From Clostridia bacterium (lineage in GTDB: Bacteria > Bacillota > Clostridia > Oscillospirales > RGIG5554), in contig JAFWAE010000056.1 of NCBI GenBank assembly GCA_017507855.1, positions 1 through 64,000 on the forward strand: a DNA stretch of 64,000 bases, in the 5' to 3' direction. A model generated the notes under the pieces. The model worked only from the letters and a program-made list of their open reading frames with translations, did not search any database and had not been told where the DNA came from. Positions within the stretch are counted from its first letter, which is position 1; each line of letters opens with the position of its first letter. This document shows positions 1 through 64,000 of the stretch, in pieces. Position numbers and translations under genes: made by a program.

Positions 1-58
1 TCTCATTATATCACCGCCTTTCTACTGTTATTATATCATAGTTTAGATAGCTTTTCAA

Positions 59-230
59 GTGATGCATCGCCTGCGGCGATATGATGTTTTTCGCTTCGCT
101 CAAAATGATGTTGCTCCCGTTGGTCGCAATGATGCGATGTTTGCCCCAAAATGTGGCGAAGCCACACATCATTAGGCGAAGCCGTCATCATTGGAGAAGC
201 CAACATCATTTGCCGCAGGCAACCATCATT
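59..230. repeat. Array of short hairpins separated by ATGATG / CATCAT boxes
   Basis: Boxes reading (A/G)TGATG lie at 59-64, 81-86, 105-110 and 129-134, the last three exactly 24 nt apart. The same box inverted (CATCATT) lies at 167-173, 186-192, 204-210 and 224-230, spaced 18-20 nt. Between boxes are small inverted repeats with different stems: ATCGCC/GGCGAT (66-80), TGTGGC/GCCACA (152-166), GGC/GCC (175-183) and TGCC/GGCA (211-221). The boxes are constant and the stems vary, and the two halves face each other. No reading frame is supported here. I do not know a named family for it; it could be a MITE-like or REP-like palindromic element. Confidence 0.6.
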
Positions 231-231
231 C

Positions 232-272
232 AAAAAACGCACCTTTGTCGGTAGACAAAAGTGCGTTTTTTT
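232..272. terminator. Bidirectional intrinsic terminator next to the tRNA-Ser fragment
   Basis: The arms at 232-249 and 254-271 pair (ACGCAC with GTGCGT, then TTTGTC with GACAAA, one mismatch) around a GGTA loop, with A6 on one side and T8 on the other. It works in both directions. On the minus strand it sits directly after the tRNA 3' end, where a tRNA terminator is expected. Confidence 0.75.
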
Positions 273-309
273 TGGCGGAGAAGGAGAGATTCGAACTCTC
301 GCGCCGGTA
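273..309 (-). pseudogene. 3' fragment of a tRNA-Ser gene
   Basis: Read on the minus strand, this stretch ends in a T-arm (GAGAG stem, TTCGAAT loop, CTCTC), a 3' acceptor strand CTTCTCC, a discriminator G and an encoded CCA. The preceding ACCGGCGC looks like the end of a class II variable arm. All of this matches the last ~37 nt of bacterial tRNA-Ser. The expected 5' acceptor strand, D-arm and anticodon arm are not found at higher coordinates, so the gene is truncated. Tyrosine-recombinase elements leave such displaced 3' ends at one edge of an insertion; a rearrangement or an assembly junction would look the same. Confidence 0.6.
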
Positions 310-484
310 GAGGGGACTGCGCGGGGCGGTAGAGAGGAGGAGGGCGGAAGGTGGAGGGGTTTTTGAAAGGGTAGGTTGCTTTTGGGACGGAGAAGGGCAT
401 ACAATGGTTTCGGATCTTACCCCGGCCGCGGGATTGAGGTGCACGCCCCTCTGCGGCTGACTTTTTCCGTAAGGAGATTATTTT
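310..484. other. Purine-rich spacer with a possible promoter for the next gene
   Basis: No gene is supported. 310-375 is strongly purine-rich on the plus strand and repeats GGTAGAG twice. A TTGCTT (376-381) and TACAAT (400-405) pair with an 18 nt spacer could be the sigma-A promoter of the downstream membrane-protein gene, whose AAGGAG ribosome site lies just before its start. Confidence 0.4.
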
Positions 485-1141
485 ATGAGTGCAAAAACCA
501 AACGGCCCGACACCCAAACGCCCAAGCGAAGCGTTTTGGAGGAGGTGGGCAATTCTGTGACCCACGGGGTGGGGGCGCTTTTTGCCGTGGCGGCGCTGGT
601 GCTGATGTTGCTTGAGGCCCGCACGGCAAACCAAAGGGCGGGAGCAGTGGTGTATTTTACAGGGCTGTTTCTTTCCATGCTGGCCAGTTGCCTGTACCAC
701 GCCTTTCCCCACGGAAGCGGGGTTAAGCGCCTGTTCCGCCGCTTTGATTACATTTCCATCTATCTGCTCATCGGCGCTACCTTTGCCCCCATTTTAACGG
801 TGTTTGTAGGGGGGACGTTTGGCTACGTGTTTTTGGTCGTGCAATGGGTGGTCATCGTACTGGGGATCGTGTTTGTGGCGGTATTCGGCCCCCAGCGCTT
901 CCGTTGGGCCCATATAACGGGATACATCGTGCTGGGCTGGAGCGGTCTGCTGATCCTGCCGCTTATGGTGGGAAGGTCCCTGACGTTGCTGGGTTTTGTT
1001 CTGGGTGGCGGCATTGTGTATAGCCTGGGGATCATTCCCTTCGCGCTGAAGAAGCGGGGCTCCCATTTTATTTGGCATTTCTTTGTTCTGGCAGGGGCGG
1101 TGATCCAATGGCTGGGGATCTATGGGGCGTTGTATGCGTAA
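485..1141 (+). CDS. Hemolysin III / PAQR family membrane protein
   Basis: A 218-residue polytopic membrane protein of the hemolysin III (TrhA/YqfA, PAQR-related) family, with about seven hydrophobic segments. The family's conserved polar residues are visible: an N-terminal E and NSVTHG, the SCLYHAFPHGS motif with its SxxxH, RRFDYISIYLLIGATFAP with its Asp, and a C-terminal WHFFVLAG His. These residues line a metal-binding site in the PAQR fold. Bacterial members have been linked to membrane-lipid homeostasis rather than to true haemolysis, and the substrate is unknown. The ATG follows an AAGGAG site. It converges on spoIIR with only 3 nt between the stops. Confidence 0.85.
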   Translation: MSAKTKRPDTQTPKRSVLEEVGNSVTHGVGALFAVAALVLMLLEARTANQRAGAVVYFTGLFLSMLASCLYHAFPHGSGVKRLFRRFDYISIYLLIGATFAPILTVFVGGTFGYVFLVVQWVVIVLGIVFVAVFGPQRFRWAHITGYIVLGWSGLLILPLMVGRSLTLLGFVLGGGIVYSLGIIPFALKKRGSHFIWHFFVLAGAVIQWLGIYGALYA

Positions 1142-1144
1142 GGG

Positions 1145-1750
1145 TTATTTCCTAAACAGCTTTTTTAAGGCCACGTGCAGCTTCTTTCCCCACTCCAACA
1201 GCTTGAAGCGCACGGTATATTTGGGTCTGTCTCCCCGCAGAAGCTCTACCTCGTTCTCCGTCAGCCCTGCATCCAGCAGCTCGCGGTCCTCAATCTCCTC
1301 GCGCCCGCACAGGCGGGGAAAGAGCACGCACCAATAATTTTGCCCCTTCCCTTCGCCCAGGATCACCTGTACGCAGGTGTATTGCCCTGCAGGAAGGGTC
1401 AGTCCGCCGTAGGTGCGGGTGTCCATGGAGGTGCGGCAGACGCGCACCTGCGCTCCGTAAGGCGCGCCTTGGCTTTCCAGCACCCGTTGGGCGGCCAAGC
1501 AGAGCTGTGAGGCATTTTCACGGGCGCGCTGTTCGGCCTGTGCGGCGGTTTTGCAACCGGCCAAAAGGGTCTCCGTTTGCTTGAGCATTTCGTCGCGCAC
1601 CAGCAGCTTGATGCTTTGGGCTTCCGCACTGTCGTCTTGGGCGATCACGTGCAGGCGCAGGACATCCTCGTAGATCATATTTTCCGCCGCCGTGGGGAAG
1701 AGCCCTGCCAAAAGTAACAGCAGATACAGGCCCAAGGTCAGAACGGTCAT
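1145..1750 (-). CDS. spoIIR: Stage II sporulation protein R
   Basis: SpoIIR is the forespore-made signal that is secreted into the intermembrane space and activates SpoIIGA, so that pro-sigma-E is processed in the mother cell. The protein has an N-terminal hydrophobic segment that would act as export signal, followed by the family core with its VLRLHVIAQDDS motif, a helical QxIKLLVRDEM stretch and a Cys-containing CVLFPRLC segment. Two in-frame ATGs are close (1762 and 1750). I prefer 1750 because GGAAAG lies 4-5 nt before it, while 1762 is preceded only by the T-tract of the upstream terminator. It places the organism among endospore formers. Confidence 0.88.
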   Translation of the reverse strand: MTVLTLGLYLLLLLAGLFPTAAENMIYEDVLRLHVIAQDDSAEAQSIKLLVRDEMLKQTETLLAGCKTAAQAEQRARENASQLCLAAQRVLESQGAPYGAQVRVCRTSMDTRTYGGLTLPAGQYTCVQVILGEGKGQNYWCVLFPRLCGREEIEDRELLDAGLTENEVELLRGDRPKYTVRFKLLEWGKKLHVALKKLFRK

Positions 1751-1763
1751 TTTTCTTTCCATA

Positions 1764-1810
1764 CAAAAATCAACTCCATGCCCAACAGTATTGCCGTTGG
1801 GCATGGAGTT
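1764..1810 (-). terminator. Terminator of the 1831-4524 operon
   Basis: A perfect 15-bp stem (1772-1786 with 1796-1810) around a 9-nt loop is followed on the minus strand by GATTTTTG. It ends the two-gene minus-strand operon before spoIIR starts. Confidence 0.8.
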
Positions 1811-1830
1811 TTATACAGAGAGGGAAAAGT

Positions 1831-3222
1831 TTATTTAATCATGGCCTTAAGGCGGTTCTTTACGCGCAAAAGATACATTTTGCTACCTTCGGGCAGGTCG
1901 AAATCGTAAGGACGTTCGGAAGCCGTGATGGTTTCGTACATTTCCAGGGCCTGCTCGGGAGAGGTGATGGAGGTTTCCCACTGGGGAAGCTGGGTGGCCT
2001 TGGGCATCTTTTTGTGCCAGTTGCTTTGGTTTTCGATGTATTTAAAGATCTCTACCAAGGTCTTGGCGGAGGCTTCGTCAGCAGTCAGATAGTCAGCATA
2101 TTCGGCCAACACCATTTCGGGGGTGAGATTGGCATCGTCTGCAAAGCGGGCAAAGGCGTAGGTGTTGAGAGCCTTTTCCAGATAGCCCGCATAGCTCCAG
2201 CTGCCAATAATGCCGTCAAAGCCCAGCTCGCGCATGTCATTGACCAGCTTGTGGATATAGCGCACCTCGATCTGCATGGCAGAGTCCACCCCTGCGCCGC
2301 CCAGGTCGCCGTCGTCTGCCTCGTCCAACAGGAAGTAGGGCCAGGCCCACAGGCGGGCAGCCCCCGTATTTCGGATGGCTTGGAATTCTTCGGCCGAAGG
2401 ATATTTGGGGGGATCCTTGCGATAGACGGGATTGGTGTGATACAGGCGCAGGGTCATGGGGCGGTAGTAGTCATGACAGGGAAGCTCCAGACCCGTATCT
2501 TCACCCAACAAGCCCTCGTAGGCCACGATGGTGCGGTTGGACTCGGTCTCCGTGGTCCAGAATTTCACGTTGCCGGCGCTGAAATTGGGGGTGGTGAACA
2601 TGGACACAGCCCAGGTGTTAATGTTAAATTCCGCTTGGGGGGCCACTTCCTTGACCAGATCTCTGACCTTCAAGGCCATATTGATATAGTCTTGCACAGA
2701 ACCTGTACCCAAGGAATCGGGGATGCCGCCGGGGTCGCCTGCAAACAGGGTAAAGCCGTCTGCCGCCTTACAAGCCTCAACGGTCTTGCGCAGGTAGAAC
2801 AGGCGATCCTCCATTTCCGCTTCGTTGGAGGGGTGGAATTTTTCTCCGATACCCGTGGGCTCCAGATCATGGGGACCCTTGTATTGCTTGATGTTGGCAA
2901 AAAGGATCACGTACACCTTAAAGCCGTCGGCCTGCAGGGTTCTTACGTTATTGGCCAAAACCTTGGTATATTGCTCCAACATACCGTTTTCCGCATTTCG
3001 GTGCCAACCCAGGTCGCAAAGCTGCATGACCGTAAAGCCGCAGGCCTTCCAGAAATCGTGCTGGTTGGGAGTGTCGCTCCAGATATACAGGCCCTTTTCC
3101 TTGAAGGGAGCGGGGTCTACCTGGGTAGAAGGCTGTGTAGTGGCAGGGCTGGTATCTGCGGGAACCATACAGGACGTAAGCAAAAACATCAGAGCCGCAA
3201 ACAAACAAATTGCCTTTTTCAT
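1831..3222 (-). CDS. Lipoprotein, unrecognised family (possible TIM-barrel glycosidase-like)
   Basis: 463 residues with a lipoprotein signal: basic MKK, a hydrophobic stretch and lipobox LLTSC near residue 18, then a Thr/Pro-rich linker to about residue 40. The mature part shares long conserved blocks with its neighbour at 3235-4524: LYIW-DTP-Q--FWKACG, MQLCD, FAGDPGGIPD, N-WAVSMF-TPN, ELPCHDYYR, WAWPYFL-DEADDGD and NTYAFARF--D--LTP. Alternating strand/helix patterns, many aromatic and acidic residues, and the C-terminal LTPE--LAEYA helix recall large TIM-barrel glycoside hydrolases, but I cannot assign a family. It starts 12 nt after the upstream gene with an AAGGAGG site, so the two form one operon. 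Confidence 0.7.
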   Translation of the reverse strand: MKKAICLFAALMFLLTSCMVPADTSPATTQPSTQVDPAPFKEKGLYIWSDTPNQHDFWKACGFTVMQLCDLGWHRNAENGMLEQYTKVLANNVRTLQADGFKVYVILFANIKQYKGPHDLEPTGIGEKFHPSNEAEMEDRLFYLRKTVEACKAADGFTLFAGDPGGIPDSLGTGSVQDYINMALKVRDLVKEVAPQAEFNINTWAVSMFTTPNFSAGNVKFWTTETESNRTIVAYEGLLGEDTGLELPCHDYYRPMTLRLYHTNPVYRKDPPKYPSAEEFQAIRNTGAARLWAWPYFLLDEADDGDLGGAGVDSAMQIEVRYIHKLVNDMRELGFDGIIGSWSYAGYLEKALNTYAFARFADDANLTPEMVLAEYADYLTADEASAKTLVEIFKYIENQSNWHKKMPKATQLPQWETSITSPEQALEMYETITASERPYDFDLPEGSKMYLLRVKNRLKAMIK

Positions 3223-3234
3223 AAAAGATCCTCC

Positions 3235-4524
3235 TTATTCTTGTTCGGCAATGATCTGCAGACGAAGCTTCAGCCGTTGCAGGTACTGTGACGTGCTTTC
3301 GGGCAGGGGGAAGGTGTTGGCCTCGTTGGGAGTCACGGTTTTCAGCAGCTCCAAGGCCTGCTTGCCGTTTTGGACGGAAGTGGGGAAGTTTTCCATACGG
3401 GCCGAGGCGGGCAGCTTGCGTTGCCAGTTGCTGTTGTTTTCCAAAAACAGCAGGATCTCCACCAGCGTGGAGCGGCAATCCTCACGTGCCACATAGGAGG
3501 CGTATTCCTCAATGAGCTGTTGAGGGGTCAGCCTGTCATCCGCGCAGAAGCGGGCGAAGGCATAGGTGTTCATGCATTTGGACAGATAGCCGCGGAAGCT
3601 CCAGTTGCCCACGATACCGTTAAAGCCAAGCTTCCGTGCCTGCTGTACAAAGCGGTGGATGTAGCGGGTCTCGGACTGGGGAAGGGGCGTATTGCCGGGG
3701 CCGATGTCTCCGTCGTCCGCCTCGTCCATGAGAAAATAGGGCCAAGCCCACACGTCCTTGGTGTTTTGGGTAAAAAGACCATCCAGGTCGCTTTTTAAAG
3801 GGAAAAGGGGCGGGTTGGCTCGCAGTACGGGGTCTTCGTCGTACAGGCGAAGAGCCAAGGCGCGGTAATAGTCGTGACATGGAAGCTCGATGCCCGTTTC
3901 GGGGCCGAAAATATCTTTCATTGCAAGAAGCTGTTTGACCTCAACGGTTTCCTGCAGCCAGAATTCCTTGGTCATAGCACTGTAATTGGGAGTGTGGAAC
4001 ATAGACACCGCCCAAGGATTGATGTGGAAATCGGCGTGTGGAGCCTCCTCCTTGACCAGATCGCGGAACGCCAAGGCAACCTTCATAAAGTCTTCCAGGC
4101 AACCGGGCCCCATCTCGTCGGGAATACCGCCGGGATCGCCGGCAAAGACCGTGAAGCTGTCCGCTTCGCGGCAGGCGCGTACCACCTTACGCACGTAGAA
4201 AAGGCGGTCCTTCATCGCCTCTTCATCGGAGGGATGAAATTTTGTGCCGATGGGGGAGGGATCAAAATCACCCTCGCCCTTATATTGGGCAATATTGGAA
4301 AACAGGATCATATTGACACGGAAGCCATCCTGCTTCAAGCTTTGGATATGCCGTGCCATTGTAGCGGCGCGCTCGTCCGTCTTGGAGGCGTGTACCCACC
4401 AGCTTCGGTCGCAAAGCTGCATGGTATTGTACCCACAGGCTTTCCAAAAGGCGTATTGATCGGGTGTGTCGTCCCAAATATACAAACCAATATGGGCAAG
4501 AGGATTGCAAACGGAAAGGGGCAT
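3235..4524 (-). CDS. Cytoplasmic paralogue of the 1831-3222 lipoprotein
   Basis: 429 residues with no signal peptide: the conserved domain begins almost at the N-terminus with HIGLYIWDDTPDQ. Roughly half of the positions agree by eye with the downstream lipoprotein over the whole length, including every conserved block listed there. The invariant acidic residues (DDTP, AGDPGG, DEADDGD) are candidate catalytic or metal-binding positions. As one paralogue is exported and one is not, the pair may act on a substrate outside and on its imported fragment inside; this is inference. The ATG is preceded by GAGGA. First gene of the operon, behind the sigma-A promoter at 4564-4592. Confidence 0.7.
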   Translation of the reverse strand: MPLSVCNPLAHIGLYIWDDTPDQYAFWKACGYNTMQLCDRSWWVHASKTDERAATMARHIQSLKQDGFRVNMILFSNIAQYKGEGDFDPSPIGTKFHPSDEEAMKDRLFYVRKVVRACREADSFTVFAGDPGGIPDEMGPGCLEDFMKVALAFRDLVKEEAPHADFHINPWAVSMFHTPNYSAMTKEFWLQETVEVKQLLAMKDIFGPETGIELPCHDYYRALALRLYDEDPVLRANPPLFPLKSDLDGLFTQNTKDVWAWPYFLMDEADDGDIGPGNTPLPQSETRYIHRFVQQARKLGFNGIVGNWSFRGYLSKCMNTYAFARFCADDRLTPQQLIEEYASYVAREDCRSTLVEILLFLENNSNWQRKLPASARMENFPTSVQNGKQALELLKTVTPNEANTFPLPESTSQYLQRLKLRLQIIAEQE

Positions 4525-4563
4525 AAAGATTCCTCACTTTCAGCGGACTTTGAGTATGATCTC

Positions 4564-4592
4564 ATTATAGAGAAAAAAAAGGAGAAAGTCAA
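4564..4592 (-). promoter_or_regulatory. Sigma-A promoter of the paralogue pair
   Basis: On the minus strand TTGACT (4587-4592) and TATAAT (4564-4569) are separated by 17 nt, about 40 nt before the ATG at 4524. Confidence 0.75.
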
Positions 4593-4720
4593 CGGTACTT
4601 GGCTAATTGTCAAGCGAGGAATTCAAAAATGAAAGAAGGGGAAAAGGAAATGCTTTTTCCGTTTTCACGACTCTTTTTTTACAGGGACATTCTTTTTTTG
4701 TTGAAAAAAGATCAAATCTC

Positions 4721-4749
4721 TTGCGTAGGGACTTAAAAAAAGGTATAAT
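4721..4749 (+). promoter_or_regulatory. Sigma-A promoter of the SPFH/zinc-ribbon pair
   Basis: TTGCGT (4721-4726) and TATAAT (4744-4749) with a 17 nt spacer, 33 nt before the start codon at 4782. Confidence 0.65.
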
Positions 4750-4781
4750 GAAAAAAATACCTTTAGTAAGGAGCGTTTTTT

Positions 4782-6086
4782 ATGGGTTTGATCAAAGCTG
4801 CGTTGGCCGCCGGCGGATCCGTGCTGGGCGATCAATGGCGGGAATATTTTTACTGCGATGCGCTGACGGACGATGTTTTGGCTTGCAAGGGTGCAAAGCG
4901 GACGGGAAAAAAGTCTTCCAATACCAAGGGCTCTGACAACGTCATCTCCAACGGGGCCGTCATCGCCGTAAACGAAGGCCAATGCATGATGATCGTGGAG
5001 CAAGGACAGATCGTGGAGCTGTGCGCCGAGGCAGGGGAGTTTCTGTGGGATTCTTCCACCGAGCCTACCATGCTCTACGGCGGCTTTGGCAAGGGACTGG
5101 CCGAATCCTTCAAGACCTTTGGTAAGCGTTTTACCTTTGGCGGGGATGAGGCCAAGGACCAGCGGGTGTACTATTTTAACACCAAGGAGATCCTGGGCAA
5201 CAAATACGGCACTCCCGCCCCGGTGCCTTTCCGAGTGGTGGACCGTAACATCGGCCTGGATATCGACATTTCCATTCGCTGCAACGGCGAATTTTCCTAT
5301 CGCATTACCGATCCCATTGTGTTTTACAAAAATGTGTGCGGCAACGTGGCGGACGTATACCCCCGCGCCACCATAGACAGCCAGCTGCGCAGCGAGTTGA
5401 TGACGGCCCTGCAGCCCGCTTTTGCCCGCATTTCCGAAATGGGGATCCGCTACAGCGCCCTGCCCAACCACACCGCCGAGATCGCCCGTGTGCTGGATGA
5501 GGAACTGACGGAAAAATGGAGCAAGGCCCGTGGCTTGGGGGTGGCTTCCTTTGCCATCAACACCGTGAAGGCCTCTGACGAGGACGAGGCCATGATCAAG
5601 CAGCTGCAGCGCACGGCGGTGTTCCGCAACACCGGCATGGCCGCCGCTCATCTGACCGACGCCCAGGCCGAAGCCATGAAGGCTGCCGCTTCTAACGAGG
5701 AGGCAGGCCCCATGATGGCCTTTGCAGGAATGAATATGGCTGCCAACGCCGGAGGAAATCGCGCGGCTGATTTGTTTGCTATGGCGCAACAGCAGCAGGT
5801 GCAGCAGCCTGCCCCTGCTGCCGAAGGGTGGACCTGTGCTTGCGGCGCGGTCAACCAAGGAAAATTCTGCACTGAATGCGGCAAACCCCGTCAGGATGGG
5901 TGGATCTGTACCTGCGGTGCAGTCAACAAGGGTAAGTTCTGCTCCCAATGCGGCAAGCGCAAGCCAGCGCAAGCTTTGCAATACCGTTGCGACAAATGCG
6001 GCTGGGAGCCCGAGGATCCCACCAAACCTCCCCGTTTTTGTCCCGAATGCGGTGACCCCTTCGGTGACGAGGACGCCAAGGCGTAA
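4782..6086 (+). CDS. SPFH-domain protein with C-terminal zinc ribbons (YdjI-like)
   Basis: 434 residues. The N-terminal ~300 are an SPFH (stomatin/prohibitin/flotillin) domain of the COG4260 type, starting with a short amphipathic MGLIKAALAAGG segment and continuing through NVISNGAVIAVNEGQCM and the GNVADVYPRATIDSQLRSEL region. A low-complexity Ala/Gln linker leads to three zinc-ribbon units, each with two CxxC knuckles, between about residues 345 and 425. In Bacillus, YdjI belongs to the PspA-associated ydjFGHI envelope-stress cluster. Here it is followed after 31 nt by a YdjG-like gene, but no PspA is present. Database titles such as 'virion core protein' for this family do not indicate a phage origin. 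Confidence 0.82.
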   Translation: MGLIKAALAAGGSVLGDQWREYFYCDALTDDVLACKGAKRTGKKSSNTKGSDNVISNGAVIAVNEGQCMMIVEQGQIVELCAEAGEFLWDSSTEPTMLYGGFGKGLAESFKTFGKRFTFGGDEAKDQRVYYFNTKEILGNKYGTPAPVPFRVVDRNIGLDIDISIRCNGEFSYRITDPIVFYKNVCGNVADVYPRATIDSQLRSELMTALQPAFARISEMGIRYSALPNHTAEIARVLDEELTEKWSKARGLGVASFAINTVKASDEDEAMIKQLQRTAVFRNTGMAAAHLTDAQAEAMKAAASNEEAGPMMAFAGMNMAANAGGNRAADLFAMAQQQQVQQPAPAAEGWTCACGAVNQGKFCTECGKPRQDGWICTCGAVNKGKFCSQCGKRKPAQALQYRCDKCGWEPEDPTKPPRFCPECGDPFGDEDAKA

Positions 6087-6117
6087 GGAATTTTAAATTG
6101 AAAAAGGGGGAACAGCT

Positions 6118-7221
6118 ATGTCTGAAGAGCCCTATACCCAACCCGTGATGGAGGAAACGCTGGACGAGACCGATGCCAAATGCCCTAACTGTGCGGCCAC
6201 TGTCAGCTTTGATCCCGCTACGGGGATGCTCACCTGCCCTTATTGCGGATACAGCCGTCAGGTATCCTCGGACGAGGAGACTGCGGTAGAAGAACTGGAT
6301 CTTGAGCAAGCCGAAAACGGAGAATCCTCCTTTGCTTGGGGGGAAGATAAAAAGACCGTCATCTGCGAGCAATGCGGAGGCGAGTCGGTGTACGATGCGT
6401 TGGCGGTGTCCAACGTTTGTCCTTACTGCGGCTCCAACCACGTGATGGAGGCCGCTATCGAGACCTCCATTGCACCCAACGCCGTTTGTCCGTTTAAGGT
6501 GCCCAAGCAAACTGCTATGGAACGCTTTTCCAAATGGCTGAAGGGGCGTTGGTTTGCCCCTTCGTCCGCCAAAAAGCAGGCCAAGGCTGAGCAGGCCCAA
6601 GGGGTGTTTCTGCCCTTTTGGACTTTTGACACCCAAACTACCTCCCATTATACCGCCCGTGCGGGACGGGATCGTTGGGTAGGCAGCGGGGAAAAACGCC
6701 GCCGCGTGACCCATTGGTTCTCCGTATCGGGGATTTATCAGCAAAGCATTGACGATCAGCCTGTAGAGGCCACCCAACGCTACGATCGGGGCTTGATCCT
6801 GAAGCTGGGAGCTTACGATACCGCCCATGCGGTGCCCTACCGTTCCGAATACTTGGCCGGTTTTATCAGCGAGCGTTATTCCGTGGGGCTCAACGACGGC
6901 TGGCAGATCGCCAAAACTCGCATCCGCGCCCGTTTGGAGGGTGAGGTGCAACAGTATATCCGCCGGCATAACCGTGCAGATCATGTGGCTTCCCTGCGTA
7001 TGAATACGGTGTACGACAATGTGCGCTACAAGTACATCATGCTTCCCGTGTGGATGTCCTCGTTTACCTATAAAGGAAAGGTGTATCGCTTTATGGTCAA
7101 CGGAGAAACGGGGAGGGTGGCCGGCCATTTTCCCGTGTCTGCCTGGCGCGTGCTGGTAGCCGTTGTACTGGGGGCTACGGCTGTTTCTCTGCTATGGTAT
7201 TGGTTCAACGGCGGTATGTGA
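6118..7221 (+). CDS. Zinc-ribbon membrane protein (YdjG-like)
   Basis: 367 residues with two N-terminal zinc ribbons: CPNCAATVSF...CPYCGYSR at about residues 19-44, and CEQCGGESVYD...CPYCGSNHV around residues 83-107. A globular middle part follows, then one C-terminal membrane segment (about 344-361). The layout matches YdjG, which in Bacillus subtilis forms a membrane complex that recruits PspA. It shares an operon with the SPFH gene just upstream and is preceded by a strong AAAGGGGG site. The lack of pspA and ydjH nearby suggests a reduced version of the system or partners encoded elsewhere. Confidence 0.75.
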   Translation: MSEEPYTQPVMEETLDETDAKCPNCAATVSFDPATGMLTCPYCGYSRQVSSDEETAVEELDLEQAENGESSFAWGEDKKTVICEQCGGESVYDALAVSNVCPYCGSNHVMEAAIETSIAPNAVCPFKVPKQTAMERFSKWLKGRWFAPSSAKKQAKAEQAQGVFLPFWTFDTQTTSHYTARAGRDRWVGSGEKRRRVTHWFSVSGIYQQSIDDQPVEATQRYDRGLILKLGAYDTAHAVPYRSEYLAGFISERYSVGLNDGWQIAKTRIRARLEGEVQQYIRRHNRADHVASLRMNTVYDNVRYKYIMLPVWMSSFTYKGKVYRFMVNGETGRVAGHFPVSAWRVLVAVVLGATAVSLLWYWFNGGM

Positions 7222-7230
7222 TATTCAAGA

Positions 7231-7268
7231 AAAAAGGACGGAGAAGACCGGATTCTCCGTCCTTTTTT
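7231..7268. terminator. Bidirectional terminator
   Basis: A perfect 15-bp stem (AAAAAGGACGGAGAA at 7231-7245 with its complement at 7253-7267) with a T-run on each strand. It separates the plus-strand SPFH pair from the minus-strand DUF4363/DUF421 pair. Confidence 0.85.
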
Positions 7269-7323
7269 TATGGGAAAAACCTTTTTCGCAATGCATTGAC
7301 TAACGGCGTTGCTTGCCAAAAAG

Positions 7324-7680
7324 TCAGAAAATGTTTTCCGCCGTCAGCCTTTCGTTTTCAAAAAGCTCCCGCACGCCACGTCGGAACTGATCCAACAGGG
7401 ACGGAAATTCCTCTGCCGAGGTGTGGGGAAGGCGCTCCAACAGCTCCTCCAGTTTGCGAACGTCCCCGTTGTTACAAAAGGCGGAAAGAAAGGGCAGATT
7501 TTTTTGCCAAAAACGGTGCAGCAAAGCCAAGCGGGCGGAGCGCGTTTGGGAGTCCGTTTGCTCCAAGGTGTTGGTCAGCTCGTCCACGCGGCGGGTAAAG
7601 CCGTTTAAAAACAGGGTGGAGCCCAGCAACAAGCCAAGGATACAAAGGGCAGACAGAAGAATGGTCAGGTGAACTTTCAA
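7324..7680 (-). CDS. DUF4363 family protein
   Basis: 118 residues: one N-terminal membrane segment (about 5-25), then a helical extracytoplasmic part rich in Arg, Glu and Leu (TRRVDELTNTLEQTDSQ, and LEELLERL). This is the DUF4363 layout, a family that typically follows a DUF421 gene in Clostridia, as here. Its start overlaps the end of the DUF421 gene by 4 nt (ATGA), so the two are translationally coupled and probably work together at the membrane. The biochemical role is unknown. Confidence 0.72.
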   Translation of the reverse strand: MKVHLTILLSALCILGLLLGSTLFLNGFTRRVDELTNTLEQTDSQTRSARLALLHRFWQKNLPFLSAFCNNGDVRKLEELLERLPHTSAEEFPSLLDQFRRGVRELFENERLTAENIF

Positions 7681-8135
7681 GGCTTTTCCTCCTTTTGAAT
7701 CACAGAGACCTTGCCGTTAGTCTCTACCGTGGCCAGCTTTACCCGGTTGGGGTTTTCGACACCCGCCAGACGAAGCTCCTCCAATACGTCCTGCCTGGTC
7801 ATGCGTAGCTTTTGAAGGGATTGGGGCTGAATACGCCCGTTTTTGACCAGCACCATGGGGTTGCCCAGCAAGGCACGGTGAAAAAAGGGGATCTTGGCGC
7901 AAAGCAGGCTTAACAGCAATTCAAAAAAGATCAGCGCCATAACGGAAACGACGGCTCCCAGCAGGGGATTGTCCCGATCCTGTAGGGCTACGGTGGCCAG
8001 GTCGGAGACCATGGTGGCTACCACAAGCTCGGAAATGGAAAGTTCGCCGATCTGACGCTTTCCCATCAACCTCATTCCCACAATCAGGACAAAATACAGC
8101 ACCGTGGTGCGCACGAACAAAATAGCCAAGCTCAC
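7677..8135 (-). CDS. DUF421 / YetF-like membrane protein
   Basis: 152 residues. Three N-terminal membrane segments (about 3-20, 35-52, 59-80) are followed by a small cytoplasmic domain with the family hallmark MVLVKNGRIQPQSLQKLRMT. The RLMGKRQIGELS motif after the first helix is also diagnostic. YetF-type proteins are widespread in spore formers, and some paralogues act in spores, but their mechanism is unsettled. First gene of a two-gene operon with DUF4363. The start is well placed with a GGAGGGGTG ribosome site upstream. Confidence 0.82.
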   Translation of the reverse strand: MSLAILFVRTTVLYFVLIVGMRLMGKRQIGELSISELVVATMVSDLATVALQDRDNPLLGAVVSVMALIFFELLLSLLCAKIPFFHRALLGNPMVLVKNGRIQPQSLQKLRMTRQDVLEELRLAGVENPNRVKLATVETNGKVSVIQKEEKP

Positions 8136-8205
8136 CCCTCCTTTAAAAAAGTAAAAGTACAGCTCTATTGTGCGCGAAGTTTTGCAAAATATGTGTACGC
8201 GGCCC

Positions 8206-8234
8206 TTGACGGAAGCACGGAAAGGATTTATAAT
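8206..8234 (+). promoter_or_regulatory. Sigma-A promoter of the AEC transporter
   Basis: TTGACG (8206-8211) and TATAAT (8229-8234) with a 17 nt spacer. Confidence 0.75.
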
Positions 8235-8285
8235 AGTAGCGTTTCCGTGAAACGTGACGGGGCATTTGTACGGGGAGGAATGGGT

Positions 8286-9215
8286 GTGAACGTATTTACG
8301 GCGTTAAATGAAAGCTTGTTGCTGTTTTTGTTTGTGATCTTGGGGTATTTGTTGGCTCGTTTTCGTTTTATCGGCGAAGTGAAAAGCATGTCCTCCATCG
8401 TAGTGAACGTGGCCTTGCCCGCCGTTTTGATCCGCGCGTTGTTTTCCCAACGCTTTGACCCTGCTTTTTTGCCGGAGATCTTGCTTTGCGTGGGGGCGGC
8501 TATCGTCGTGTACGCGCTGGCCTTGTTTATTTCCGTGCTTTTGTTGAGTTCATCCAAAAAGGAAAGCACGATCAAGCGCACGGCACAAAATTGCATTTGC
8601 TTCGGCAACACCAGCTTTTTGGGTTTTCCCTTGATCAGCGCATTGTTAGGGGACGAGGTGCTCTATTACGCGGCCTTTTTCGTCATCACCCAAAATCTGA
8701 TCCTCTATTCGGTGGGTTACGGTCTGCTGGGGGGGAAGATCTCCTGGCGCTCGGTAGCCAAAACGGCCCTTTCTCCGGGCATGATCCTGGTATATGTGGC
8801 CACGGTCCTGTCCTTCTGCGGAGTGACCTTGACCGGCATGGCCTATTCGTTTGTAGATAAGTTGGCAGATCTGGCCATTCCTATTTCTTTGATCGTGGTG
8901 GGGTATTATTTTTCCCAAAACCGCTTTTCGGAGTTGGTGCGCGATCCTATGGGCTATGTGGTGGCCCTGGGAAAAAATATTCTGCTTCCCCTGATGACGG
9001 TGGGGCTGGTTCTTCTTTTGCCCATCTCCCCGGTGATGCGTTGCATTATTACCATTGAAAGTGCCGTGCCCGTGATGGCGGCGGCCACCAGCAGTGCGGA
9101 AAATCTGGGCGGTCACCCTTTGACGGCCTCCAATGGGACCATGATGTCCATGACGGTGGGGCTGGCTACCATTCCTGCCGTTACCTGGCTTTGCTCTGTG
9201 CTTTTCGGCTTGTAA
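8286..9215 (+). CDS. AEC (auxin efflux carrier) family transporter
   Basis: About 310 residues with roughly ten hydrophobic segments in two similar halves, as in the AEC family of secondary transporters. Typical features are LGYLLARFRFIGEVKS after the first helix, NVALPAVLIRAL, NTSFLGFPL in the middle and ESAVPVMAAATSSAENLGG near the end. Bacterial members export or import small organic acids such as malate or malonate; the substrate cannot be read from sequence. The reading frame opens further upstream, but the promoter lies inside that part. I chose GTG 8286 because GGGGAGG (8272-8278) sits 7 nt before it; ATG 8280 has only 1 nt of spacing. Confidence 0.83.
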   Translation: MNVFTALNESLLLFLFVILGYLLARFRFIGEVKSMSSIVVNVALPAVLIRALFSQRFDPAFLPEILLCVGAAIVVYALALFISVLLLSSSKKESTIKRTAQNCICFGNTSFLGFPLISALLGDEVLYYAAFFVITQNLILYSVGYGLLGGKISWRSVAKTALSPGMILVYVATVLSFCGVTLTGMAYSFVDKLADLAIPISLIVVGYYFSQNRFSELVRDPMGYVVALGKNILLPLMTVGLVLLLPISPVMRCIITIESAVPVMAAATSSAENLGGHPLTASNGTMMSMTVGLATIPAVTWLCSVLFGL

Positions 9216-9245
9216 AATTTGTTTTTTGTATTTTGTCCCGAGGGG

Positions 9246-9274
9246 TTGACAATGTGAAAAAATAGGCGTAAAAT
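9246..9274 (+). promoter_or_regulatory. Sigma-A promoter of the creatininase-family gene
   Basis: TTGACA (9246-9251) and TAAAAT (9269-9274) with a 17 nt spacer, leaving a leader of about 65 nt. Confidence 0.75.
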
Positions 9275-9345
9275 GGTAACCGACGAGGAAAGGCCTTTCG
9301 GCGTTTTCTTGTTTGAAGTTTATTTTATTACAGGAGGTTTTTCCC

Positions 9346-10107
9346 ATGTCCTTTTATTTTGGTGAAAAGAACTGGCCCCAGATCGAAGAATACGTCAAGA
9401 AGAACGCGATCGTGATCCTGCCCGTAGGTACTACCGAGGAGCACGGCCATCATCTGCCTGTCGAGACCGACGCGATGATCGCCCGCTACTACGGCGACCG
9501 TCTGGGTGCCGCTGCCGAGGAAGCCGGTATCCCCGTGCTGGTCATGCAGACCATTAACTTTGGCTTCTCCATGGGTATCGTGCGCAAGTGGCCCGGCTGC
9601 CCCAACATCAATACCCGCACCTTTATGGATTACATCTACGACATCAATGAGTCCCTCATTAAGATGGGCTTTAAGAAGATCGTTATGCTGGACTGCCACG
9701 GCAACCACGACTGCCTGCTGCGCACCGTCATGCGTGAGATCGCTGACAAGTACAACATCTTCACCATGACCCTGTCTCCCTTCTCCCTGTCTGCCAAGCT
9801 GTACGCACAGATCAAGAAGGACCCCGAGGGCGACATTCACGGCGGCGAGTGGGAGACCTCCTGCATCATGCACATCCATCCCGAACTGGTGGATCCCGCC
9901 AACTTCACCAACGTGGACGCTATCCGTTGCAACTCCAAGCTGCGCGGTCCCGTTTCCACTTGGGGTCTGCAGAAGACCATCACCGGTCTGTTTGGCGATC
10001 CCACCTATTCCACTGCCGAGCTGGGCAAGGCCGTCATGGACGAAGCTACCGTTCGCGGTGTGGAGTATCTGCAGGCTTACTACGCCCACAACGAGCAGAG
10101 CGAATAA
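9346..10107 (+). CDS. Creatininase family amidohydrolase
   Basis: 253 residues of the creatininase / MftE-like metal amidohydrolase family. The metal and catalytic residues are visible: VGTTEEHGHHLP (Glu, His), the following ETDAMI Asp, MLDCHGNHD (His) and HGGEWETS (Glu). Members cleave cyclic or linear amides, including creatinine, formamidopyrimidine intermediates and peptide tails, so the substrate stays open. The gene stands alone between its own promoter and a terminator. The ATG at 9346 follows a near-perfect AGGAGG. Strongly biased codons (AAG, CTG, GCC) suggest that it is well expressed. Confidence 0.85.
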   Translation: MSFYFGEKNWPQIEEYVKKNAIVILPVGTTEEHGHHLPVETDAMIARYYGDRLGAAAEEAGIPVLVMQTINFGFSMGIVRKWPGCPNINTRTFMDYIYDINESLIKMGFKKIVMLDCHGNHDCLLRTVMREIADKYNIFTMTLSPFSLSAKLYAQIKKDPEGDIHGGEWETSCIMHIHPELVDPANFTNVDAIRCNSKLRGPVSTWGLQKTITGLFGDPTYSTAELGKAVMDEATVRGVEYLQAYYAHNEQSE

Positions 10108-10130
10108 GTCCCCTGTTCGTAAACCGCATA

Positions 10131-10162
10131 AAAAAAGACCGTTTTCAAAACGGTCTTTTTTG
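10131..10162. terminator. Bidirectional terminator
   Basis: The stem AAAAAAGACCG / CGGTCTTTTTT (10131-10141 with 10151-10161) has poly-T on both strands and lies between the converging creatininase and YcxB-like genes. Confidence 0.85.
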
Positions 10163-10163
10163 T

Positions 10164-10670
10164 TTACTTTTTTATGGGGAGCTTTCCGCTGAACCAGGCG
10201 CAGAATTCTTCCTCGGCCCCGCGGACGAAGCAACCTTTCGGAAAACGGATGGCCTCCTGTTTGCCCATGCGCAGGATATAGTCCCCTTTACGGCGTGACA
10301 GGGAAGTGAAACGGTGATAAGGAAAGCGTTCCGTTTGTCCGTTGTCTGTCAGCTCCAGACTGCTTGTGCCAAAAACCAAAGTGCGGTTCCATTTTCGGCC
10401 CAGCAGTTGCTTTTTGATGGCGGTAAATTGGGCTTCGGCCTTTTTGCGAGGCGTAATACGGTAGCGCCACACGCAATATCCCCCCATCAGCAGGGCGACG
10501 AGCAGATACAGCGGCTGCAGAAACCAAATGGCCCATCCCAAAAAAAGCAGGGAAGTGCCAAAGCCCAGGCATTGACCGGCCAGCAGGGAGAAATAGGCCC
10601 TTTTTCGAATGGGGGAGCAGGCCCACCTAATGAAAAGGGGCTTGTCGATCTCAAAGGAAACTTCAAACAT
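10164..10670 (-). CDS. YcxB-like membrane protein
   Basis: 168 residues with two adjacent membrane helices (about residues 30-50 and 52-67), then a beta-rich cytoplasmic domain with the pattern NRTLVFGTSSLELTDNGQTERFPYHRF typical of the YcxB-like family. The function is unknown; these proteins often stand alone. It ends at the shared terminator and starts 18 nt after the stop of the upstream PLP-enzyme gene, with an AGGAGGAAAAG ribosome site, so it may be the last gene of that operon. Confidence 0.65.
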   Translation of the reverse strand: MFEVSFEIDKPLFIRWACSPIRKRAYFSLLAGQCLGFGTSLLFLGWAIWFLQPLYLLVALLMGGYCVWRYRITPRKKAEAQFTAIKKQLLGRKWNRTLVFGTSSLELTDNGQTERFPYHRFTSLSRRKGDYILRMGKQEAIRFPKGCFVRGAEEEFCAWFSGKLPIKK

Positions 10671-10688
10671 GGCTTTTCCTCCTTGGAA

Positions 10689-11924
10689 CTATTTCAGCAA
10701 TTCCTTGGCGGCGGACAGGATGCCCAGACGGCCGCTTTCAAAGGTCAGCCCTCCTTGGAAGAAGGCGGTATAGGGGGGGCGGATGGGACCGTCGGCGGAA
10801 AGCTCGATGGAGGCCCCTTGCACGAAGGTTCCCGCCGCCATGATCACGGGGTCGCTGTAGCCGGGCATATCCCAGGGCTCGGGCAGAGCAAAGCTGTCCA
10901 CGGGGGAACCCGCCTGGATGCCCTTGCAAAAGGCGATCAGTTTTTCGGGGGCACCGAAACGGACGGCCTGGATGATGTCGGTGCGAGGCGCATCAAAGCG
11001 GGGCAACACCTCAAAGCCCATTTTTTCCAGCAGGGCAGAGGCGTAAACGGCGGTCTTCATGGCTTGGGCCACTACGTGGGGGGCCATGAAAAAGCCTTGA
11101 AACATACGGCGGTTTTCGCCCAAGGTGGCTCCGCAATGGGCGCCGATGCCGGGGCAGGTCATGCGGTCGGCACAAAGATCAATGTATTTCCGCTTGCCTG
11201 CAATATAACCGCCTGTCAAAGCCAGGCCGCCGCCGCAGTTTTTGATCAAGGAACCGGCGCAAAGATCTATGCCTTGGCCTACGGGTTCGGACGTTTCACA
11301 GAATTCCCCGTAGCAATTGTCCACAAACACGCAGATATCGGGGTTGATGGCGTGAACGAAGTCGGCGGCTTCTTTCAGCTGGGCTACCGTCAGGGATTCG
11401 CGGTGGGCGTAGCCTTTACTGCGTTGCATAAATACCAGGCGTACGTCCTCGGTCAGGGCCTCCTTGACAGCGGGCAGGTTGATACGGCAACCGTCGATCA
11501 GCTCTAACTGGGAGTAGGTGATGCCGAAATCTGCCAAGCTCCCGCTGCCGGCAGTGCCCCGCAGGCCGATGGCCTCCTCTAACGTGTCGTAAAGGCTTCC
11601 CGTAATGGAAAGAATGCGGTCGCCGGGGCGCACCACGGCGGCCATGGCGGTGTAGAGGGTATGGGTGCCGTTGACAAAGCTGTGGCGCACCAGGGCTGCC
11701 TCACAGCCGAAGACGTCGGCATAGATCTCGTCCAGGGTATCGCGACCCGGGTCGGTGTAGGCGTATCCGTCGGAGGGAAGCAGATGCTGGGCGGAAACGC
11801 GGTGCTTTTGAAAGGATTCCAGCACCCGTTGGCTGTTGAGGAAGGAAAGCTCGTCCAGACGGGCAAATACGGGGGCACAGTCAGCCATAACTTCCCTGTC
11901 CAAGCGTTGCAGATATTCTTGCAT
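10689..11924 (-). CDS. PLP-dependent lyase of the 'aluminium resistance' / methionine gamma-lyase-like family
   Basis: About 411 residues, fold type I PLP enzyme of COG4100 (cystathionine beta-lyase family, annotated in Clostridia as methionine gamma-lyase family or aluminium resistance protein). Motifs include RHSFVNGTHTLYTAMAAV, GDRILSITGSLYDTLEEAIG, FVDNCYGEFCE (the Asp that contacts the pyridine N) and SLIKNCGGGLALTGGYIAG, where the Lys is the likely Schiff-base residue. The reading frame extends to 12023, but that part is not conserved; ATG 11924 has AAAGGCGG upstream. It lies 95 nt downstream of iorB. A link between sulfur amino-acid cleavage and 2-oxoacid oxidation is possible but inferred. 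Confidence 0.8.
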   Translation of the reverse strand: MQEYLQRLDREVMADCAPVFARLDELSFLNSQRVLESFQKHRVSAQHLLPSDGYAYTDPGRDTLDEIYADVFGCEAALVRHSFVNGTHTLYTAMAAVVRPGDRILSITGSLYDTLEEAIGLRGTAGSGSLADFGITYSQLELIDGCRINLPAVKEALTEDVRLVFMQRSKGYAHRESLTVAQLKEAADFVHAINPDICVFVDNCYGEFCETSEPVGQGIDLCAGSLIKNCGGGLALTGGYIAGKRKYIDLCADRMTCPGIGAHCGATLGENRRMFQGFFMAPHVVAQAMKTAVYASALLEKMGFEVLPRFDAPRTDIIQAVRFGAPEKLIAFCKGIQAGSPVDSFALPEPWDMPGYSDPVIMAAGTFVQGASIELSADGPIRPPYTAFFQGGLTFESGRLGILSAAKELLK

Positions 11925-12019
11925 ATACAAAGCCGCCTTTTTACAGTAATATGGACGAACCGCAAGGCGGGAGAGCCTGCCTTGCGGTCGGTAAAAACAA
12001 AGATGAGGGGAACGCCTTC

Positions 12020-12592
12020 TCAACGGCAGGCGTTGCGGCCCAGTTCAAAGGCCTTCAGGTTCATATCCAACACCTTGGCGGGCACACAGGCACGCAAGGC
12101 ATCCAGCCAACAGGTCTCGTCCACGTCCATCAGGGTGGAAAGAACGCCCAGCAGCACCACGTTAACGCATTTGGGGTTGCCTGCTTCTAAAGCCAAAGGC
12201 AGAGCATCGCAGGTGACCAAACGGGCCCCGTTAGCCTGCAGGTCCTCCAAAATGCCTTCGGGATAAGCGGCCGCCCCCGTGATCACGGGCATGGGGGCGA
12301 TCTTTTGGGTGTTGACCACCATGACGCCCGTTTTTTTCAGCCAGGGAGCCCAACGCAGGGCTTCCAGCTGTTCAAAGGAAACAATGTAATCCGCCCCGCC
12401 CTTGGAGACGGTGGGGCTGGCGACCTGTTTGCCCCAGCGCACGTACGTAACTACGCTTCCGCCGCGCTGGCTCATGCCGTGCACCTCGCTGACCTTTACG
12501 TCCAGTCCCTGGTTCAGCAAAAGATGACCCAACACGCGGGAGGCCAGCAAAGTGCCCTGGCCGCCTACGCCTACCAACATCATACTATGCAT
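12020..12592 (-). CDS. iorB: Indolepyruvate ferredoxin oxidoreductase, beta subunit
   Basis: About 190 residues, the gamma/beta-type 2-oxoacid:ferredoxin oxidoreductase subunit. The N-terminal motif MLVGVGGQGTLLASRVLG is the family signature, followed by EVHGMSQRGGSVVTYVRWG. With IorA it oxidatively decarboxylates aryl pyruvates from Trp, Phe and Tyr transamination, making aryl-acetyl-CoA and reduced ferredoxin. ATG 12592 has GGAGG 10 nt upstream and lies 8 nt inside the end of iorA, so translation is coupled. The longer open frame up to 12613 lacks support. Confidence 0.9.
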   Translation of the reverse strand: MHSMMLVGVGGQGTLLASRVLGHLLLNQGLDVKVSEVHGMSQRGGSVVTYVRWGKQVASPTVSKGGADYIVSFEQLEALRWAPWLKKTGVMVVNTQKIAPMPVITGAAAYPEGILEDLQANGARLVTCDALPLALEAGNPKCVNVVLLGVLSTLMDVDETCWLDALRACVPAKVLDMNLKAFELGRNACR

Positions 12593-14327
12593 TGTGAGCA
12601 CCTCCGATGGCACCGAATTTGCAGATCTGGCTGCAAAGACCGCACCCCACGCAAAGGGAGGCGTCGATCTCGCATTTGCCGTTTTGATTTAAGGTTACAG
12701 CCGGGCAACCGATGCGGAAGCAGGCTTTACAGCCGGTGCATTTATCCGGATCGGTACGCAAGGCGGGGGCGTGCTTGACGGTTTTCAGCAGGGCACAAGG
12801 CATTTGAGCGATGATGACGCTGGGAGCTTCCTTGGCCAGCTCTTCCTTCAAGGCAGCCTCCATGCCCTTGAGGTCGTAGGAATGGACGACGCGAATGTTT
12901 TCGGAGGGGACGCCGATGCCTTCGCAAAGCTTGATCAGGTCCACCTTTCCGGCGGGCTGATTTTTAATGGTCAAGCCCGTGGTGGGGTTTTGTTGATGGC
13001 CGGTCATACCGGTGATGGAATTGTCCAAAATGATCACGGTGGAGTGACCGTTGTTATAGACGATGTCCGTCAGGCCCGTGATGCCGCTGTGCATAAAGGT
13101 GGAGTCGCCGATGACGGCCACACTCTTTTGAGCGGATTCGGGGCGCACTTTATTAAAGCCGTGCAGGGCAGAAACGGAAGCACCCATGCAAACGGTGGTA
13201 TCCAAAGCGCTTAAGGGGGCGGCTACCCCCAGAGTATAGCAACCGATATCCCCGCTGACGGTGAGCTTCAGCTTTTTAAGCACAAAGTACACACCGCGGT
13301 GAGGACAACCGGGACACAGCACGGGAGGACGACCGGGAGCTTGCAGAGAAGAGGTGATCCCTTCAGCCGTTTCGCCCAGCAAAACGGAGGCGATCAGCTC
13401 GGGGCTGTATTCTCCGCAAAGGGAGAAAAGGGCCTTGCCTTCCACGTTCAAGCCGTTGGCGCGGCAGAAGGTCTCGATCACGGGATCCATTTCCTCCAAC
13501 ACGTACACCTTTTCAAAACGGGCACAGAAATCTTTAATCAGGTTGACGGGCAGGGGATTGACCAGGCCCAGCTTCAGGTAGGAAGCACCGTCACCCAAAG
13601 CTTCTTTGGCGTATTGATACGTATCGCCGGCGCAGATCACACCGATCTTGCCTCCCATTTCCACACGGTTAAAGGGGCAATCCTCCGCATAAGCGGCCAA
13701 CTCGGCCATGCGTTTTTCCACCAATACGTGGCGGGGACGGGCATGGGCGGGGATCATGACGTTTTTGGCGGGATCCTTGACGTAGTCCTTTACGCCTGCC
13801 TCAAAGCGGTCACTTTCCTCCACCGCGCTTTGGGAATGGGAGATGCGGGTGGTCAGGCGAAGCAAAACGGGGGTGTCAAAACGCTCGGAAAGCTCGTAAG
13901 CCGCCTTGGTAAAAGCCAAACATTCGCCGGAATCCGCAGGCTCCAGCATGGGCAGCTTGGCCGCTTGGGCATAATGGCGGGAGTCCTGCTCGTTTTGGGA
14001 GGAGTGCATGCCGGGATCGTCTGCCACGGCAATGACCAGACCACCGTTGACACCGATGTAGGAAACGGTGAACAGGGGGTCGGCCGCTACGTTCAGGCCC
14101 ACGTGTTTCATGGCGGAAAAGGCCCTGGCACCTGCCAAGGAAGCGCCGATGGCCGCCTCTACGGCCACCTTTTCGTTGGGAGCCCATTCGCTGTAAATGT
14201 CATCAAATCGGCTGATGCATTCCGTAATCTCCGTGCTGGGAGTGCCGGGGTAGGAGGAGGCAAAACGCACACCCGCTTCCCAAGTGCCCCTGGCTACAGC
14301 CGCATTGCCGAGCATCAGTTGCTTCAT
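12585..14327 (-). CDS. iorA: Indolepyruvate ferredoxin oxidoreductase, alpha subunit
   Basis: 580 residues. The N-terminal pyrimidine-binding domain (GNAAVARGTWEAGVRFASSY, then PNEKVAVEAAIGASLAG) is followed by the TPP-binding domain (GDIGCYTLG, VIGDSTFMHSGITGL, ILDNSITGMTGHQQ). The C-terminus carries two ferredoxin-type clusters, CTGCKACFRIGCP and CVGCGLCSQICKFGAI. The length and domain order are standard for IorA. The enzyme is oxygen-sensitive and feeds electrons to ferredoxin, which fits the hydrogenase encoded at 57-61 kb. First gene of the iorA-iorB operon, with its own promoter at 14414-14442. Confidence 0.93.
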   Translation of the reverse strand: MKQLMLGNAAVARGTWEAGVRFASSYPGTPSTEITECISRFDDIYSEWAPNEKVAVEAAIGASLAGARAFSAMKHVGLNVAADPLFTVSYIGVNGGLVIAVADDPGMHSSQNEQDSRHYAQAAKLPMLEPADSGECLAFTKAAYELSERFDTPVLLRLTTRISHSQSAVEESDRFEAGVKDYVKDPAKNVMIPAHARPRHVLVEKRMAELAAYAEDCPFNRVEMGGKIGVICAGDTYQYAKEALGDGASYLKLGLVNPLPVNLIKDFCARFEKVYVLEEMDPVIETFCRANGLNVEGKALFSLCGEYSPELIASVLLGETAEGITSSLQAPGRPPVLCPGCPHRGVYFVLKKLKLTVSGDIGCYTLGVAAPLSALDTTVCMGASVSALHGFNKVRPESAQKSVAVIGDSTFMHSGITGLTDIVYNNGHSTVIILDNSITGMTGHQQNPTTGLTIKNQPAGKVDLIKLCEGIGVPSENIRVVHSYDLKGMEAALKEELAKEAPSVIIAQMPCALLKTVKHAPALRTDPDKCTGCKACFRIGCPAVTLNQNGKCEIDASLCVGCGLCSQICKFGAIGGAHNA

Positions 14328-14413
14328 ACTATCACATCTCTTTCTTTGATCTGCTTGTTTTTATGCGCAAGGGCCGTGACCCACAGATCTTGCACCTTAC
14401 GTGTGTTTTTTTT

Positions 14414-14442
14414 ATTATAACATCCCTTATAGGAAAAGTCAA
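14414..14442 (-). promoter_or_regulatory. Sigma-A promoter of iorA-iorB
   Basis: On the minus strand TTGACT (14437-14442) and TATAAT (14414-14419), spacer 17 nt. Confidence 0.75.
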
Positions 14443-14456
14443 TTGTTTGAAACCAC

Positions 14457-14485
14457 GAAAAAGACCGCTTTTCAGGCGGTCTTTT
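14457..14485. terminator. Terminator after the 14490-16772 group
   Basis: The stem AAAAGACCGC / GCGGTCTTTT (14459-14468 with 14476-14485) with a T-run on the minus strand. It ends transcription of the small membrane protein gene and its upstream neighbours. Confidence 0.8.
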
Positions 14486-14489
14486 CAAA

Positions 14490-14702
14490 TCAGTCTTTAC
14501 GCCGGTAAAAGATGAGAAGCACGGCACACGCGACGGAGAGCACGCTCCAAACGACGGTCAGCACGCGGGCCTGAACGCTCCCTAAAAAATTCATGGCTTC
14601 GTTTACGCTGTCGATGACGGCGAAAACGACGAACATCAAGGCCAGTACCAGCAAAAGATGGGGCAAGGCACGGGCCACCAGATCCAACCATTTTTTCAGC
14701 AT
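14490..14702 (-). CDS. Small two-helix membrane protein
   Basis: 70 residues, MLKKW start, two hydrophobic helices (about 14-32 and 43-65) and a basic C-terminus YRRKD. I do not recognise a family. It lies 6 nt downstream of the phosphodiester glycosidase gene and before a terminator, so it is probably the last gene of that operon. Similar short double-helix proteins often act as assembly factors or anchors, but nothing in the sequence shows this. Confidence 0.55.
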   Translation of the reverse strand: MLKKWLDLVARALPHLLLVLALMFVVFAVIDSVNEAMNFLGSVQARVLTVVWSVLSVACAVLLIFYRRKD

Positions 14703-14708
14703 GTTTTT

Positions 14709-15677
14709 TTACTCCTCCGTTTGCGGGGAGAGCTTGGGCAGCTCCAGCACGCAGATAATGTCGCTGGATTCGCGTCCACCCTTGGTGGGGGAATTGACCA
14801 GCCTGTCTCCAAAGGCCATCACGGCCGTTTGACCGCCGTCCAGGTTATAGGCGTAGGTACAACCGAGTTGCTCAAAGATCTGCGCGAATTCATCAAAAGT
14901 GGCCCCTACGGAATACCCGGGCTGACGACCGTCCACCGTTACAAAGCAGTAGTGTCCCGGCTCGTAATAACCAATACCTGAACGAGGGTTTTTCCCCGCC
15001 AAGCTGCCCGTTTGACCTTTTCGTGCCACACCATTTTCCACTAAAGTGGGGCCGAAGCTCCAGGCCTGATAGACGTTTTTCAGCGAACGGCTCAGCAACA
15101 GGTTATAGGTGGCTTTGTTGACGCCGCTCATGGTGCCGTCGGTGTGCAGCACACATACGTCGCTGAAATGCTTGGCGGTCAGGTAGGTGATGCCGTTGCG
15201 GATAATGGCCCCTTGGGTGGGGCGGCTGCCGTAATAATCGCCGTTGACGGCGCACACAGCCTCCACTCGTGCGGCAATGTCCACAGGGTATTCCGTAAAG
15301 CCCTTTCCGTAGGTATCTTGGGCGAAGGCCGTGCGAAGATTCCCCAAATAACGCACGTAGATATCTTCCACGTAGTAGGTAATGCCATTTTGCTCTTTTT
15401 TTGTGACCGTTACGTAAATATCGCGGCTGCGGTAGGAGTTTTCCGTTGCGGTGATCTCTCCGTCGGAAAACAGATGGTCAAAACGGGTGCCGGCAATATC
15501 GGTATAGAGGGAAGCCGAGTCGCCGGGGAAAGCGGGGGAAATGGGGGCTGAGGAATAGGCCTGCGGAAGCACGTGATGAAACAGGGCAAACACACAAAGT
15601 CCCACGCCTAAAAGCAGGGCGTCTATAACGGCCATTGCCCATATGGGCAGATGTTTGGAAGGGGGATTCGTTTTCAT
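14709..15677 (-). CDS. Phosphodiester glycosidase (NAGPA / DUF2233) family exoprotein
   Basis: 322 residues: an N-terminal membrane anchor (about 12-33), a stalk, then a NAGPA-type domain. Characteristic pieces are AVNGDYYGSRPTQGAIIRNG, RSGIGYYEPGHYCFVTVDG and the terminal CTYAYNLDGGQTAVMAF with GGRESSDIICV. In eukaryotes this fold uncovers GlcNAc-1-phosphodiesters. Bacterial versions are surface proteins thought to cleave phosphodiester-linked sugars on glycans or teichoic-type polymers. Its position next to a GT2-GtrA gene supports a role in surface polysaccharide editing (inference). Confidence 0.82.
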   Translation of the reverse strand: MKTNPPSKHLPIWAMAVIDALLLGVGLCVFALFHHVLPQAYSSAPISPAFPGDSASLYTDIAGTRFDHLFSDGEITATENSYRSRDIYVTVTKKEQNGITYYVEDIYVRYLGNLRTAFAQDTYGKGFTEYPVDIAARVEAVCAVNGDYYGSRPTQGAIIRNGITYLTAKHFSDVCVLHTDGTMSGVNKATYNLLLSRSLKNVYQAWSFGPTLVENGVARKGQTGSLAGKNPRSGIGYYEPGHYCFVTVDGRQPGYSVGATFDEFAQIFEQLGCTYAYNLDGGQTAVMAFGDRLVNSPTKGGRESSDIICVLELPKLSPQTEE

Positions 15678-15722
15678 TGATACCGTCGCTTTCTTGACTA
15701 CTGTAAATGAAGGCTTTAAAAA

Positions 15723-16772
15723 TCAGCGGAAGACCACTTTTTTCTGCATGGCGTAACTGAAAAAGAACAGCAATAGGTCTGCCAGCAGCTTGGCCACGGG
15801 AAGGGGAATGGGCAGTAAAATGTTCAGCACGTACAAAAGCCCGTAGTTAAGCCCCAGGATCAGTACGGCCAAAATCAGATAACGCAGGGCTTTGGAGGCG
15901 GTATGCCCGTGGTCGCGGAAGACCACCAGCTTGTTGAACAGAAAGTTGATCGTGCCGCTGGCAACGCGGGCCAGCACTACGGCGACGGCCAGACCCAACT
16001 CTTCTCCCCAGGCGGGCTTCATGAAAAAGGAAAGAAGAAGGACCAACGCGTAGTCCACCGCAAACGCAATGAAGGAGCTGAGGCAGAATTTCAGTAGGCA
16101 GGCGTAGATCTTCAGGGAATCCACGATAGGGTTAAAATGGGAGGATTCGTTATTGTTGATATACACCGTTTCGATGGGGACTTCCCGAATGGGCAATTTG
16201 GCACGGGCAAAGTCGATGATCATATTGATCTCGTATTCATAGCGCTCGCCTCGGTGCTCCAGCAAGCGGGGAATCTGTGTTAGGGTCACCGCGCGCAGAC
16301 CCGTTTGCGTGTCCGACACTCTGCCGCCCGTGGACCAGCGGAAGACCCATCGGGTCAGTACGTTACCAAAGCGACTGCGGAAGGGAACATTGCCCGTAAA
16401 AAGACGGCTTCCCAGCACCAACGCTTCGGGATGTTGTTGCAGGCATTCGCACACGCGCAGAATATCCTCGGTGCGATGCTGTCCGTCCGCATCGGCAGTC
16501 ACCACACCGAACAAATGGGGCATATGGGCGGCAATATACGCGAAGCCCGTTTTCAGCGCAGCGCCTTTACCGCGGTTGACCTCATGGCGCAGCAGGGTAA
16601 TGCAATCGGGAAGGGCAGCAAATACGGGCGCAAAATCCTCTCCGCTGCCATCGTCTACCACGACGGGAACCAAATCGGGATACTGCAGCAACGCTTTTAC
16701 CAATTGGATCAATTCGAGTGAGGGCTTATAGGCCGGGATCAATACGGCAAAGCGTGGTTGAACTTGGGACAT
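15723..16772 (-). CDS. GT2 glycosyltransferase fused to a GtrA-like membrane domain
   Basis: About 350 residues. The N-terminal ~230 are a family 2 glycosyltransferase of the dolichyl/polyprenyl-phosphate mannose synthase type: [28 protein letters not shown] (DxD-like), [13 protein letters not shown] and SDTQTGLRA. The C-terminal ~115 are four helices of the GtrA type ([36 protein letters not shown]). GT2 enzymes of this kind make polyprenyl-phosphate sugars, and GtrA proteins are thought to flip them, so the fusion could do both steps. ATG 16772 follows GGAGGGCC; the longer frame to 17009 crosses the promoter region and is rejected. Confidence 0.85.
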
Positions 16773-16818
16773 ACGAAGGCCCTCCTTTCCTGAAGCTTTT
16801 TTAAGCGTTCTACAGCCT

Positions 16819-16847
16819 ATTATACATCCTTGCAACGAAAAAATCAA
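16819..16847 (-). promoter_or_regulatory. Sigma-A promoter of the GT2-GtrA operon
   Basis: On the minus strand TTGATT (16842-16847) and TATAAT (16819-16824) with a 17 nt spacer, about 45 nt before ATG 16772. Confidence 0.7.
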
Positions 16848-16870
16848 GGGGCTGTTTGACGAACTTTGTC

Positions 16871-16899
16871 TTGACATCCGTGGGCGGGCATGGTACAAT
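16871..16899 (+). promoter_or_regulatory. Sigma-A promoter of fhs
   Basis: TTGACA (16871-16876) and TACAAT (16894-16899), spacer 17 nt. It is divergent from the promoter at 16819-16847, with only 23 nt between the two -35 boxes. Confidence 0.8.
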
Positions 16900-16962
16900 A
16901 TCTCTGTATGTAACGGATGCTTGCCGAGAAGACGAAGAATTGAGATTAAAGGAGAATACCTC

Positions 16963-18633
16963 ATGCTTTCTGATATTGAGATCGCTTCCGCCGCGATTCC
17001 TTGCCCCATTACCGAAATTGCCGAGCAGTTGGGGATCCGTACTGAGGAACTGGAGCCTTACGGCCGCTTTAAGGCCAAGGTCAATCCTGCCTGCTTTGCC
17101 AGACTTCGGGAGCGCAAGGACGGCAAACTGATCCTGGTTACGGCTGTCAACCCCACTCCCGCAGGGGAGGGAAAGACAACCACGACTGTGGGCTTAGGTC
17201 AAGCCATGGCCAAATTGGGCAAAAAGGCGATCATCGCTCTGCGCGAGCCTTCTTTGGGGCCGGTGTTTGGCGTGAAGGGCGGCGCCGCAGGGGGCGGTTA
17301 TGCCCAGGTGATCCCTATGGAGGAGATCAATTTGCATTTTACGGGGGATATCCACGCCATTACCACGGCGCATAACCTCCTTTCCGCTATGATCGATAAC
17401 CACATTCAGCAGGGCAATGCTCTTCGCCTGGACGCCCGCCGTATTCTTTGGAAGCGCTCCATGGATATGAACGACCGCGCTTTGCGCCACATCGTGGTCG
17501 GTTTGGGTGGCAAGACTAACGGTTTTATGCGCGAGGACGGGTTTATGATCACCGCCGCCAGCGAGGTCATGGCGGTGCTGTGCTTGGCCGAGGATACCTT
17601 GGATCTGAAGCACCGCTTGGGAAATATGCTTATCGGTTACGATCTGGACGGTAAGGCCGTTTACTGCCGCGACCTGAAGGCCCAAGGCGCTATGAGTGCT
17701 GTGTTGCGGGACGCTTTGATGCCCAACTTGGTACAGACACTGGAGGGAACTCCTTGCTTGATGCACGGCGGTCCCTTTGCCAACATAGCCCATGGCTGTA
17801 ACTCCGTCATTGCCACTCGTTTAGCCTTGAAACTGGCCGATTACGCCATTACCGAGGCGGGCTTCGGAGCTGATCTGGGAGCGGAGAAGTTTTTGGATAT
17901 TAAATGCCGCTTGGCGGGCCTGAAGCCCTCTGCCATTGTGGTGGTGGCCACCGTGCGTGCATTGAAATATAATGCAGGCATTGCCAAAGCCGATTTGGCT
18001 GTGCCCAATGCGCAGGCTGTAAAGGAGGGTGCGGTCAACCTGGAAAAGCATATCTCCAATTTGCGTAAATACGGCGTGCCCGTGGTGGCGGCACTGAATC
18101 GCTTCGGCACCGACACGGAGGAGGAGATCCAAGCCGTGCGGGAATGCTGTGAGCGTTGCGGAGCCGAGCTGGCTCTGTCCGACGTATTTGCACGTGGAGG
18201 CGAAGGCGGCGTGGAGCTGGCTGAGGCTGTGTTGCGCGCGTGTGAGCAGCCTTCCGATTTTCATCCCATTTATGAGGACAGTCTGACACTGAAGCAAAAG
18301 GTCGAAACCGTGGCACGTGAGATTTACGGCGCCGATGGTGTGGAATACAGCAATGAGGCTAACAAAGCCCTGACCGCCGCGCAAGAGGACGGCTTTGGAG
18401 GTCTGCCCGTTTGCATTGCCAAGACCCAATATTCTCTTTCGGACGATCCTAAGCTGCTGGGCCGTCCCGAGGGCTTTAAGCTGCATATCCGCGAGGTGCG
18501 TCTTTCTTCGGGGGCGGGCTTTGTTGTGTGTCTGGCCGGAGAGATCATGACCATGCCCGGCCTGCCTAAGCATCCCGCGGCCCTGGATATCGATCTGGCA
18601 GAGGACGGCAACACCATCACGGGGCTGTTTTAA
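16963..18633 (+). CDS. fhs: Formate-tetrahydrofolate ligase
   Basis: 556 residues, the usual length. It makes 10-formyl-tetrahydrofolate from formate, THF and ATP, the entry of formate into one-carbon metabolism. The family P-loop [17 protein letters not shown] is present near residue 66, followed by [35 protein letters not shown] and the C-terminal [18 protein letters not shown] 16963 has AAAGGAG upstream; an in-frame TTG at 16921 is too near the promoter. tsaE follows after 4 nt. Without other Wood-Ljungdahl genes in the window, acetogenesis cannot be claimed; purine and formyl-Met supply would explain it equally well. Confidence 0.95.
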
Positions 18634-18637
18634 GCCC

Positions 18638-19072
18638 ATGAGTGTGCAGATCTTTCATTCAAACGGCCCTGTCTGTACCGAGCAGATCGCCGCTCAATTG
18701 GCCGCTTCCTTCGTTCCGGGCACCTTGGTGGCCATGCGGGGCGGATTGGGGGCCGGCAAAACGGCATTCGTGCGCGGGGCCTGTCGCGTGTTGGCTCCGG
18801 GGGAAAGGGTGACCTCTCCCAGCTACGCTATCATCAACCGCTACGACGGGCCTGTGCCCGTATACCATATGGATGCCTACCGCATTGGATCCGAGGATCT
18901 GATCGGCATTGGCTGGGAGGATCTGTTGGCGGAAAACGCCATCTATTTTGTGGAATGGAGCGAAAATCTGGAGGGGGCGTTGCCTTCTCACGGCCTGACG
19001 GTGACCTTTGAGGTCACCGGGGAAAATGACCGTCGTATTACGGTGGAAAGAAGGGAAGAAGGGGTATGCTGA
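18638..19072 (+). CDS. tsaE: tRNA t6A biosynthesis ATPase TsaE
   Basis: 144 residues with the P-loop MRGGLGAGKTAFVRG, the VTSPSYAIINRY region and YHMDAYRI followed by GWEDLL and VEWSENLE, all typical of TsaE (YjeE). TsaE is the ATPase that supports the TsaB-TsaD-TsaC pathway making N6-threonylcarbamoyladenosine in ANN-decoding tRNAs. It starts 4 nt after fhs and overlaps tsaB by 7 nt. tsaD and tsaC are not in the window. Confidence 0.93.
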   Translation: MSVQIFHSNGPVCTEQIAAQLAASFVPGTLVAMRGGLGAGKTAFVRGACRVLAPGERVTSPSYAIINRYDGPVPVYHMDAYRIGSEDLIGIGWEDLLAENAIYFVEWSENLEGALPSHGLTVTFEVTGENDRRITVERREEGVC

Positions 19073-19752
19073 TCCTGTCGTGCGATACGTCAGGGACTAC
19101 CGCATCCGCCGCTTTGACGGAAAACGGCCTTGTGCTGAAGGAAGAATTGCTACAGCAAGGGCTGGTGCACAGTGTGTCCTTTGCCCCTATGATCCAACGG
19201 CTTTTGACGGATTGCGAAAAAACGCCGGCACAGATCGATCTGTATGCGGCTGTGGTGGGCCCCGGTTCTTTTACGGGACTGCGCATCGGACTGGCGACCT
19301 TTCAGGCTATGGCTTCCACATATGCTAAGCCTTGTTGCGGCGTTTCGTCCTTGGCGGCTATGGCGGCCAACGTGAAGGAAAACGTCTTTGTGTTGACGGT
19401 GCTGGATGCCCGCGCAGGGCGCGTGTATGCGGCCTTGTTTGACCGTGAAAAGCGGATTGCGGAGGATCAAGTGATCCCCCTGGAGAAGCTGGAGGAATTG
19501 CTGGTGGCCAACGGCCTGCAGGGAAAAGAACTGCTGTTGTTGGGAAACGGGGCCGAGCTTTGTTTGCCCTATGCGGAAAAAATCTGCCGTGTTCGCTGTG
19601 CGGATGCGCAAAGCGCGGTGATCCGAGCTTCGGCGGTGGCCCGACTGGCAGATCCTTCTTCGGCGGTAGAGGCGAGGGCCTTACAACCGCTGTATATGAC
19701 GTTGCCTCAGGCGGAACGAGAGCTCCTGGCACGCCTTGAAAAAACACAATAA
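19066..19752 (+). CDS. tsaB: tRNA t6A biosynthesis protein TsaB
   Basis: 228 residues of the ASKHA-fold TsaB (YeaZ) family, with LSCDTSGTTASAAL at the N-terminus and the signature VGPGSFTGLRIGLATFQAMA near residue 65. TsaB is the non-catalytic partner that forms a heterodimer with TsaD. The C-terminal part ends in a short PLYMTLPQAERE segment. The start lies within the end of tsaE, so the two are translationally coupled. In many Bacillota rimI and tsaD follow; here rpiB follows instead. Confidence 0.92.
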   Translation: MLILSCDTSGTTASAALTENGLVLKEELLQQGLVHSVSFAPMIQRLLTDCEKTPAQIDLYAAVVGPGSFTGLRIGLATFQAMASTYAKPCCGVSSLAAMAANVKENVFVLTVLDARAGRVYAALFDREKRIAEDQVIPLEKLEELLVANGLQGKELLLLGNGAELCLPYAEKICRVRCADAQSAVIRASAVARLADPSSAVEARALQPLYMTLPQAERELLARLEKTQ

Positions 19753-19782
19753 AAATAATTTTATAGAAAGCCTGTGACAAAA

Positions 19783-20211
19783 ATGATCGTAATCGGTTCT
19801 GACCACGGCGGCTTCACGCTGAAGGAAGCCCTGAAAAAACACCTGACAGCCAGAGGGCTGGAATTTGTGGACGTAGGCACCTATAGCGAGGCCTCCTGCG
19901 ACTATCCCGATATTGCGGCGGCTCTGTGCGCCAAGATCCTGTCCGGTGAGTGCGACAAAGGCCTGCTCCTTTGCGGCACGGGTATTGGGATCTCCATGGC
20001 CGCAAATCGTCACAAGGGCATCCGCGCCGCTTGTGTAAGTGACTATTTCAGCGCCAAGTACACCCGTTTGCATAACGATGCCAACGTGCTTTGCATGGGC
20101 GGGCGCGTGGTGGGCGAGGGCCTTGCCTGCGAGCTGGCAGACGTGTTTTTGGATACGGAGTTTGAGGGCGGACGCCATCAGCGCCGCGTGGACAAGCTGG
20201 ATACTTTGTAA
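19783..20211 (+). CDS. rpiB: Ribose-5-phosphate isomerase B
   Basis: About 142 residues. RpiB interconverts ribose-5-phosphate and ribulose-5-phosphate in the pentose phosphate pathway. Motifs include IGSDHGGFTLKEAL at the N-terminus, GLLLCGTGIGISMAANRHKG with the catalytic Cys, and CVSDYFSAKYTRLHNDANVL. ATG 19783 is chosen; an in-frame GTG 9 nt upstream is also possible because GAAAG lies close to it. Together with upp and the next gene it links to PRPP and nucleotide salvage. Confidence 0.93.
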   Translation: MIVIGSDHGGFTLKEALKKHLTARGLEFVDVGTYSEASCDYPDIAAALCAKILSGECDKGLLLCGTGIGISMAANRHKGIRAACVSDYFSAKYTRLHNDANVLCMGGRVVGEGLACELADVFLDTEFEGGRHQRRVDKLDTL

Positions 20212-20247
20212 AAAAATAAAACGGATTCGTTGAAAGGAAGCGAAAAA

Positions 20248-20886
20248 ATGTCGGAGCATAACACCCTTCATGTCATCGACCATCCCCTGGTACACCACAA
20301 GCTGTCCCACCTGAGGGACGAGCGCACCCCCTGCAAGGAATTCCGCGAGCTGGTGGAAGAGCTGACCATGCTTATCGGATACGAAGCTACCCGCGACCTG
20401 CCTTTGAAAGAAGTGGAGATCAAGACCCCTGTGGCTATGGCCAAGGTCAAGATCATCAGCGGCAAGAAGATCGCCTTTGTGCCCGTGCTTCGCGCAGGCC
20501 TGGGTATGGTAGAGGGCTTACTGAATCTGGTGCCCAACGCCCGTGTTGGCCATATCGGCCTCTACCGCGATCCCGCCACCCTGGAGCCTGTGACTTATTA
20601 CTGCAAAATGCCTGCCGATATGGAAGAACGCGACGCCATTATCGTAGACCCCATGCTGGCTACGGGCGGTTCTGCCTCCGATGCCATCAGCAAGGTAAAG
20701 CAGTACACCAAAAAGAACATTAAGCTCATGTGCATTTTGGCCGCTCCCGAGGGCGTAGCCCGTGTGCAGAAGGACCATCCCGACGTGGAGATCTTTGTGG
20801 CCGGTTTGGATGATCACCTGAACGATCATGGCTACATTGTCCCCGGTTTGGGTGATGCGGGTGACCGTATTTTCGGTACCAAGTAA
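20248..20886 (+). CDS. upp: Uracil phosphoribosyltransferase
   Basis: About 212 residues. It converts uracil and PRPP to UMP. The PRPP-binding loop [14 protein letters not shown] is clear, as are [22 protein letters not shown] and the C-terminal uracil-binding [25 protein letters not shown] 20248 is preceded by AAAGGAAGC. It belongs to a plus-strand salvage run with rpiB and a second phosphoribosyltransferase. Confidence 0.95.
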
Positions 20887-20901
20887 AGAGAGGAAACCGT
20901 T

Positions 20902-21444
20902 ATGGCTGAATTTTATGAGCTCAATATCGGAGGGCTGACCCGTCAACTGCCCATCCTTCCCGTAAATGAAAAGCTTTCCATTGCGGCCTTTATTATGCTG
21001 GGCGATAACGAGCTGACCGAGGCCGTTGCGCCTCTGCTGGCTGCCAAATTGCCCGAGGTGGACTATTTGGTTACGGCAGAGGCCAAGGGCATTCCCCTGG
21101 TCATCGAGGTCGCCAAATGTCTGCATATGGACCGCTACGTGGTAGCCCGCAAGAGCCTGAAACTGTATATGCACGAGCCCATTGTGGATCAGGTCAATTC
21201 CATCACTACGGCCAACACTCAGTTGCTGGCTCTGGACGGTTATGATGCGGACATGATCCGCGGCAAGCGCGTGGCCATTGTGGATGACGTGATCTCCACG
21301 GGTGAGTCCTTGGAGGCCATTGAGCGCCTGCTGGATAAGGCCGGAGCCAATGTGGTGGCCAAAGCCGCCGTGCTGGCTGAAGGTGATGCGGCAAACCGCA
21401 CGGATATTATCTTTTTGGAAAAACTGCCTCTGTTCTTTAAATAA
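20902..21444 (+). CDS. Adenine phosphoribosyltransferase-like protein
   Basis: 180 residues of the type I phosphoribosyltransferase fold. The PRPP motif VAIVDDVISTGESLEAIERL is present, and VDYLVTAEAKGIPLVIEVAK resembles the APT/PurR pattern (ExxG). It is annotated in related genomes as adenine phosphoribosyltransferase or as a general phosphoribosyltransferase family protein; the base bound cannot be decided here. It follows upp by 15 nt with an AGAGAGGAAA ribosome site and is the last gene before a terminator. Confidence 0.8.
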   Translation: MAEFYELNIGGLTRQLPILPVNEKLSIAAFIMLGDNELTEAVAPLLAAKLPEVDYLVTAEAKGIPLVIEVAKCLHMDRYVVARKSLKLYMHEPIVDQVNSITTANTQLLALDGYDADMIRGKRVAIVDDVISTGESLEAIERLLDKAGANVVAKAAVLAEGDAANRTDIIFLEKLPLFFK

Positions 21445-21473
21445 GCACGGGGACAAAGAAGTTTTACCGAATG

Positions 21474-21522
21474 AAAAAAGCACACGGCGCTTCGCTGTAA
21501 AGGGAAGTACCGTGTGCTTTGC
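21474..21522. terminator. Terminator between the PRTase and XRE genes
   Basis: The arms AAAGCACACGG (21477-21487) and CCGTGTGCTTT (21510-21520) enclose a 22 nt insert. The minus strand has a clean T-run (TTTTTT); the plus strand has only GCTTATTTATT, so it mainly serves the minus-strand gene. Confidence 0.7.
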
Positions 21523-21529
21523 TTATTTA

Positions 21530-22147
21530 TTATTCCTCGCGGGGGCGGCTTTTGCCCTTCAGCCTGGACCAGCAGTAGATCAGGATCTGGCCGGGAATGC
21601 CGGGGATAAAGATCAGCCAGACGTTTTGACGGAACAGAAAGCCTGTGACCAGCAAGGAGATCAAGATCGTCCACATCAGCAGGGAGACAATCAGAAAGTT
21701 CAACTTTTTGTCAAACCAAAGGCTATTGAATACCAACCATACTACCAATGAGGCGGGCACGGCGTAGACAAAGACCATCCAATAGGTTTCATGGGCGGGG
21801 TTGACCATTTCCGCTACGGTGAAAAACAGGGTAGCTACCAACCATACTGCCAACACGCACATGGCGGTAATGAAGCTGTGGTTGTGGAGCAACCGTCTCT
21901 TTTCGCCGGGCTCCCGGGCGGAAACGGGCAGGGAGGAGGCGGGACGTACCAGGGAATCCAGGGTGACGTCAAACAGGTCGGCTAAATGGGTCAGCACGGC
22001 AATATCCGGCAAAGACTCTCCGCGTTCCCATTTGGATACGGCTTTATCGGAATAATTCAGCTTTTCGGCCAGCTCCAGCTGAGTCCAGCCTTGGGAAATG
22101 CGCAAACGGGCAATGTTTTTGGCCACGATGGGCTTAATATCCTCCAT
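21530..22147 (-). CDS. XRE-family regulator with C-terminal membrane domain
   Basis: About 205 residues. The N-terminal ~65 are an HTH_3 (XRE) domain, with the pattern LRISQGWTQLELAEKLNYSD then KAVSKWERGESLPDI. After a linker come four hydrophobic helices (roughly 95-195). Such membrane-tethered XRE proteins are common in Clostridia and are thought to regulate neighbouring transport or stress genes; no target is visible here. Start ATG 22147 is chosen because AAAGG sits 9 nt upstream; ATG 22156 directly abuts the same AAAGG. Confidence 0.8.
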   Translation of the reverse strand: MEDIKPIVAKNIARLRISQGWTQLELAEKLNYSDKAVSKWERGESLPDIAVLTHLADLFDVTLDSLVRPASSLPVSAREPGEKRRLLHNHSFITAMCVLAVWLVATLFFTVAEMVNPAHETYWMVFVYAVPASLVVWLVFNSLWFDKKLNFLIVSLLMWTILISLLVTGFLFRQNVWLIFIPGIPGQILIYCWSRLKGKSRPREE

Positions 22148-22497
22148 GAGAAACATCCTTTTGAATCAAAATGGGTGGAAAGCCAAACAGCTTTACAACT
22201 GTGAAAAACAGACGAAAATGCAAAAAAAACAAATGCTGGCAAGAGAAACTGTAAGATTGAATGGAGATCGCGTTTTTTTCAGTATATCATACTTTTTTTC
22301 AAAAAGCAATAGCTGCAACCCTTGAAAAAACTTGTTTTTCTACTTTTGGGAGAGCGGTAGAACCGAAACTCTACACCTTTGGAACAGGCGGTTTCCCTGC
22401 TTTTTCCAGATGTAGGTTGCCTTCAATTCCCGTTTTATTGTAAAATAAAATGCGTACAGGGGCTTGTCCCCGAACTCTTTGAAGGAGATGCATATCT
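22148..22497. promoter_or_regulatory. Intergenic region with divergent promoters (XRE gene and degV)
   Basis: No gene is supported in these 350 nt. For degV, TTGCCT (22417-22422) and TAAAAT (22441-22446) have an 18 nt spacer, and AAGGAG at 22482-22487 precedes the TTG start by 10 nt. For the XRE gene, the minus strand between about 22270 and 22310 carries TTGCTT-N17-TATACT. The stretch between the promoters is AT-rich, with no clear hairpin or riboswitch. Confidence 0.5.
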
Positions 22498-23376
22498 TTG
22501 TTTTCTGTGGTGACAGATACCTCCGCCAATTTGCCAAGCGCCTTGATCGCGGAAAGGAACATTGAACTGATTCCCTTTTCCTATTACGTGGAAGGGGAAG
22601 AAAAAACCTGCCTGGATACGGAAAGCTTTGACGGGAAGGCTTATTACGACGCCATGCGAAACGGAGTGAAGGTAACCACCTCTCAGGTTACGCCTCAACG
22701 CTATATGGAATACATGGAGCCTCTTCTGCAACAGGGAAAGGACCTTCTTTTTGTGGGGATGTCTTCGGGGATCAGCGGCTCTTACGAGGCCGCCCAGGTA
22801 GCCGCTGCCTACCTGCTGGAAAAGTACCCGGAAAGAACGGTCAAGACCTTTGATACGCTGGCCGCTTCTTTGGGAGAAGGCATTTTTGTGCTGAAGGCGG
22901 CCGAATGCCGCGATTGCGGCAAAACTATGGAAGAGACCTTGACCTGTTTGGAGGAATTGCGCCCCCGGCTTTGTCAGATCTTTACCGTGGACGATTTAAT
23001 GTTTTTGCGCCGCAGTGGCCGCTTGTCCAATTTTACGGCCATTATGGGTACGGTGCTGAATATTAAGCCCTTGTTAAAGGGCAACGAAGAAGGGAAGATC
23101 GTGACCTTTGCTAAGGTTCGCGGCAGAAGACAGTCCGTAGAGGCATTGGCACAGCGTTACGATGCTTGGGTGAAATGTCCCGAAGGGCAGGCGGTGTGCA
23201 TTGCCCATGCAGGCTGCGAGGAAGATGCCCGCTACTTGGAGGATCTGCTTCGCCGAAACCACCCCCCCAAGGAGATTCTGACCGTATGCTACGAGCCTGT
23301 GACCGGCTCGCACGTGGGACCCGGTACGTTAGCCCTGTTTTTCCAAAGCGAGGACGGAGTGCGTTCTCGTTCCTGA
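22498..23376 (+). CDS. DegV family fatty-acid-binding protein
   Basis: 292 residues beginning FSVVTDTSANLPSALIAERN, the standard DegV opening, and continuing with CLDTESFDGKAYYDAMRNG, TSQVTP, VGMSSGISGSYEAAQVA and DDLMFLRRSGRLSN. DegV/FakB proteins bind a fatty acid and present it to the FakA kinase for incorporation into phospholipid. The start codon is TTG: the AAGGAG site is 10 nt upstream and the conserved N-terminus begins exactly there. An ATG at 22488 is out of frame. Confidence 0.9.
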   Translation: MFSVVTDTSANLPSALIAERNIELIPFSYYVEGEEKTCLDTESFDGKAYYDAMRNGVKVTTSQVTPQRYMEYMEPLLQQGKDLLFVGMSSGISGSYEAAQVAAAYLLEKYPERTVKTFDTLAASLGEGIFVLKAAECRDCGKTMEETLTCLEELRPRLCQIFTVDDLMFLRRSGRLSNFTAIMGTVLNIKPLLKGNEEGKIVTFAKVRGRRQSVEALAQRYDAWVKCPEGQAVCIAHAGCEEDARYLEDLLRRNHPPKEILTVCYEPVTGSHVGPGTLALFFQSEDGVRSRS

Positions 23377-23384
23377 ATACGTTT

Positions 23385-23417
23385 AAAAAGCCCATGCGTA
23401 CAGGCATGGGCTTTTTT
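23385..23417. terminator. Bidirectional terminator
   Basis: The stem AAAAAGCCCATGC / GCATGGGCTTTTTT with a 6 nt loop separates converging degV and spoVFB. Confidence 0.88.
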
Positions 23418-23425
23418 GTGCGGCG

Positions 23426-23989
23426 TTAGCGGCCGCTGAGAATGGGTTGTACCTGGTGGCCTTCCAATGCATCCTGTAGGGTGGGAAAGATCTGCTCCAT
23501 ATCCGCCACCAGAGAGGTGGGCTTGCCCAACGCATCGTCCTGCCGATAGGGTACGAACCAAAAATGGCGCATGGCACTCAGTGCCCCCAAATTGCGAAAG
23601 TTGACGGCCAATGCATCGTTGCTGGAAACGGCGATCACCACCGGGCGGGCATTGCGCAAATGGGCTTTTACCGCCAGTGTGACCGAGGTATCGCTGATGC
23701 CGTTGGCCAGCTTGGCTAAGGTGTTTCCCGTGCAGGGCGCCACGATCAGGGCGTCCAGCAGTTTTTTGGGCCCAATGGGTTCCACCTCGGCCAGCGTGTG
23801 CAAAACGCGGTGTCCGGTGACCTGCTCCATGCGTTTGATCCAGCTTTCGGCAGTGCCGAAGCGGGTATCGATCCGGTAGGCCGCAGGCGACATGATGGGC
23901 AATATTTCGTAATGGGATGAAAGGACCTCCAATTGGGGAAAAACGCTTGAAAACGTGCAAAAAGAACCGCACATAGCAAAGCCGATCAT
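23426..23989 (-). CDS. spoVFB: Dipicolinate synthase subunit B
   Basis: 187 residues, flavoprotein-like fold. Motifs are GFAMCGSFCTFSSVFPQLE near the N-terminus, IVAPCTGNTLAKLANGISD in the middle and PVVIAVSSNDALAVNFRNLG. With SpoVFA it oxidises dihydrodipicolinate to dipicolinic acid, the main small molecule of the spore core. It overlaps spoVFA by 4 nt (ATGA). Spore formers that lack spoVF use an Etf-based route, so its presence is informative about this lineage. Confidence 0.92.
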   Translation of the reverse strand: MIGFAMCGSFCTFSSVFPQLEVLSSHYEILPIMSPAAYRIDTRFGTAESWIKRMEQVTGHRVLHTLAEVEPIGPKKLLDALIVAPCTGNTLAKLANGISDTSVTLAVKAHLRNARPVVIAVSSNDALAVNFRNLGALSAMRHFWFVPYRQDDALGKPTSLVADMEQIFPTLQDALEGHQVQPILSGR

Positions 23990-24858
23990 CCTCGCACCTC
24001 CTCGATCATATTCAAAATAGTATCGCAGATGATCTCTGCGGCAGTCAGGGGGGCCACCTTTCCGGGCAGGCTTAAAGCCCAGATCACCTTGACGCCCAGC
24101 AGATTGGCGGTGGCAAAATCCACCCCGCCGGGACGGGATGCCAAGTCGATGACTAAGGCGTTGGGCTTTAAGGCCTGTAGCTCCTCGCGCCCCAAAATGG
24201 GAGAGGGGACGGTGTTAAATACCACGTCTGCTTGGCTTAAGACTTGGGAAAGGTGAGGATATTTGACAGGCTCCATGCCCAACGTACGGATCCACGCCAG
24301 ATCTCGTTGACTGCGTGCGGCCACCTGTACGCGGGCGTGCAGATCCCGCAGCATATGGGAAAGAAGCTTTCCGATGCGGCCGTATCCCAGTACGATACAA
24401 CGGCTGCCCGATAGGGTGATGGGAAGCTCCTCCATGGCCAGTTGAAGGGCTCCTTCTGCGGTAGGAACGGCGTTGCGAATGGCAAATTCCTCCCGCCCAA
24501 AATAGTCGAAAATGTCGATATGTTTTTCCAAAGCCAATTTGATCAGGCTTTCATCCGGCTTTCCGCCGAAAAGGAGCTGGCCGGGGCGCATAGCCTCCAG
24601 CAAATTGGAGTAGGACAGCTTCAGATCTCCCGAGGGAATGTTAATGAAGACGCCGTCGCAGGAACAGGGAAGGGGTAAAACCACACAGTCGGTGGCGTGG
24701 ACGGCGTTAAGCAAGCCGTTGCAGGAAATGCATCCGGGGGGCGTTTCGCCGCCGATGCCCAGTACGCGCACGGTTTGCCCACGCTTTTGAAGCAGGGATG
24801 CCAAAATGCCCTGCCTCGTATCGCCTCCCACCACCGTAAAGGTTCGGGTCGTTGTCAT
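23986..24858 (-). CDS. spoVFA: Dipicolinate synthase subunit A
   Basis: About 290 residues with an N-terminal domain (TFTVVGGDTRQGILASLLQ) and a C-terminal NAD(P)-binding Rossmann domain (CIVLGYGRIGKLLSHMLRD), ending in VIWALSLPGKVAPLTAA. The length and order are standard. ATG 24858 follows AAGGAG; the longer frame to 24888 has no such support. It is normally made in the mother cell late in sporulation under sigma-K, and the upstream sequence fits (see 24892-24919). Confidence 0.92.
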   Translation of the reverse strand: MTTTRTFTVVGGDTRQGILASLLQKRGQTVRVLGIGGETPPGCISCNGLLNAVHATDCVVLPLPCSCDGVFINIPSGDLKLSYSNLLEAMRPGQLLFGGKPDESLIKLALEKHIDIFDYFGREEFAIRNAVPTAEGALQLAMEELPITLSGSRCIVLGYGRIGKLLSHMLRDLHARVQVAARSQRDLAWIRTLGMEPVKYPHLSQVLSQADVVFNTVPSPILGREELQALKPNALVIDLASRPGGVDFATANLLGVKVIWALSLPGKVAPLTAAEIICDTILNMIEEVRG

Positions 24859-24891
24859 GAAAATTCTCCTTTTCAAAAGGGATGTCACCCC

Positions 24892-24919
24892 ATTGTATGT
24901 GAGACGGTGACGGAAGGTT
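24892..24919 (-). promoter_or_regulatory. Sigma-K-like promoter of spoVFA-spoVFB
   Basis: On the minus strand AACC (24916-24919), then 16 nt, then CATACAATG starting at 24899. The Bacillus sigma-K consensus is mACm-N16-CATAnnnTA, so only the last base of the -10 differs. The position, about 35 nt before the ATG, and the gene content agree with this reading. CATACAAT alone would also fit sigma-E. Confidence 0.5.
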
Positions 24920-25239
24920 CTTGAAAGAAAGGGGAAAATTGCCCTCCCCCCTTTTCAAGATGCAAAAAATGTGGTATAATACTTTAATATGAAAGATTGT
25001 GCCGTTTCCCGTGAAAGCGAGGTTTTTGCCTTTGAAGGCGGGCACGTGGATGTGGATTTCGGTGCAGTCACAGCCGTTTGGAGCGGTTGTGACAATGTCT
25101 TTTATGATGATTTTTTTTGCTTTCTTTTTGAACAAAAAAGCATTGAATTGCATGTGGGATGTTTTGTATAATGAAAAACGGTACGGCCGTTTTCCAGGGG
25201 CAGACCACATGAAAAAAGACGAAAAGGACGGTTTTTTTC
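24920..25239 (+). promoter_or_regulatory. Region upstream of argS with its promoter
   Basis: TTGAAT (25143-25148) and TATAAT (25167-25172), spacer 18 nt, is the best argS promoter. A further TATAAT at 24975-24980 has only a weak -35. Small open frames between them (24989-25171, 24999-25253) have no ribosome site. No T-box sequence (no GGGTGG-ACCGCG core) and no terminator hairpin are seen. Confidence 0.5.
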
Positions 25240-27006
25240 ATGCTTCCTATTAAAGATCAGTTGTCCGCTTTGGTGAGCGATGCTTTTGAACGCTGCGGAT
25301 ACGACCGCGCTTTGGGGGTTGTGCAGGTATCTGCACGCCCGGACCTGTGTCAATTTCAATGCAACGGGGCCATGGCCGCCGCCAAGCGCTACCGCAAGGC
25401 TCCCGCGTTGATCGCCGGGGAAGTGGCTGCCTGCCTGCAGGACGTGGACTGCCTGGCCAAGGCAGAGGTGGCAGCTCCCGGCTTTTTGAACCTGACTCTG
25501 ACGGATGAGGCTCTTAAGCAGGCTGTCGAAGCTATGCTTTCCGAGGAGCGCTTTGGTATTCCCGGAGCAGAGAAGGACGAATGCATCGTAGTGGACTACG
25601 GCGGCCCCAACGTAGCCAAACCCCTGCACGTGGGGCATCTGCGCGCCGCCGTGATCGGCGAGGCCATCAAGCGCTTGGCCAAGGCTCTCGGCTACCGCAC
25701 CGTGGGCGACGTTCATTTGGGTGACTGGGGTCTTCAAATGGGCTTGGTCATTGCCAAATTGGCCCAAGAACAGCCCGAGCTTTGTTATTTTGATCCCCAA
25801 TACGAGGGAGAATATCCTGCCGAGCCTCCCGTAACCTTGGCAGATCTTTCCCGTCTGTATCCCGAGGCCTCCGCTCTTTCTAAGGTGGATAAGGAATTTT
25901 ACGCGACTGCCGCCCAGGCCACTTTTGACCTGCAAAACGGGCGTCGCGGCTACATGGCCTTGTGGAAGCATCTGACGGCCTTAAGCGTGGCGGATTTGAA
26001 GAAAAATTACGCTAACATTTGTGTGGATTTTGACGTGTGGTACGGGGAAAGCGACAGCGATCCCTATATTGCTCCCATGCTGGAGGACCTGATCTCCCGC
26101 GGCTTGGCCCGCGAGGACGACGGAGCCTTGGTGATGGACGTAGCTCGTGAGGACGACGCCTCTCCCATGCCCCCGGCCCTGATCCGCAAATCCGACGGAA
26201 GCTGTCTGTATGTGACCACCGATATGGCAACCATCTGTCAGCGCATGAAGGATTTTAAGCCCGACCAGATCCTGTACGTGGTGGATAACCGCCAGAGCCT
26301 GCATTTTGAGCAGGTCTTCCGCGCTGTGCGCCAGGCAGGTTATGCAGACGAATCCGTGAAGCTGGAATTCTGCGGCTTTGGCACCATGAACGGAAAGGAC
26401 GGCAAGCCCTATAAGACCCGCGACGGCGGCGTGATGCGCTTGTCCGACCTGATCGCATTGATCACCGAGGCCGCCTTGGCGAAGATCACCGAGGCTGGAT
26501 TCAGCGATTTTGACGAAGCTGAAAAGCAGGAAGTGGCCCGAAAAGTGGGTGTGGCGGCACTGAAATACGGGGACCTGATGAACCAACGCAGCAAGGACTA
26601 TGTGTTTGATCTGGATAAATTCCTTTCCTTTGAGGGAAAGACGGGCCCGTATCTGCTGTATACGGTGGTGCGTATTAATTCCCTTTTGGCCAAGGCTGAA
26701 GCCGCCGGAGCCAAACCCTCTGCCTTGCTGGCACCTCAAAGCGAAACGGAGCGTGCGCTGATGCTTCGCGCCGCGCTGACCTCCTATCCTTTGTGGCAAG
26801 CCATGCGGGAAAAGGCGCCCAACGTAGTGTGCGATAATGCTTATGAAACAGCGGCTCTGCTGAATAAATTTTACAATGAAACCCGTATCATTGCCTGTGA
26901 GGATGAGGCGCAACGTGGCAGCTGGCTGACGCTGCTTGCCTTTGTGCGGGATCTGCTGCGCTTCCAGCTGGATGTGCTGGGCATCCCCGTGCCTGAAAGG
27001 ATGTAA
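25240..27006 (+). CDS. argS: Arginyl-tRNA synthetase
   Basis: 588 residues, class Ia. The order is an N-terminal additional domain (QFQCNGAMAAAKRYRK), the HIGH-type motif KPLHVGHLRAAVIG, the catalytic domain with VVDNRQSLHFEQVF and FGTMNGKDGKPYKTR in place of a classic KMSKS, and the C-terminal DALR anticodon-binding domain ending VLGIPVPERM. Full length and intact. The next gene, a surface lipoprotein, starts about 38 nt downstream without an obvious terminator between them. Confidence 0.95.
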   Translation: MLPIKDQLSALVSDAFERCGYDRALGVVQVSARPDLCQFQCNGAMAAAKRYRKAPALIAGEVAACLQDVDCLAKAEVAAPGFLNLTLTDEALKQAVEAMLSEERFGIPGAEKDECIVVDYGGPNVAKPLHVGHLRAAVIGEAIKRLAKALGYRTVGDVHLGDWGLQMGLVIAKLAQEQPELCYFDPQYEGEYPAEPPVTLADLSRLYPEASALSKVDKEFYATAAQATFDLQNGRRGYMALWKHLTALSVADLKKNYANICVDFDVWYGESDSDPYIAPMLEDLISRGLAREDDGALVMDVAREDDASPMPPALIRKSDGSCLYVTTDMATICQRMKDFKPDQILYVVDNRQSLHFEQVFRAVRQAGYADESVKLEFCGFGTMNGKDGKPYKTRDGGVMRLSDLIALITEAALAKITEAGFSDFDEAEKQEVARKVGVAALKYGDLMNQRSKDYVFDLDKFLSFEGKTGPYLLYTVVRINSLLAKAEAAGAKPSALLAPQSETERALMLRAALTSYPLWQAMREKAPNVVCDNAYETAALLNKFYNETRIIACEDEAQRGSWLTLLAFVRDLLRFQLDVLGIPVPERM

Positions 27007-27044
27007 AAGCAGTCATTCAGGGCTTGCAAAAAAGGAGAACGACG

Positions 27045-29801
27045 ATGAAAAAGTATTTGGTGTGGCTTTTAACATGGCTGATGACATTTCCCGTTGCATT
27101 GTTGAACGGATGCACTTCCGTTCCCGCCACTCAGCCCGATACGGCAGAGAAACCCATTGTGCCCAATACGGAATCGTTGACCGTGGACACAGATTTTTTC
27201 AAGCTGGAGCTGGAAGCCAAAACCTATCCCACCATTACGGCGGAAAGGGCAAATGAACTGGCTTCCGTTCCTTTGGGAGAATTGCGTGCTTATACGGTGG
27301 GGGACGAGACCTTTATCGCCACCTATAACGTGATGCAGTTTGGCGCCAAGGGTGATGGAAAGACCAACGATGTGAAGGCTTTTTTGCAGGCTATTCTGGC
27401 AGCGAGTGAGGCCGGAGGCGGTACGGTGTACGTGCCCGAGGGGACGTATTACCTCAAGGGTCGTTTTGATATTCCCGTCGGGGTGACTCTGCGGGGCACG
27501 TGGACCAAGGAAGAAGGGGGCACGCTGATTCTGGCCGACCCCATTGAAGGCTTGACTCCCTTGGCTTATTTCCGCCTCGATGACTGCACGGCGCTGAAGA
27601 ACCTTTCTTTCTACTACGTCAAGCAAAGTTTTGCCGAGCCTAAAAAATACGCCCCCACCGTAGGCGTTATTGCAAATCCCGTGGGCATTGAGCTGGCGGA
27701 TCTGATGTTCTACAATTCTTGGGAAATGATCTATTTTGCAGGGGCATCCAACGGTATGACCTCTGTGGAAAATGTGTACGGAACACCCCTGTCCGTGGGC
27801 TTGACCGTAGACTGTGCTCCCGATCTGAACCGTATCATGGGGTTGGATCTGCGACCCGATTATTATGCCCTATGCGGTTTTCCCGGTGCTCCCGCCAACG
27901 GGGAAGAGGTTAAAACGCTGGTTGACTGGATGTTTGACAATACCGTGGGTCTTATCAGCGAGCGCATCGACTGGCATTGTGTGTACGATTATACCTGCGC
28001 AGGGATGAAGGTAGGTATGTGGCTGCGTCCCAGCACTAAGCCTGCCGGTGATTTTCAAGGTCCTCCCAGTGGCTATATGTACAAGTTTATGATGGAAGGC
28101 TGCCAAACGGGTATTTTGGCAGATGATATTGCCTCGTCCGGCTTCCAATTTTCCTTGGGAAGTATTTGCTGTCCTGCCACCCGTGAGTCCGTGGCCATTC
28201 GCACAGGTAGCGGTTTTGTCAGCTATTTTTCCCTTAATGCCGTCCATGTCACCGGGGCTCCCGTTACGGTGATCCAAAGTGAGGGAAGCGGCATCATCAG
28301 CGCCGTGGATTGTGCTTTTGATTATTGGACGGGGGAGAGTGCTTGGAATATTGCGGGAGGAACAGCCTCTGCTGTGCGTTGTTCCTTCGGCAAGGCCGCT
28401 CAAACCATGATCTTCGGCAATAAGGTACGCTCTGCAACAATGCTGGCTTGCCTGATGAAGGCAGGCACACCCGATCCCGATGTGTCCAATCTTGCAAAGT
28501 GGGTAGTTGGGGATGATTGCGGCGATTTTCCTGCTCTGAACAATTATGACCATCCCGAGTTCACCGGAAAAGCGGAGCCTGCCGCTAAAAATATCATTCT
28601 GGCCACCGATTACGGTGTGACTCCCGAGGCAGAGGATATTACCGAGGCTTTGCAGAATGCGTTGAACGCGGCGGCCCAACAGGGTGGAGGCTACGTATAC
28701 GTGCCTGCGGGCATCTATCATCTTCGAGGCTCGGTGAAGGTACCCTCCGGTGTAGAGCTGCGCGGCGTTCTGGATCTGATCCACCATCCTTGCTTTACTT
28801 TGGGCTCCGCCTTTTATGTCTACGGCGGTAAGGGGGACGAAAATGCCCCCGCTACCATTGAATTGGAGGCTCGTGCGGGGATTACGGGCATGACCTTCTA
28901 CTACCCCGAGCAGGGGTATGTTTCCGATACGTATGTGGAATATCCGTGGTTGGTTCGCGGCTTGGGCGAAGGGGTATATCTGCGCTACGTGGAAATGCCC
29001 AACGTATATAACGGCGTGGACTTCGGCACCAATAAATCCGACGGCCATTTCGTGGAATATCTCATGGGCCAAAGCATTCGCCGCGGCATCTTCGTGGGTA
29101 ATAACAGCACGGAGGGCTGGCTGGAAAACATCCATTTCGTTCCTCATATTATGCAGGATATCAAGGGTGTGACCAAGCCCGCAGGGACTACGTCTACCAA
29201 AGTGCACGTGGGCTTGATGGAGCAAAATGAATTCTTTATTTTCGGTTATACGGAAAAGGAGTACGTGTTTAACTGTGTTTCCTACGGCTCTTTGAATGCC
29301 ACGCTTTTTGTGGAGCAAAACGGCCGCGGTGCCAACGCGGAAATGCTGGCCTATTACGTGGACTCCTCCCGCTGTGCCGTGCGTGTGGAGAAAGCGGAAA
29401 ATGTGAATTTCTACTCTGCCGATCTGATCGCCTACCATGAAGAAACTCACGAAAACGTACAATTGCAGACCAATGTGGGAAGCACGGGCAAGCTGACCTT
29501 CTTTAACAGCGAAGAGCATGGCCCCAGTATGGGATCTGCTTGGTTGAAGGGGTGCGACGTAACTTACGTTCAGCATCATTTCTTTGAGCCGGGACAGACC
29601 ATGGCAGATATCGGCGCCAACGCCAAATGTCGCGTTTTTGCTTCCACTGTGCGTACGGCTACGTCTTATAAAACGGCGGCGCCCGAGAATTTGATTTTGG
29701 TCGGTAATATTCTGTACGGTCCTTTGGGGATAGAAAAGCTTCCGGGATTTAAGGGGCAGGCTCAATATAACGTGTTTACGGCCGTTAAGCTGACTCATTG
29801 A
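27045..29801 (+). CDS. Large lipoprotein with two beta-helix (pectate-lyase-like) domains, copy 1
   Basis: About 918 residues. The lipoprotein signal ends in lipobox LLNGC. After a spacer, a first right-handed beta-helix domain begins with YNVMQFGAKGDGKTND, the opening of pectate_lyase_3 / GH28-like helices, followed by GGGTVYVPEGTYYLKGRF. A second copy of the same opening occurs near residue 520 (ATDYGVTPEAEDITEALQNA, then GGGYVYVPAGIYHLRGSV), so the protein holds two helices in series. The enzymatic residues cannot be assigned; it may bind or degrade a polysaccharide at the cell surface. ATG 27045 follows AAAGGAG. A close paralogue follows after 34 nt. Confidence 0.78.
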   Translation: MKKYLVWLLTWLMTFPVALLNGCTSVPATQPDTAEKPIVPNTESLTVDTDFFKLELEAKTYPTITAERANELASVPLGELRAYTVGDETFIATYNVMQFGAKGDGKTNDVKAFLQAILAASEAGGGTVYVPEGTYYLKGRFDIPVGVTLRGTWTKEEGGTLILADPIEGLTPLAYFRLDDCTALKNLSFYYVKQSFAEPKKYAPTVGVIANPVGIELADLMFYNSWEMIYFAGASNGMTSVENVYGTPLSVGLTVDCAPDLNRIMGLDLRPDYYALCGFPGAPANGEEVKTLVDWMFDNTVGLISERIDWHCVYDYTCAGMKVGMWLRPSTKPAGDFQGPPSGYMYKFMMEGCQTGILADDIASSGFQFSLGSICCPATRESVAIRTGSGFVSYFSLNAVHVTGAPVTVIQSEGSGIISAVDCAFDYWTGESAWNIAGGTASAVRCSFGKAAQTMIFGNKVRSATMLACLMKAGTPDPDVSNLAKWVVGDDCGDFPALNNYDHPEFTGKAEPAAKNIILATDYGVTPEAEDITEALQNALNAAAQQGGGYVYVPAGIYHLRGSVKVPSGVELRGVLDLIHHPCFTLGSAFYVYGGKGDENAPATIELEARAGITGMTFYYPEQGYVSDTYVEYPWLVRGLGEGVYLRYVEMPNVYNGVDFGTNKSDGHFVEYLMGQSIRRGIFVGNNSTEGWLENIHFVPHIMQDIKGVTKPAGTTSTKVHVGLMEQNEFFIFGYTEKEYVFNCVSYGSLNATLFVEQNGRGANAEMLAYYVDSSRCAVRVEKAENVNFYSADLIAYHEETHENVQLQTNVGSTGKLTFFNSEEHGPSMGSAWLKGCDVTYVQHHFFEPGQTMADIGANAKCRVFASTVRTATSYKTAAPENLILVGNILYGPLGIEKLPGFKGQAQYNVFTAVKLTH

Positions 29802-29835
29802 CGTGAAAATATAAAAGCGTGAGAGGATGTTGGAA

Positions 29836-32586
29836 ATGGGAAAATACGTGGCGTATGCATTGGCCTTGGCGATGGTGGTCTCCGTGTGTATGTTCTCGGG
29901 ATGTGTGGAAAAAAAGCCCGTTAATCCGGGTGTGTCCACTGCCCAATCGCTGACGGTGGACACCGATTTTTCCAAGCTGAATGTGGAAACTCAAGCTTAT
30001 CCAACCATCACAGAGGAAAGCGCAAACGAACTGGCTTCCGTACCCGTGGGGGAATTGCGCACCTATACGGTGGGCGGGGAAACATTTATTGCTTCCTATA
30101 ACGTGATGCAGTTCGGCGCCAAGGGCGACGGGAAGACCAACAATGCCAAGGCTTTTTTGCAGGCCATCACGGCGGCCAAAAATGCCGGAGGCGGTGTGGT
30201 GTATGTGCCCGCGGGAACCTATTACCTGAAGGGGCGCTTTGAGATCCCCACGGGTGTGACCCTGCGCGGTAGCTGGACCAAGGAAGAGGGTGGGACCCTG
30301 ATCCTGGTAGAACCTATTGAGGGGTTGGTCCCGCAACCTTATTTGACCATGACCAGCAGTTCGGCTTTGAAGAACCTTTCCTTCTACTACGTGGGGCAGA
30401 ATTTTGCTCAGCCTGTGGAGTTTGCCCCCACGGTGGGAATTAAGGGGAATCCTACGGGGATCGAACTGTGCGACCTGATGTTTTACAACTCTTGGGAAAT
30501 GATCTGCTTTTCCAAGGGCTCTACGGGGATGACCTCGGTGGACAACGTGTACGGTACCCCCTTGTCCTTGGGCATTATCGTGGACTGCGCCCCCGATCTG
30601 AACCGTATTATGGGCTTTGATCTGCGCCCCGATTACTATGCCCTTTGCGGCTTTCCCGGGGCCCCTACCAACGGGGAAGAGGTCAAGGTGTTGGTCAACT
30701 GGATGTTTGAAAATACGGTGGGCCTGGTCAGCGAACGTATCGACTGGCACTGTGTGTACGATTATACCTGTGCCGGCATGAAGGTGGGGATGTGGTTGCG
30801 CAACAGTACCCAGCCCGCTTCTCCCACGTTTAAAGGCCCTCCCAGCGGTTATATGTACAAATTTACCATGGAAGGCTGCCAGACCGGCATCCTGATGGAC
30901 GATTCTTCTGCCGCGGGCTTTCAGTTTTCTTTGGGAAAAATCAACTGCCCTGTAAGCCGCGAATCCGTGGCTATCCGCTTGGGTGAGGGATTTGAGACCT
31001 ATATGTCCTTGAACTCCGTACACGTGACGGGTTTTCCTGTGGCGGTCATTCAAAGCGAAGGCAGCGGCATCATCAGCGCTGTGGATTGCGCCTTTGACAA
31101 CTGGACGGGAGAGGCGGCCTGGACGTTGGCCGGCGGGACGGCTTCCGCCGTGCGTTGCTCCTTTGGCAAGGCCGCCCAAACCATGAGCTTTGATAAAAAA
31201 GTGCGCTCTGCTATGATGCTGGGTTGCCTGACGCAAGCGGGCACGCCCGAGCCGGAGACGGCTTCCCTGAAAAAATGGGTCGTGTCCGACGATTGCGGAG
31301 AATTTCCCTCTTTGAATCAGTACGATCACCCCGCATTTACGGGGAAGGCGGAGCCGGCTTCCAAAAATATTGTCCTGGCCTCTGATTACGGCGTAACTCC
31401 CGAAGCGGAGGACATTACGCAAGGCCTTCAAAATGCCCTGAATGCAGCGGCCCAACAGGGTGGCGGTTACGTGTACCTGCCTGTGGGTGTGTACCATTTG
31501 CGCGGCTCGGTGAAGGTGCCCACAGGCGTGGAACTGCGCGGCGCCATGGATATGATCCATCACCCCTCCTACACCATGGGTACGGCCTTCTATATTTACG
31601 GCGGCAACGGCAACGAAAACGCCTCGGCCACCATTGAGCTGGAGGCTCATGCAGGGGTCACGGGCATTACCTTCTATTACCCCGACCAGGGCTATTTCCA
31701 AGGCAGTTATATTGAATATCCCTGGCTGATCCGCGGTTTGGGCGAGGGTGTGTACGTGCGCTACGTGCATTTTGTCAACGTATACAACGGCATTGACTTC
31801 GGCACCTATAAATCCGACGGCCATTTTGTGGAATACCTCATGGGGCAGACCATTCGGCGCGGCATTTTCGTAGGCAACAACAGCACGGAGGGATGGCTGC
31901 AAAACATTCATTTCGTTCCCCATTCTATGCACAGCCCTCTGGTGGACAATAAGCCCGATATGAGCCAAGCCTCCACTTGGCCAAAGATCTCTAACGGCCT
32001 GATGGAACAAAATGAGTTTTATATTTTTGGCGATACCAACAAAGAGTACGTATTTAACTGCTGCTCCTTTGGCTCGCTGAATGCCACTCTGTTTGTGGAG
32101 CAAAACGGCAGGGGTGCCAACGTGGAGGCTCTGGCCTATTACGTGGACTCTTCGCGCTGTGCGGTGCGGGTAGAAAAGGCAGGAAGTGTGAATTTTTACT
32201 CCTCCGATTTCATCGTTTATCACCTGGACACCAACGAAAACGTGCAGCTTCAAACAAATGAGGGAAGCACGGGTAAGCTGACCTTCATCAACTGCGAGCA
32301 GCACGGCCCCAACGTGGGGTCTGCCTGGTTAAAGGGATGCGACGTGACCTACGTCCAGCATGAGTTTTTCGAGCCGGGCGGAAAACTGGCAGATATTCAA
32401 AACGACGCCACGTGCCGTATCTTTGCCGGCACCGTACGCACCGGCACCATCTACAAAACAGAGATCCAAACCAACCTTTCTCTGGTGGGCAATATTTTGC
32501 ACGGCTCCACCGTTTCCGGGACCATTCCCGGCTTTAACGGCGAGGCGAAAAACAACATTCCCACCTGGGTACAGCTGGTTCCGTAA
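29836..32586 (+). CDS. Large lipoprotein with two beta-helix domains, copy 2
   Basis: About 916 residues, collinear with copy 1 and roughly 70% identical by eye, including both helix openings (NVMQFGAKGDGKTNN and SDYGVTPEAEDITQGLQNA), LNRIMG-DLRPDYYALCGFPG, SERIDWHCVYDYTCAGMKVG and SDGHFVEYLMGQ. The signal peptide ends in lipobox FSGC. The leader and linker diverge most, and the helices stay conserved. ATG 29836 is better spaced from GAGAGG than ATG 29827. The two copies form one unit ending at a large hairpin terminator. Two specialised enzymes or binders for related glycans are plausible. Confidence 0.78.
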   Translation: MGKYVAYALALAMVVSVCMFSGCVEKKPVNPGVSTAQSLTVDTDFSKLNVETQAYPTITEESANELASVPVGELRTYTVGGETFIASYNVMQFGAKGDGKTNNAKAFLQAITAAKNAGGGVVYVPAGTYYLKGRFEIPTGVTLRGSWTKEEGGTLILVEPIEGLVPQPYLTMTSSSALKNLSFYYVGQNFAQPVEFAPTVGIKGNPTGIELCDLMFYNSWEMICFSKGSTGMTSVDNVYGTPLSLGIIVDCAPDLNRIMGFDLRPDYYALCGFPGAPTNGEEVKVLVNWMFENTVGLVSERIDWHCVYDYTCAGMKVGMWLRNSTQPASPTFKGPPSGYMYKFTMEGCQTGILMDDSSAAGFQFSLGKINCPVSRESVAIRLGEGFETYMSLNSVHVTGFPVAVIQSEGSGIISAVDCAFDNWTGEAAWTLAGGTASAVRCSFGKAAQTMSFDKKVRSAMMLGCLTQAGTPEPETASLKKWVVSDDCGEFPSLNQYDHPAFTGKAEPASKNIVLASDYGVTPEAEDITQGLQNALNAAAQQGGGYVYLPVGVYHLRGSVKVPTGVELRGAMDMIHHPSYTMGTAFYIYGGNGNENASATIELEAHAGVTGITFYYPDQGYFQGSYIEYPWLIRGLGEGVYVRYVHFVNVYNGIDFGTYKSDGHFVEYLMGQTIRRGIFVGNNSTEGWLQNIHFVPHSMHSPLVDNKPDMSQASTWPKISNGLMEQNEFYIFGDTNKEYVFNCCSFGSLNATLFVEQNGRGANVEALAYYVDSSRCAVRVEKAGSVNFYSSDFIVYHLDTNENVQLQTNEGSTGKLTFINCEQHGPNVGSAWLKGCDVTYVQHEFFEPGGKLADIQNDATCRIFAGTVRTGTIYKTEIQTNLSLVGNILHGSTVSGTIPGFNGEAKNNIPTWVQLVP

Positions 32587-32591
32587 AAACA

Positions 32592-32664
32592 AAAGACAGC
32601 TCCTTTTTCGCAAAAAAGCCTGCGGCAATACGCCGCAGGCGGGAAAAAGGGGCTGTCTTTATTT
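32592..32664. terminator. Long bidirectional terminator
   Basis: An outer stem AAAGACAGC / GCTGTCTTT (32592-32600 with 32652-32660), a U-rich/A-rich middle and an inner perfect stem GCCTGCGGC / GCCGCAGGC (32618-32626 with 32632-32640). It lies between the converging lipoprotein and TSCPD genes. Confidence 0.75.
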
Positions 32665-32913
32665 GCTTTCGTCATAGGCTTGGCGCAGGGCCACGGCCAA
32701 TTGATCGGCGCAGGAGGTGGGCTTGAAGCCGCAACGGATGCCCTTGCAGCGTGCCTCAAATTCTTCCACGGTCATACCCTCGGCCAGGCGGCTGACAGCT
32801 TGCAGATTGCCGTGGCAGCCCCCTGTGTAACGCACGTTTTTAATCACATTGCCTTCCAGCTCAAAGTCGATGGCAGAGGAGCAGGTGCCCTTGGTGCGGT
32901 AATGATATTGCAT
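32659..32913 (-). CDS. TSCPD domain protein (TIGR03905 type)
   Basis: 84 residues forming one TSCPD domain, with GTCSSAIDFELEGNVIKNV, GGCHGNLQAVSRLAEGM and GIRCGFKPTSCADQLAVAL. The four conserved Cys suggest metal binding. The same domain occurs at the end of some ribonucleotide reductases; free-standing copies are common in Clostridia and have no assigned function. Its own promoter is probably TTACAA-N16-TAGAAT on the minus strand (32947-32974). Confidence 0.85.
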   Translation of the reverse strand: MQYHYRTKGTCSSAIDFELEGNVIKNVRYTGGCHGNLQAVSRLAEGMTVEEFEARCKGIRCGFKPTSCADQLAVALRQAYDESK

Positions 32914-32994
32914 ACATGAACCCTTCTTTTTTCATATTCTGCCTGTATTCTACCATATTTTCAGGGCTTTGTAAATGATTTTTTGCAAAAGGGC

Positions 32995-33023
32995 TTGACA
33001 AAGGGGCACACGCGTGCTATAAT
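32995..33023 (+). promoter_or_regulatory. Sigma-A promoter of the TPP riboswitch-thiT unit
   Basis: A consensus TTGACA (32995-33000) and consensus TATAAT (33018-33023) with a 17 nt spacer. Transcription should start about 10 nt before the riboswitch aptamer. Confidence 0.88.
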
Positions 33024-33035
33024 GCCCTTGCCAAT

Positions 33036-33126
33036 TGAAGACAGGGGAGCTCGTTGTACGGGCTGAGAGGAAATTGTGAATTTCGACCCTAATACCTGAT
33101 CCGGGTAATGCCGGCGTAGGAAGCAA
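33036..33126 (+). ncRNA. TPP (thiamine pyrophosphate) riboswitch aptamer
   Basis: The THI-element is recognisable in order: GGGGAGC (33044-33050), GGGCTGAGAGG (33060-33070) and GACCCTAATACCTGATC (33085-33101) with CCGGGTAATGCCGGCGTAGGAA after it. These are the conserved sensor and pyrophosphate helices. It is followed 12 nt later by an intrinsic terminator, so it should work by premature termination when TPP is plentiful, lowering expression of the thiamine transporter downstream. Confidence 0.95.
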
Positions 33127-33137
33127 AGGTTCGTTTT

Positions 33138-33172
33138 ACGCCGCATTGAAAAATGCGGCGTCTTTGTTTTTT
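33138..33172 (+). terminator. Expression-platform terminator of the TPP riboswitch
   Basis: A perfect 10-bp stem ACGCCGCATT / AATGCGGCGT (33138-33147 with 33152-33161), loop GAAA, followed by CTTTGTTTTTT. Confidence 0.9.
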
Positions 33173-33213
33173 CGGGGATTTTGATTGGACATTTTTTGAA
33201 AGGAAGTTTTTCC

Positions 33214-33765
33214 ATGCGAACGAAATCCGAAAACACCTTGTTCCTCCTTTGTGAGGGCGCCATTCTCACAGCCCTGGCTTGGGCGCTCAGCCTGTTTGAT
33301 ATTCCGTTGGGATATCAAGGGGGCTCGGTAGACTTTGTGATGGTGCCCCTGCTGCTTTTTTCCTTGCGACACGGTCCTTGGTGGGGCCTGCTGCAAGGAT
33401 TGGCCTTCGGTACGCTGAAATTCTTTTTGGCTGGGGGCTTTGCCATCACCTGGGAGTCCATTTTGCTGGATTATACGTTGGCCTATGCGGCTGTGGGCGT
33501 AGCCGGCTTTTTCTACAGAAGCTCTAAAAAGAACGGGGCCTTGCTGGGAGTGATCGTAGGCGGTCTGGTGCGTTACTTTGTCCATTTCCTCAGCGGGGTG
33601 ACCATTTACGCGGAATATATGCTTGAAGAATTCTGGGGAATGAAAATGACCTCTACTTTCGTGTATTCCATCCTTTATAACGGGGCGTATATGGTGCCCA
33701 ATATCGTGTTGGCGCTGATCGTGACCCCCTTGCTACTTAAAGCACTGAATAAAGCTAAATTGTAA
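33214..33765 (+). CDS. thiT: Thiamine ECF transporter substrate-binding component ThiT
   Basis: About 183 residues with six hydrophobic segments. ThiT is the S-component that binds thiamine and docks on a shared energy-coupling module (EcfA/A'/T, not in this window). The pattern GSVDFVMVPLLLFSLRHGPWWG and the later FVHFLSGVTIYAEYM and SILYNGAYMVPNIVLALI match the family, whose aromatic and acidic residues hold the thiazolium ring. ATG 33214 follows AAAGGAAG. The TPP riboswitch upstream confirms the substrate. A terminator follows directly. Confidence 0.93.
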   Translation: MRTKSENTLFLLCEGAILTALAWALSLFDIPLGYQGGSVDFVMVPLLLFSLRHGPWWGLLQGLAFGTLKFFLAGGFAITWESILLDYTLAYAAVGVAGFFYRSSKKNGALLGVIVGGLVRYFVHFLSGVTIYAEYMLEEFWGMKMTSTFVYSILYNGAYMVPNIVLALIVTPLLLKALNKAKL

Positions 33766-33771
33766 AAAAAC

Positions 33772-33803
33772 AAAACGGGCGGGAACATTCCCGCCCGTTT
33801 TTC
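33772..33803. terminator. Bidirectional terminator after thiT
   Basis: A 13-14 bp GC-rich stem (AAAACGGGCGGGA with its complement) with a very tight loop and T5. It lies between thiT and the peptide gene and leaves only ~35 nt before the next start. Confidence 0.85.
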
Positions 33804-33836
33804 CGTCTAAAGGGTAAGGAAAGGAAGGTTTTACCT

Positions 33837-34133
33837 ATGAAGATCAAGCCTGTCAAATGCGCGGGTGAGCCCGCTTACCCCGGTTGGAAGAAGACGGCTG
33901 CCTTACTGAGCAGCGCGGCAGTGGTGGCTATGGTGCAGGGCTGTACGCCCAAGCCACCCGAAACTCTGAGTTACGACGGCGGGATGCTGGTACCGGATAC
34001 GGAACCTTTAACAGAGGAGGTGGCCACCGCAGGTGTGCCGGCCCTGACGGAGGAGCTGTCCATCCCGGGCGAGCCCGTGCTCACGGAGGAATTGGCTTTG
34101 GCGGGGGACGTGGCCGTTCCCCAAGGAGAATAG
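33837..34133 (+). CDS. Putative radical-SAM-modified precursor peptide with LTEE repeats
   Basis: 98 residues, unknown family. The N-terminal part has Cys8 and the segment AGEPAYPGWKK, then a hydrophobic stretch (about 20-34) ending in VQGC at residue 36, which resembles a lipobox. Residues about 55-90 hold three 12-residue repeats: TEPLTEEVATAG, VPALTEELSIPG and EPVLTEELALAG. The invariant positions are L-T-E-E and the final Gly. The tail is acidic and ends QGE. The gene has an AAGGAAGG ribosome site and stops 3 nt before a radical SAM/SPASM gene. This arrangement (small repeat peptide followed by rSAM maturase) suggests a RiPP-type substrate; a short acidic lipoprotein is the alternative. 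Confidence 0.6.
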   Translation: MKIKPVKCAGEPAYPGWKKTAALLSSAAVVAMVQGCTPKPPETLSYDGGMLVPDTEPLTEEVATAGVPALTEELSIPGEPVLTEELALAGDVAVPQGE

Positions 34134-34136
34134 ACC

Positions 34137-35177
34137 GTGAACCTGACCTATCATGTTACGGAGTGTTGCCAGCTTGCCTGTAAATACTGCTTCGTTTGCG
34201 GCGGCGGGAGGAAAATGACATGGCAGACTGCTGAAGCGGGGGTGCGCTTGCTGGCGTCTCTGCCTGATAAAACTGCGGGAATCGCCTTTTTCGGAGGAGA
34301 GCCTTTATTGGAACGGGACTTGGTGGAGCATACGGTGCGCTTTGCTTTAGCAGAAGCACCCGATAAACGCTGGAGCTTTAACATGACCACCAACGGATTG
34401 CTGCTGGATGAGACTTTTTTGCATTTTGCCAATGAAAACGGCTTGCGCGTGGCCCTTTCCCATGACGGGGCGGCTCACGATGAGATGCGTGTAGATGGGC
34501 AGGGCAGAGGAACGGCCGGGGCACTGGAGAAAAAGATCGATCTTTTGTTGAGCCATCAACCTCGTGCTGTAGCTATGTGTACGGTTTGTGTCAAGACGCT
34601 TCCACGGCTTTATGAGTCTCTTCGTTGGCTTTTTGAGCGTGGCTTTCAGCGGGTCAATTGCGCTTATGATTGCCGTCCCGAGGCAGGGTGGGAGGAGGCG
34701 CATTTTGAAGAATTCGCCCGCCAATACGGTTTGTTGCAGGACTATTTGTTCCAACAAGCTTTGCAGGGAAAGCACCTGGACTTCATTCCTTTTACCGCCA
34801 AGATCCGCACTCATCTTTGCAAGCCCCGGGATCTTTGCCGATTAGGCAAAAAACAGCCTTCCGTGGCCCCTGACGGTAAGCTGTACCCTTGCATTCAGTT
34901 TGTGGATGCCGCCGATTACGCCATAGGCGACGTGTATGCGGGGATAAATCGCGAACGCCGAGAGGAGATCTATCTTCAAAGTCTGCAGCTTGCCGAAGAA
35001 TGCGCCGATTGCGCGTATAAGGAACGCTGCCGTCACGGTTGCGCCTGTGTGAATTTTCAGTATTCAGGCAGTTTAAGAGAGGTATCTCCCGTGCAATGCG
35101 CCCACGAACGGGTGCTGATTCCCGCGGCGGACCGTTTGGGGGAACGGCTGTGGGAAAAAGGCTTGCTGAAAATTTGA
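34137..35177 (+). CDS. Radical SAM / SPASM peptide-maturase-like enzyme
   Basis: 346 residues. The radical SAM cluster motif CQLACKYC is at residues 11-18, unusually near the start, with extra Cys at 10 and 21. GGEPLL, NMTTNG and SHDG follow in the usual order of the barrel. The C-terminal SPASM domain has CX12GX4C (CRLGK...DGKLYPC) and then CADCAYKERCRHGC with a final Cys in SPVQC, enough for two auxiliary 4Fe-4S clusters. No PqqD-like recognition domain is evident. GTG start, preceded by AAGGAG. It is coupled to the peptide gene, its presumed substrate. The chemistry (thioether, C-C link or epimerisation) cannot be read from sequence. Confidence 0.85.
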   Translation: MNLTYHVTECCQLACKYCFVCGGGRKMTWQTAEAGVRLLASLPDKTAGIAFFGGEPLLERDLVEHTVRFALAEAPDKRWSFNMTTNGLLLDETFLHFANENGLRVALSHDGAAHDEMRVDGQGRGTAGALEKKIDLLLSHQPRAVAMCTVCVKTLPRLYESLRWLFERGFQRVNCAYDCRPEAGWEEAHFEEFARQYGLLQDYLFQQALQGKHLDFIPFTAKIRTHLCKPRDLCRLGKKQPSVAPDGKLYPCIQFVDAADYAIGDVYAGINRERREEIYLQSLQLAEECADCAYKERCRHGCACVNFQYSGSLREVSPVQCAHERVLIPAADRLGERLWEKGLLKI

Positions 35178-35186
35178 TTCTTTTCG

Positions 35187-35215
35187 TTGACAAGGGGGCG
35201 TGCTTGTGATACAAT
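35187..35215 (+). promoter_or_regulatory. Sigma-A promoter of galM
   Basis: TTGACA (35187-35192) and TACAAT (35210-35215), spacer 17 nt, starting just after the radical SAM stop codon. Confidence 0.8.
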
Positions 35216-35256
35216 TTCCGTAAATCCCTCAGTTTATAAGAAAGAAGGAATACACC

Positions 35257-36261
35257 ATGATCGAGACCGCTGTATTCGGCAAACTTCTCGGTGGAGAAGA
35301 AGTGATTTCCTACCGTTTGTCTGCTCCTGATGGGGCCTATGTGAACATTTTGAACTTGGGAGGAATCGTGCAGGCCCTCTATGTGCCTGACCGCAACGGA
35401 AAACTGACGGACGTAGTGTGCGGTTTTGATACGGTGGAGGATTATTTAGCCGCAGGGGACTATCACGGCTCTCTGGTGGGGCGCTGTGCCAACCGTATCG
35501 GCAAAGGCCGCTTTGCGTTGGATGGGAAGGAATATACGCTGGCCTGCAATGAAAAGGGGCTTAACCACTTACATGGTGGAACGGCGGGCTTCAACGTGAA
35601 GCTTTGGACGGCAGAAATGCGCTTTGACGACAGCCTGGTGTTGACCTATACCAGCCCCGATGGAGAAGAGGGATATCCCGCTTGCCTGAAAGTGCGGGTG
35701 GTCTACACCTTTACCCCCTCTCATGTGCTGCGTATTCGCTATCATGCGGAAAGTGACGGGGCCACCCTTTGTAACCTGACCAACCACGCTTACTTCAATT
35801 TGGCCGGTTACGGTTCCTGTGACCTGGCCGATAGCCATCGCATCCAGATCTTTGCCGATTCCTATACGGCTGTGGATGAAGAACTGATGCCCACCGCCAA
35901 CGAGAAGGTAGAGGGGACGATGTACGATCTTCGCTCGCCCGTGCCCATGACGGCGGCCATTGACCACAATTTTATGTTGCGCGGACTGGATTTCCGCCGC
36001 GCTGCCCGCGTATGGGAGGACCAAAGCGGACGGACGATGGAAGTGTGGACAGACCTGCCTGCCATTCAGCTGTACACCGGCAACATGATGCAGGGAAGCA
36101 TTCCCTTTAAAGGAGGCGTTCCTCAGCGCATTCACCACGCTTTCTGCCTGGAGACGCAGGTGCCTCCCGATGCTATCAACCACCCCCAATTCCCCTCCTG
36201 CGTATTGCGCAAGGGCGGCTCGTACGACACGGTGACGGAATATCGCTTCGGTATTGAATAA
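35257..36261 (+). CDS. galM: Aldose 1-epimerase (mutarotase)
   Basis: 334 residues of the GalM fold. The enzyme interconverts alpha and beta anomers of galactose or glucose. Motifs are VCGFDTVEDYLAAGDYHGSL, GRCANRIGKGRFAL, LNHLHGG (His), NLTNHAYFNLAG (catalytic His), PTANEKVEGT, IDHNFML and FCLETQVPPDAINHPQFP with the catalytic Glu. Intact and of normal length. It stands alone between its own promoter and terminator, with no galactose operon nearby. Confidence 0.93.
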   Translation: MIETAVFGKLLGGEEVISYRLSAPDGAYVNILNLGGIVQALYVPDRNGKLTDVVCGFDTVEDYLAAGDYHGSLVGRCANRIGKGRFALDGKEYTLACNEKGLNHLHGGTAGFNVKLWTAEMRFDDSLVLTYTSPDGEEGYPACLKVRVVYTFTPSHVLRIRYHAESDGATLCNLTNHAYFNLAGYGSCDLADSHRIQIFADSYTAVDEELMPTANEKVEGTMYDLRSPVPMTAAIDHNFMLRGLDFRRAARVWEDQSGRTMEVWTDLPAIQLYTGNMMQGSIPFKGGVPQRIHHAFCLETQVPPDAINHPQFPSCVLRKGGSYDTVTEYRFGIE

Positions 36262-36273
36262 AACCAAAAAGAA

Positions 36274-36310
36274 AGCACCCCGGTTCATTTGAACCGGGGT
36301 GCTGTTTTAT
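36274..36310. terminator. Terminator between galM and pckG
   Basis: A perfect 13-bp stem AGCACCCCGGTTC / GAACCGGGGTGCT (36274-36286 with 36291-36303), loop ATTT, followed by GTTTTAT on the plus strand and CTTTCTTTTT on the minus strand. Confidence 0.85.
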
Positions 36311-36314
36311 GGGG

Positions 36315-38072
36315 TTAGTTGAGGCGAGCTTTGAGAGCCTCCAGCTCTTCGCGAAGCTGGGCAGGCAGGCGGTCACCGATCTTGGCGTAGAAGGAAGCGA
36401 TGCCTTCGCTTTCTTCCTTCCAAAGATCTTTGTCCACGCTCAGCAGGCCACGCAGAGTATCCAAGTCCATATCCAGGGCTTCCAGATCGATGTCCTCGGG
36501 CTTGGGCAACCAGCCGATAGCCGTTTCGTCGGCGCCGGCCTTGCCTTCGCAACGGTCAATGATCCATTCCAACACACGCATGTTGTCGCCGAAGCCGGGC
36601 CACAGGAAGTGGCCTTCGTCGTCGGTGCGGAACCAGTTGACGTGGAAGATCTTGGGAGCGTTGGGGATACGCTTGCCCATCTCCAGCCAGTGGGCAAAAT
36701 AGTCGCCCATGTGATAGCCGCAGAAGGGAAGCATGGCCATGGGATCGCGGCGTACCACGCCCACAGCACCGGTAGCGGCGGCCGTGGTTTCGGAAGCCAT
36801 AGCAGAGCCTACGAACACACCGTGCTGCCAGTTAAAGGACTGGAACACCAGGGGAGCGGTCTTGGCACGACGGCCACCGAACACGATGGCGCTGATCGGC
36901 ACACCCTTGGGGCTGTCAAACTGATCGGAAATGCAGGGGCACTGAGCGGCGGGAGCCGTAAAGCGGGAGTTGGGGTGGGCACCCTTGCTGCCGTCGGTGC
37001 AATCCCAAGGTTCACCCTTCCAGTTGACGGCGTTCTTGGGAGGATTCTTATCCAGACCTTCCCACCAAACGGTGTTGTCGTCCAGATTGTGTACTACGTT
37101 GGTAAAGATCGTATTGGCACGGGTGGAGGCCAGGGCGTTGGGATTGGACTTTACGCTGGTGCCGGGAGCCACGCCGAAGAAACCGTTTTCGGGGTTGACG
37201 GCCCACAGACGGCCATCCTCGCCAATGCGCAGCCAGGCGATATCGTCACCCACACACCAAACCTTGTATCCCTTTTCGCGGTACAGCTCGGGGGGGATGA
37301 GCATGGCCAGGTTGGTCTTGCCGCAGGCAGAGGGGAAGGCAGCGGCAATATAATGCACCTCGCCCTGGGGATTTTCCAAGCCCAGAATCAGCATGTGCTC
37401 GGCCATCCAGCCTTCGCGGTGACCCAGATGGGAAGCGATACGCAGGGCGAAGCATTTTTTGCCCAGCAGTACGTTACCGCCGTAGCCGGAGTTGACGGAC
37501 ATGATGGTGTTGTCCTCGGGGAAATGGCAGATATATCGCTTGCTTTCATCCAGCTGAGCTTTGGAGTGCAGACCCTTGATGAATTCGCCGTTTTCACCCA
37601 GCGTATCCAGCACTTCCTTGCCGATACGGGTCATGATCTGCATGTTCAGCACCACGTAGATGGAGTCGGTCAACTCAATGCCGATCTTGGAGAAGGGAGA
37701 GCCGATGGGGCCCATGGAGTAGGGAATGACGTACATGGTGCGGCCGGTCATGGCGCCGTCGTAGAGCTTATAGAGCATATCGTAGCAATCGGCGGGAGCC
37801 ATCCAGTTGTTGGTGGGGCCTGCGTCTTCCTTGCGGGAGGTGCAGATGAAGGTGCGGTCCTCCACACGGGCTACGTCGTTGACTGCGGTGCGGTGCAGAT
37901 AGCAACCGGGCAGTTTTTCTTCGTTAAGGGGGATGATCTCGCCCGTGGCGGTGGCCTGAGCGCGCAGTTCATTCAACTGAGCTTCGGTTCCGTCGATCCA
38001 CAGCACAGAGTCAGGTTTGGTGATGGCCTGCATATCGGCCACCCATTGGAGCAGGGCTTTGTTGTTGGTCAT
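36315..38072 (-). CDS. pckG: Phosphoenolpyruvate carboxykinase (GTP)
   Basis: About 585 residues of the GTP-dependent type. It interconverts oxaloacetate + GTP and PEP + CO2 + GDP. The P-loop FPSACGKTNLAML, CVGDDIAWLR, GVAPGTSVKSNPNA, SRFTAPAAQCPCISDQFDSP and NWFRTDDEGHFLWPGFGDN are all present. In fermentative anaerobes it often works in the carboxylating direction toward succinate. ATG 38072 is chosen (AAAGGACT upstream); the open frame to 38174 runs through the promoter. Confidence 0.95.
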   Translation of the reverse strand: MTNNKALLQWVADMQAITKPDSVLWIDGTEAQLNELRAQATATGEIIPLNEEKLPGCYLHRTAVNDVARVEDRTFICTSRKEDAGPTNNWMAPADCYDMLYKLYDGAMTGRTMYVIPYSMGPIGSPFSKIGIELTDSIYVVLNMQIMTRIGKEVLDTLGENGEFIKGLHSKAQLDESKRYICHFPEDNTIMSVNSGYGGNVLLGKKCFALRIASHLGHREGWMAEHMLILGLENPQGEVHYIAAAFPSACGKTNLAMLIPPELYREKGYKVWCVGDDIAWLRIGEDGRLWAVNPENGFFGVAPGTSVKSNPNALASTRANTIFTNVVHNLDDNTVWWEGLDKNPPKNAVNWKGEPWDCTDGSKGAHPNSRFTAPAAQCPCISDQFDSPKGVPISAIVFGGRRAKTAPLVFQSFNWQHGVFVGSAMASETTAAATGAVGVVRRDPMAMLPFCGYHMGDYFAHWLEMGKRIPNAPKIFHVNWFRTDDEGHFLWPGFGDNMRVLEWIIDRCEGKAGADETAIGWLPKPEDIDLEALDMDLDTLRGLLSVDKDLWKEESEGIASFYAKIGDRLPAQLREELEALKARLN

Positions 38073-38145
38073 GATCCAAAGAGTCCTTTCTGTATAAAAG
38101 TCAAGCGAACGCTGTTGATAACTTCGCAATTTTCGATTAGTGTAC

Positions 38146-38174
38146 ATTATAGCACAAAACATAGGGGAAGTCAA
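38146..38174 (-). promoter_or_regulatory. Sigma-A promoter of pckG
   Basis: On the minus strand TTGACT (38169-38174) and TATAAT (38146-38151), spacer 17 nt. Confidence 0.78.
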
Positions 38175-38263
38175 TAGGAAATCGGAAAGAAAAGAGAAAA
38201 ATTCTTTGATTTGCGCACAAATGCCTTCCGAAGGAGGACAGTTTGTGAAACAAACGGCGAAGG

Positions 38264-39019
38264 CTACTGGTTGAACATTTCCTCATTTTCCTGAAAATCC
38301 GTTACAGCCTCCAGGGTAGTCAGCTGATAGACCGTTTTTCCCCGGGAGATGACAGAAGCTTCCGGCACGATCCCCTTGGTCAGGGAGACCGCATAGGTCT
38401 CTGTTTGTTGCAGTTGCCTGTCTTCAAAGGTCAGCTCGATGGTGGTGTCCGAAGCGGTTTTCACCAGGCTGGCGTTCTGGATCAGCGGCTCGTAGGCGGA
38501 AAGAAAGTAGGTCAGGCTGACAGCACCCGCCTCTGCCACAGCGTCAAAGCTTTGAGAGGAGGGGGCCTCAAAACGGTTCTCCCCGTGAACGTAGGTGCTG
38601 ACAAACTTCGTGCCGTCGTCTGTGGCCAGGCGTATCAGCGAGCCGTCCTCCCCAAATTGCTCCAGGCGGAATCGGTTGCCCGAGATCCACAAACGAACCG
38701 TTTGTGTGCGCGACAGGGTACCGTCTCCGCGGGTAAGGGCAAAGCTCCAATAGAGCTTGGTTGGAAATTCGGCTTGCCGAAGCAGGGCGCGCACGTTGTC
38801 GGCTGAAACCTCCAGGCTGATGCGGGAGCCTTGATCTACGGGGGTGTTGAGCAGGCGGTTGATGCCGTCAGGCAAAGACTGCACCTGGTATTGGCCCCGT
38901 ATCCACTGCCAAAAAGGGGCTTGGGGGGGCTTTTTAGCCATCAAAAAAGCAAAGGTCAGCACAAGGACCGCCGCTGAGACCGACAGCGTAAGGCGGAGGC
39001 GTTTGCGTTGCTTACTCAT
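38264..39019 (-). CDS. Membrane-anchored protein, unknown (possible LolA/GerS-like fold)
   Basis: 251 residues: a basic N-terminus, one membrane segment (about 10-28), then a beta-rich extracytoplasmic domain with WSFALTRGDGTLSRTQTVRLWISG, RLATDDGTKFVSTYVHGE and a C-terminal ELTFEDRQLQQTETYAVSL. The run of alternating strands, and the test-of-phosphorylation-like 'dgt.fv.t' pattern, recall LolA-like carriers and the clostridial germination protein GerS, but I cannot confirm this. It overlaps the end of the tagO-like gene by 8 nt and is the last gene of that operon. Confidence 0.5.
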   Translation of the reverse strand: MSKQRKRLRLTLSVSAAVLVLTFAFLMAKKPPQAPFWQWIRGQYQVQSLPDGINRLLNTPVDQGSRISLEVSADNVRALLRQAEFPTKLYWSFALTRGDGTLSRTQTVRLWISGNRFRLEQFGEDGSLIRLATDDGTKFVSTYVHGENRFEAPSSQSFDAVAEAGAVSLTYFLSAYEPLIQNASLVKTASDTTIELTFEDRQLQQTETYAVSLTKGIVPEASVISRGKTVYQLTTLEAVTDFQENEEMFNQ

Positions 39020-40082
39020 GGGGTGTCTCCTGAGTGGCGTCGGCTTTGGAGGTCTCTTTATCGACGCGGGAGAAAATGCCCGTCAGGGCAAAGGAAACGG
39101 CAATGGCCACCAGCATCAACACAAAGCCCACCAGTAAGCTTCCCTCGGCAATTACGACGGCGGCCAAACCGATAATGGCCGAGGCAGAGTAAAGGACCAG
39201 TACGCTTTGAGTCTGTGTCAGACCCTTGAGGATCAGCTTGTGGTGAAGATGCTGCTTATCCCCCTGGAAGGGATTTTTGCCCTTTAACAGGCGGCGCAGG
39301 AAGGAAGTGACCGTGTCAAACAGGGGCACGGCAAAGATGCAAAGGGGCACAAACAGAGAGATGACGGTGTAGGCTTTAAACATACCCTGTACGGAAAGAC
39401 AGGCCAACACGTAGCCCAAAAACAAAGCACCTGCATCCCCCATAAAAATCTTGGCGGGATTGATATTGTAGGGAATAAAGCCCAGGCAGGCACCTGCCAG
39501 CAGGGCAGAGGTGACCGCCGTGATGGGGTTGCCGATCATGATGGAAATGACCAGCATCGCAATGGCGGAGATGGCAGAAAGGCCCACAGCCAGTCCGTCC
39601 AGTCCGTCTACCAGGTTGATGGCGTTGATGATGGCAAACATCCATACCAGGGTCAGCAGTACGGAGATCCAGGGATGAAAGCCCAAATATTCCCCGCCAA
39701 ACCAGCCGATATAATCGATCTGCATGCCCCCGAAAATGGGAAACAGGCAGGCGACCACTTGCCCCAACGCTTTGATTGCGGGGGAAAGGGGACGTATGTC
39801 GTCCAGCGTGCCCACTGCCACGATTACCAGGGCGCCCAGCAAAAAGAACAGGTTTTCCGAGGTGATGGGGAAAAGGATCAGGTACGCCGCAATAAAAGCG
39901 GTAAAAAGGGCCAACCCGCCCAAAAGGGGAATGGGCTTTTTATGCATGCGGCGTTCGTCCTTGGGAATATCCAACGCTTTGACGCGGATGGCAAGCCTAC
40001 GCACGAAGGGAGTCGCGGCAAAGGCGATGGCGGCGGTTCCCAGCAGGCCGCAGAATATACGCAGATATTCAGCTTGGCTCAC
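39012..40082 (-). CDS. WecA/TagO-type undecaprenyl-phosphate sugar-phosphate transferase
   Basis: About 356 residues with some ten membrane helices, of the MraY/WecA/TagO superfamily. It transfers GlcNAc-1-P or a related sugar phosphate to undecaprenyl phosphate, the first step of wall-polymer synthesis. Visible motifs are DERRMHKKPIPLLGG, GTLDDIRPLSPAIKALGQ (the DD pair), NAINLVDGLDGLA and IFMGDAGALFLG, plus the loop DKQHLHHKLI. I prefer GTG 40082 (GAGGAAG upstream, 32 nt after the trpS stop); ATG 40127 would overlap trpS. Confidence 0.87.
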   Translation of the reverse strand: MSQAEYLRIFCGLLGTAAIAFAATPFVRRLAIRVKALDIPKDERRMHKKPIPLLGGLALFTAFIAAYLILFPITSENLFFLLGALVIVAVGTLDDIRPLSPAIKALGQVVACLFPIFGGMQIDYIGWFGGEYLGFHPWISVLLTLVWMFAIINAINLVDGLDGLAVGLSAISAIAMLVISIMIGNPITAVTSALLAGACLGFIPYNINPAKIFMGDAGALFLGYVLACLSVQGMFKAYTVISLFVPLCIFAVPLFDTVTSFLRRLLKGKNPFQGDKQHLHHKLILKGLTQTQSVLVLYSASAIIGLAAVVIAEGSLLVGFVLMLVAIAVSFALTGIFSRVDKETSKADATQETPHE

Positions 40083-40113
40083 GGCAAAACTTCCTCGCTT
40101 TCGGGAAAAATTC

Positions 40114-41115
40114 TTATCTGTCCACAAAGCCTACCTTGCGGTATACCTTGCGAAGGGTGCGGGAAGAAGCACTCAGCGCACGCTGGGCACCTTCCTTGTA
40201 AATGGCCTGCAGGAAATCCTTGGAGGCCATCAAACGCCGGTATTCCTCCTGCACGGGGCGCATGGCGCTGCATACTTGCTCGCCCACAGCCGTTTTGAAA
40301 TCGCCGTATCCCTTGCCCTCAAACTCGGCTTCTACCTGTTCGGGGGTCAGGCCGGTGATGGCACTGTAAATGGTGATGAGGTTGTTGATCCCGTCCTTGC
40401 CTTCGCCGCGGCGCACTTCACTGCCGCTGTCCGTTACGGCGCGGCGGAACTTGCGCATGATGGTATCGGGATCATCAAGGATGAGCACGCAGGCATTGGC
40501 GTTTTCATCGGATTTAGACATTTTTTCAGCTGGATTTTGCAGGGATTTGATGCGTGCACCTACCTTGGGTGTGTAGGCCTGGGGCATGGTAAAGGTCTCC
40601 CCGTAGATGCCGTTGAAGCGGTTGGCGATGTCACGGGCGATCTCGATATGCTGGGTCTGGTCTTCCCCGACGGGGACCAGGTCGGTTTGGTAAAGCAGGA
40701 TATCGGCGGCCATCAGGGTAGGATAGGTGAACAGGCCGGCGTTGATATTGTCGGCGTGCTTGGCAGATTTATCCTTAAACTGGGTCATGCGGGAAAGCTC
40801 GCCGAACATGGTATAGCAATCCAAAACCCAGCCCAGCTCCGCGTGGGTGGGCACATGACTTTGAATGAAAAACGTGTTCTTTTGGGGATCCAGGCCGCAG
40901 GCTACGTATTGAGCGATCATGGAAAGACTGCGCTTGCGAAGCTGAGCGGGATCCTGACGCACGGTGATAGCGTGCATGTCTACCACGGAGTAATAGCATT
41001 CATATTCGTCCTGCAGGGCCTTCCAGTTTTTTAAAGCCCCGATAAAATGGCCGATATGGAGGTCTCCGGAGGGCTTAATGCCGGAGAAGATGACTTTTTT
41101 TCCGTCTTTGTTCAT
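40114..41115 (-). CDS. trpS: Tryptophanyl-tRNA synthetase
   Basis: 333 residues, class Ic. The HIGH-type motif GDLHIGHFIGAL is at residues 17-28, DMHAIT and VGEDQTQHIEIARDIA follow, and the KMSKS loop EKMSKSDENAN lies near 192-202. The length is normal. It sits 13 nt after the aminotransferase gene, in a minus-strand operon. No T-box leader is present, since the region upstream is coding. Confidence 0.95.
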   Translation of the reverse strand: MNKDGKKVIFSGIKPSGDLHIGHFIGALKNWKALQDEYECYYSVVDMHAITVRQDPAQLRKRSLSMIAQYVACGLDPQKNTFFIQSHVPTHAELGWVLDCYTMFGELSRMTQFKDKSAKHADNINAGLFTYPTLMAADILLYQTDLVPVGEDQTQHIEIARDIANRFNGIYGETFTMPQAYTPKVGARIKSLQNPAEKMSKSDENANACVLILDDPDTIMRKFRRAVTDSGSEVRRGEGKDGINNLITIYSAITGLTPEQVEAEFEGKGYGDFKTAVGEQVCSAMRPVQEEYRRLMASKDFLQAIYKEGAQRALSASSRTLRKVYRKVGFVDR

Positions 41116-41128
41116 GGATGTATTCCTC

Positions 41129-42331
41129 TTATTTCAAAAAATCTTTCATGGTGTCTGCCAGGATCTCGGTGCCCCGCACGATCTGCTCTTCCGTAGGAGT
41201 GGCGTAGGTTACACGGAAGCAGGGGGAGGGAACGGTGGGATCGGGGGCAAAGGCAACACCGGGGACAACGGCAACTTTTTTGGCCAACGCCGCTTTCACA
41301 AAGCCGTCGATATCCGTGCCCTCGGGCATGGTGCACCACAAGAACAGACCGCCGTCAGGACGGGTGTATTGCACGCGGGAATCAAAGCAGCGGTCCATGG
41401 TTTCCAGCATCAGGGCGCATTTGCGGCGGTACAGGGCGCGGATGCCGTCAATATGGGCGTCCATATCACACTGCGTCATAAAGGCGTGGCACAGCATCTG
41501 GAAGAACAGGTTGGTGTGTACGTCCTGCCCTTGCTTGGCCACCGTCATTTTGCTTACGAAGCCCTTGGGAGCAGATACGAAGCCTACGCGCATACCTGCG
41601 GAAAGCACCTTGGAGAAGGAACCGCAGTACACCACGATGCCTTCCGTGTCCATGCTTTTGTAAGTGGGCACGTCTTCGCCGGCAAAGCGCAACTCGCCGT
41701 AAGGATTGTCCTCCAGGATCATGACGCCGTAGCGCTTGCAAAGCTCGTACACCGCCTTGCGGGTGGGCAGGTCGGTGGTGATCCCGCTGGGGTTGTGAAA
41801 GGTGGGAATGGTATAAAGCAGCTTGGCTTGAGGATTGGCCTTCAGTGCCGCTTCCAGCTTTTCCACACAAATGCCCTTTTCTGTCAGCTCTACCCCCACC
41901 AGCTTGGCGGCGTAGGAGCGGAAGGTGTTCAGCCCTCCGATAAAGCTGGGGCTTTCGGCGATCACCGTGTCACCGGGATTGAGCAGAGCTTTGGCCGTCA
42001 GGTCGATACCCTGTTGGCCGCCGGAAACGATGAGCAGCTCGTTCGCTTCGCTGTCAATGCCGAAGCGCTCCTGCAGACGGCTTTCCACGGCTTTGCGCAG
42101 GGGCATATACCCTTCGGTGGTGCCGTATTGCAAGGCGGTGGCTGCCTGGGTCTCAAACAGCCTCGCCGACAGGCGGGAAAGATCCTTCACGGGGAAGCTT
42201 TCGGCGGCAGGGTTGCCTGCGGCAAAAGCGATGATCTGCGGATCGGAAAGAGATTTAAAGATCTCACGGATGGCGGAGGGCTTCAGATCCCTCAGCCCGT
42301 TGGAAAAGCGGTATTCCATATAGTCAGTCAT
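41129..42331 (-). CDS. PLP-dependent aminotransferase (2-aminoadipate transaminase-like)
   Basis: 400 residues, fold type I class I/II aminotransferase of the LysN / MocR-domain type but without a GntR DNA-binding part. Motifs: AFAAGNPAAESFP, LQYGTTEGYMPLRKAVE, IVSGGQQGIDLTAKALL, YTIPTFHNPSG (Asn), LEDNPYGELRF (Asp) and CGSFSKVLSAGMRVGFV with the Schiff-base Lys. Such enzymes transaminate aromatic amino acids, 2-aminoadipate or branched-chain acids. Its place beside trpS, and the indolepyruvate oxidoreductase elsewhere in the window, make an aromatic substrate plausible, as inference. Confidence 0.88.
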   Translation of the reverse strand: MTDYMEYRFSNGLRDLKPSAIREIFKSLSDPQIIAFAAGNPAAESFPVKDLSRLSARLFETQAATALQYGTTEGYMPLRKAVESRLQERFGIDSEANELLIVSGGQQGIDLTAKALLNPGDTVIAESPSFIGGLNTFRSYAAKLVGVELTEKGICVEKLEAALKANPQAKLLYTIPTFHNPSGITTDLPTRKAVYELCKRYGVMILEDNPYGELRFAGEDVPTYKSMDTEGIVVYCGSFSKVLSAGMRVGFVSAPKGFVSKMTVAKQGQDVHTNLFFQMLCHAFMTQCDMDAHIDGIRALYRRKCALMLETMDRCFDSRVQYTRPDGGLFLWCTMPEGTDIDGFVKAALAKKVAVVPGVAFAPDPTVPSPCFRVTYATPTEEQIVRGTEILADTMKDFLK

Positions 42332-42356
42332 TCCTTTTTGGTTTGATTTTGTACGT

Positions 42357-43241
42357 TTAGATCAAAATGGACACAGCACCGGGGCAAACGTGAATGTTGG
42401 CCAAAGTGGTGGTGCCGCCGTATTCGCCGTCCAGGGTCCAGGCCAGCTCCTCGGTAGTGGTGATCTTGAAGGCGGCGGATTTCAAAACGGTGACGGTTTG
42501 GTCGTCGGCCTTGCGGGAGCTTAAGGCGTTGAGCAGGTGCTGGAATTCCAACGGAGTGCGGGGCATTTTGATGAGGGAGGCCTCCAGCAGGCCGTCGTTA
42601 AGGGAGATGCGCTCGCGGTCAAACAGCTTAAAGCCGCCCACGGAGGTGGAATTGGTGACCATACCCAACAGAAAGTCGTCTTCCAAACAGCCCCCGTCGT
42701 ATTCAATGCGCACGCGGTATCCCTTGATGCTGGATAGGCTTCTGATTCCCTCCAGCAAATAGGCGGTACGCCCCAAAGTCTTTTTGGAGTTGCGCGGGGT
42801 GGCGTAGGAGGCCGCCGTAAACGCGCCGAAGGCGGCGGTATAAATGAAATGCCGTTGGTTAAAGGCCCCCACGTCGTAGGAATAGGGATGACCGTAGGCG
42901 ACCTTGGCAGCTGCCTTGCGGATGTTTTTGGGAATGTGCAGGGAGGAGGCCACGTCGTTGACCGTGCCTGCGGGAATGTACCCAATAACGGGGCGGACCT
43001 CGCAATTCATCAGGCCGTTGACGGCTTCGTTCAGGGTTCCGTCTCCCCCGGCCAGCAAAAGCAGGTCGTATTCCGAGGCACTTTCGCTTAACAGGTTGGT
43101 GACCTCGCCGGGAGCTTGGGTGGGATGGACGTTCACGTCGTAACCTTGCTTGACAAACAGGTCTATGATGCCCATCAGGTTGTTTTTCACTTGTGATTTT
43201 CCTGCTTGCGGATTAAACAGGAATAACGCCTTTTTTTTCAT
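42357..43241 (-). CDS. Diacylglycerol kinase-family lipid kinase (YegS/BmrU)
   Basis: About 294 residues. Typical features are FLFNPQAGKSQVKNN at the N-terminus, LLLAGGDGTLNEAVNG (the GGDGT nucleotide motif) and VIGYIPAGTVNDVASSLHIP, followed by a beta-rich C-terminal domain ending in DGEYGGTTTLANIHV. Members phosphorylate diacylglycerol or related lipids. ATG 43241 follows GAGGGA. It is the first gene of the operon that continues through the aminotransferase, trpS and the tagO-like gene. Confidence 0.87.
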   Translation of the reverse strand: MKKKALFLFNPQAGKSQVKNNLMGIIDLFVKQGYDVNVHPTQAPGEVTNLLSESASEYDLLLLAGGDGTLNEAVNGLMNCEVRPVIGYIPAGTVNDVASSLHIPKNIRKAAAKVAYGHPYSYDVGAFNQRHFIYTAAFGAFTAASYATPRNSKKTLGRTAYLLEGIRSLSSIKGYRVRIEYDGGCLEDDFLLGMVTNSTSVGGFKLFDRERISLNDGLLEASLIKMPRTPLEFQHLLNALSSRKADDQTVTVLKSAAFKITTTEELAWTLDGEYGGTTTLANIHVCPGAVSILI

Positions 43242-43276
43242 GAAGATATCCCTCTGTTTAAAAACGATCACTTGTC

Positions 43277-43305
43277 AGTTTATCATATTTACGGGTAAAA
43301 AGCAA
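43277..43305 (-). promoter_or_regulatory. Probable sigma-A promoter of the lipid kinase-trpS-tagO operon
   Basis: On the minus strand TTGCTT (43300-43305) and TAAACT (43277-43282), spacer 17 nt, directly after the mnmG stop codon. Confidence 0.5.
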
Positions 43306-43307
43306 CT

Positions 43308-45233
43308 CTAAATCGTGTGTGTGCCTTCCGCAGACTCTTGGTCCGCAAAAAGGGAAGTTTTGCGGCGGGTCTGCTCCAACCATACCAGCAATACGGTAAT
43401 GTCAGCAGGGGACACGCCGCTGATGCGGGCGGCCTGTCCTACCGTTTCGGGACGCAGGGACTGCAACTTGGCGCGCGCCTCCAGGCGCAATCCGTCCATA
43501 TGGGTGTAATCCGCATCCGGGGGAAGGGGTGTGTTTTCCGCCTTGCGGATGCGGGCGGCCTCCAGCTCCTGCTTGCGCAGATACCCTTCGTATTTCAGCT
43601 CTACCTCAATGCGTTGGCAAAGAGCGGGGGGCAAGGAGGGGCGCTCGGGGTCTACCTGTGCCAAAAGGGCGTAGGTCATTTCGGGACGCTTGAGCAGATC
43701 GGCAAGCTTGGCTCCCGTGGTCAACGGGGCGGTGCCGTGGGAGGTCAGCAGATCGTTTGCGGTCACGCTTGGAGCCACGACCGTGCGGCGCAGGCGGGCC
43801 AGCTCCTGCTCCAAAGCAGTCTGCTTTTCCTGAAAACGGGCCCAGCGCTCATCCCCAATCAATCCGCATCTGCGGCCCAGGGGCGTCAGACGGCTGTCCG
43901 CATTGTCCTGACGGATCAGCAGGCGGTATTCGGAGCGGGAGGTCATGATGCGGTAGGGCTCGTTGGTGCCCTTGGTAACAAGATCGTCGATCAGCACGCC
44001 GATATAGGAGCTGTCGCGAGAGAGGACAAGGGGCTCTTCTCCCTTTAGCTGTAAAGCTGCGTTGATCCCAGCCATCAATCCTTGGGCGGCGGCCTCCTCG
44101 TAGCCGGAGGAGCCGTTGAACTGGCCTGCGCCGTACAGCCCGCGGATATGCTTGCATTCCAGCGTATGGCGAAGACAGCGGGCGTCGATGCAATCGTACT
44201 CAATGGCGTAGGCGGGGCGGAGGATGTGGGCGTGCTCCAGCCCCTCGATGGAATGGAGAAACTCCCGCTGGACCTCCTCGGGCAAGGAGGAGCTCAGACC
44301 TTGCACATACATTTCCTCGGTGGAGGCGCCGCAGGGCTCAATAAAGAGTTGATGGCGTTCTTTGTCCGGAAAGCGGGTCAGCTTATCCTCAATGCTGGGA
44401 CAGTAGCGGGGGCCAACGCCTTCGATGACGCCGGCATACAGGGGAGAACGGTGCAAATTTTGCTTGATGATGCGGTGTGTGTTTTCGTTGGTATAGGTAA
44501 TATAGCAGGTCACGGCGTTGATGGGCTTTTCAGCCGTGTCGGCAGAAAAAGGTACGGCGTCTTCATCGCCGGGCTGGACCTCCAGGTGAGACGTATCCAC
44601 GCTGCTGCGAAGGATCCTGGCCGGGGTCCCGGTTTTAAAACGGAGCAGGGGAAGCCCCAACTTTTGCAGGGATTTGGTCAGACCGGTGGCGGCAAACAGA
44701 CCGTCCGGCCCTCCGGTGTAGTTGACCTCGCCAATATGGATCTTGCCGTTAAGGTAGGTGCCGGTGCAAAGAATGGCGGCCTTTACGGGAAAGCGGGCGC
44801 CCAAACGGCTGATCAAGGCCGTCACGGCCCCGTCGGTTGCCTCCACATCTACGATCTCGGTTTGGACCAAAAACAGGTTGGGCTCCTGCTCCAGTACCCG
44901 TTTCATGCGCAGGCGGTAGGCACTGCGGTCGCTTTGTACCCGCTTGGATTGTACGGCTGGCCCTTTTCCGCGGTTGAGCAGGCGACTTTGCAGGGCGGTC
45001 TCGTCGGCCGCACGGCCCATTTCTCCCCCCAAAGCATCGATCTCGTAGACCAGGTGACCCTTGCCCGTACCCCCAATGCAGGGGTTGCAGGGCATGTTGC
45101 CCACACTGTCCAAATTAAGGGTGAACAGGGCGGTGCGAAAGCCCAGGCGCGCGGCGGCCAGCGCCGCTTCAATGCCTGCGTGCCCGGCTCCCACTACGCC
45201 GATATCGTAACTGTCGGAATCGTATGTTTTCAC
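43308..45233 (-). CDS. mnmG: tRNA uridine-5-carboxymethylaminomethyl modification enzyme MnmG
   Basis: 641 residues, FAD protein that with MnmE installs cmnm5 at U34 of tRNAs. The FAD motif is [19 protein letters not shown], with [20 protein letters not shown] and [13 protein letters not shown] next, then the insert [13 protein letters not shown], and a C-terminal domain with [25 protein letters not shown]. Full length. mnmE is not in the window. In many Bacillota mnmG sits near the origin with mnmE; here it is flanked by his genes and the trpS operon. Confidence 0.95.
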
Positions 45234-45296
45234 TGTGACTGCTTCCTTTACCGTAAAAGATCGGAAAAACCGAACCTGATCAATTCATTATCCTTT

Positions 45297-45325
45297 ATTC
45301 TACATCCAAGGCCTTGTTTTGTCAA
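45297..45325 (-). promoter_or_regulatory. Sigma-A promoter of mnmG
   Basis: On the minus strand TTGACA (45320-45325) and TAGAAT (45297-45302), spacer 17 nt. The -35 begins immediately after the T-run of the hisD terminator. Confidence 0.7.
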
Positions 45326-45369
45326 GAAAAAACGGCAGAAAACCCTGTTGTTTCAAGGATTTTCTGCCG
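45326..45369 (-). terminator. Terminator of the hisZ-hisG-hisD operon
   Basis: Minus-strand arms CGGCAGAAAA / TTTTCTGCCG (45360-45369 with 45333-45342) are followed by TTTTTTC. Confidence 0.8.
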
Positions 45370-45382
45370 CAAAAGGCAAAGA

Positions 45383-46666
45383 TCAGTCCAAACGGATCTT
45401 GGCTGCGTTGGCATGGGCCTGCAACCCCTCCGCTTCCGCAAAGGCGGCCACGTCGGCCCCCTGCAGGGCAAAGGCTTCCCGCGTGCAGGACTGGTAGCTG
45501 ATGCGCTTGACAAAATCGTATACACCCAGCGGAGAGAAAAAGCGGGCCGTTCCGCCCGTTGGGAGAACGTGGTTGGTGCCGGCCAGATAATCGCCCAAAG
45601 ATTCGGGTGCGTAGCTGCCCAAAAAGACGGAGCCTGCGTTTTCCACCTTTTCCAGCCACGCCTCCGGGTTTTCCACCGAAAGCTCCAGGTGCTCGGGGGC
45701 GAAAAGGTTGGACAGAGCCACAGCCTGTTCTACGTTGGGGCAAACGATCAGCGCGCCGTAGCCGCTTAAAGAGGCCTCAGCGATCTCCTTGCGGGGCAGG
45801 GCTTCCAACTGTTTGGCCAGTTCCTCGCGCACGCGGGCGGCAAAGCCGTCGCTGACGCAAAGGAGAACGGCAGAGGCCTGGCGGTCATGCTCGGCCTGGG
45901 AAAGCAGATCTGCGGCCACGAAGGCGGGATCTGCCGTGTCGTCAGCTACCACCAGGATCTCGGAGGGGCCGGCGATCATGTCGATGTCAATGGTGCCGTA
46001 CAGCAGTTGCTTGGCCGTGGCCACGAAGCGGTTTCCGGGGCCCACGACCTTGTCGCAACGGGGAATGCTGTCCGTGCCGAAGGCCAGCGCGGCCACCGCT
46101 TGAGCGCCGCCCACGGTAAAGATGCGGTCTACCCCTGCGATCTCGGCGGCGGCCATAATATTGGGGGAAGGGCCGTCTGCCTTGGGAGGCGTGACCATGA
46201 CCAGCTCTTTAACACCTGCCAGCTTGGCGGGAACGGCGTTCATCAGTACGCTGGAGGGATAGGCGGCTGTGCCGCCGGGGACGTAAAGACCGACCCTGGC
46301 CAGCGGGCGCACCAGCTGACCCAATACACGGCCGTTTTCACGCAACTCATAGCTTTGGGCCAGCTGCTTTTCGTGAAAGGCGCGGATGTTGTCGGCCGCT
46401 TTGCGCATGATGCGCACCAGCTCGGGGGAAGCCTTGGCGGCGGCCTGACGGCGCTCCTCGGTGCTTAGTTCAAACACGGCGGGGCAGGTACCGTCAAAAC
46501 GGAGGCAACAGTCCCGCACGGCCTCGTCACCTTCACTTTGCACGCGGCGAATGATCTCGTTGACGGTATATTCGGCCTGACGCAGGTTCTCATCCCCGCG
46601 CTCGCGAAGAAAGCGCCAGAATTCCAGCTCGTCCTTGCCGTTGGCGTAAATGGTTCGAAGTATCAT
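45383..46666 (-). CDS. hisD: Histidinol dehydrogenase
   Basis: 427 residues. It performs the last two oxidations of histidine synthesis, histidinol to histidine. Recognisable parts are VGLYVPGGTAAYPSSVLMNA, VGGAQAVAALAFGTDSIP, KVVGPGNRFVATAKQLLYG, GPSEILVVADDTAD, and the zinc/catalytic region LFAPEHLELSVENP with GTNHVLPTGGTARF. Intact. Last gene of the hisZ-hisG-hisD operon, 23 nt after hisG. Confidence 0.95.
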   Translation of the reverse strand: MILRTIYANGKDELEFWRFLRERGDENLRQAEYTVNEIIRRVQSEGDEAVRDCCLRFDGTCPAVFELSTEERRQAAAKASPELVRIMRKAADNIRAFHEKQLAQSYELRENGRVLGQLVRPLARVGLYVPGGTAAYPSSVLMNAVPAKLAGVKELVMVTPPKADGPSPNIMAAAEIAGVDRIFTVGGAQAVAALAFGTDSIPRCDKVVGPGNRFVATAKQLLYGTIDIDMIAGPSEILVVADDTADPAFVAADLLSQAEHDRQASAVLLCVSDGFAARVREELAKQLEALPRKEIAEASLSGYGALIVCPNVEQAVALSNLFAPEHLELSVENPEAWLEKVENAGSVFLGSYAPESLGDYLAGTNHVLPTGGTARFFSPLGVYDFVKRISYQSCTREAFALQGADVAAFAEAEGLQAHANAAKIRLD

Positions 46667-46689
46667 GAAACATATTCCTTTCCGATAGA

Positions 46690-47316
46690 TCAGCCCTCCA
46701 AGGCCCGGGTCAGCCTGGAGGAAAGAAGGTCGATCTCTGCTTTTTTCAACTTCATGGAGGCCACGTTCACGATCAAACGGGCCGAAATGGGGGCCACAGT
46801 CTCGTAAACGGTCAGGCCGTTTTCCTTTAGGGTGGAGCCTGTTTCCACAATGTCCACGATGCCGTCAGCCAGGCCCAGCAAGGGGGCCAGCTCCACAGAA
46901 CCCTCGATCTTGACGGTTTCCACATTGATGCCCTTGGAATCAAAATAATCTTTGGCTACCTTAGGGTATTTGGTGGCGATCTTTTTGTCACGGTAGCCGT
47001 CGTAAAAGTTTTTTCCTTCCAGACCGCAAAGACAGAAACGGCAATGGCCGAAGCCCAGATCCATGATCTCGAAAAAAGAACGGCCGTTTTCCATGATCGT
47101 GTCTTTGCCCACAACGCCCGCATCGCACACCCCGTGCTCTACGTAGGTGATCACGTCGGCCGCTTTGGCCAGCACAAATTCCAGGCCGGCCTCGGGCAGG
47201 GAAAAGATCAACTTGCGCCCCTTGTCGTGCAGGGGGGTGCAGTCGTATCCGCTTTTTTCAAAAAGGGCGATGGCTTTTTCTTCAATGCGCCCTTTGGTCA
47301 ATGCAATACGCAGCAT
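46690..47316 (-). CDS. hisG: ATP phosphoribosyltransferase, short form
   Basis: 208 residues, the short form that lacks the C-terminal regulatory domain and needs HisZ. It starts MLRIALTKGRIEEKAIALFE and contains KAADVITYVEHGVCDAGVVGKDTI and the PRPP loop ADGIVDIVETGSTLKENGL. It catalyses the first step, ATP + PRPP to phosphoribosyl-ATP. hisZ ends 1 nt before it, so the two partners are made together. Confidence 0.95.
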   Translation of the reverse strand: MLRIALTKGRIEEKAIALFEKSGYDCTPLHDKGRKLIFSLPEAGLEFVLAKAADVITYVEHGVCDAGVVGKDTIMENGRSFFEIMDLGFGHCRFCLCGLEGKNFYDGYRDKKIATKYPKVAKDYFDSKGINVETVKIEGSVELAPLLGLADGIVDIVETGSTLKENGLTVYETVAPISARLIVNVASMKLKKAEIDLLSSRLTRALEG

Positions 47317-47317
47317 A

Positions 47318-48526
47318 TTAAGCCTCCTCCTTAGGGGTCAGTTCCACGGTGCGCACACTGTTTTCCTCAGCCACGGCCAGCTTTTTCATGCCCATGGCGG
47401 CGGCGTAAACAGCGGCCTCGTCCTCATCCTCCGTGGGGGAAAGGGTAAAGGTCTGCCCTTGGGCGGTCAACTCCTGCATAAAGCGGGAGGCTGTTTCCTC
47501 GGCGCGGATCAGCAACAGCCATTGGGGGGGCTGCTGTTCTACCCGCGTGCCTGCGGTGTACAGCGCATCGCTGACGGCGTCTACGTTAATGGCAAAGCCT
47601 GCGGCGGGGTGAGAAGCGCCGAAGCAGCCATACAGGTTGTTGTAGCGGCCGCCGGAAAGCACCTCCGTGCCAAAGCCCTCTACGTATCCCTTGAACACGA
47701 TGCCCGTGTAATACCCGATCAAGTCGATCAGGCCCAAGTCGTAGGTGATGCGACCGGCAAAGCCCAGGGCCTCCAAACGGCTCATCAGGCGCTCCAAACG
47801 GTCCAGCTCGGCCAGGGCTTTTTCGTTGCCTGCGGCCAAAGCGCGCGCCTTTTGGGGGACCTCCTTGCCGCCGAAAAGCTGGGGAAGCAGTTTTAAGGCG
47901 TCAAAAGCGGGGCCATTGCCGCAACCGTCCACGTAGGATTTCAGCGCGGCGTAATTTTTACCCCCGATCAGGCGGCGGATCTGCCCGTCCTGCTCGGCAG
48001 TCAGGCAGGCACTGGCGGCCAGGGCCTCGTAAAAGCCCGTGCAGCCCACCTCGATCTGAAAACGCGGGGCACAGCAGGCCAGGGCCTGGGCGGCTGTCAC
48101 CAAAATGTCCGTGTCAGCGGCAAAGCCGTCTGCCCCCACCACTTCCACACCGCTTTGGGTCAGCTCGTCGCGGCTGCCGGCCACGCCGTGCTTCATGGCA
48201 AATACGTTTTGGGTGTAGAACAGCTTTAAGGGCATGCGTACGCCGTTAAGCTGGGAGGAGACGACCCTGGCTACAGGCATGGTCACGTCGGGGCGCAACA
48301 TCAGCACGCGCCCGCGGGGGTCGAAAAGCTTGTAGGCGGATTCAAACACATTGACGCCATTTTGGGCGAACACGTCGGAAAATTCCAGCGTGGGGGTAAT
48401 GACCTCGTAAAAGCCCTTCGACAGGTAGTATTCTTCCAACCGGCGTTCCACCCGGCGTTTCAAACGGCATTCGCCGAAAAGCAGATTGCGGGTGCCCTCC
48501 GGAGTGTTAAGTTTGTAGGATGACAT
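47318..48526 (-). CDS. hisZ: ATP phosphoribosyltransferase regulatory subunit
   Basis: 402 residues, a catalytically inactive relative of class II histidyl-tRNA synthetase that activates short-form HisG and carries histidine feedback inhibition. Class II-like features remain: LEYYLSKGFYEVITPTLEF, GRVLMLRPDVTMPVARVVSS and FAINVDAVSDAL. True HisRS anticodon motifs are replaced, and the hisG neighbour settles the assignment. It is the first gene of the operon and starts downstream of a palindrome that may be an operator. Confidence 0.92.
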   Translation of the reverse strand: MSSYKLNTPEGTRNLLFGECRLKRRVERRLEEYYLSKGFYEVITPTLEFSDVFAQNGVNVFESAYKLFDPRGRVLMLRPDVTMPVARVVSSQLNGVRMPLKLFYTQNVFAMKHGVAGSRDELTQSGVEVVGADGFAADTDILVTAAQALACCAPRFQIEVGCTGFYEALAASACLTAEQDGQIRRLIGGKNYAALKSYVDGCGNGPAFDALKLLPQLFGGKEVPQKARALAAGNEKALAELDRLERLMSRLEALGFAGRITYDLGLIDLIGYYTGIVFKGYVEGFGTEVLSGGRYNNLYGCFGASHPAAGFAINVDAVSDALYTAGTRVEQQPPQWLLLIRAEETASRFMQELTAQGQTFTLSPTEDEDEAAVYAAAMGMKKLAVAEENSVRTVELTPKEEA

Positions 48527-48546
48527 GATGCGATTCCTTTCTTACT

Positions 48547-48588
48547 TTAGCGTGCTAACATGATAACACAATAAAATGACAAAGTCAA
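48547..48588 (-). promoter_or_regulatory. hisZ-hisG-hisD promoter with overlapping palindrome
   Basis: On the minus strand TTGACT (48583-48588) and TATCAT (48560-48565), spacer 17 nt. A 12-bp inverted repeat TTAGC-GT-GCTAA occupies 48547-48558, just past the -10 and centred on the expected start of transcription. This is a good position for a repressor operator. A HisR-type (TrpR-like) regulator would make sense but is not encoded here. Confidence 0.55.
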
Positions 48589-48633
48589 GTCGGAAAGAGT
48601 TTTTTGGAGAAAATCTTTTCACCTTTTTCCGTT

Positions 48634-49611
48634 TTACGGCAAAAGGCCTTCTTCCCACCAAATGCGGTTCATCATTTCGTAACGCTCCAGGGGGAGTCCC
48701 GTGTAGGCACAGTTGGAGGTGCAGAACACGTAACCCGTGCCCCCGTCGGCCAGGCCCTCGCGCAGACTGCGGCGCACATCCGCGGCGGCTTCCTCCTCCG
48801 TACCCGTTTGCAGCAGGCCGCAGTTCACGTTACCGCAAAGGGCCACGCGGTGGCCGAAACGGCGCTTCATTTCCGATAGGCTTACGCCACCCTGAGGATC
48901 CAGGGAATGCAGAGCGTCGGGTCCGCATTGAACCAGCTCTTCCGCAATGGGCATGATGTTGCCGTCGGTATGCTTGATGGCAATATAGCCGCGGTCATGG
49001 TATTCGGTAATGATGCGCTGCAGATAAGGGCCGATAAATTCGTCAAACATTTCCCCGGTGAAAAAGGGATTGATGTTGAAGCAATAGTCGGAGCAGAGTA
49101 GAAAGCCGTCCAAAAGTCCCGGATATTTGGTGTAAAAGTCGGCCATCTCCGTAAAATTGCGAAGGGAGGTCTCGGCTTCCTTTTTCAGCCCCTCGGCATC
49201 CTCATACATCCTTTCGGTAAACGCCATCATGCCGGAACCGTCGGGCATGGCAAAGGTGGGGTCGCCCGCCAACATCAGGCAGTACTGCTGACTGCCGGAG
49301 CGTTCGCGGATGGCCTCAAGAAGGCGAGCCGTGTTGGGGTAGTCCCAGGGGTTGGGATGCACGAAAATGGCGCTGTGGTGATATTTTTCCGCAATGCTGA
49401 CATAGCAGTCCGCCGAGTCTGCGATTTGCGCCTTTTTCTCGCTTTCGGACATTTGCGCCCATTGGACAAAATTACGGTGAGTGGGATGCACCTTGCCGAT
49501 GGACTCCATAGTTAGGTAAAACACCAGCTCAAAGGTGGGGACACGCCCGCCTACGGGTTGGCGTTTGATGGTTTGGATGAAACGATCTCTTTCGGTTAGA
49601 TTGGTCTGCAT
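48634..49611 (-). CDS. Uroporphyrinogen decarboxylase (URO-D) family protein
   Basis: 325 residues of the URO-D/MtaA TIM-barrel superfamily. Conserved pieces are the N-terminal TERDRFIQTIKRQP and the C-terminal half: IKHTDGNIMPIAEELVQCGPDAL, DPQGGVSLSEMKRRFGHRVALCGNVNC and GYVFCTSNCAYTGLPLERY. The pattern is that of the many clostridial URO-D-like proteins thought to be corrinoid-dependent or heme-related methyltransferases, not HemE itself. No corrinoid protein or methyltransferase partner is adjacent, so the substrate is open. It stands alone with its own promoter. Confidence 0.8.
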   Translation of the reverse strand: MQTNLTERDRFIQTIKRQPVGGRVPTFELVFYLTMESIGKVHPTHRNFVQWAQMSESEKKAQIADSADCYVSIAEKYHHSAIFVHPNPWDYPNTARLLEAIRERSGSQQYCLMLAGDPTFAMPDGSGMMAFTERMYEDAEGLKKEAETSLRNFTEMADFYTKYPGLLDGFLLCSDYCFNINPFFTGEMFDEFIGPYLQRIITEYHDRGYIAIKHTDGNIMPIAEELVQCGPDALHSLDPQGGVSLSEMKRRFGHRVALCGNVNCGLLQTGTEEEAAADVRRSLREGLADGGTGYVFCTSNCAYTGLPLERYEMMNRIWWEEGLLP

Positions 49612-49647
49612 AAAAGTTCTGCCTTTCCTGTGAAAAAAGTTACAGTC

Positions 49648-49676
49648 AGTATATGCCTTTTTCCTCCGTCTGTCAA
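49648..49676 (-). promoter_or_regulatory. Sigma-A promoter of the URO-D family gene
   Basis: On the minus strand TTGACA (49671-49676) and TATACT (49648-49653), spacer 17 nt. Confidence 0.78.
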
Positions 49677-49725
49677 GAATAGGGAGGGGAAAGGGAAGAA
49701 AAATATGAAAAAAAGCCGAGTGAAC

Positions 49726-49756
49726 AAAAAAACGGCATAGCCTTGCGGCTATGCCG
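49726..49756 (-). terminator. Terminator of the secreted-protein gene
   Basis: A perfect 10-bp stem CGGCATAGCC / GGCTATGCCG (49733-49742 with 49747-49756), loop TTGC, followed on the minus strand by T7. Confidence 0.88.
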
Positions 49757-49786
49757 AATTCTTATGATTGCTTAAGAGCCGATGGC

Positions 49787-50698
49787 TTACTTGCGCTTCT
49801 TGGAAGCCAAGGAAGCGGCAACCAGACCCAGGCCGGCCACAGCGATCAGGGAGATACCACCGGTGGTGGGGGTGGTAGCAGCGGGAGTGGTGGCAGGAGC
49901 GGTCTCAGCGGGAGTGGTGGCAGGAGCGGTGGCGGGAGCGGTCTCAGCAGGAACGGTCTCGGGAGCGGGGGCGGGAGCGTCAACCAGGACAACCTTGGGA
50001 CCCTTGGCCCAAACAGTGACACCTTCAAAGTCCATCTGGCACCAGCCGCCGTTGCCGGCGTTGGCTGAAGCGGTACCGGTGGAAGCGATCATGTTAGCGG
50101 CGCAGTAGGACAAGTTGATGATGCCGTTGGCAAAATCGTCGTAGGTGTAACCGAGAGCGCTCAGCTTGACCTTGGCTTCCAGCACCCAACCGTCAGCGGT
50201 CATGGTGCAGGCAACCTCGGCGTTGTCGGAGTTCATGGGAGCACCGGTGCCCACGCCGGGAACGGTCTTGCCCTTCAGCTGGGGAACGATACCGATAGCA
50301 TTATTGTAAGTGCCGTTCTTCATGAAGAACAGGTAGGAACCGTCACCGTTTTCAGCTTCCAGACCGGGATTGGTCTGATTGAAGACGGGAGTGGTGTCAC
50401 CGGAACGGGTCTCCAGGATGTACAGGTAGTCGGCGTCGATCATGAAGGACACACGAACCTTCATATCGGGGCAGGTATCATTGCCGGAGCCCTGGATGCC
50501 CAAGCCGTTGGTGGCGCGGGTTGCGGGCATGTCAGCCATGGTGTGCTCCCATGCGGTAGCACCGGCCCATTCGCCGTCGGCGATCACACCGTCGATGGTA
50601 GCAGCGGCTTTGACAACGTCCACGGTCTCAAAAGCGGCCAGAGAAGCCAGAGAGAACACCATTGCCAAAGCGCAGATCATAACGAGAAGCTTTTTCAT
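49787..50698 (-). CDS. Secreted CBM9/DOMON-like protein with a C-terminal sorting-like signal
   Basis: 303 residues. A Sec signal peptide (MKKLLVMICALAMVFSLASL) is followed by a domain opening AATIDGVIADGEWAGAT, the usual start of CBM9-like / DOMON-like carbohydrate or ligand-binding folds (about 33-220). Next comes a Thr/Ala/Pro-rich stretch of ~45 residues with repeated ETAPAT units. The C-terminus TPTTGG, a hydrophobic helix and SKKRK resembles an LPxTG sorting signal but lacks the canonical motif. It could be a non-standard sortase substrate or a plain C-terminal anchor. The gene is monocistronic with a strong promoter and biased codons, so probably abundant on the surface. Confidence 0.75.
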   Translation of the reverse strand: MKKLLVMICALAMVFSLASLAAFETVDVVKAAATIDGVIADGEWAGATAWEHTMADMPATRATNGLGIQGSGNDTCPDMKVRVSFMIDADYLYILETRSGDTTPVFNQTNPGLEAENGDGSYLFFMKNGTYNNAIGIVPQLKGKTVPGVGTGAPMNSDNAEVACTMTADGWVLEAKVKLSALGYTYDDFANGIINLSYCAANMIASTGTASANAGNGGWCQMDFEGVTVWAKGPKVVLVDAPAPAPETVPAETAPATAPATTPAETAPATTPAATTPTTGGISLIAVAGLGLVAASLASKKRK

Positions 50699-50748
50699 GG
50701 ATTTTCTTCCTCCAAAAAAATATTTTTCCCCAAAGGGAATCTACACCT

Positions 50749-50778
50749 ATTATAGCAACCGCTTTTGTACGATGTCAA
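50749..50778 (-). promoter_or_regulatory. Sigma-A promoter of the secreted-protein gene
   Basis: On the minus strand TTGACA (50773-50778) and TATAAT (50749-50754), spacer 18 nt; both boxes are perfect. Confidence 0.85.
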
Positions 50779-50878
50779 GTTTTTTTAAAAAAAATTTAAA
50801 AAATTTGCTGAAAGTCAACGGAAAAAAAGAGAAAAAACGGCAAACGACCCGCAACCAAAACAAAAATGCGAAAAGCTC

Positions 50879-50907
50879 TTGACAAAACGGGGGAGGATGA
50901 TTATAAT
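50879..50907 (+). promoter_or_regulatory. Sigma-A promoter of greA
   Basis: TTGACA (50879-50884) and TATAAT (50902-50907), spacer 17 nt; both boxes are perfect. It is ~140 nt from the greA start, so the mRNA has a long leader. Confidence 0.88.
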
Positions 50908-50946
50908 ATACGAAGTTATCCTGAAATTGCGCGTTTTATTTGCTCG

Positions 50947-50974
50947 ACCCGTTGCCGACGGGTATCTTTTTTTG
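50947..50974 (+). terminator. Terminator-like hairpin inside the greA leader
   Basis: The stem ACCCGT / ACGGGT (50947-50952 with 50958-50963), loop TGCCG, then ATCTTTTTTTG. It lies ~40 nt after the promoter and ~80 nt before the ATG, so it could attenuate transcription. A second hairpin-forming stretch (GGGAAGGGGG with GTTCCC) follows near 51000. Confidence 0.55.
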
Positions 50975-51050
50975 CTCCTGCGCATACAATACCCGCGACG
51001 CCGGGAAGGGGGCTTCGTTCCCTTTAATACAGGAAAGGTAGGCTGTCAAT

Positions 51051-53112
<2,062 letters not shown>

Positions 53113-53133
53113 GCGCTTTTCAGGTGTAAGACG

Positions 53134-53760
53134 ATGAAAAAGATCCTCAACTTTTGGTATTATCACAAATGGCAGATCCTGGGGGGATTGGCCTTGGTAC
53201 TGGTGGTGGGAGTCCTTGTTTCCACCGGCAGGAAAAAGGTCGATGCGGATGTGACGGTATACTATGCGGGGGATGTGTTTTACGACGGGGAGATCGATCT
53301 CTCCGAAACGGAAGCCAAGGAATATATCTGTTCTCTGCTTCGGCCCTTTTTGCCCAAAGGCGAAGAGGGCGAGGCGTTGAGCTTGACGCTGACCGTGTAC
53401 GACGATCTGGACGTCGCGGGGCAATATGACACCAACCAATATCAGCAGCTGATGAGCGAGATGAGCTTCGGCAAGGGGGTGCTGTTCATCCTCACGCCCG
53501 AGCTGTACGACGTGCTGGAGGACCAAAACGCTTGGGCGGATCTGGGCACGGTCCGCGAGGCGTGGCGGGGAAAGACCTGCCTGCCTTTAAGCGAACTGCT
53601 GGTGCAGGATGAAAAAAAGACGGTCCTTCCCACGGACGCAGTCGTCTGCCTTCGCAGGGTGGACGGAGGTGCGCTGGGAAGCACGGCGAAGCGCAAGCTG
53701 GCGTTTTCCCGTTCAGCCGCCTTGCTGGGCAATTTGGCCGACAGCAGCCAAACCAAGTAA
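53134..53760 (+). CDS. Single-pass membrane protein of unknown function
   Basis: 208 residues: a short cytoplasmic N-terminus (MKKILNFWYYHKWQ), one membrane helix (about 15-31), then a soluble domain with ADVTVYYAGDVFYDGEIDLSE, a mixed alpha/beta part and VLFILTPELYDVLED in the middle. The 'YYHKW.I' start is frequent in small clostridial membrane proteins, but I do not recognise a functional family. It sits between lysS (21 nt upstream) and hisC (14 nt downstream) and is likely co-transcribed with both. Confidence 0.6.
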   Translation: MKKILNFWYYHKWQILGGLALVLVVGVLVSTGRKKVDADVTVYYAGDVFYDGEIDLSETEAKEYICSLLRPFLPKGEEGEALSLTLTVYDDLDVAGQYDTNQYQQLMSEMSFGKGVLFILTPELYDVLEDQNAWADLGTVREAWRGKTCLPLSELLVQDEKKTVLPTDAVVCLRRVDGGALGSTAKRKLAFSRSAALLGNLADSSQTK

Positions 53761-53774
53761 CGGAGGAATCAAAG

Positions 53775-54848
53775 ATGGCTGTCCGTATTCCGCCGCGCGT
53801 GGAGGCCATGGACCCCTACGTGCCGCAACCGGATACCTTCCGTGTAAAATTAGACGCTAACGAAAGCTTTGTGCGCCTGCCCCTTGGGCTGCGCCTTCGT
53901 TTGGCTTTTAAGACCCTGAGCCTACCCTACAACCGCTATCCCGATCCCGATGCCGTTGCCCTTTGCGGGCGCGCCGCTTCTTGCTTTGGCGTGGAGCCGG
54001 CCTGCGTTGTGGCGGGCAACGGCTCCGACGAGCTGCTGGGTGTGGCTTTTTCCGCCTTTGCGGACCCCGGCGACGGGGTGCTGGTCTTTGAGCCGGACTT
54101 TTCCATGTACCGCTTTTACGCCCATTTGTATGGGCTTACCTTGGTCAATTCTCCCCGAATGGAGGACGGTCTGCCTGATTTTGAGGCGGCTAAGGCTCGT
54201 ATCGCTCAAGGGGACATCCGCATCGCCGTGTTCTCCAACCCCTGCAATCCCACGGGAAGCGGGGCAGAGGAAGCCGTGGTGGAGGAGTTTATCCGCTTTT
54301 GCGAAAAGCATGGCGTGCTGGTGATCCTGGACGAGGTATACATGGACTTTTTTAGACGTCCTCTTTTGGGACGCATTCGGGAACACGAAAACCTTTGCGT
54401 GCTGAAATCTACCTCCAAGGCCATGGGTCTGGCCGGACTGCGGGTAGGCTTTGTCGTGGCTCGAGAGGAATTGATCCGCCTTTTTAAAACGGTGAAATCT
54501 CCCTTTAACTGCAACAGCTTTTCTCAAATGGCCGCCGCAGAGATGCTGGCTTATCCCGGCTATCGAGACCGCGCCCTGGGGCGGATCTTAAAGCAGACCG
54601 ACCGTCTGCGACAGATCCTGGCCGAATTCTGCGCGCGGACGGAGGGGTTGGCCGTGTTGGACGGCTCGCAGACCAATTTCGTGCTTGCGGAAGGGGAAAA
54701 AGCGGCTCAATTACACCGCCGCCTGTTGGATAAAAGCATTGCTGTGCGTAAGGTGGGGCCGACCCGCTTGCGCATTACTGCCGGAAGCCCCCGGGATCAC
54801 AGGATCCTCGAAAAGGCTTTGGAAGATATACTAAAGGAAGGGTGGTAA
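53775..54848 (+). CDS. hisC: Histidinol-phosphate aminotransferase
   Basis: 357 residues, PLP-dependent fold type I. It converts imidazole-acetol phosphate and glutamate to histidinol phosphate. Motifs include KLDANESFVRLP, VAGNGSDELLGVAFSAF, FSNPCNPTGSG (Asn), LDEVYMDF (Asp-Tyr) and KSTSKAMGLAGLRVGFV with the Schiff-base Lys. The position as first of five his genes fixes the function. hisB begins within 2 nt of its stop. Confidence 0.93.
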   Translation: MAVRIPPRVEAMDPYVPQPDTFRVKLDANESFVRLPLGLRLRLAFKTLSLPYNRYPDPDAVALCGRAASCFGVEPACVVAGNGSDELLGVAFSAFADPGDGVLVFEPDFSMYRFYAHLYGLTLVNSPRMEDGLPDFEAAKARIAQGDIRIAVFSNPCNPTGSGAEEAVVEEFIRFCEKHGVLVILDEVYMDFFRRPLLGRIREHENLCVLKSTSKAMGLAGLRVGFVVAREELIRLFKTVKSPFNCNSFSQMAAAEMLAYPGYRDRALGRILKQTDRLRQILAEFCARTEGLAVLDGSQTNFVLAEGEKAAQLHRRLLDKSIAVRKVGPTRLRITAGSPRDHRILEKALEDILKEGW

Positions 54849-54850
54849 AG

Positions 54851-55429
54851 GTGAGACAGGCACATATCGTTCGTCAAACCGCCGAGACCTCTATTGATCT
54901 GCAATTGACGCTGGAGGGAAAGGGAAGCTTTACGGGAAGCACGGGTGTGGGCTTTTTTGACCACATGCTGCGGGCTTTTTCCGTGCACGCCGGGATGGAT
55001 CTGACTCTGCAGGTACGGGGAGATCTGGAAGTGGACTGCCACCATACCGTGGAGGACGTGGGCATCGTGCTGGGCAACGCCTTGCGTGAGGCTTTGGGAG
55101 ATCGCAGTGGGATCTGTCGCTTCGGCGAATGCCGCATCCCCATGGATGAGGCTATGTCTTCCTGCGTGATGGATATTTCCGGCCGTGCCTTCTTGGTGTA
55201 CGAATGCGATTATACCGCCCCTGCCGTAGGGGATCTGGACACCCAAATGGTGGAGGAGTTTTTCCGCGCCGTAGCCTTTAACGCGGGTATTACCCTGCAT
55301 TTGCATACCCCGTATGGGGAGAACGATCATCATAAGATCGAAAGCCAGTTCAAGGCTTTTGCCCACGCTTTGCGTCGCGCTGTGACTGTGCGAGAGGGAG
55401 GCGTTCTGTCCTCCAAGGGCGTGTTATAA
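54851..55429 (+). CDS. hisB: Imidazoleglycerol-phosphate dehydratase
   Basis: About 192 residues, monofunctional IGPD without the N-terminal phosphatase domain of enterobacterial HisB. The manganese-binding His motifs are present: GFFDHMLRAFSVHAGMDL, CHHTVEDVGIVLG and ENDHHKIESQFKAFAHALR. It converts IGP to imidazole-acetol phosphate. I prefer GTG 54851, with GGTGG upstream; GTG 54842, overlapping hisC, is also in frame. Histidinol-phosphate phosphatase (HisN/HisK) is not seen here. Confidence 0.93.
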   Translation: MRQAHIVRQTAETSIDLQLTLEGKGSFTGSTGVGFFDHMLRAFSVHAGMDLTLQVRGDLEVDCHHTVEDVGIVLGNALREALGDRSGICRFGECRIPMDEAMSSCVMDISGRAFLVYECDYTAPAVGDLDTQMVEEFFRAVAFNAGITLHLHTPYGENDHHKIESQFKAFAHALRRAVTVREGGVLSSKGVL

Positions 55430-55448
55430 GAGAGGAAGACGTTGGGAC

Positions 55449-56162
55449 ATGATCATTTTTCCTGCAACGGACCTGTTGGGCGGGCGCTGTGTGCGCCTGT
55501 GCCGCGGAGAATACGATACGGCCTCTCAGGTGGCGGACGATGCGCTGGAGGCGGCCCTGGAATTTGAGCGGGGCGGCGCCGAGTGGCTTCACGCCGTGGA
55601 CCTGGATGCGGCCCGCGGAAGGGGAGATAACGCCCAATTGTTGGCCCGCATGGTGGAAGTATTGCACATCCCCGTGGAGATCGGCGGGGGGATCCGTTCC
55701 CTGGAAACGGCGGAAAAATACCTGAATGCGGGAGCCGCGCGGGTGATCATCGGCTCTGCGGCGGTCAAAAAGCCCGAGCTGATGGCGCAGGCCGCCCGTG
55801 CTTTTGGAGACAAGGTGGCTTTGGGCGCCGACTGCCGCAACGAAATGGTAGCCGTTCAGGGCTGGACAGAGACCACGGATCTGACGGTGTTTACTTTGCT
55901 GGAGCAGGCTCAACAGGCGGGGATCGGCACGGCTATCGTGACGGATATTGCCTGCGATGGAATGCTGCAGGGCCCCAATACGGAGCTGATGCGCCGCCTG
56001 CAGGAGGCCTTCCCCCACATGCAACTGATCGCTTCCGGCGGGGTGACCACGGCGGAACAGATACGTCAACTGGCACAGATGGGCCTTTATGGGGCCATTT
56101 GCGGCAAGGCTCTTTACAGCGGCTCGCTGACCCTTCAGCAGGCCCTGGAAGCCGCCCGATAA
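55449..56162 (+). CDS. hisA: ProFAR isomerase (1-(5-phosphoribosyl)-5-[(phosphoribosylamino)methylideneamino]imidazole-4-carboxamide isomerase)
   Basis: 237 residues, half-barrel duplicated TIM barrel. The catalytic Asp8 is in [14 protein letters not shown] and the second Asp in [14 protein letters not shown]; the phosphate loops EIGGGIRS and [12 protein letters not shown] are both present. It follows hisB by 19 nt. In the usual operon hisH lies before hisA and hisF after it; both are missing here. Only one HisA/HisF-type barrel is in the window, and the PATDLLGG start favours HisA over HisF. Confidence 0.92.
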
Positions 56163-56182
56163 ACGAAAAAGGACATATTTTT

Positions 56183-56509
56183 ATGGATAGATATTTTCAA
56201 AAAGGAGAGCTGATCCCGGCTATCGTGCAGGACGTGCACACCAAGCAGGTGCTTATGCTGGCCTATATGAACCGCCGCTCTTTGGAATTGACGCTGGAAA
56301 CGGGGGAGACCTGGTTCTACAGCCGCAGTCGCCAATGCCTTTGGCACAAGGGAGGCACCTCCGGCAACGTGCAGCGTGTGGTAGAGATCAAGGCCGATTG
56401 CGACGAGGATACGCTGCTGGTACTGGTGGAGCCTGCGGGCCCTGCCTGTCACACCGGGAAGGTCAGCTGCTTTTTTAACCACGTGAAAAAAGAGGAGGAG
56501 GAAGCATGA
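56183..56509 (+). CDS. hisI: Phosphoribosyl-AMP cyclohydrolase
   Basis: 108 residues, single-domain HisI. It opens the purine ring of phosphoribosyl-AMP. Motifs include [39 protein letters not shown] and the zinc-binding [12 protein letters not shown] and [15 protein letters not shown] 56183 is correct by conservation; the TTG further upstream lies in hisA. It overlaps hisE by 4 nt. HisI and HisE are separate proteins here, not fused as in many bacteria. Confidence 0.94.
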
Positions 56510-56832
56510 GCCAAGCTCTTGAAAAATTGTACGAGGTAGTCTTGTCCCGTCAGGCCGAGCCTCAAGAGGGAAGCTACACCTGCTATTTGTTTGAAAAAGG
56601 CTGCGATAAGATCCTTAAAAAAGTGGGCGAGGAATGCGCCGAGACCATTATTGCCGCCAAAAACGGCAACCACGACGAGCTGGTGGGAGAGACCTCTGAC
56701 CTGCTGTATCACCTGATGGTCATGCTGGCCGAACGGGGCGTGCCCCTGGCTGACGTGACCACCGAGCTGGAACGCCGTGCGGAAAAGATCGGCAATTTGA
56801 AGGTCATGCGGGTGACCGACCGTCAAACCTGA
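56506..56832 (+). CDS. hisE: Phosphoribosyl-ATP diphosphatase
   Basis: 108 residues of the MazG-like all-helical NTP pyrophosphatase fold: [30 protein letters not shown] and [19 protein letters not shown], followed by [14 protein letters not shown]. It converts phosphoribosyl-ATP to phosphoribosyl-AMP. Last gene of the his cluster; the sequence after it holds a weak A/T-rich inverted repeat rather than a strong terminator. Confidence 0.94.
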
Positions 56833-56896
56833 TAAAAAAAGGAAAAACAACCGTATTTTGCTTCTGCAGAAAATGCGGAAAAGAGCAAAATAACCA

Positions 56897-56926
56897 TTGA
56901 CAAACCCTTGTCGAATCATGTATAAT
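56897..56926 (+). promoter_or_regulatory. Sigma-A promoter of the hydrogenase operon
   Basis: A perfect TTGACA (56897-56902) and a perfect TATAAT (56921-56926), spacer 18 nt, about 200 nt before the hydC start. Confidence 0.88.
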
Positions 56927-56934
56927 AAAGAGAA

Positions 56935-57134
56935 CGCGCGCAAGGTGTTGCGGTGCGTTCGGGTCTGCCTTTCGGCAGACACCGTTACGGAAGACTTCAT
57001 TTGTACAGCCTCGCGCGCAGAAAGAATGCGCTCGGGGCTATATGAGTGTTGTTGGATAGAGGTGCGGGGATGTATTTCCGCGCACGAACGAGCGAATCAA
57101 GATCAACTACTTTCAGAAAAGAGGAATCACAAAA
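56935..57134 (+). other. Long structured 5' leader of the hydrogenase operon
   Basis: No reading frame with a ribosome site is seen. Three hairpins can form: GTCTGCC / GGCAGAC (56963-56969 with 56974-56980); an interrupted stem AGCCtCGcGCGC / GCGCtCGgGGCT (57007-57039); and GTGCG / CGCAC with inner pairs (57062-57085). None has a T-run, so they are not terminators. It may affect mRNA stability or be a regulatory RNA; it matches no riboswitch class I know. Confidence 0.45.
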
Positions 57135-57620
57135 ATGAGTCGCGAGTTTGATTTTTCCGAAGTGGAGAAGATCATCGTTGCAAACGGTTGCAGCGCACAG
57201 GCGATCATCTCGATCCTGCAGGAGATCCAGGAGCACTACCACTACCTGCCCCAGGAGGTTTTCCCCTATTTGGCCAAGCGCTTGGAGATCAGTGAAGCCA
57301 AGGCTTACAGTGTGGCGACCTTCTACGAGAACTTTTCTCTGGAGCCCAAGGGTAAGTACGTCATCAAGGTGTGCGACGGTACGGCCTGCCACGTGCGCCG
57401 TTCCATTCCCATCCTGGAGCGTCTGCGCAAGGATCTGGGCCTGACCGAGGGTAAAAAGACCACCGACGATCTGCTGTTTACCCTGGAGACGGTGTCCTGC
57501 CTGGGTGCATGCGGTCTGGCTCCCGTGCTGACGGTGAACGATAAGGTATATGCAGCCATGACGCCCGACAAGGCTTCTGAGCTGCTCAAAACCCTGAAGG
57601 AGGAAGCGGCCAATGCTTAA
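57135..57620 (+). CDS. hydC: Hydrogenase subunit HydC (NuoE-like, [2Fe-2S])
   Basis: 161 residues of the 24-kDa NuoE/HydC type, thioredoxin-like. The four cluster ligands are in CDGTACHVR and CLGACGLAPVL. The N-terminal helices with ILQEIQEHYHYLPQEVFPYLA are typical. In trimeric electron-bifurcating hydrogenases HydC belongs to the complex with HydB and HydA that links NADH and ferredoxin to H2. It overlaps hydB by 8 nt, so the subunits are translationally coupled. Confidence 0.92.
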   Translation: MSREFDFSEVEKIIVANGCSAQAIISILQEIQEHYHYLPQEVFPYLAKRLEISEAKAYSVATFYENFSLEPKGKYVIKVCDGTACHVRRSIPILERLRKDLGLTEGKKTTDDLLFTLETVSCLGACGLAPVLTVNDKVYAAMTPDKASELLKTLKEEAANA

Positions 57621-59493
57621 CAACAGAGAACAGCTGCAGGCTCTGCGGGCCCGTGCCCGTCAGGCGTTGGATCTGCAGAAAAAGAAGATCCTGGTTTGCG
57701 CCGGTACCGGTTGTATCGCCGGCGGCTCGCTGGATATTTACGCCCGTTTGCAGGAATTGCTGAAGGAACACGGATTGGCTTATTCCGTGACGTTGGAAAT
57801 GCAGGAAGATCCTCATACTGATGAAGAGATCGGTCTTAAAAAATGCGGTTGCCACGGCTTCTGCGAAATGGGTCCGCTGCTGCGCATCGAGCCCCAGGGC
57901 TGGTTGTACACCAAGGTCAAGCTGGAGGACTGCGAAGAGATCGTGGAGCGCACCATCATCGCAGGTCAGCTGATCGAGCGCTTGGCCTATCAGAAGGCCG
58001 GCCAGATCTACGCCCGCCAGGAAGACATTCCCTTCTACAAAAAGCAGACCCGTGTGGTGCTGGAAAACTGCGGCCACATCGATGCTGAATCTCTGTACGA
58101 GTATTTGGCCATCGGCGGCTACAGCGCTTTGGAAAAGGCCCTCTTCGACATGGACGGCGACCAGATCGTCAAGGAAATGAAGGATTCCGGTTTGCGCGGC
58201 CGTGGCGGCGCCGGCTTCCCTGCAGGTATCAAGTGGGAGACCGTGCGTAAACTGCAGGCAGAAAAGAAATACATCCTTTGCAACGGCGACGAAGGCGACC
58301 CCGGTGCCTTTATGGACCGCAGCATCATGGAGGGTGACCCCCACCGCGTGCTGGAAGGTATGCTGGTTGCCGGTGTGGCCACCGGTGCTTCCGACGGCTA
58401 CATTTACGTGCGTGCCGAATATCCCATAGCCGTGGCCCGCTTGAAGGAAGCCATTGCACAGGCCGAAAAGGTGGGCCTGCTGGGTGACAACATCCTGGGC
58501 ACCGGCTTCTCCTTCCATATGCACATCAACCGCGGCGCAGGCGCTTTCGTTTGCGGCGAGGAAACGGCTTTGATCGCCTCTATTGAAGGCGAGCGCGGCT
58601 TCCCCCGCGTGCGTCCTCCTTTGACGGTGGTAAAGGGCCTGTTCGGCTGCCCCACCGTGCCCAACAACGTGGAGACCTACGCCAACGTGCCTAAGATCAT
58701 TATGCAGGGCAGCGAATGGTTCCGCAACCTGGGCAGTGCCAACAACGCGGGTACCAAGGCCTTTGCTTTGACCGGTAACATCGAGAACACCGGCTTGATC
58801 GAGGTGCCCATGGGCACTCCTCTGCGCGAAGTTATTTACGACATCGGCGGCGGTTGCCGCGGCGGTGCCGAATTTAAGGCCGTGCAGATCGGCGGTCCCT
58901 CCGGCGGTTGCTTGACCAAGGATCATCTGGATCTGCCTTTGGACTACGACTCCCTGAAGAGCGTGGGCGCCATCATCGGCTCCGGCGGTCTGGTAGTTAT
59001 GGACGAGCACACCTGCATGGTGGAAGTGGCTCGCTTCTTTATGAACTTTACGCAGAACGAATCCTGCGGTAAGTGCGTGCCCTGCCGCGAAGGCACCAAG
59101 CGCATGCTGGAAATTTTGGAGCGCATCGTGGCCGGCAAGGGTCAGAAGGAAGATCTGGATACGCTGTCCGAGCTGGCTGACCTGATCATGTCCACCGCTT
59201 TGTGCGGCTTGGGTAAGACTGCGCCCAACCCCGTGTGCAGCACGCTGAAATATTTCCGCGACGAATACGAAGCTCATATCAACGGTGTGTGTCCCACCGG
59301 CAACTGCAAGAAGCTGATGAAGATCACCATTGATCCCGAGCTCTGCAAGGGCTGCTCCAAGTGCTCCAGAACCTGCCCTGTGGGTGCCATTTCCGGTAAG
59401 ATCAAAGAGCCCTTTGTCATTGACCAATCCAAGTGCATTAAGTGTGAAGCGTGCGTGAGCTCCTGCCCGTTCCACGCCATCAAGGAGGCATGA
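57613..59493 (+). CDS. hydB: Hydrogenase subunit HydB (NuoF-like, NADH/FMN)
   Basis: 626 residues. The N-terminal thioredoxin-like part has a CAGTGC start and KKCGCHGFCE. The FMN/NADH core follows: GLRGRGGAGFPAGIKW, CNGDEGDPGAFMDRS and NRGAGAFVCGEETALI. A 4Fe-4S site ESCGKCVPCREGTKRML comes next. The C-terminus adds two ferredoxin clusters, CKGCSKCSRTCP and CIKCEACVSSCP, as in bifurcating HydB. This is where electrons from NADH enter or leave the complex. The gene meets hydA at an ATGA overlap. Confidence 0.95.
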   Translation: MLNNREQLQALRARARQALDLQKKKILVCAGTGCIAGGSLDIYARLQELLKEHGLAYSVTLEMQEDPHTDEEIGLKKCGCHGFCEMGPLLRIEPQGWLYTKVKLEDCEEIVERTIIAGQLIERLAYQKAGQIYARQEDIPFYKKQTRVVLENCGHIDAESLYEYLAIGGYSALEKALFDMDGDQIVKEMKDSGLRGRGGAGFPAGIKWETVRKLQAEKKYILCNGDEGDPGAFMDRSIMEGDPHRVLEGMLVAGVATGASDGYIYVRAEYPIAVARLKEAIAQAEKVGLLGDNILGTGFSFHMHINRGAGAFVCGEETALIASIEGERGFPRVRPPLTVVKGLFGCPTVPNNVETYANVPKIIMQGSEWFRNLGSANNAGTKAFALTGNIENTGLIEVPMGTPLREVIYDIGGGCRGGAEFKAVQIGGPSGGCLTKDHLDLPLDYDSLKSVGAIIGSGGLVVMDEHTCMVEVARFFMNFTQNESCGKCVPCREGTKRMLEILERIVAGKGQKEDLDTLSELADLIMSTALCGLGKTAPNPVCSTLKYFRDEYEAHINGVCPTGNCKKLMKITIDPELCKGCSKCSRTCPVGAISGKIKEPFVIDQSKCIKCEACVSSCPFHAIKEA

Positions 59494-59495
59494 AC

Positions 59496-61187
59496 ATGAA
59501 AGGTGAATTTGTAATCATCGACGGAACGCCGGTGGTCATCGAAAACGAAAAAAATCTGTTGGAACTGATCCGTAAGGCCGGCATTCAGATGCCTACCTTC
59601 TGCTACCATTCCGAGCTGTCCGTGTACGGTGCTTGCCGTATGTGTATGGTGGAGAACGAGCGCGGCATGCTGGAAGCTGCCTGCTCCACGCCTCCCCGTC
59701 CCGGCATGTCTGTGAAGACCAATTCCGACCGTCTGCGCAAGTACCGCAAGATGATCCTGGAATTGCTGCTGGCTAACCACTGCCGCGATTGCACTACTTG
59801 CGAGGACAACGGCAAGTGCAAGCTGCAGGAATTGGCTGAGCGCTACCATATCGAGGGCGTTCGTTTCCCCAATACCGCTATGGAGAATGTGGACGATTCC
59901 TCCCTGTGCATCGTGCGCGACACCGGCAAGTGCATCCTGTGCGGCGACTGCGTGCGTATGTGTAACGAGATTCAGAACGTGGGCGCTATCGACTTTGCCC
60001 ACCGCGGCTCCAAGATGACCATTAGCACGGCCTTCAACAAGCCCCTGTCCCAGTCCACCTGCGTGGGTTGCGGCCAGTGCTCCGCCGTTTGCCCCACGGG
60101 TGCTTTGGTAGTCCGTAACGACCTGTCCCGCGTCTGGCGCGCTTTGAGCGACAAGGACGTGAAGGTGTCTGTGCAGATCGCCCCCGCCGTGCGTGTGGCT
60201 TTGGGTAAAGAGCTGAACGTGACCGAGGGTGAAAACGCCATGGGTAAGATCGTGGCCGCCTTGCACCGCATCGGCTTTGACGAAGTGTACGATACCACTG
60301 CCGGCGCTGACCTAACGGTGCTGGAAGAATCTGCCGAGTTCCTGGGCCGCTTGGAAAAGGGAGGAAAATTCCCCCTCTTCACTTCCTGCTGCCCCGCATG
60401 GGTCCGCTACTGCGAGAAGATGCATCCCGAATTGTTGGACAACGTGTCTTCCTGCCGTTCTCCCATGCAGATGATGGCCTCCCTGCTTAAGGAGCAGAGC
60501 AAAGAAAAAGGCGAGCGCCTGTTCCACGTGGCTGTTATGCCTTGCACGGCGAAAAAGTTTGAAGCCGCCCGCGAGGAATTCACCAAAAACGGCATGCCCG
60601 ACGTAGACGCCGTGATGACCACCCAAGAGTTGATCCGCATGATCAAGGAATTCGGCCTGATCTTTGACGAGCTGGAGCCCGAGGCTGTGGATACGCCCTT
60701 CGGTTCCGTTTCCGGTGCCGGCGTGATCTTTGGTGTGACCGGCGGTGTGACCGAAGCCGTGCTGCGCCGCGTTTCCGGCGACAAGACCCGTGCCGGTCTG
60801 GCTACCATTTCTCAGATTGGTGCCCGCGGCAACGAAGGCTGCAAGGAATTTACCGTGCCCTACGGTGACAAAGAACTGCGCGTGGCTGTTGTCAGCGGCC
60901 TGCGCAACGCCGAGGAAGTGATCAAGCGCATCCAAAACGGCGAGCATTTCGACCTGGTGGAAGTCATGGCTTGTCCCGGCGGCTGCGTATGCGGTGCCGG
61001 TCAGCCTGCCTCCGATAAGACGGGCAAGGGCCAGCGCGGAACCGGCCTGTACCGTGCCGACCGTGCCTCCAGCATCCGCCGTTCTCAGGACAACCCCTTG
61101 ATGGATACGCTGTACGCAGGTATTCTGAAGGGCCGTTCTCACGAGCTGTTGCACGTGCACTACGGCGCAGAAAAGGACAACCACTAA
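59496..61187 (+). CDS. hydA: [FeFe] hydrogenase catalytic subunit HydA
   Basis: About 563 residues. The N-terminal [2Fe-2S] ligands are C36, C47, C50 and C63; the His-ligated cluster is H95-C99-C102-C108; two ferredoxin-type clusters follow (CILCGDCVRMC, CVGCGQCSAVC). The H-cluster motifs are intact: TSCCPAWVRYCE, MPCTAKKFEA and EVMACPGGCVCGAGQP. It lacks the extra C-terminal [2Fe-2S] domain of the long Thermotoga-type HydA. ATG 59496 has AAGGAGG 8 nt upstream; ATG 59490 has only 2 nt. No maturases hydE/F/G are in the window. Confidence 0.95.
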   Translation: MKGEFVIIDGTPVVIENEKNLLELIRKAGIQMPTFCYHSELSVYGACRMCMVENERGMLEAACSTPPRPGMSVKTNSDRLRKYRKMILELLLANHCRDCTTCEDNGKCKLQELAERYHIEGVRFPNTAMENVDDSSLCIVRDTGKCILCGDCVRMCNEIQNVGAIDFAHRGSKMTISTAFNKPLSQSTCVGCGQCSAVCPTGALVVRNDLSRVWRALSDKDVKVSVQIAPAVRVALGKELNVTEGENAMGKIVAALHRIGFDEVYDTTAGADLTVLEESAEFLGRLEKGGKFPLFTSCCPAWVRYCEKMHPELLDNVSSCRSPMQMMASLLKEQSKEKGERLFHVAVMPCTAKKFEAAREEFTKNGMPDVDAVMTTQELIRMIKEFGLIFDELEPEAVDTPFGSVSGAGVIFGVTGGVTEAVLRRVSGDKTRAGLATISQIGARGNEGCKEFTVPYGDKELRVAVVSGLRNAEEVIKRIQNGEHFDLVEVMACPGGCVCGAGQPASDKTGKGQRGTGLYRADRASSIRRSQDNPLMDTLYAGILKGRSHELLHVHYGAEKDNH

Positions 61188-61199
61188 ATTGTTTCCGCT

Positions 61200-61230
61200 A
61201 CGGCCGCCGTTTTTCGGCGGCCGTTTCTGT
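61200..61230 (+). terminator. Terminator of the hydrogenase operon
   Basis: A GC-rich stem ACGGCCGCCG / CGGCGGCCGT (61200-61209 with 61215-61224), loop TTTTT, followed by TTCTGTTT. Confidence 0.75.
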
Positions 61231-61262
61231 TTCATTCGATTTAAAGAAAAGGGAGAAAAACC

Positions 61263-61799
61263 ATGAAACTGATGATCGCTTCTGATATCCATGGCTCGGC
61301 TTATTACTGCCGCTTGCTGATGGAACGTATGGAACAGTTGCAGCCCGACCGCCTGCTGTTGCTGGGAGACGTTTTATATCACGGCCCGCGCAACGATTTG
61401 CCGCGTGAATACGCCCCCAAGCAGGTGCTGGCCATGCTGAACGAAAGGGCGGGGAAGATCCTTTGCGTGCGTGGCAATTGCGATGCGGAGGTGGACCAGA
61501 TGGTGCTGGACTTTTCCGTGCTTTGCGAATCGCTGATGCTGCAGGACGGTGACAAGCGTATCGTAGCCGTGCACGGGCATCATCTGACGGATGGTGGCAG
61601 GCCCTGCGTGCAGGAAGGGGATACGGTGCTCTTCGGCCATACCCATATTCCGGAGGACACCCTGCGCGACGGGGTACGTTACCTGAACACGGGCTCCGTT
61701 TCCATTCCCAAAAACGGTTCCCCCCACAGCTATATGGTATATGAAGACGGGGAATTCCGCTGGTTTGATCTGGAAAGCGGAGAGACCTATCAACCGTAA
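61263..61799 (+). CDS. YfcE/MJ0936-type metallophosphodiesterase
   Basis: 178 residues of the calcineurin-like phosphoesterase fold. Metal ligands are visible in MIASDIHGSAYY (Asp, His), LLLGDVLYHGPRN, CVRGNCDAEVDQ, VHGHHL and FGHTHIPE. The family hydrolyses phosphodiesters; the true substrate is not known. ATG 61263 is preceded by GGGAG. It lies between the hydrogenase terminator and its own terminator, with no clear promoter, so it may depend on read-through. Confidence 0.9.
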   Translation: MKLMIASDIHGSAYYCRLLMERMEQLQPDRLLLLGDVLYHGPRNDLPREYAPKQVLAMLNERAGKILCVRGNCDAEVDQMVLDFSVLCESLMLQDGDKRIVAVHGHHLTDGGRPCVQEGDTVLFGHTHIPEDTLRDGVRYLNTGSVSIPKNGSPHSYMVYEDGEFRWFDLESGETYQP

Positions 61800-61802
61800 C
61801 CG

Positions 61803-61840
61803 AAACGGGCGTCCTGTACGGGCAGGGCGCCCGTTTTTTC
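61803..61840 (+). terminator. Terminator after the phosphodiesterase gene
   Basis: The stem AAACGGGCG / CGCCCGTTT extended by CCTG / CAGG, then T6. Confidence 0.8.
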
Positions 61841-61849
61841 GGCTTTTTC

Positions 61850-61877
61850 TTGACATCCTGCAAAAAAGGTATATAAT
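61850..61877 (+). promoter_or_regulatory. Sigma-A promoter of mscL
   Basis: TTGACA (61850-61855) and TATAAT (61872-61877), spacer 16 nt; it begins within 11 nt of the preceding terminator's T-run. Confidence 0.82.
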
Positions 61878-61910
61878 GGGCATCAAAGAGTGAAAAAGGG
61901 GGAGACCCAT

Positions 61911-62531
61911 ATGCAAAAATTTGCCAACGAATTTAAGACCTTCGTCAAGCGCGGGAACGTGGTGGATATGGCCGTAGGTGTGATCGTGGGTAGCTCGTTT
62001 ACCGCCATCGTCAATTCCGTCAGCAATAACGTCCTCATGCCCTTGGTCAACTGGGTGCTGTCCCTGGTGCTGAAGGCCGAGAGCCTGAGCCATATATTCA
62101 CCTTTTTAAAGAAGGTGTACGTAGCGGACGAGGCGGGAAATTTGACAGAGGAGATCGACCTGACCCAGTCCATTTATATCAACTGGGGCTTGACCGTGAC
62201 CACGGTACTGAACTTTTTCCTGGTGGCCTTGGTGCTGTTTACTGTAGTTAAGTTGATCAATAAATTCCGCGAGGAGCATCAAGAACTGTCCAAAAAAATT
62301 GCGGAAAACACCCTGGACAAGGCTGAACGGAAGGAATTGCGGGCCGCGGGAGTTTCTGTAAGGGATAAAGAGGCCGTAAAGGCTTATTTTGCGGAGAAAA
62401 AGCGTTTGGCGGCAGAACAGGCCGCCGCAGCCGCCGCCGAGGCGGAAAGAGCCAAGGAGCTGGAGCGGCAGGCGAATCCCACGGCAGAGGATCTTCTCAA
62501 GCAGATCTTGGACGAAATGCGCAAATCCTGA
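61911..62531 (+). CDS. mscL: Large-conductance mechanosensitive channel with long C-terminal helix
   Basis: About 206 residues; typical MscL is near 130-150. The N-terminal helix and TM1 read FKTFVKRGNVVDMAVGVIVGSSFTAIVNS, the signature of the family. TM2 is FFLVALVLFTVVKLIN. The C-terminal part is unusually long (about residues 120-206): charged, Ala/Glu-rich, predicted as extended coiled coil, with AEQAAAAAAEAERAKELERQ and the usual end TAEDLLKQILDEMRKS. MscL opens under extreme membrane tension to release solutes on osmotic downshock. Confidence 0.9.
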   Translation: MQKFANEFKTFVKRGNVVDMAVGVIVGSSFTAIVNSVSNNVLMPLVNWVLSLVLKAESLSHIFTFLKKVYVADEAGNLTEEIDLTQSIYINWGLTVTTVLNFFLVALVLFTVVKLINKFREEHQELSKKIAENTLDKAERKELRAAGVSVRDKEAVKAYFAEKKRLAAEQAAAAAAEAERAKELERQANPTAEDLLKQILDEMRKS

Positions 62532-62584
62532 TTTGAATACGCGCAATTTCGGGAAAATATGCAGAAGTTAAACAGAGCATAACC

Positions 62585-62622
62585 AAAAGCACCGCTTGCG
62601 AACCGTAGGCGGTGCTTTTTTG
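62585..62622. terminator. Terminator of mscL
   Basis: The stem AAAAGCACCGC / GCGGTGCTTTT (62585-62595 with 62609-62619), then TTT on the plus strand. Confidence 0.82.
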
Positions 62623-62645
62623 GCTTGTTAAAGAGGGATAGGTGT

Positions 62646-62690
62646 AAAAACGCCCGATAAGGGATGATCCTTGTCGGGCGTTGTTTTTTT
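62646..62690. terminator. Terminator of remB (bidirectional)
   Basis: The stem AACGCCCGA / TCGGGCGTT (62649-62657 with 62674-62682) with inner AAGG / CCTT pairs; TTTTT on the minus strand and GT8 on the plus strand. Confidence 0.8.
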
Positions 62691-62998
62691 TATTTTTCTT
62701 CACCTTCGGTGATCAACGCCGCACAAGGATCTTCCAGACGGCGGCGCAGGGTGGAGGAGGAGTAGGGGGAAAGGAGGATCAGCGAGGGACTGTGGTGCAG
62801 CCTTCCCGCGCAGATGCAAAATGATTTGGGAAGCTCGTCGCTGAGACTGCGGATACGCCCATCCTCCTCGGCCAAGCGCAGCGTGTCACGGGTCTTTTTT
62901 TGCACGCTGGCATTGTCCAGGTCAAAAACGCCCACAATATCCTTGGTGCGTATGCAAACGCCCTGTCCCAAATGCACGAACCAGCCGTTATGCCGCAA
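62690..62998 (-). CDS. remB: RemB-type DUF370 regulator
   Basis: About 102 residues. The DUF370 core WFVHLGQGVCIRTKDIVGVFDLDNA, then KKTRDTLRLAEEDGRIRSLSD and ELPKSFCICAGRLHHSPS, matches the RemA/RemB family; in Bacillus these act on biofilm-matrix gene expression, RemA as a DNA-binding protein. The start is a TTG at 62998: AAGGAGG lies 8 nt upstream and the conserved domain begins right after it. ATG 63049 would add residues that are not conserved and lacks a ribosome site. It is divergent from murB, the promoters partly overlapping. Confidence 0.82.
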   Translation of the reverse strand: MRHNGWFVHLGQGVCIRTKDIVGVFDLDNASVQKKTRDTLRLAEEDGRIRSLSDELPKSFCICAGRLHHSPSLILLSPYSSSTLRRRLEDPCAALITEGEEK

Positions 62999-63037
62999 AA
63001 GCTCCGCCTCCTTAAAGGTGAAAAATTTCAAAACACC

Positions 63038-63066
63038 TTGTTTTTGCAAAAAGGATATGGTACAAT
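63038..63066 (+). promoter_or_regulatory. Probable sigma-A promoter of murB
   Basis: TTGTTT (63038-63043) and TACAAT (63061-63066), spacer 17 nt, ~85 nt before the murB start. Confidence 0.55.
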
Positions 63067-63106
63067 TTGAATGAAAAGAAGTTTCCTTACGTATCCTTGT
63101 GGGGGA

Positions 63107-63135
63107 AGTATATCATATTTCTATTGAAATTGCAA
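63107..63135 (-). promoter_or_regulatory. Probable sigma-A promoter of remB
   Basis: On the minus strand TTGCAA (63130-63135) and TATACT (63107-63112), spacer 17 nt. It sits downstream of the murB promoter, so the two transcripts overlap by about 40 nt. Confidence 0.6.
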
Positions 63136-63151
63136 GAAAGGCGGGAGAAGG

Positions 63152-64000
63152 ATGGAATTTTTTTCTTTGGCAGAGCAGGAGCAGATCGCTGTAACTGCCC
63201 AAGCAGAGATGAGCCGCCTGACCACTTTCCGCATCGGAGGCCCCTGTCGGTGGCTGATGGAGCCGGATACGGAAGAAAAGCTGCTTCGCGCGCTGGCCTT
63301 GTGCAGGCAGACGAAAACGCCCCACATGCTGTTGGGCAACGGAAGCAACCTGCTGGTGTCCGATGAGGGCATTGACGGCGCGGTGATCCGCACCTGCCGC
63401 CTAAAAAGTATTATCCGAAACGAAAACCTCCTGACGGCCCAATGCGGTGTTCCGCTGAACGTGCTTTGCCGTTACGCGGCGGAAAACGGCCTTAGTGGGT
63501 TGGAATTTGCCTACGGGATCCCCGGTACGGTGGGGGGCGCGGCAGTCATGAACGCCGGGGCCTACGGCGGCGAGCTGGCCCAGGTCTGCACGGCTGTAAG
63601 GGCGGTGGACTCCTGTGGGACGGTGCACGTCTATCGCGGTGAGGAGCTGGGCTTCGGCTACCGCCGCAGCGCTTTTGCCGATAAAACCGTGCTCGACATT
63701 CAGGTGCAACTGCAACCCGACGAGCCCGGTGCGATCTTTGCCCGTATGGAGGACTATATGAACCGCCGCAGGGAAAAGCAACCCTTGGAGTGGCCCAGCG
63801 CGGGCAGTGTGTTTAAACGGCCTGAGGGCTATTTTGCCGGAGCCTTGATCGAGCAGGCGGGGCTGAAGGGGTGCTGTGTAGGCGGTGCCTGCGTCAGCGA
63901 AAAGCACGCCGGCTTTATCGTCAACAAGGGAGGCGCCACTTGTGGGGACGTGCGTGCTTTAATAGAGCAGGTGCGCCAAACGGTGCACAAGCAATTCGGT
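63152..64000 (+). CDS. murB: UDP-N-acetylenolpyruvoylglucosamine reductase (partial, runs off the right end)
   Basis: 283 codons are visible with no stop, so about 15-25 residues are missing. MurB is the FAD enzyme that reduces UDP-GlcNAc-enolpyruvate to UDP-MurNAc with NADPH, in peptidoglycan synthesis. The translation shows LTTFRIGGPCRWLMEP, LLGNGSNLLVSDEGIDG, EFAYGIPGTVGGAAVMNAGAYGGE, YRRSAF with the type II Tyr-Arg, and PSAGSVFKRPEGYFAG with the catalytic Ser. The type is IIb-like with a short insertion. ATG 63152 follows GGGAGAAGG. Confidence 0.93.
   Translation, partial: MEFFSLAEQEQIAVTAQAEMSRLTTFRIGGPCRWLMEPDTEEKLLRALALCRQTKTPHMLLGNGSNLLVSDEGIDGAVIRTCRLKSIIRNENLLTAQCGVPLNVLCRYAAENGLSGLEFAYGIPGTVGGAAVMNAGAYGGELAQVCTAVRAVDSCGTVHVYRGEELGFGYRRSAFADKTVLDIQVQLQPDEPGAIFARMEDYMNRRREKQPLEWPSAGSVFKRPEGYFAGALIEQAGLKGCCVGGACVSEKHAGFIVNKGGATCGDVRALIEQVRQTVHKQFG

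Follow-up and report, generated by a model that had tools for sequence, protein, structure and literature searches.

A tagged lipoprotein and a radical SAM/SPASM enzyme as a conserved gene pair and putative RiPP-like modification system in Clostridia

The window analysed here, a stretch of 64,000 nucleotides of DNA from a Clostridia bacterium, carries a gene for a 98-residue peptide that is followed 3 nt downstream by a gene for a radical SAM/SPASM enzyme, both on the plus strand and at the positions given in a preliminary description of this DNA. From sequence comparison we consider it probable (roughly three chances in four) that they represent a RiPP-like lipoprotein modification system, in which the SPASM enzyme would modify glycine-centred units of a tagged lipoprotein that is exported and lipidated by housekeeping machinery. 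The genetic logic generally expected of RiPPs, i.e. a ribosomal precursor with leader and core beside a clustered enzyme, appears to be present. The family of this pair is conserved across Clostridia, is named by none of the libraries searched and is apparently undescribed. The preliminary description had already interpreted the two genes as a substrate and its SPASM enzyme; this pairing is borne out by conserved co-occurrence, whereas its choice of LTEE residues as modified positions is abandoned here. The features of the locus are the following.

33772..33801, called on the minus strand: terminator-like hairpin with a 13-pair stem in the gap between the ThiT-like gene and the precursor gene
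33816..33828, plus strand: Shine-Dalgarno-like stretch of the precursor gene, AAGGAAAGGAAGG
33837..34133, plus strand: precursor lipoprotein gene, predicted substrate (ATG start, TAG stop, 98 aa)
33837..33893, plus strand: putative leader (recognition tag) in the n-region of the signal peptide, MKIKPVKCAGEPAYPGWKK, detected by a held-out profile of partner leaders
33894..33944, plus strand: hydrophobic segment and lipobox VQGC with Cys36, this Cys being invariant in the partners
33969..33992, plus strand: candidate core unit 1, SYDGGMLV, residues 45-52 (compare DYAGGMDV in L067)
34023..34046, plus strand: candidate core unit 2 (loose match), ATAGVPAL (compare RTAGIPLA in the long partner of L032)
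34059..34082, plus strand: candidate core unit 3 (loose match), SIPGEPVL (compare MLEGEPAL in the long partner of L004)
34095..34118, plus strand: candidate core unit 4, ALAGDVAV (identical 8-mer in partners of L067, L070, L084 and L107)
34123..34128, plus strand: Shine-Dalgarno-like AAGGAG of the enzyme gene
34137..35177, plus strand: radical SAM/SPASM maturase gene (GTG start, 346 aa)
34167..34190, plus strand: radical SAM cluster motif C11-x3-C15-x2-C18, invariant in the alignment of homologues
34836..35099, plus strand: SPASM region from C234 to C321, seven-Cys set plus C304 (CxC); TIGR04085 46 bits, cut-off 27

The hairpin at 33772..33801 suggests that precursor and enzyme form a unit of their own, and neither the upstream neighbour, a ThiT-like thiamine transporter gene, nor the downstream aldose 1-epimerase gene looks tied to it. 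At 27024-32586 the window contains two tandem paralogous lipobox proteins of ~920 aa with two pectate-lyase-like (PF12708) regions each; the tag described below is absent from their signal peptides.

In an alignment of 23 homologues the radical SAM cysteines, the seven SPASM cysteines (C234, C252, C289, C292, C298, C302 and C321) and C304 are invariant or almost so, in agreement with the full SPASM set reported earlier. The enzyme scores above the cut-offs for Radical_SAM (PF04055) and for the general SPASM model TIGR04085 and reaches no specific family cut-off in Pfam or NCBIfam, the best values being 175 bits for PapB and 146 bits for the SCIFF maturases. Its AlphaFold2 model (pLDDT 92) has the CteB/AnSME fold (TM 0.87/0.85) with CteB (5why) as nearest fold in the PDB. 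C304 (35046-35048) is a conserved extra cysteine in the CxC that ends the SPASM motif and occurs also in the PapB-like enzymes of L081 and L082; CteB, a SCIFF maturase, is without an equivalent (CAAN there). This residue could close the open site of auxiliary cluster I.

The precursor, which matched no Pfam or NCBIfam model at E<=10, has the features of a bacterial lipoprotein as read from its sequence (basic n-region, hydrophobic stretch, lipobox Cys), and Cys36 is predicted to be the lipidated first residue of the mature protein. Its VQGC lipobox and three 12-residue repeats, TEPLTEEVATAG (residues 55-66), VPALTEELSIPG (67-78) and EPVLTEELALAG (79-90), lie exactly where they had been placed before. 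At the DNA level the repeats share 17-23 of 36 nt, and LTEE is encoded differently in each of them (TTA ACA GAG GAG, CTG ACG GAG GAG and CTC ACG GAG GAA); therefore, they are not recent DNA duplications and point to selection at the protein level. Any 4-mer was present three times in 9 of 20,000 shuffles of the tail. The repeats had been described as free of cysteine and aromatic residues, which holds for the three 12-mers but not for the unit SYDGGMLV preceding them, which contains a tyrosine.

Enzymes of the same clade are ~32-44% identical to the window enzyme. Profile searches found them in 6 of 394 genomes of the order, in 16 of 391 of the class (E<=1e-65) and in 50 of 85 of one Clostridia genus, many of the genomes compared being MAGs. 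The phylum sample yielded two further lineages, and a scan of genome collections added a Ruminiclostridium MAG and a sheep-rumen Clostridia MAG. Two matches of the phylum scan (L081, L082) were left out since they belong to a different PapB-like family with other small partners. Where enough flanking sequence is available, one to four lipobox proteins adjoin the enzyme on the same strand, mostly upstream, at nearly every locus; partners with both tag and lipobox adjoin it in L003, L004, L005, L032, L033, L037, L039, L041, L043-L051, L079, L080 and others, and in L040 such a partner lies one gene away, downstream of the enzyme. Among 43 loci, no neighbour other than these partners belongs to a gene family that recurs from lineage to lineage.

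Within the genus, enzyme and tag occur together in 46 genomes, the enzyme alone in 4, the tag alone in 1 and neither in 34 (Fisher p 4e-18, a value that ignores phylogeny, the genomes being related and the counts not independent). Three of the four enzyme-only genomes contain an adjacent tagged lipobox protein too divergent for the profile (L046, L135, L136), and in the fourth (G823) the contig stops at the enzyme, so that a tagged partner is present in 49 of 50 enzyme-bearing genomes and the fiftieth is cut by the contig end. Together with almost all other sampled lineages these 49 genomes provide the conserved co-occurrence that had been proposed as a check. The two opposite patterns named in the preliminary description were not borne out, which favours the link: enzymes are not regularly without such a partner, and genomes that lack the enzyme almost never have the tag (a single tag-only genome among 85). 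Unit number varies, short partners holding 0 to 6.

In the phylogenetic reconstruction the lipoprotein-associated enzymes form a single clade (support 94/83; one change needed in 96% of bootstrap trees), in which the window enzyme groups with the enzymes of long partners (support 91/84, long branch) though its own partner is short. Viral carriage was considered and rejected: viral contigs gave weak relatives only (<=35% identity), and none of the three that were included in the tree groups within the clade. Among plasmids no relatives of the enzyme were found. One locus of genome G458 (L052:1380-2970) is seemingly decayed, with stops in the enzyme frame and a frame-broken downstream partner that keeps its leader and GGEVMLSGAVEV units. 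About 10 of the 52 enzyme matches in the genus show one internal stop (TAG, TGA or TAA; L053, L060, L070, L074 and others), which may reflect overrun of the profile past the end in some and decay or assembly error in others.

The partners differ widely in both sequence and length and fall into two size classes: long ones of ~200-320 aa, often in two tandem copies and with a conserved C-terminal helix, and short ones of ~60-145 aa with acidic tails, to which those of the window and L033 belong. Every partner opens with a conserved stretch before the hydrophobic segment. This N-terminal tag, located in the n-region of a type II signal peptide, reads MKI.P.K.Y..P.YP, with the variants MKI.P.K(D/N)YKKPLYA in the genus, PVKKY..P.YP...(15-18 aa)...LP.RWK in the long type and MKIKPVKCAGEPAYPGWKK in the window. 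When 1159 window ORFs were searched with a profile of 25 partner leaders that excluded the window's own, the window peptide came out on top (E 5.7e-4; next 0.26). The window leader is missed by a profile restricted to the genus (E 8.2) and picked by the pooled one. Net charge over the first 14 residues has a median of +3 in 77 distinct leaders. The lipobox Cys is kept in every aligned partner, and of the two ideas put forward in the preliminary description that of a lipid-anchored peptide modified on its tail is thus the better one. Residue -1 to this Cys is G, A or S in all 77 leaders, a descriptive count, as the collection demanded a small residue there; the divergent partner L135 (SMC) departs from it.

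Comparison of the tails leads to a core unit with the consensus [LYI]-x-G-[EDG]-[VAT]-x-[IV]. The pattern [YLIMVF]xG[GDEA][VMIATL]x[VILMA] was seen 94 times in 67 non-redundant mature tails versus 3.4 +/- 1.8 (maximum 9) in composition-preserving shuffles, a contrast that measures strength and is not a blind test, the pattern having been drawn after inspection of some tails. Around the glycine, position -4 is V, P, I or L in 89%, -2 is L, Y or I in 97%, -1 is A, D or E, +1 is E or D in 72% or G in 23%, +2 is V, A, T or I and +4 is I or V; positions -2 and +1 are partly fixed by the search pattern, and -4, +2 and +4 are free. The alternation of hydrophobic residues through the glycine suggests that the unit is bound as an extended strand. 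In the window peptide units 1 and 4 follow the motif strictly and units 2 and 3 loosely. Its tail has an exact 8-mer in common with partners of other genomes; a match of this length came up once when the tail was shuffled 5000 times, and 1385 control pieces taken from window ORFs gave none (maximum 6). No recognisable unit is present in 9 of 58 short partners, and the long partners (200-320 aa) contain one diverged unit only or the Gly-rich variant HGxGRGSFGC.

LTEE-like words were seen three times, all in the window peptide, against 1.1 expected. Thr, Glu and Leu of LTEE had been the favoured sites of modification; as these words are not enriched in other partners and the Gly-centred motif is, LTEE was rejected as core and is, as judged from these tails, mostly a lineage-specific spacer, the unit common to the partners being centred on glycine. 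A thioether core and a cyclophane core are unlikely too, since the units contain neither a fixed Cys nor a fixed aromatic residue, only unit 1 of the window having one.

The following sequence of events is proposed. In a first step, which is well supported, the SPASM enzyme would recognise the partner by the tag in its signal-peptide n-region and act in the cytosol, while the tail is unfolded. It would then modify every Gly-centred unit [LYI]-x-G-[EDG]-[VAT]-x-[IV] once, starting with hydrogen abstraction by the 5'-deoxyadenosyl radical in or beside the L/Y-x-G stretch. Our first guess for the reaction is a crosslink or desaturation (~-2 Da per unit), our second epimerisation (0 Da); the candidate reactions left are ring formation or desaturation at hydrophobic residues, or epimerisation. 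Sec export, Lgt lipidation and cleavage by signal peptidase II are established lipoprotein biology. Sec would export the protein, Lgt would lipidate Cys36 in the predicted lipobox, and signal peptidase II would cut just before this residue, taking off leader and signal together. No dedicated peptidase or transporter would be needed because these three export and lipidate the protein and remove its leader. The mature product would be a lipid-anchored, acidic, repeat-modified surface tail. Perhaps the modification serves surface lipoproteins by making their membrane-proximal linkers stiffer or better protected; alternatively, short tails could be lipid-anchored bioactive peptides. A signal peptide that doubles as leader needs some means of delaying export, which counts against the model.

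Among the 93 tag matches of the genus, 22 come from enzyme-bearing genomes in which the enzyme is on another contig (hand count), some of them deep inside long contigs, e.g. in G771:C2 at 270 kb of 849 kb. Contig breaks could explain some of these unlinked proteins, not all. Short tails are found in L125-L132, among them the tagged peptide of G837 (L132), a genome with no partner beside its enzyme; others are mature proteins of 150-360 residues, several of which start with one or two units (SLAGETTV in L116, IEGDISI in L120, YAGDEQV and IEGDVMI in L123). The tagged proteins encoded away from the enzyme's contig, some of which carry additional large domains, indicate that it probably works in trans, and in this genus one enzyme would probably serve many tagged lipoproteins via their membrane-proximal linkers. 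The wider reading, a lipoprotein-tailoring pathway in which one cytosolic radical SAM enzyme uses the n-region tag and modifies Gly units in membrane-proximal linkers of many unrelated lipoproteins in trans, as general surface-protein modification and not as a natural-product pathway, is tentative, and we lean slightly against it. In the window's own genome the tag search gave no second tagged protein at E<0.1. Three of the unlinked tagged lipoproteins of the genus, of ~400 aa (L117-L119), have a HELTH stretch that resembles a zinc-peptidase site; L118 and L119 have no Pfam match.

Among curated profiles the PapB family (NF047865) is nearest, with 175 bits for the window enzyme and 176-219 for other clade members at a cut-off of 340. 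PapB joins Cys to Asp or Glu (PMC9413430), but its Cys-x(n)-Asp/Glu core motifs are absent from the window, and Cys is at no fixed place in 58 short partners. The SCIFF maturases (TIGR03974; CteB 5wgg/5why) have the same fold (TM 0.87) and the same seven-Cys SPASM layout; in contrast, identity is 24-25%, and the window enzyme is without the N-terminal domain, the alignment beginning at CteB residue 99. Identity as SCIFF maturase was rejected (146 bits vs 425; the neighbour is a lipobox repeat peptide, not a SCIFF peptide), and a separate true SCIFF maturase is present in the same genome (L002, 583 bits). Also rejected were a CXXX-repeat maturase (TIGR04115; 126 bits vs a cut-off of 350, no CXXX repeats) and the cyclophane systems YhhB, AmcB and FxsB (YhhB 62 bits, cut-off 445; AmcB 46 bits, cut-off 425; aromatic residue in unit 1 only).

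That the pair is a conventional ranthipeptide or sactipeptide system, in which Cys-to-X thioethers are formed with the lipobox Cys or scattered cysteines as donor and the lipobox is incidental, is improbable. This view could draw on PapB and SCIFF maturase as best NCBIfam profiles, on CteB as nearest fold, on the extra Cys of 33 of 58 short mature tails and on the acidic +1 residue in 72% of units, which recalls the Asp/Glu acceptors of PapB (PMC9413430). Yet the scores stay far under both cut-offs, the window tail has no Cys after Cys36, the extra cysteines have no fixed position in the unit (+5 in 7%), and the invariant Cys belongs to a lipobox of ordinary type, preceded by G, A or S in all 77 leaders. 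Slightly less credit still is given to ordinary lipoproteins that merely neighbour an enzyme with some other target: lipoproteins are common and the partners highly diverse, but the common tag ahead of the signal peptide, co-presence and co-absence of enzyme and tag throughout the genus, the single enzyme clade, Gly units conserved across unrelated tails and the lack of any other conserved neighbour argue against coincidence.

A more serious, though still unlikely, alternative is that the lipoprotein is modified, with the unit as assembly or ligand-binding motif and the modified residue elsewhere, e.g. in HGxGRGSFGC of the long partners or in the leader. Long partners indeed keep this Gly-rich stretch and the C-terminal LREQVRDF(I/L)xWLxxQGII helix better than the L-x-G unit, and their C-terminal domain is modelled confidently by AF2 (a fold-based function for it was sought and rejected, with no PDB match at E<=0.001; best 0.016, TM 0.19). 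In contrast, short partners consist of little beyond leader and units, and unit numbers of 0-6 are as expected for an iterated core, which favours modification of the Gly-centred units themselves.

In the family libraries the only precedent met for a radical SAM/SPASM enzyme with a putative lipoprotein is TIGR04133 (rSAM_w_lipo, an NCBIfam hypothetical equivalog), on which no paper was found among the open-access articles searched. It is a different enzyme family, alike in working, of which the window enzyme is no member (24 bits vs a cut-off of 425), and the window and genus precursors match no NCBIfam model. TvgB is a SPASM enzyme that iterates one modification over the Cys-free and aromatic-free repeat (TVGG) of TvgA and leads to a poly-cyclopropylglycine RiPP (PMC9062424); the likeness is by description, the repeat differs and the text of that paper names no lipoprotein. 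Bufferins and other MNIO-modified precursors represent RiPP-type modification of a Sec-exported precursor whose signal peptide is probably part of the recognition sequence, and ~16% of Buf2 have lipoprotein signal peptides (PMC12452194), but there an unrelated enzyme (MNIO) acts with a partner protein and mostly on Cys. For the tag, the units or the enzyme/lipoprotein pairing no description was found among the open-access articles searched. Each element has precedents, and the combination is without precedent within the searchable literature.

What is known of radical SAM peptide chemistry comes mostly from free peptides, which peptidases cut out or dedicated transporters export. In this family the leader appears to lie inside a lipoprotein signal peptide, so that housekeeping machinery would take care of export, anchoring and leader removal, for substrates as small as a 60-residue tail and as large as a 400-residue surface protein. 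If true, this would be a new Gram-positive cell-surface modification in Clostridia with a simple rule for finding substrates (tag, lipobox and L-x-G-[ED]) and a two-gene system for a SPASM reaction on non-aromatic, Cys-free units. Tailoring of many lipoproteins in trans, if shown, would exceed known precedents.

Two loci of the same genus (L170:1148-2553 in G709 and L171:1483-2858 in G450) contain a small lipobox protein with VYGPPPD repeats followed by a second, different radical SAM enzyme. These enzymes are TIGR04133-like (286 and 260 bits, under the cut-off of 425), their precursors match no precursor model, and by sequence they are a parallel pair of repeat lipoprotein and radical SAM enzyme. 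In the two excluded PapB-like loci (L081:413-2076 and L082:155-1757) the radical SAM enzyme is accompanied by ~140-aa peptides that end in segments of the HIHLGGNVYELNP / HLHLNDHIYVLN type.
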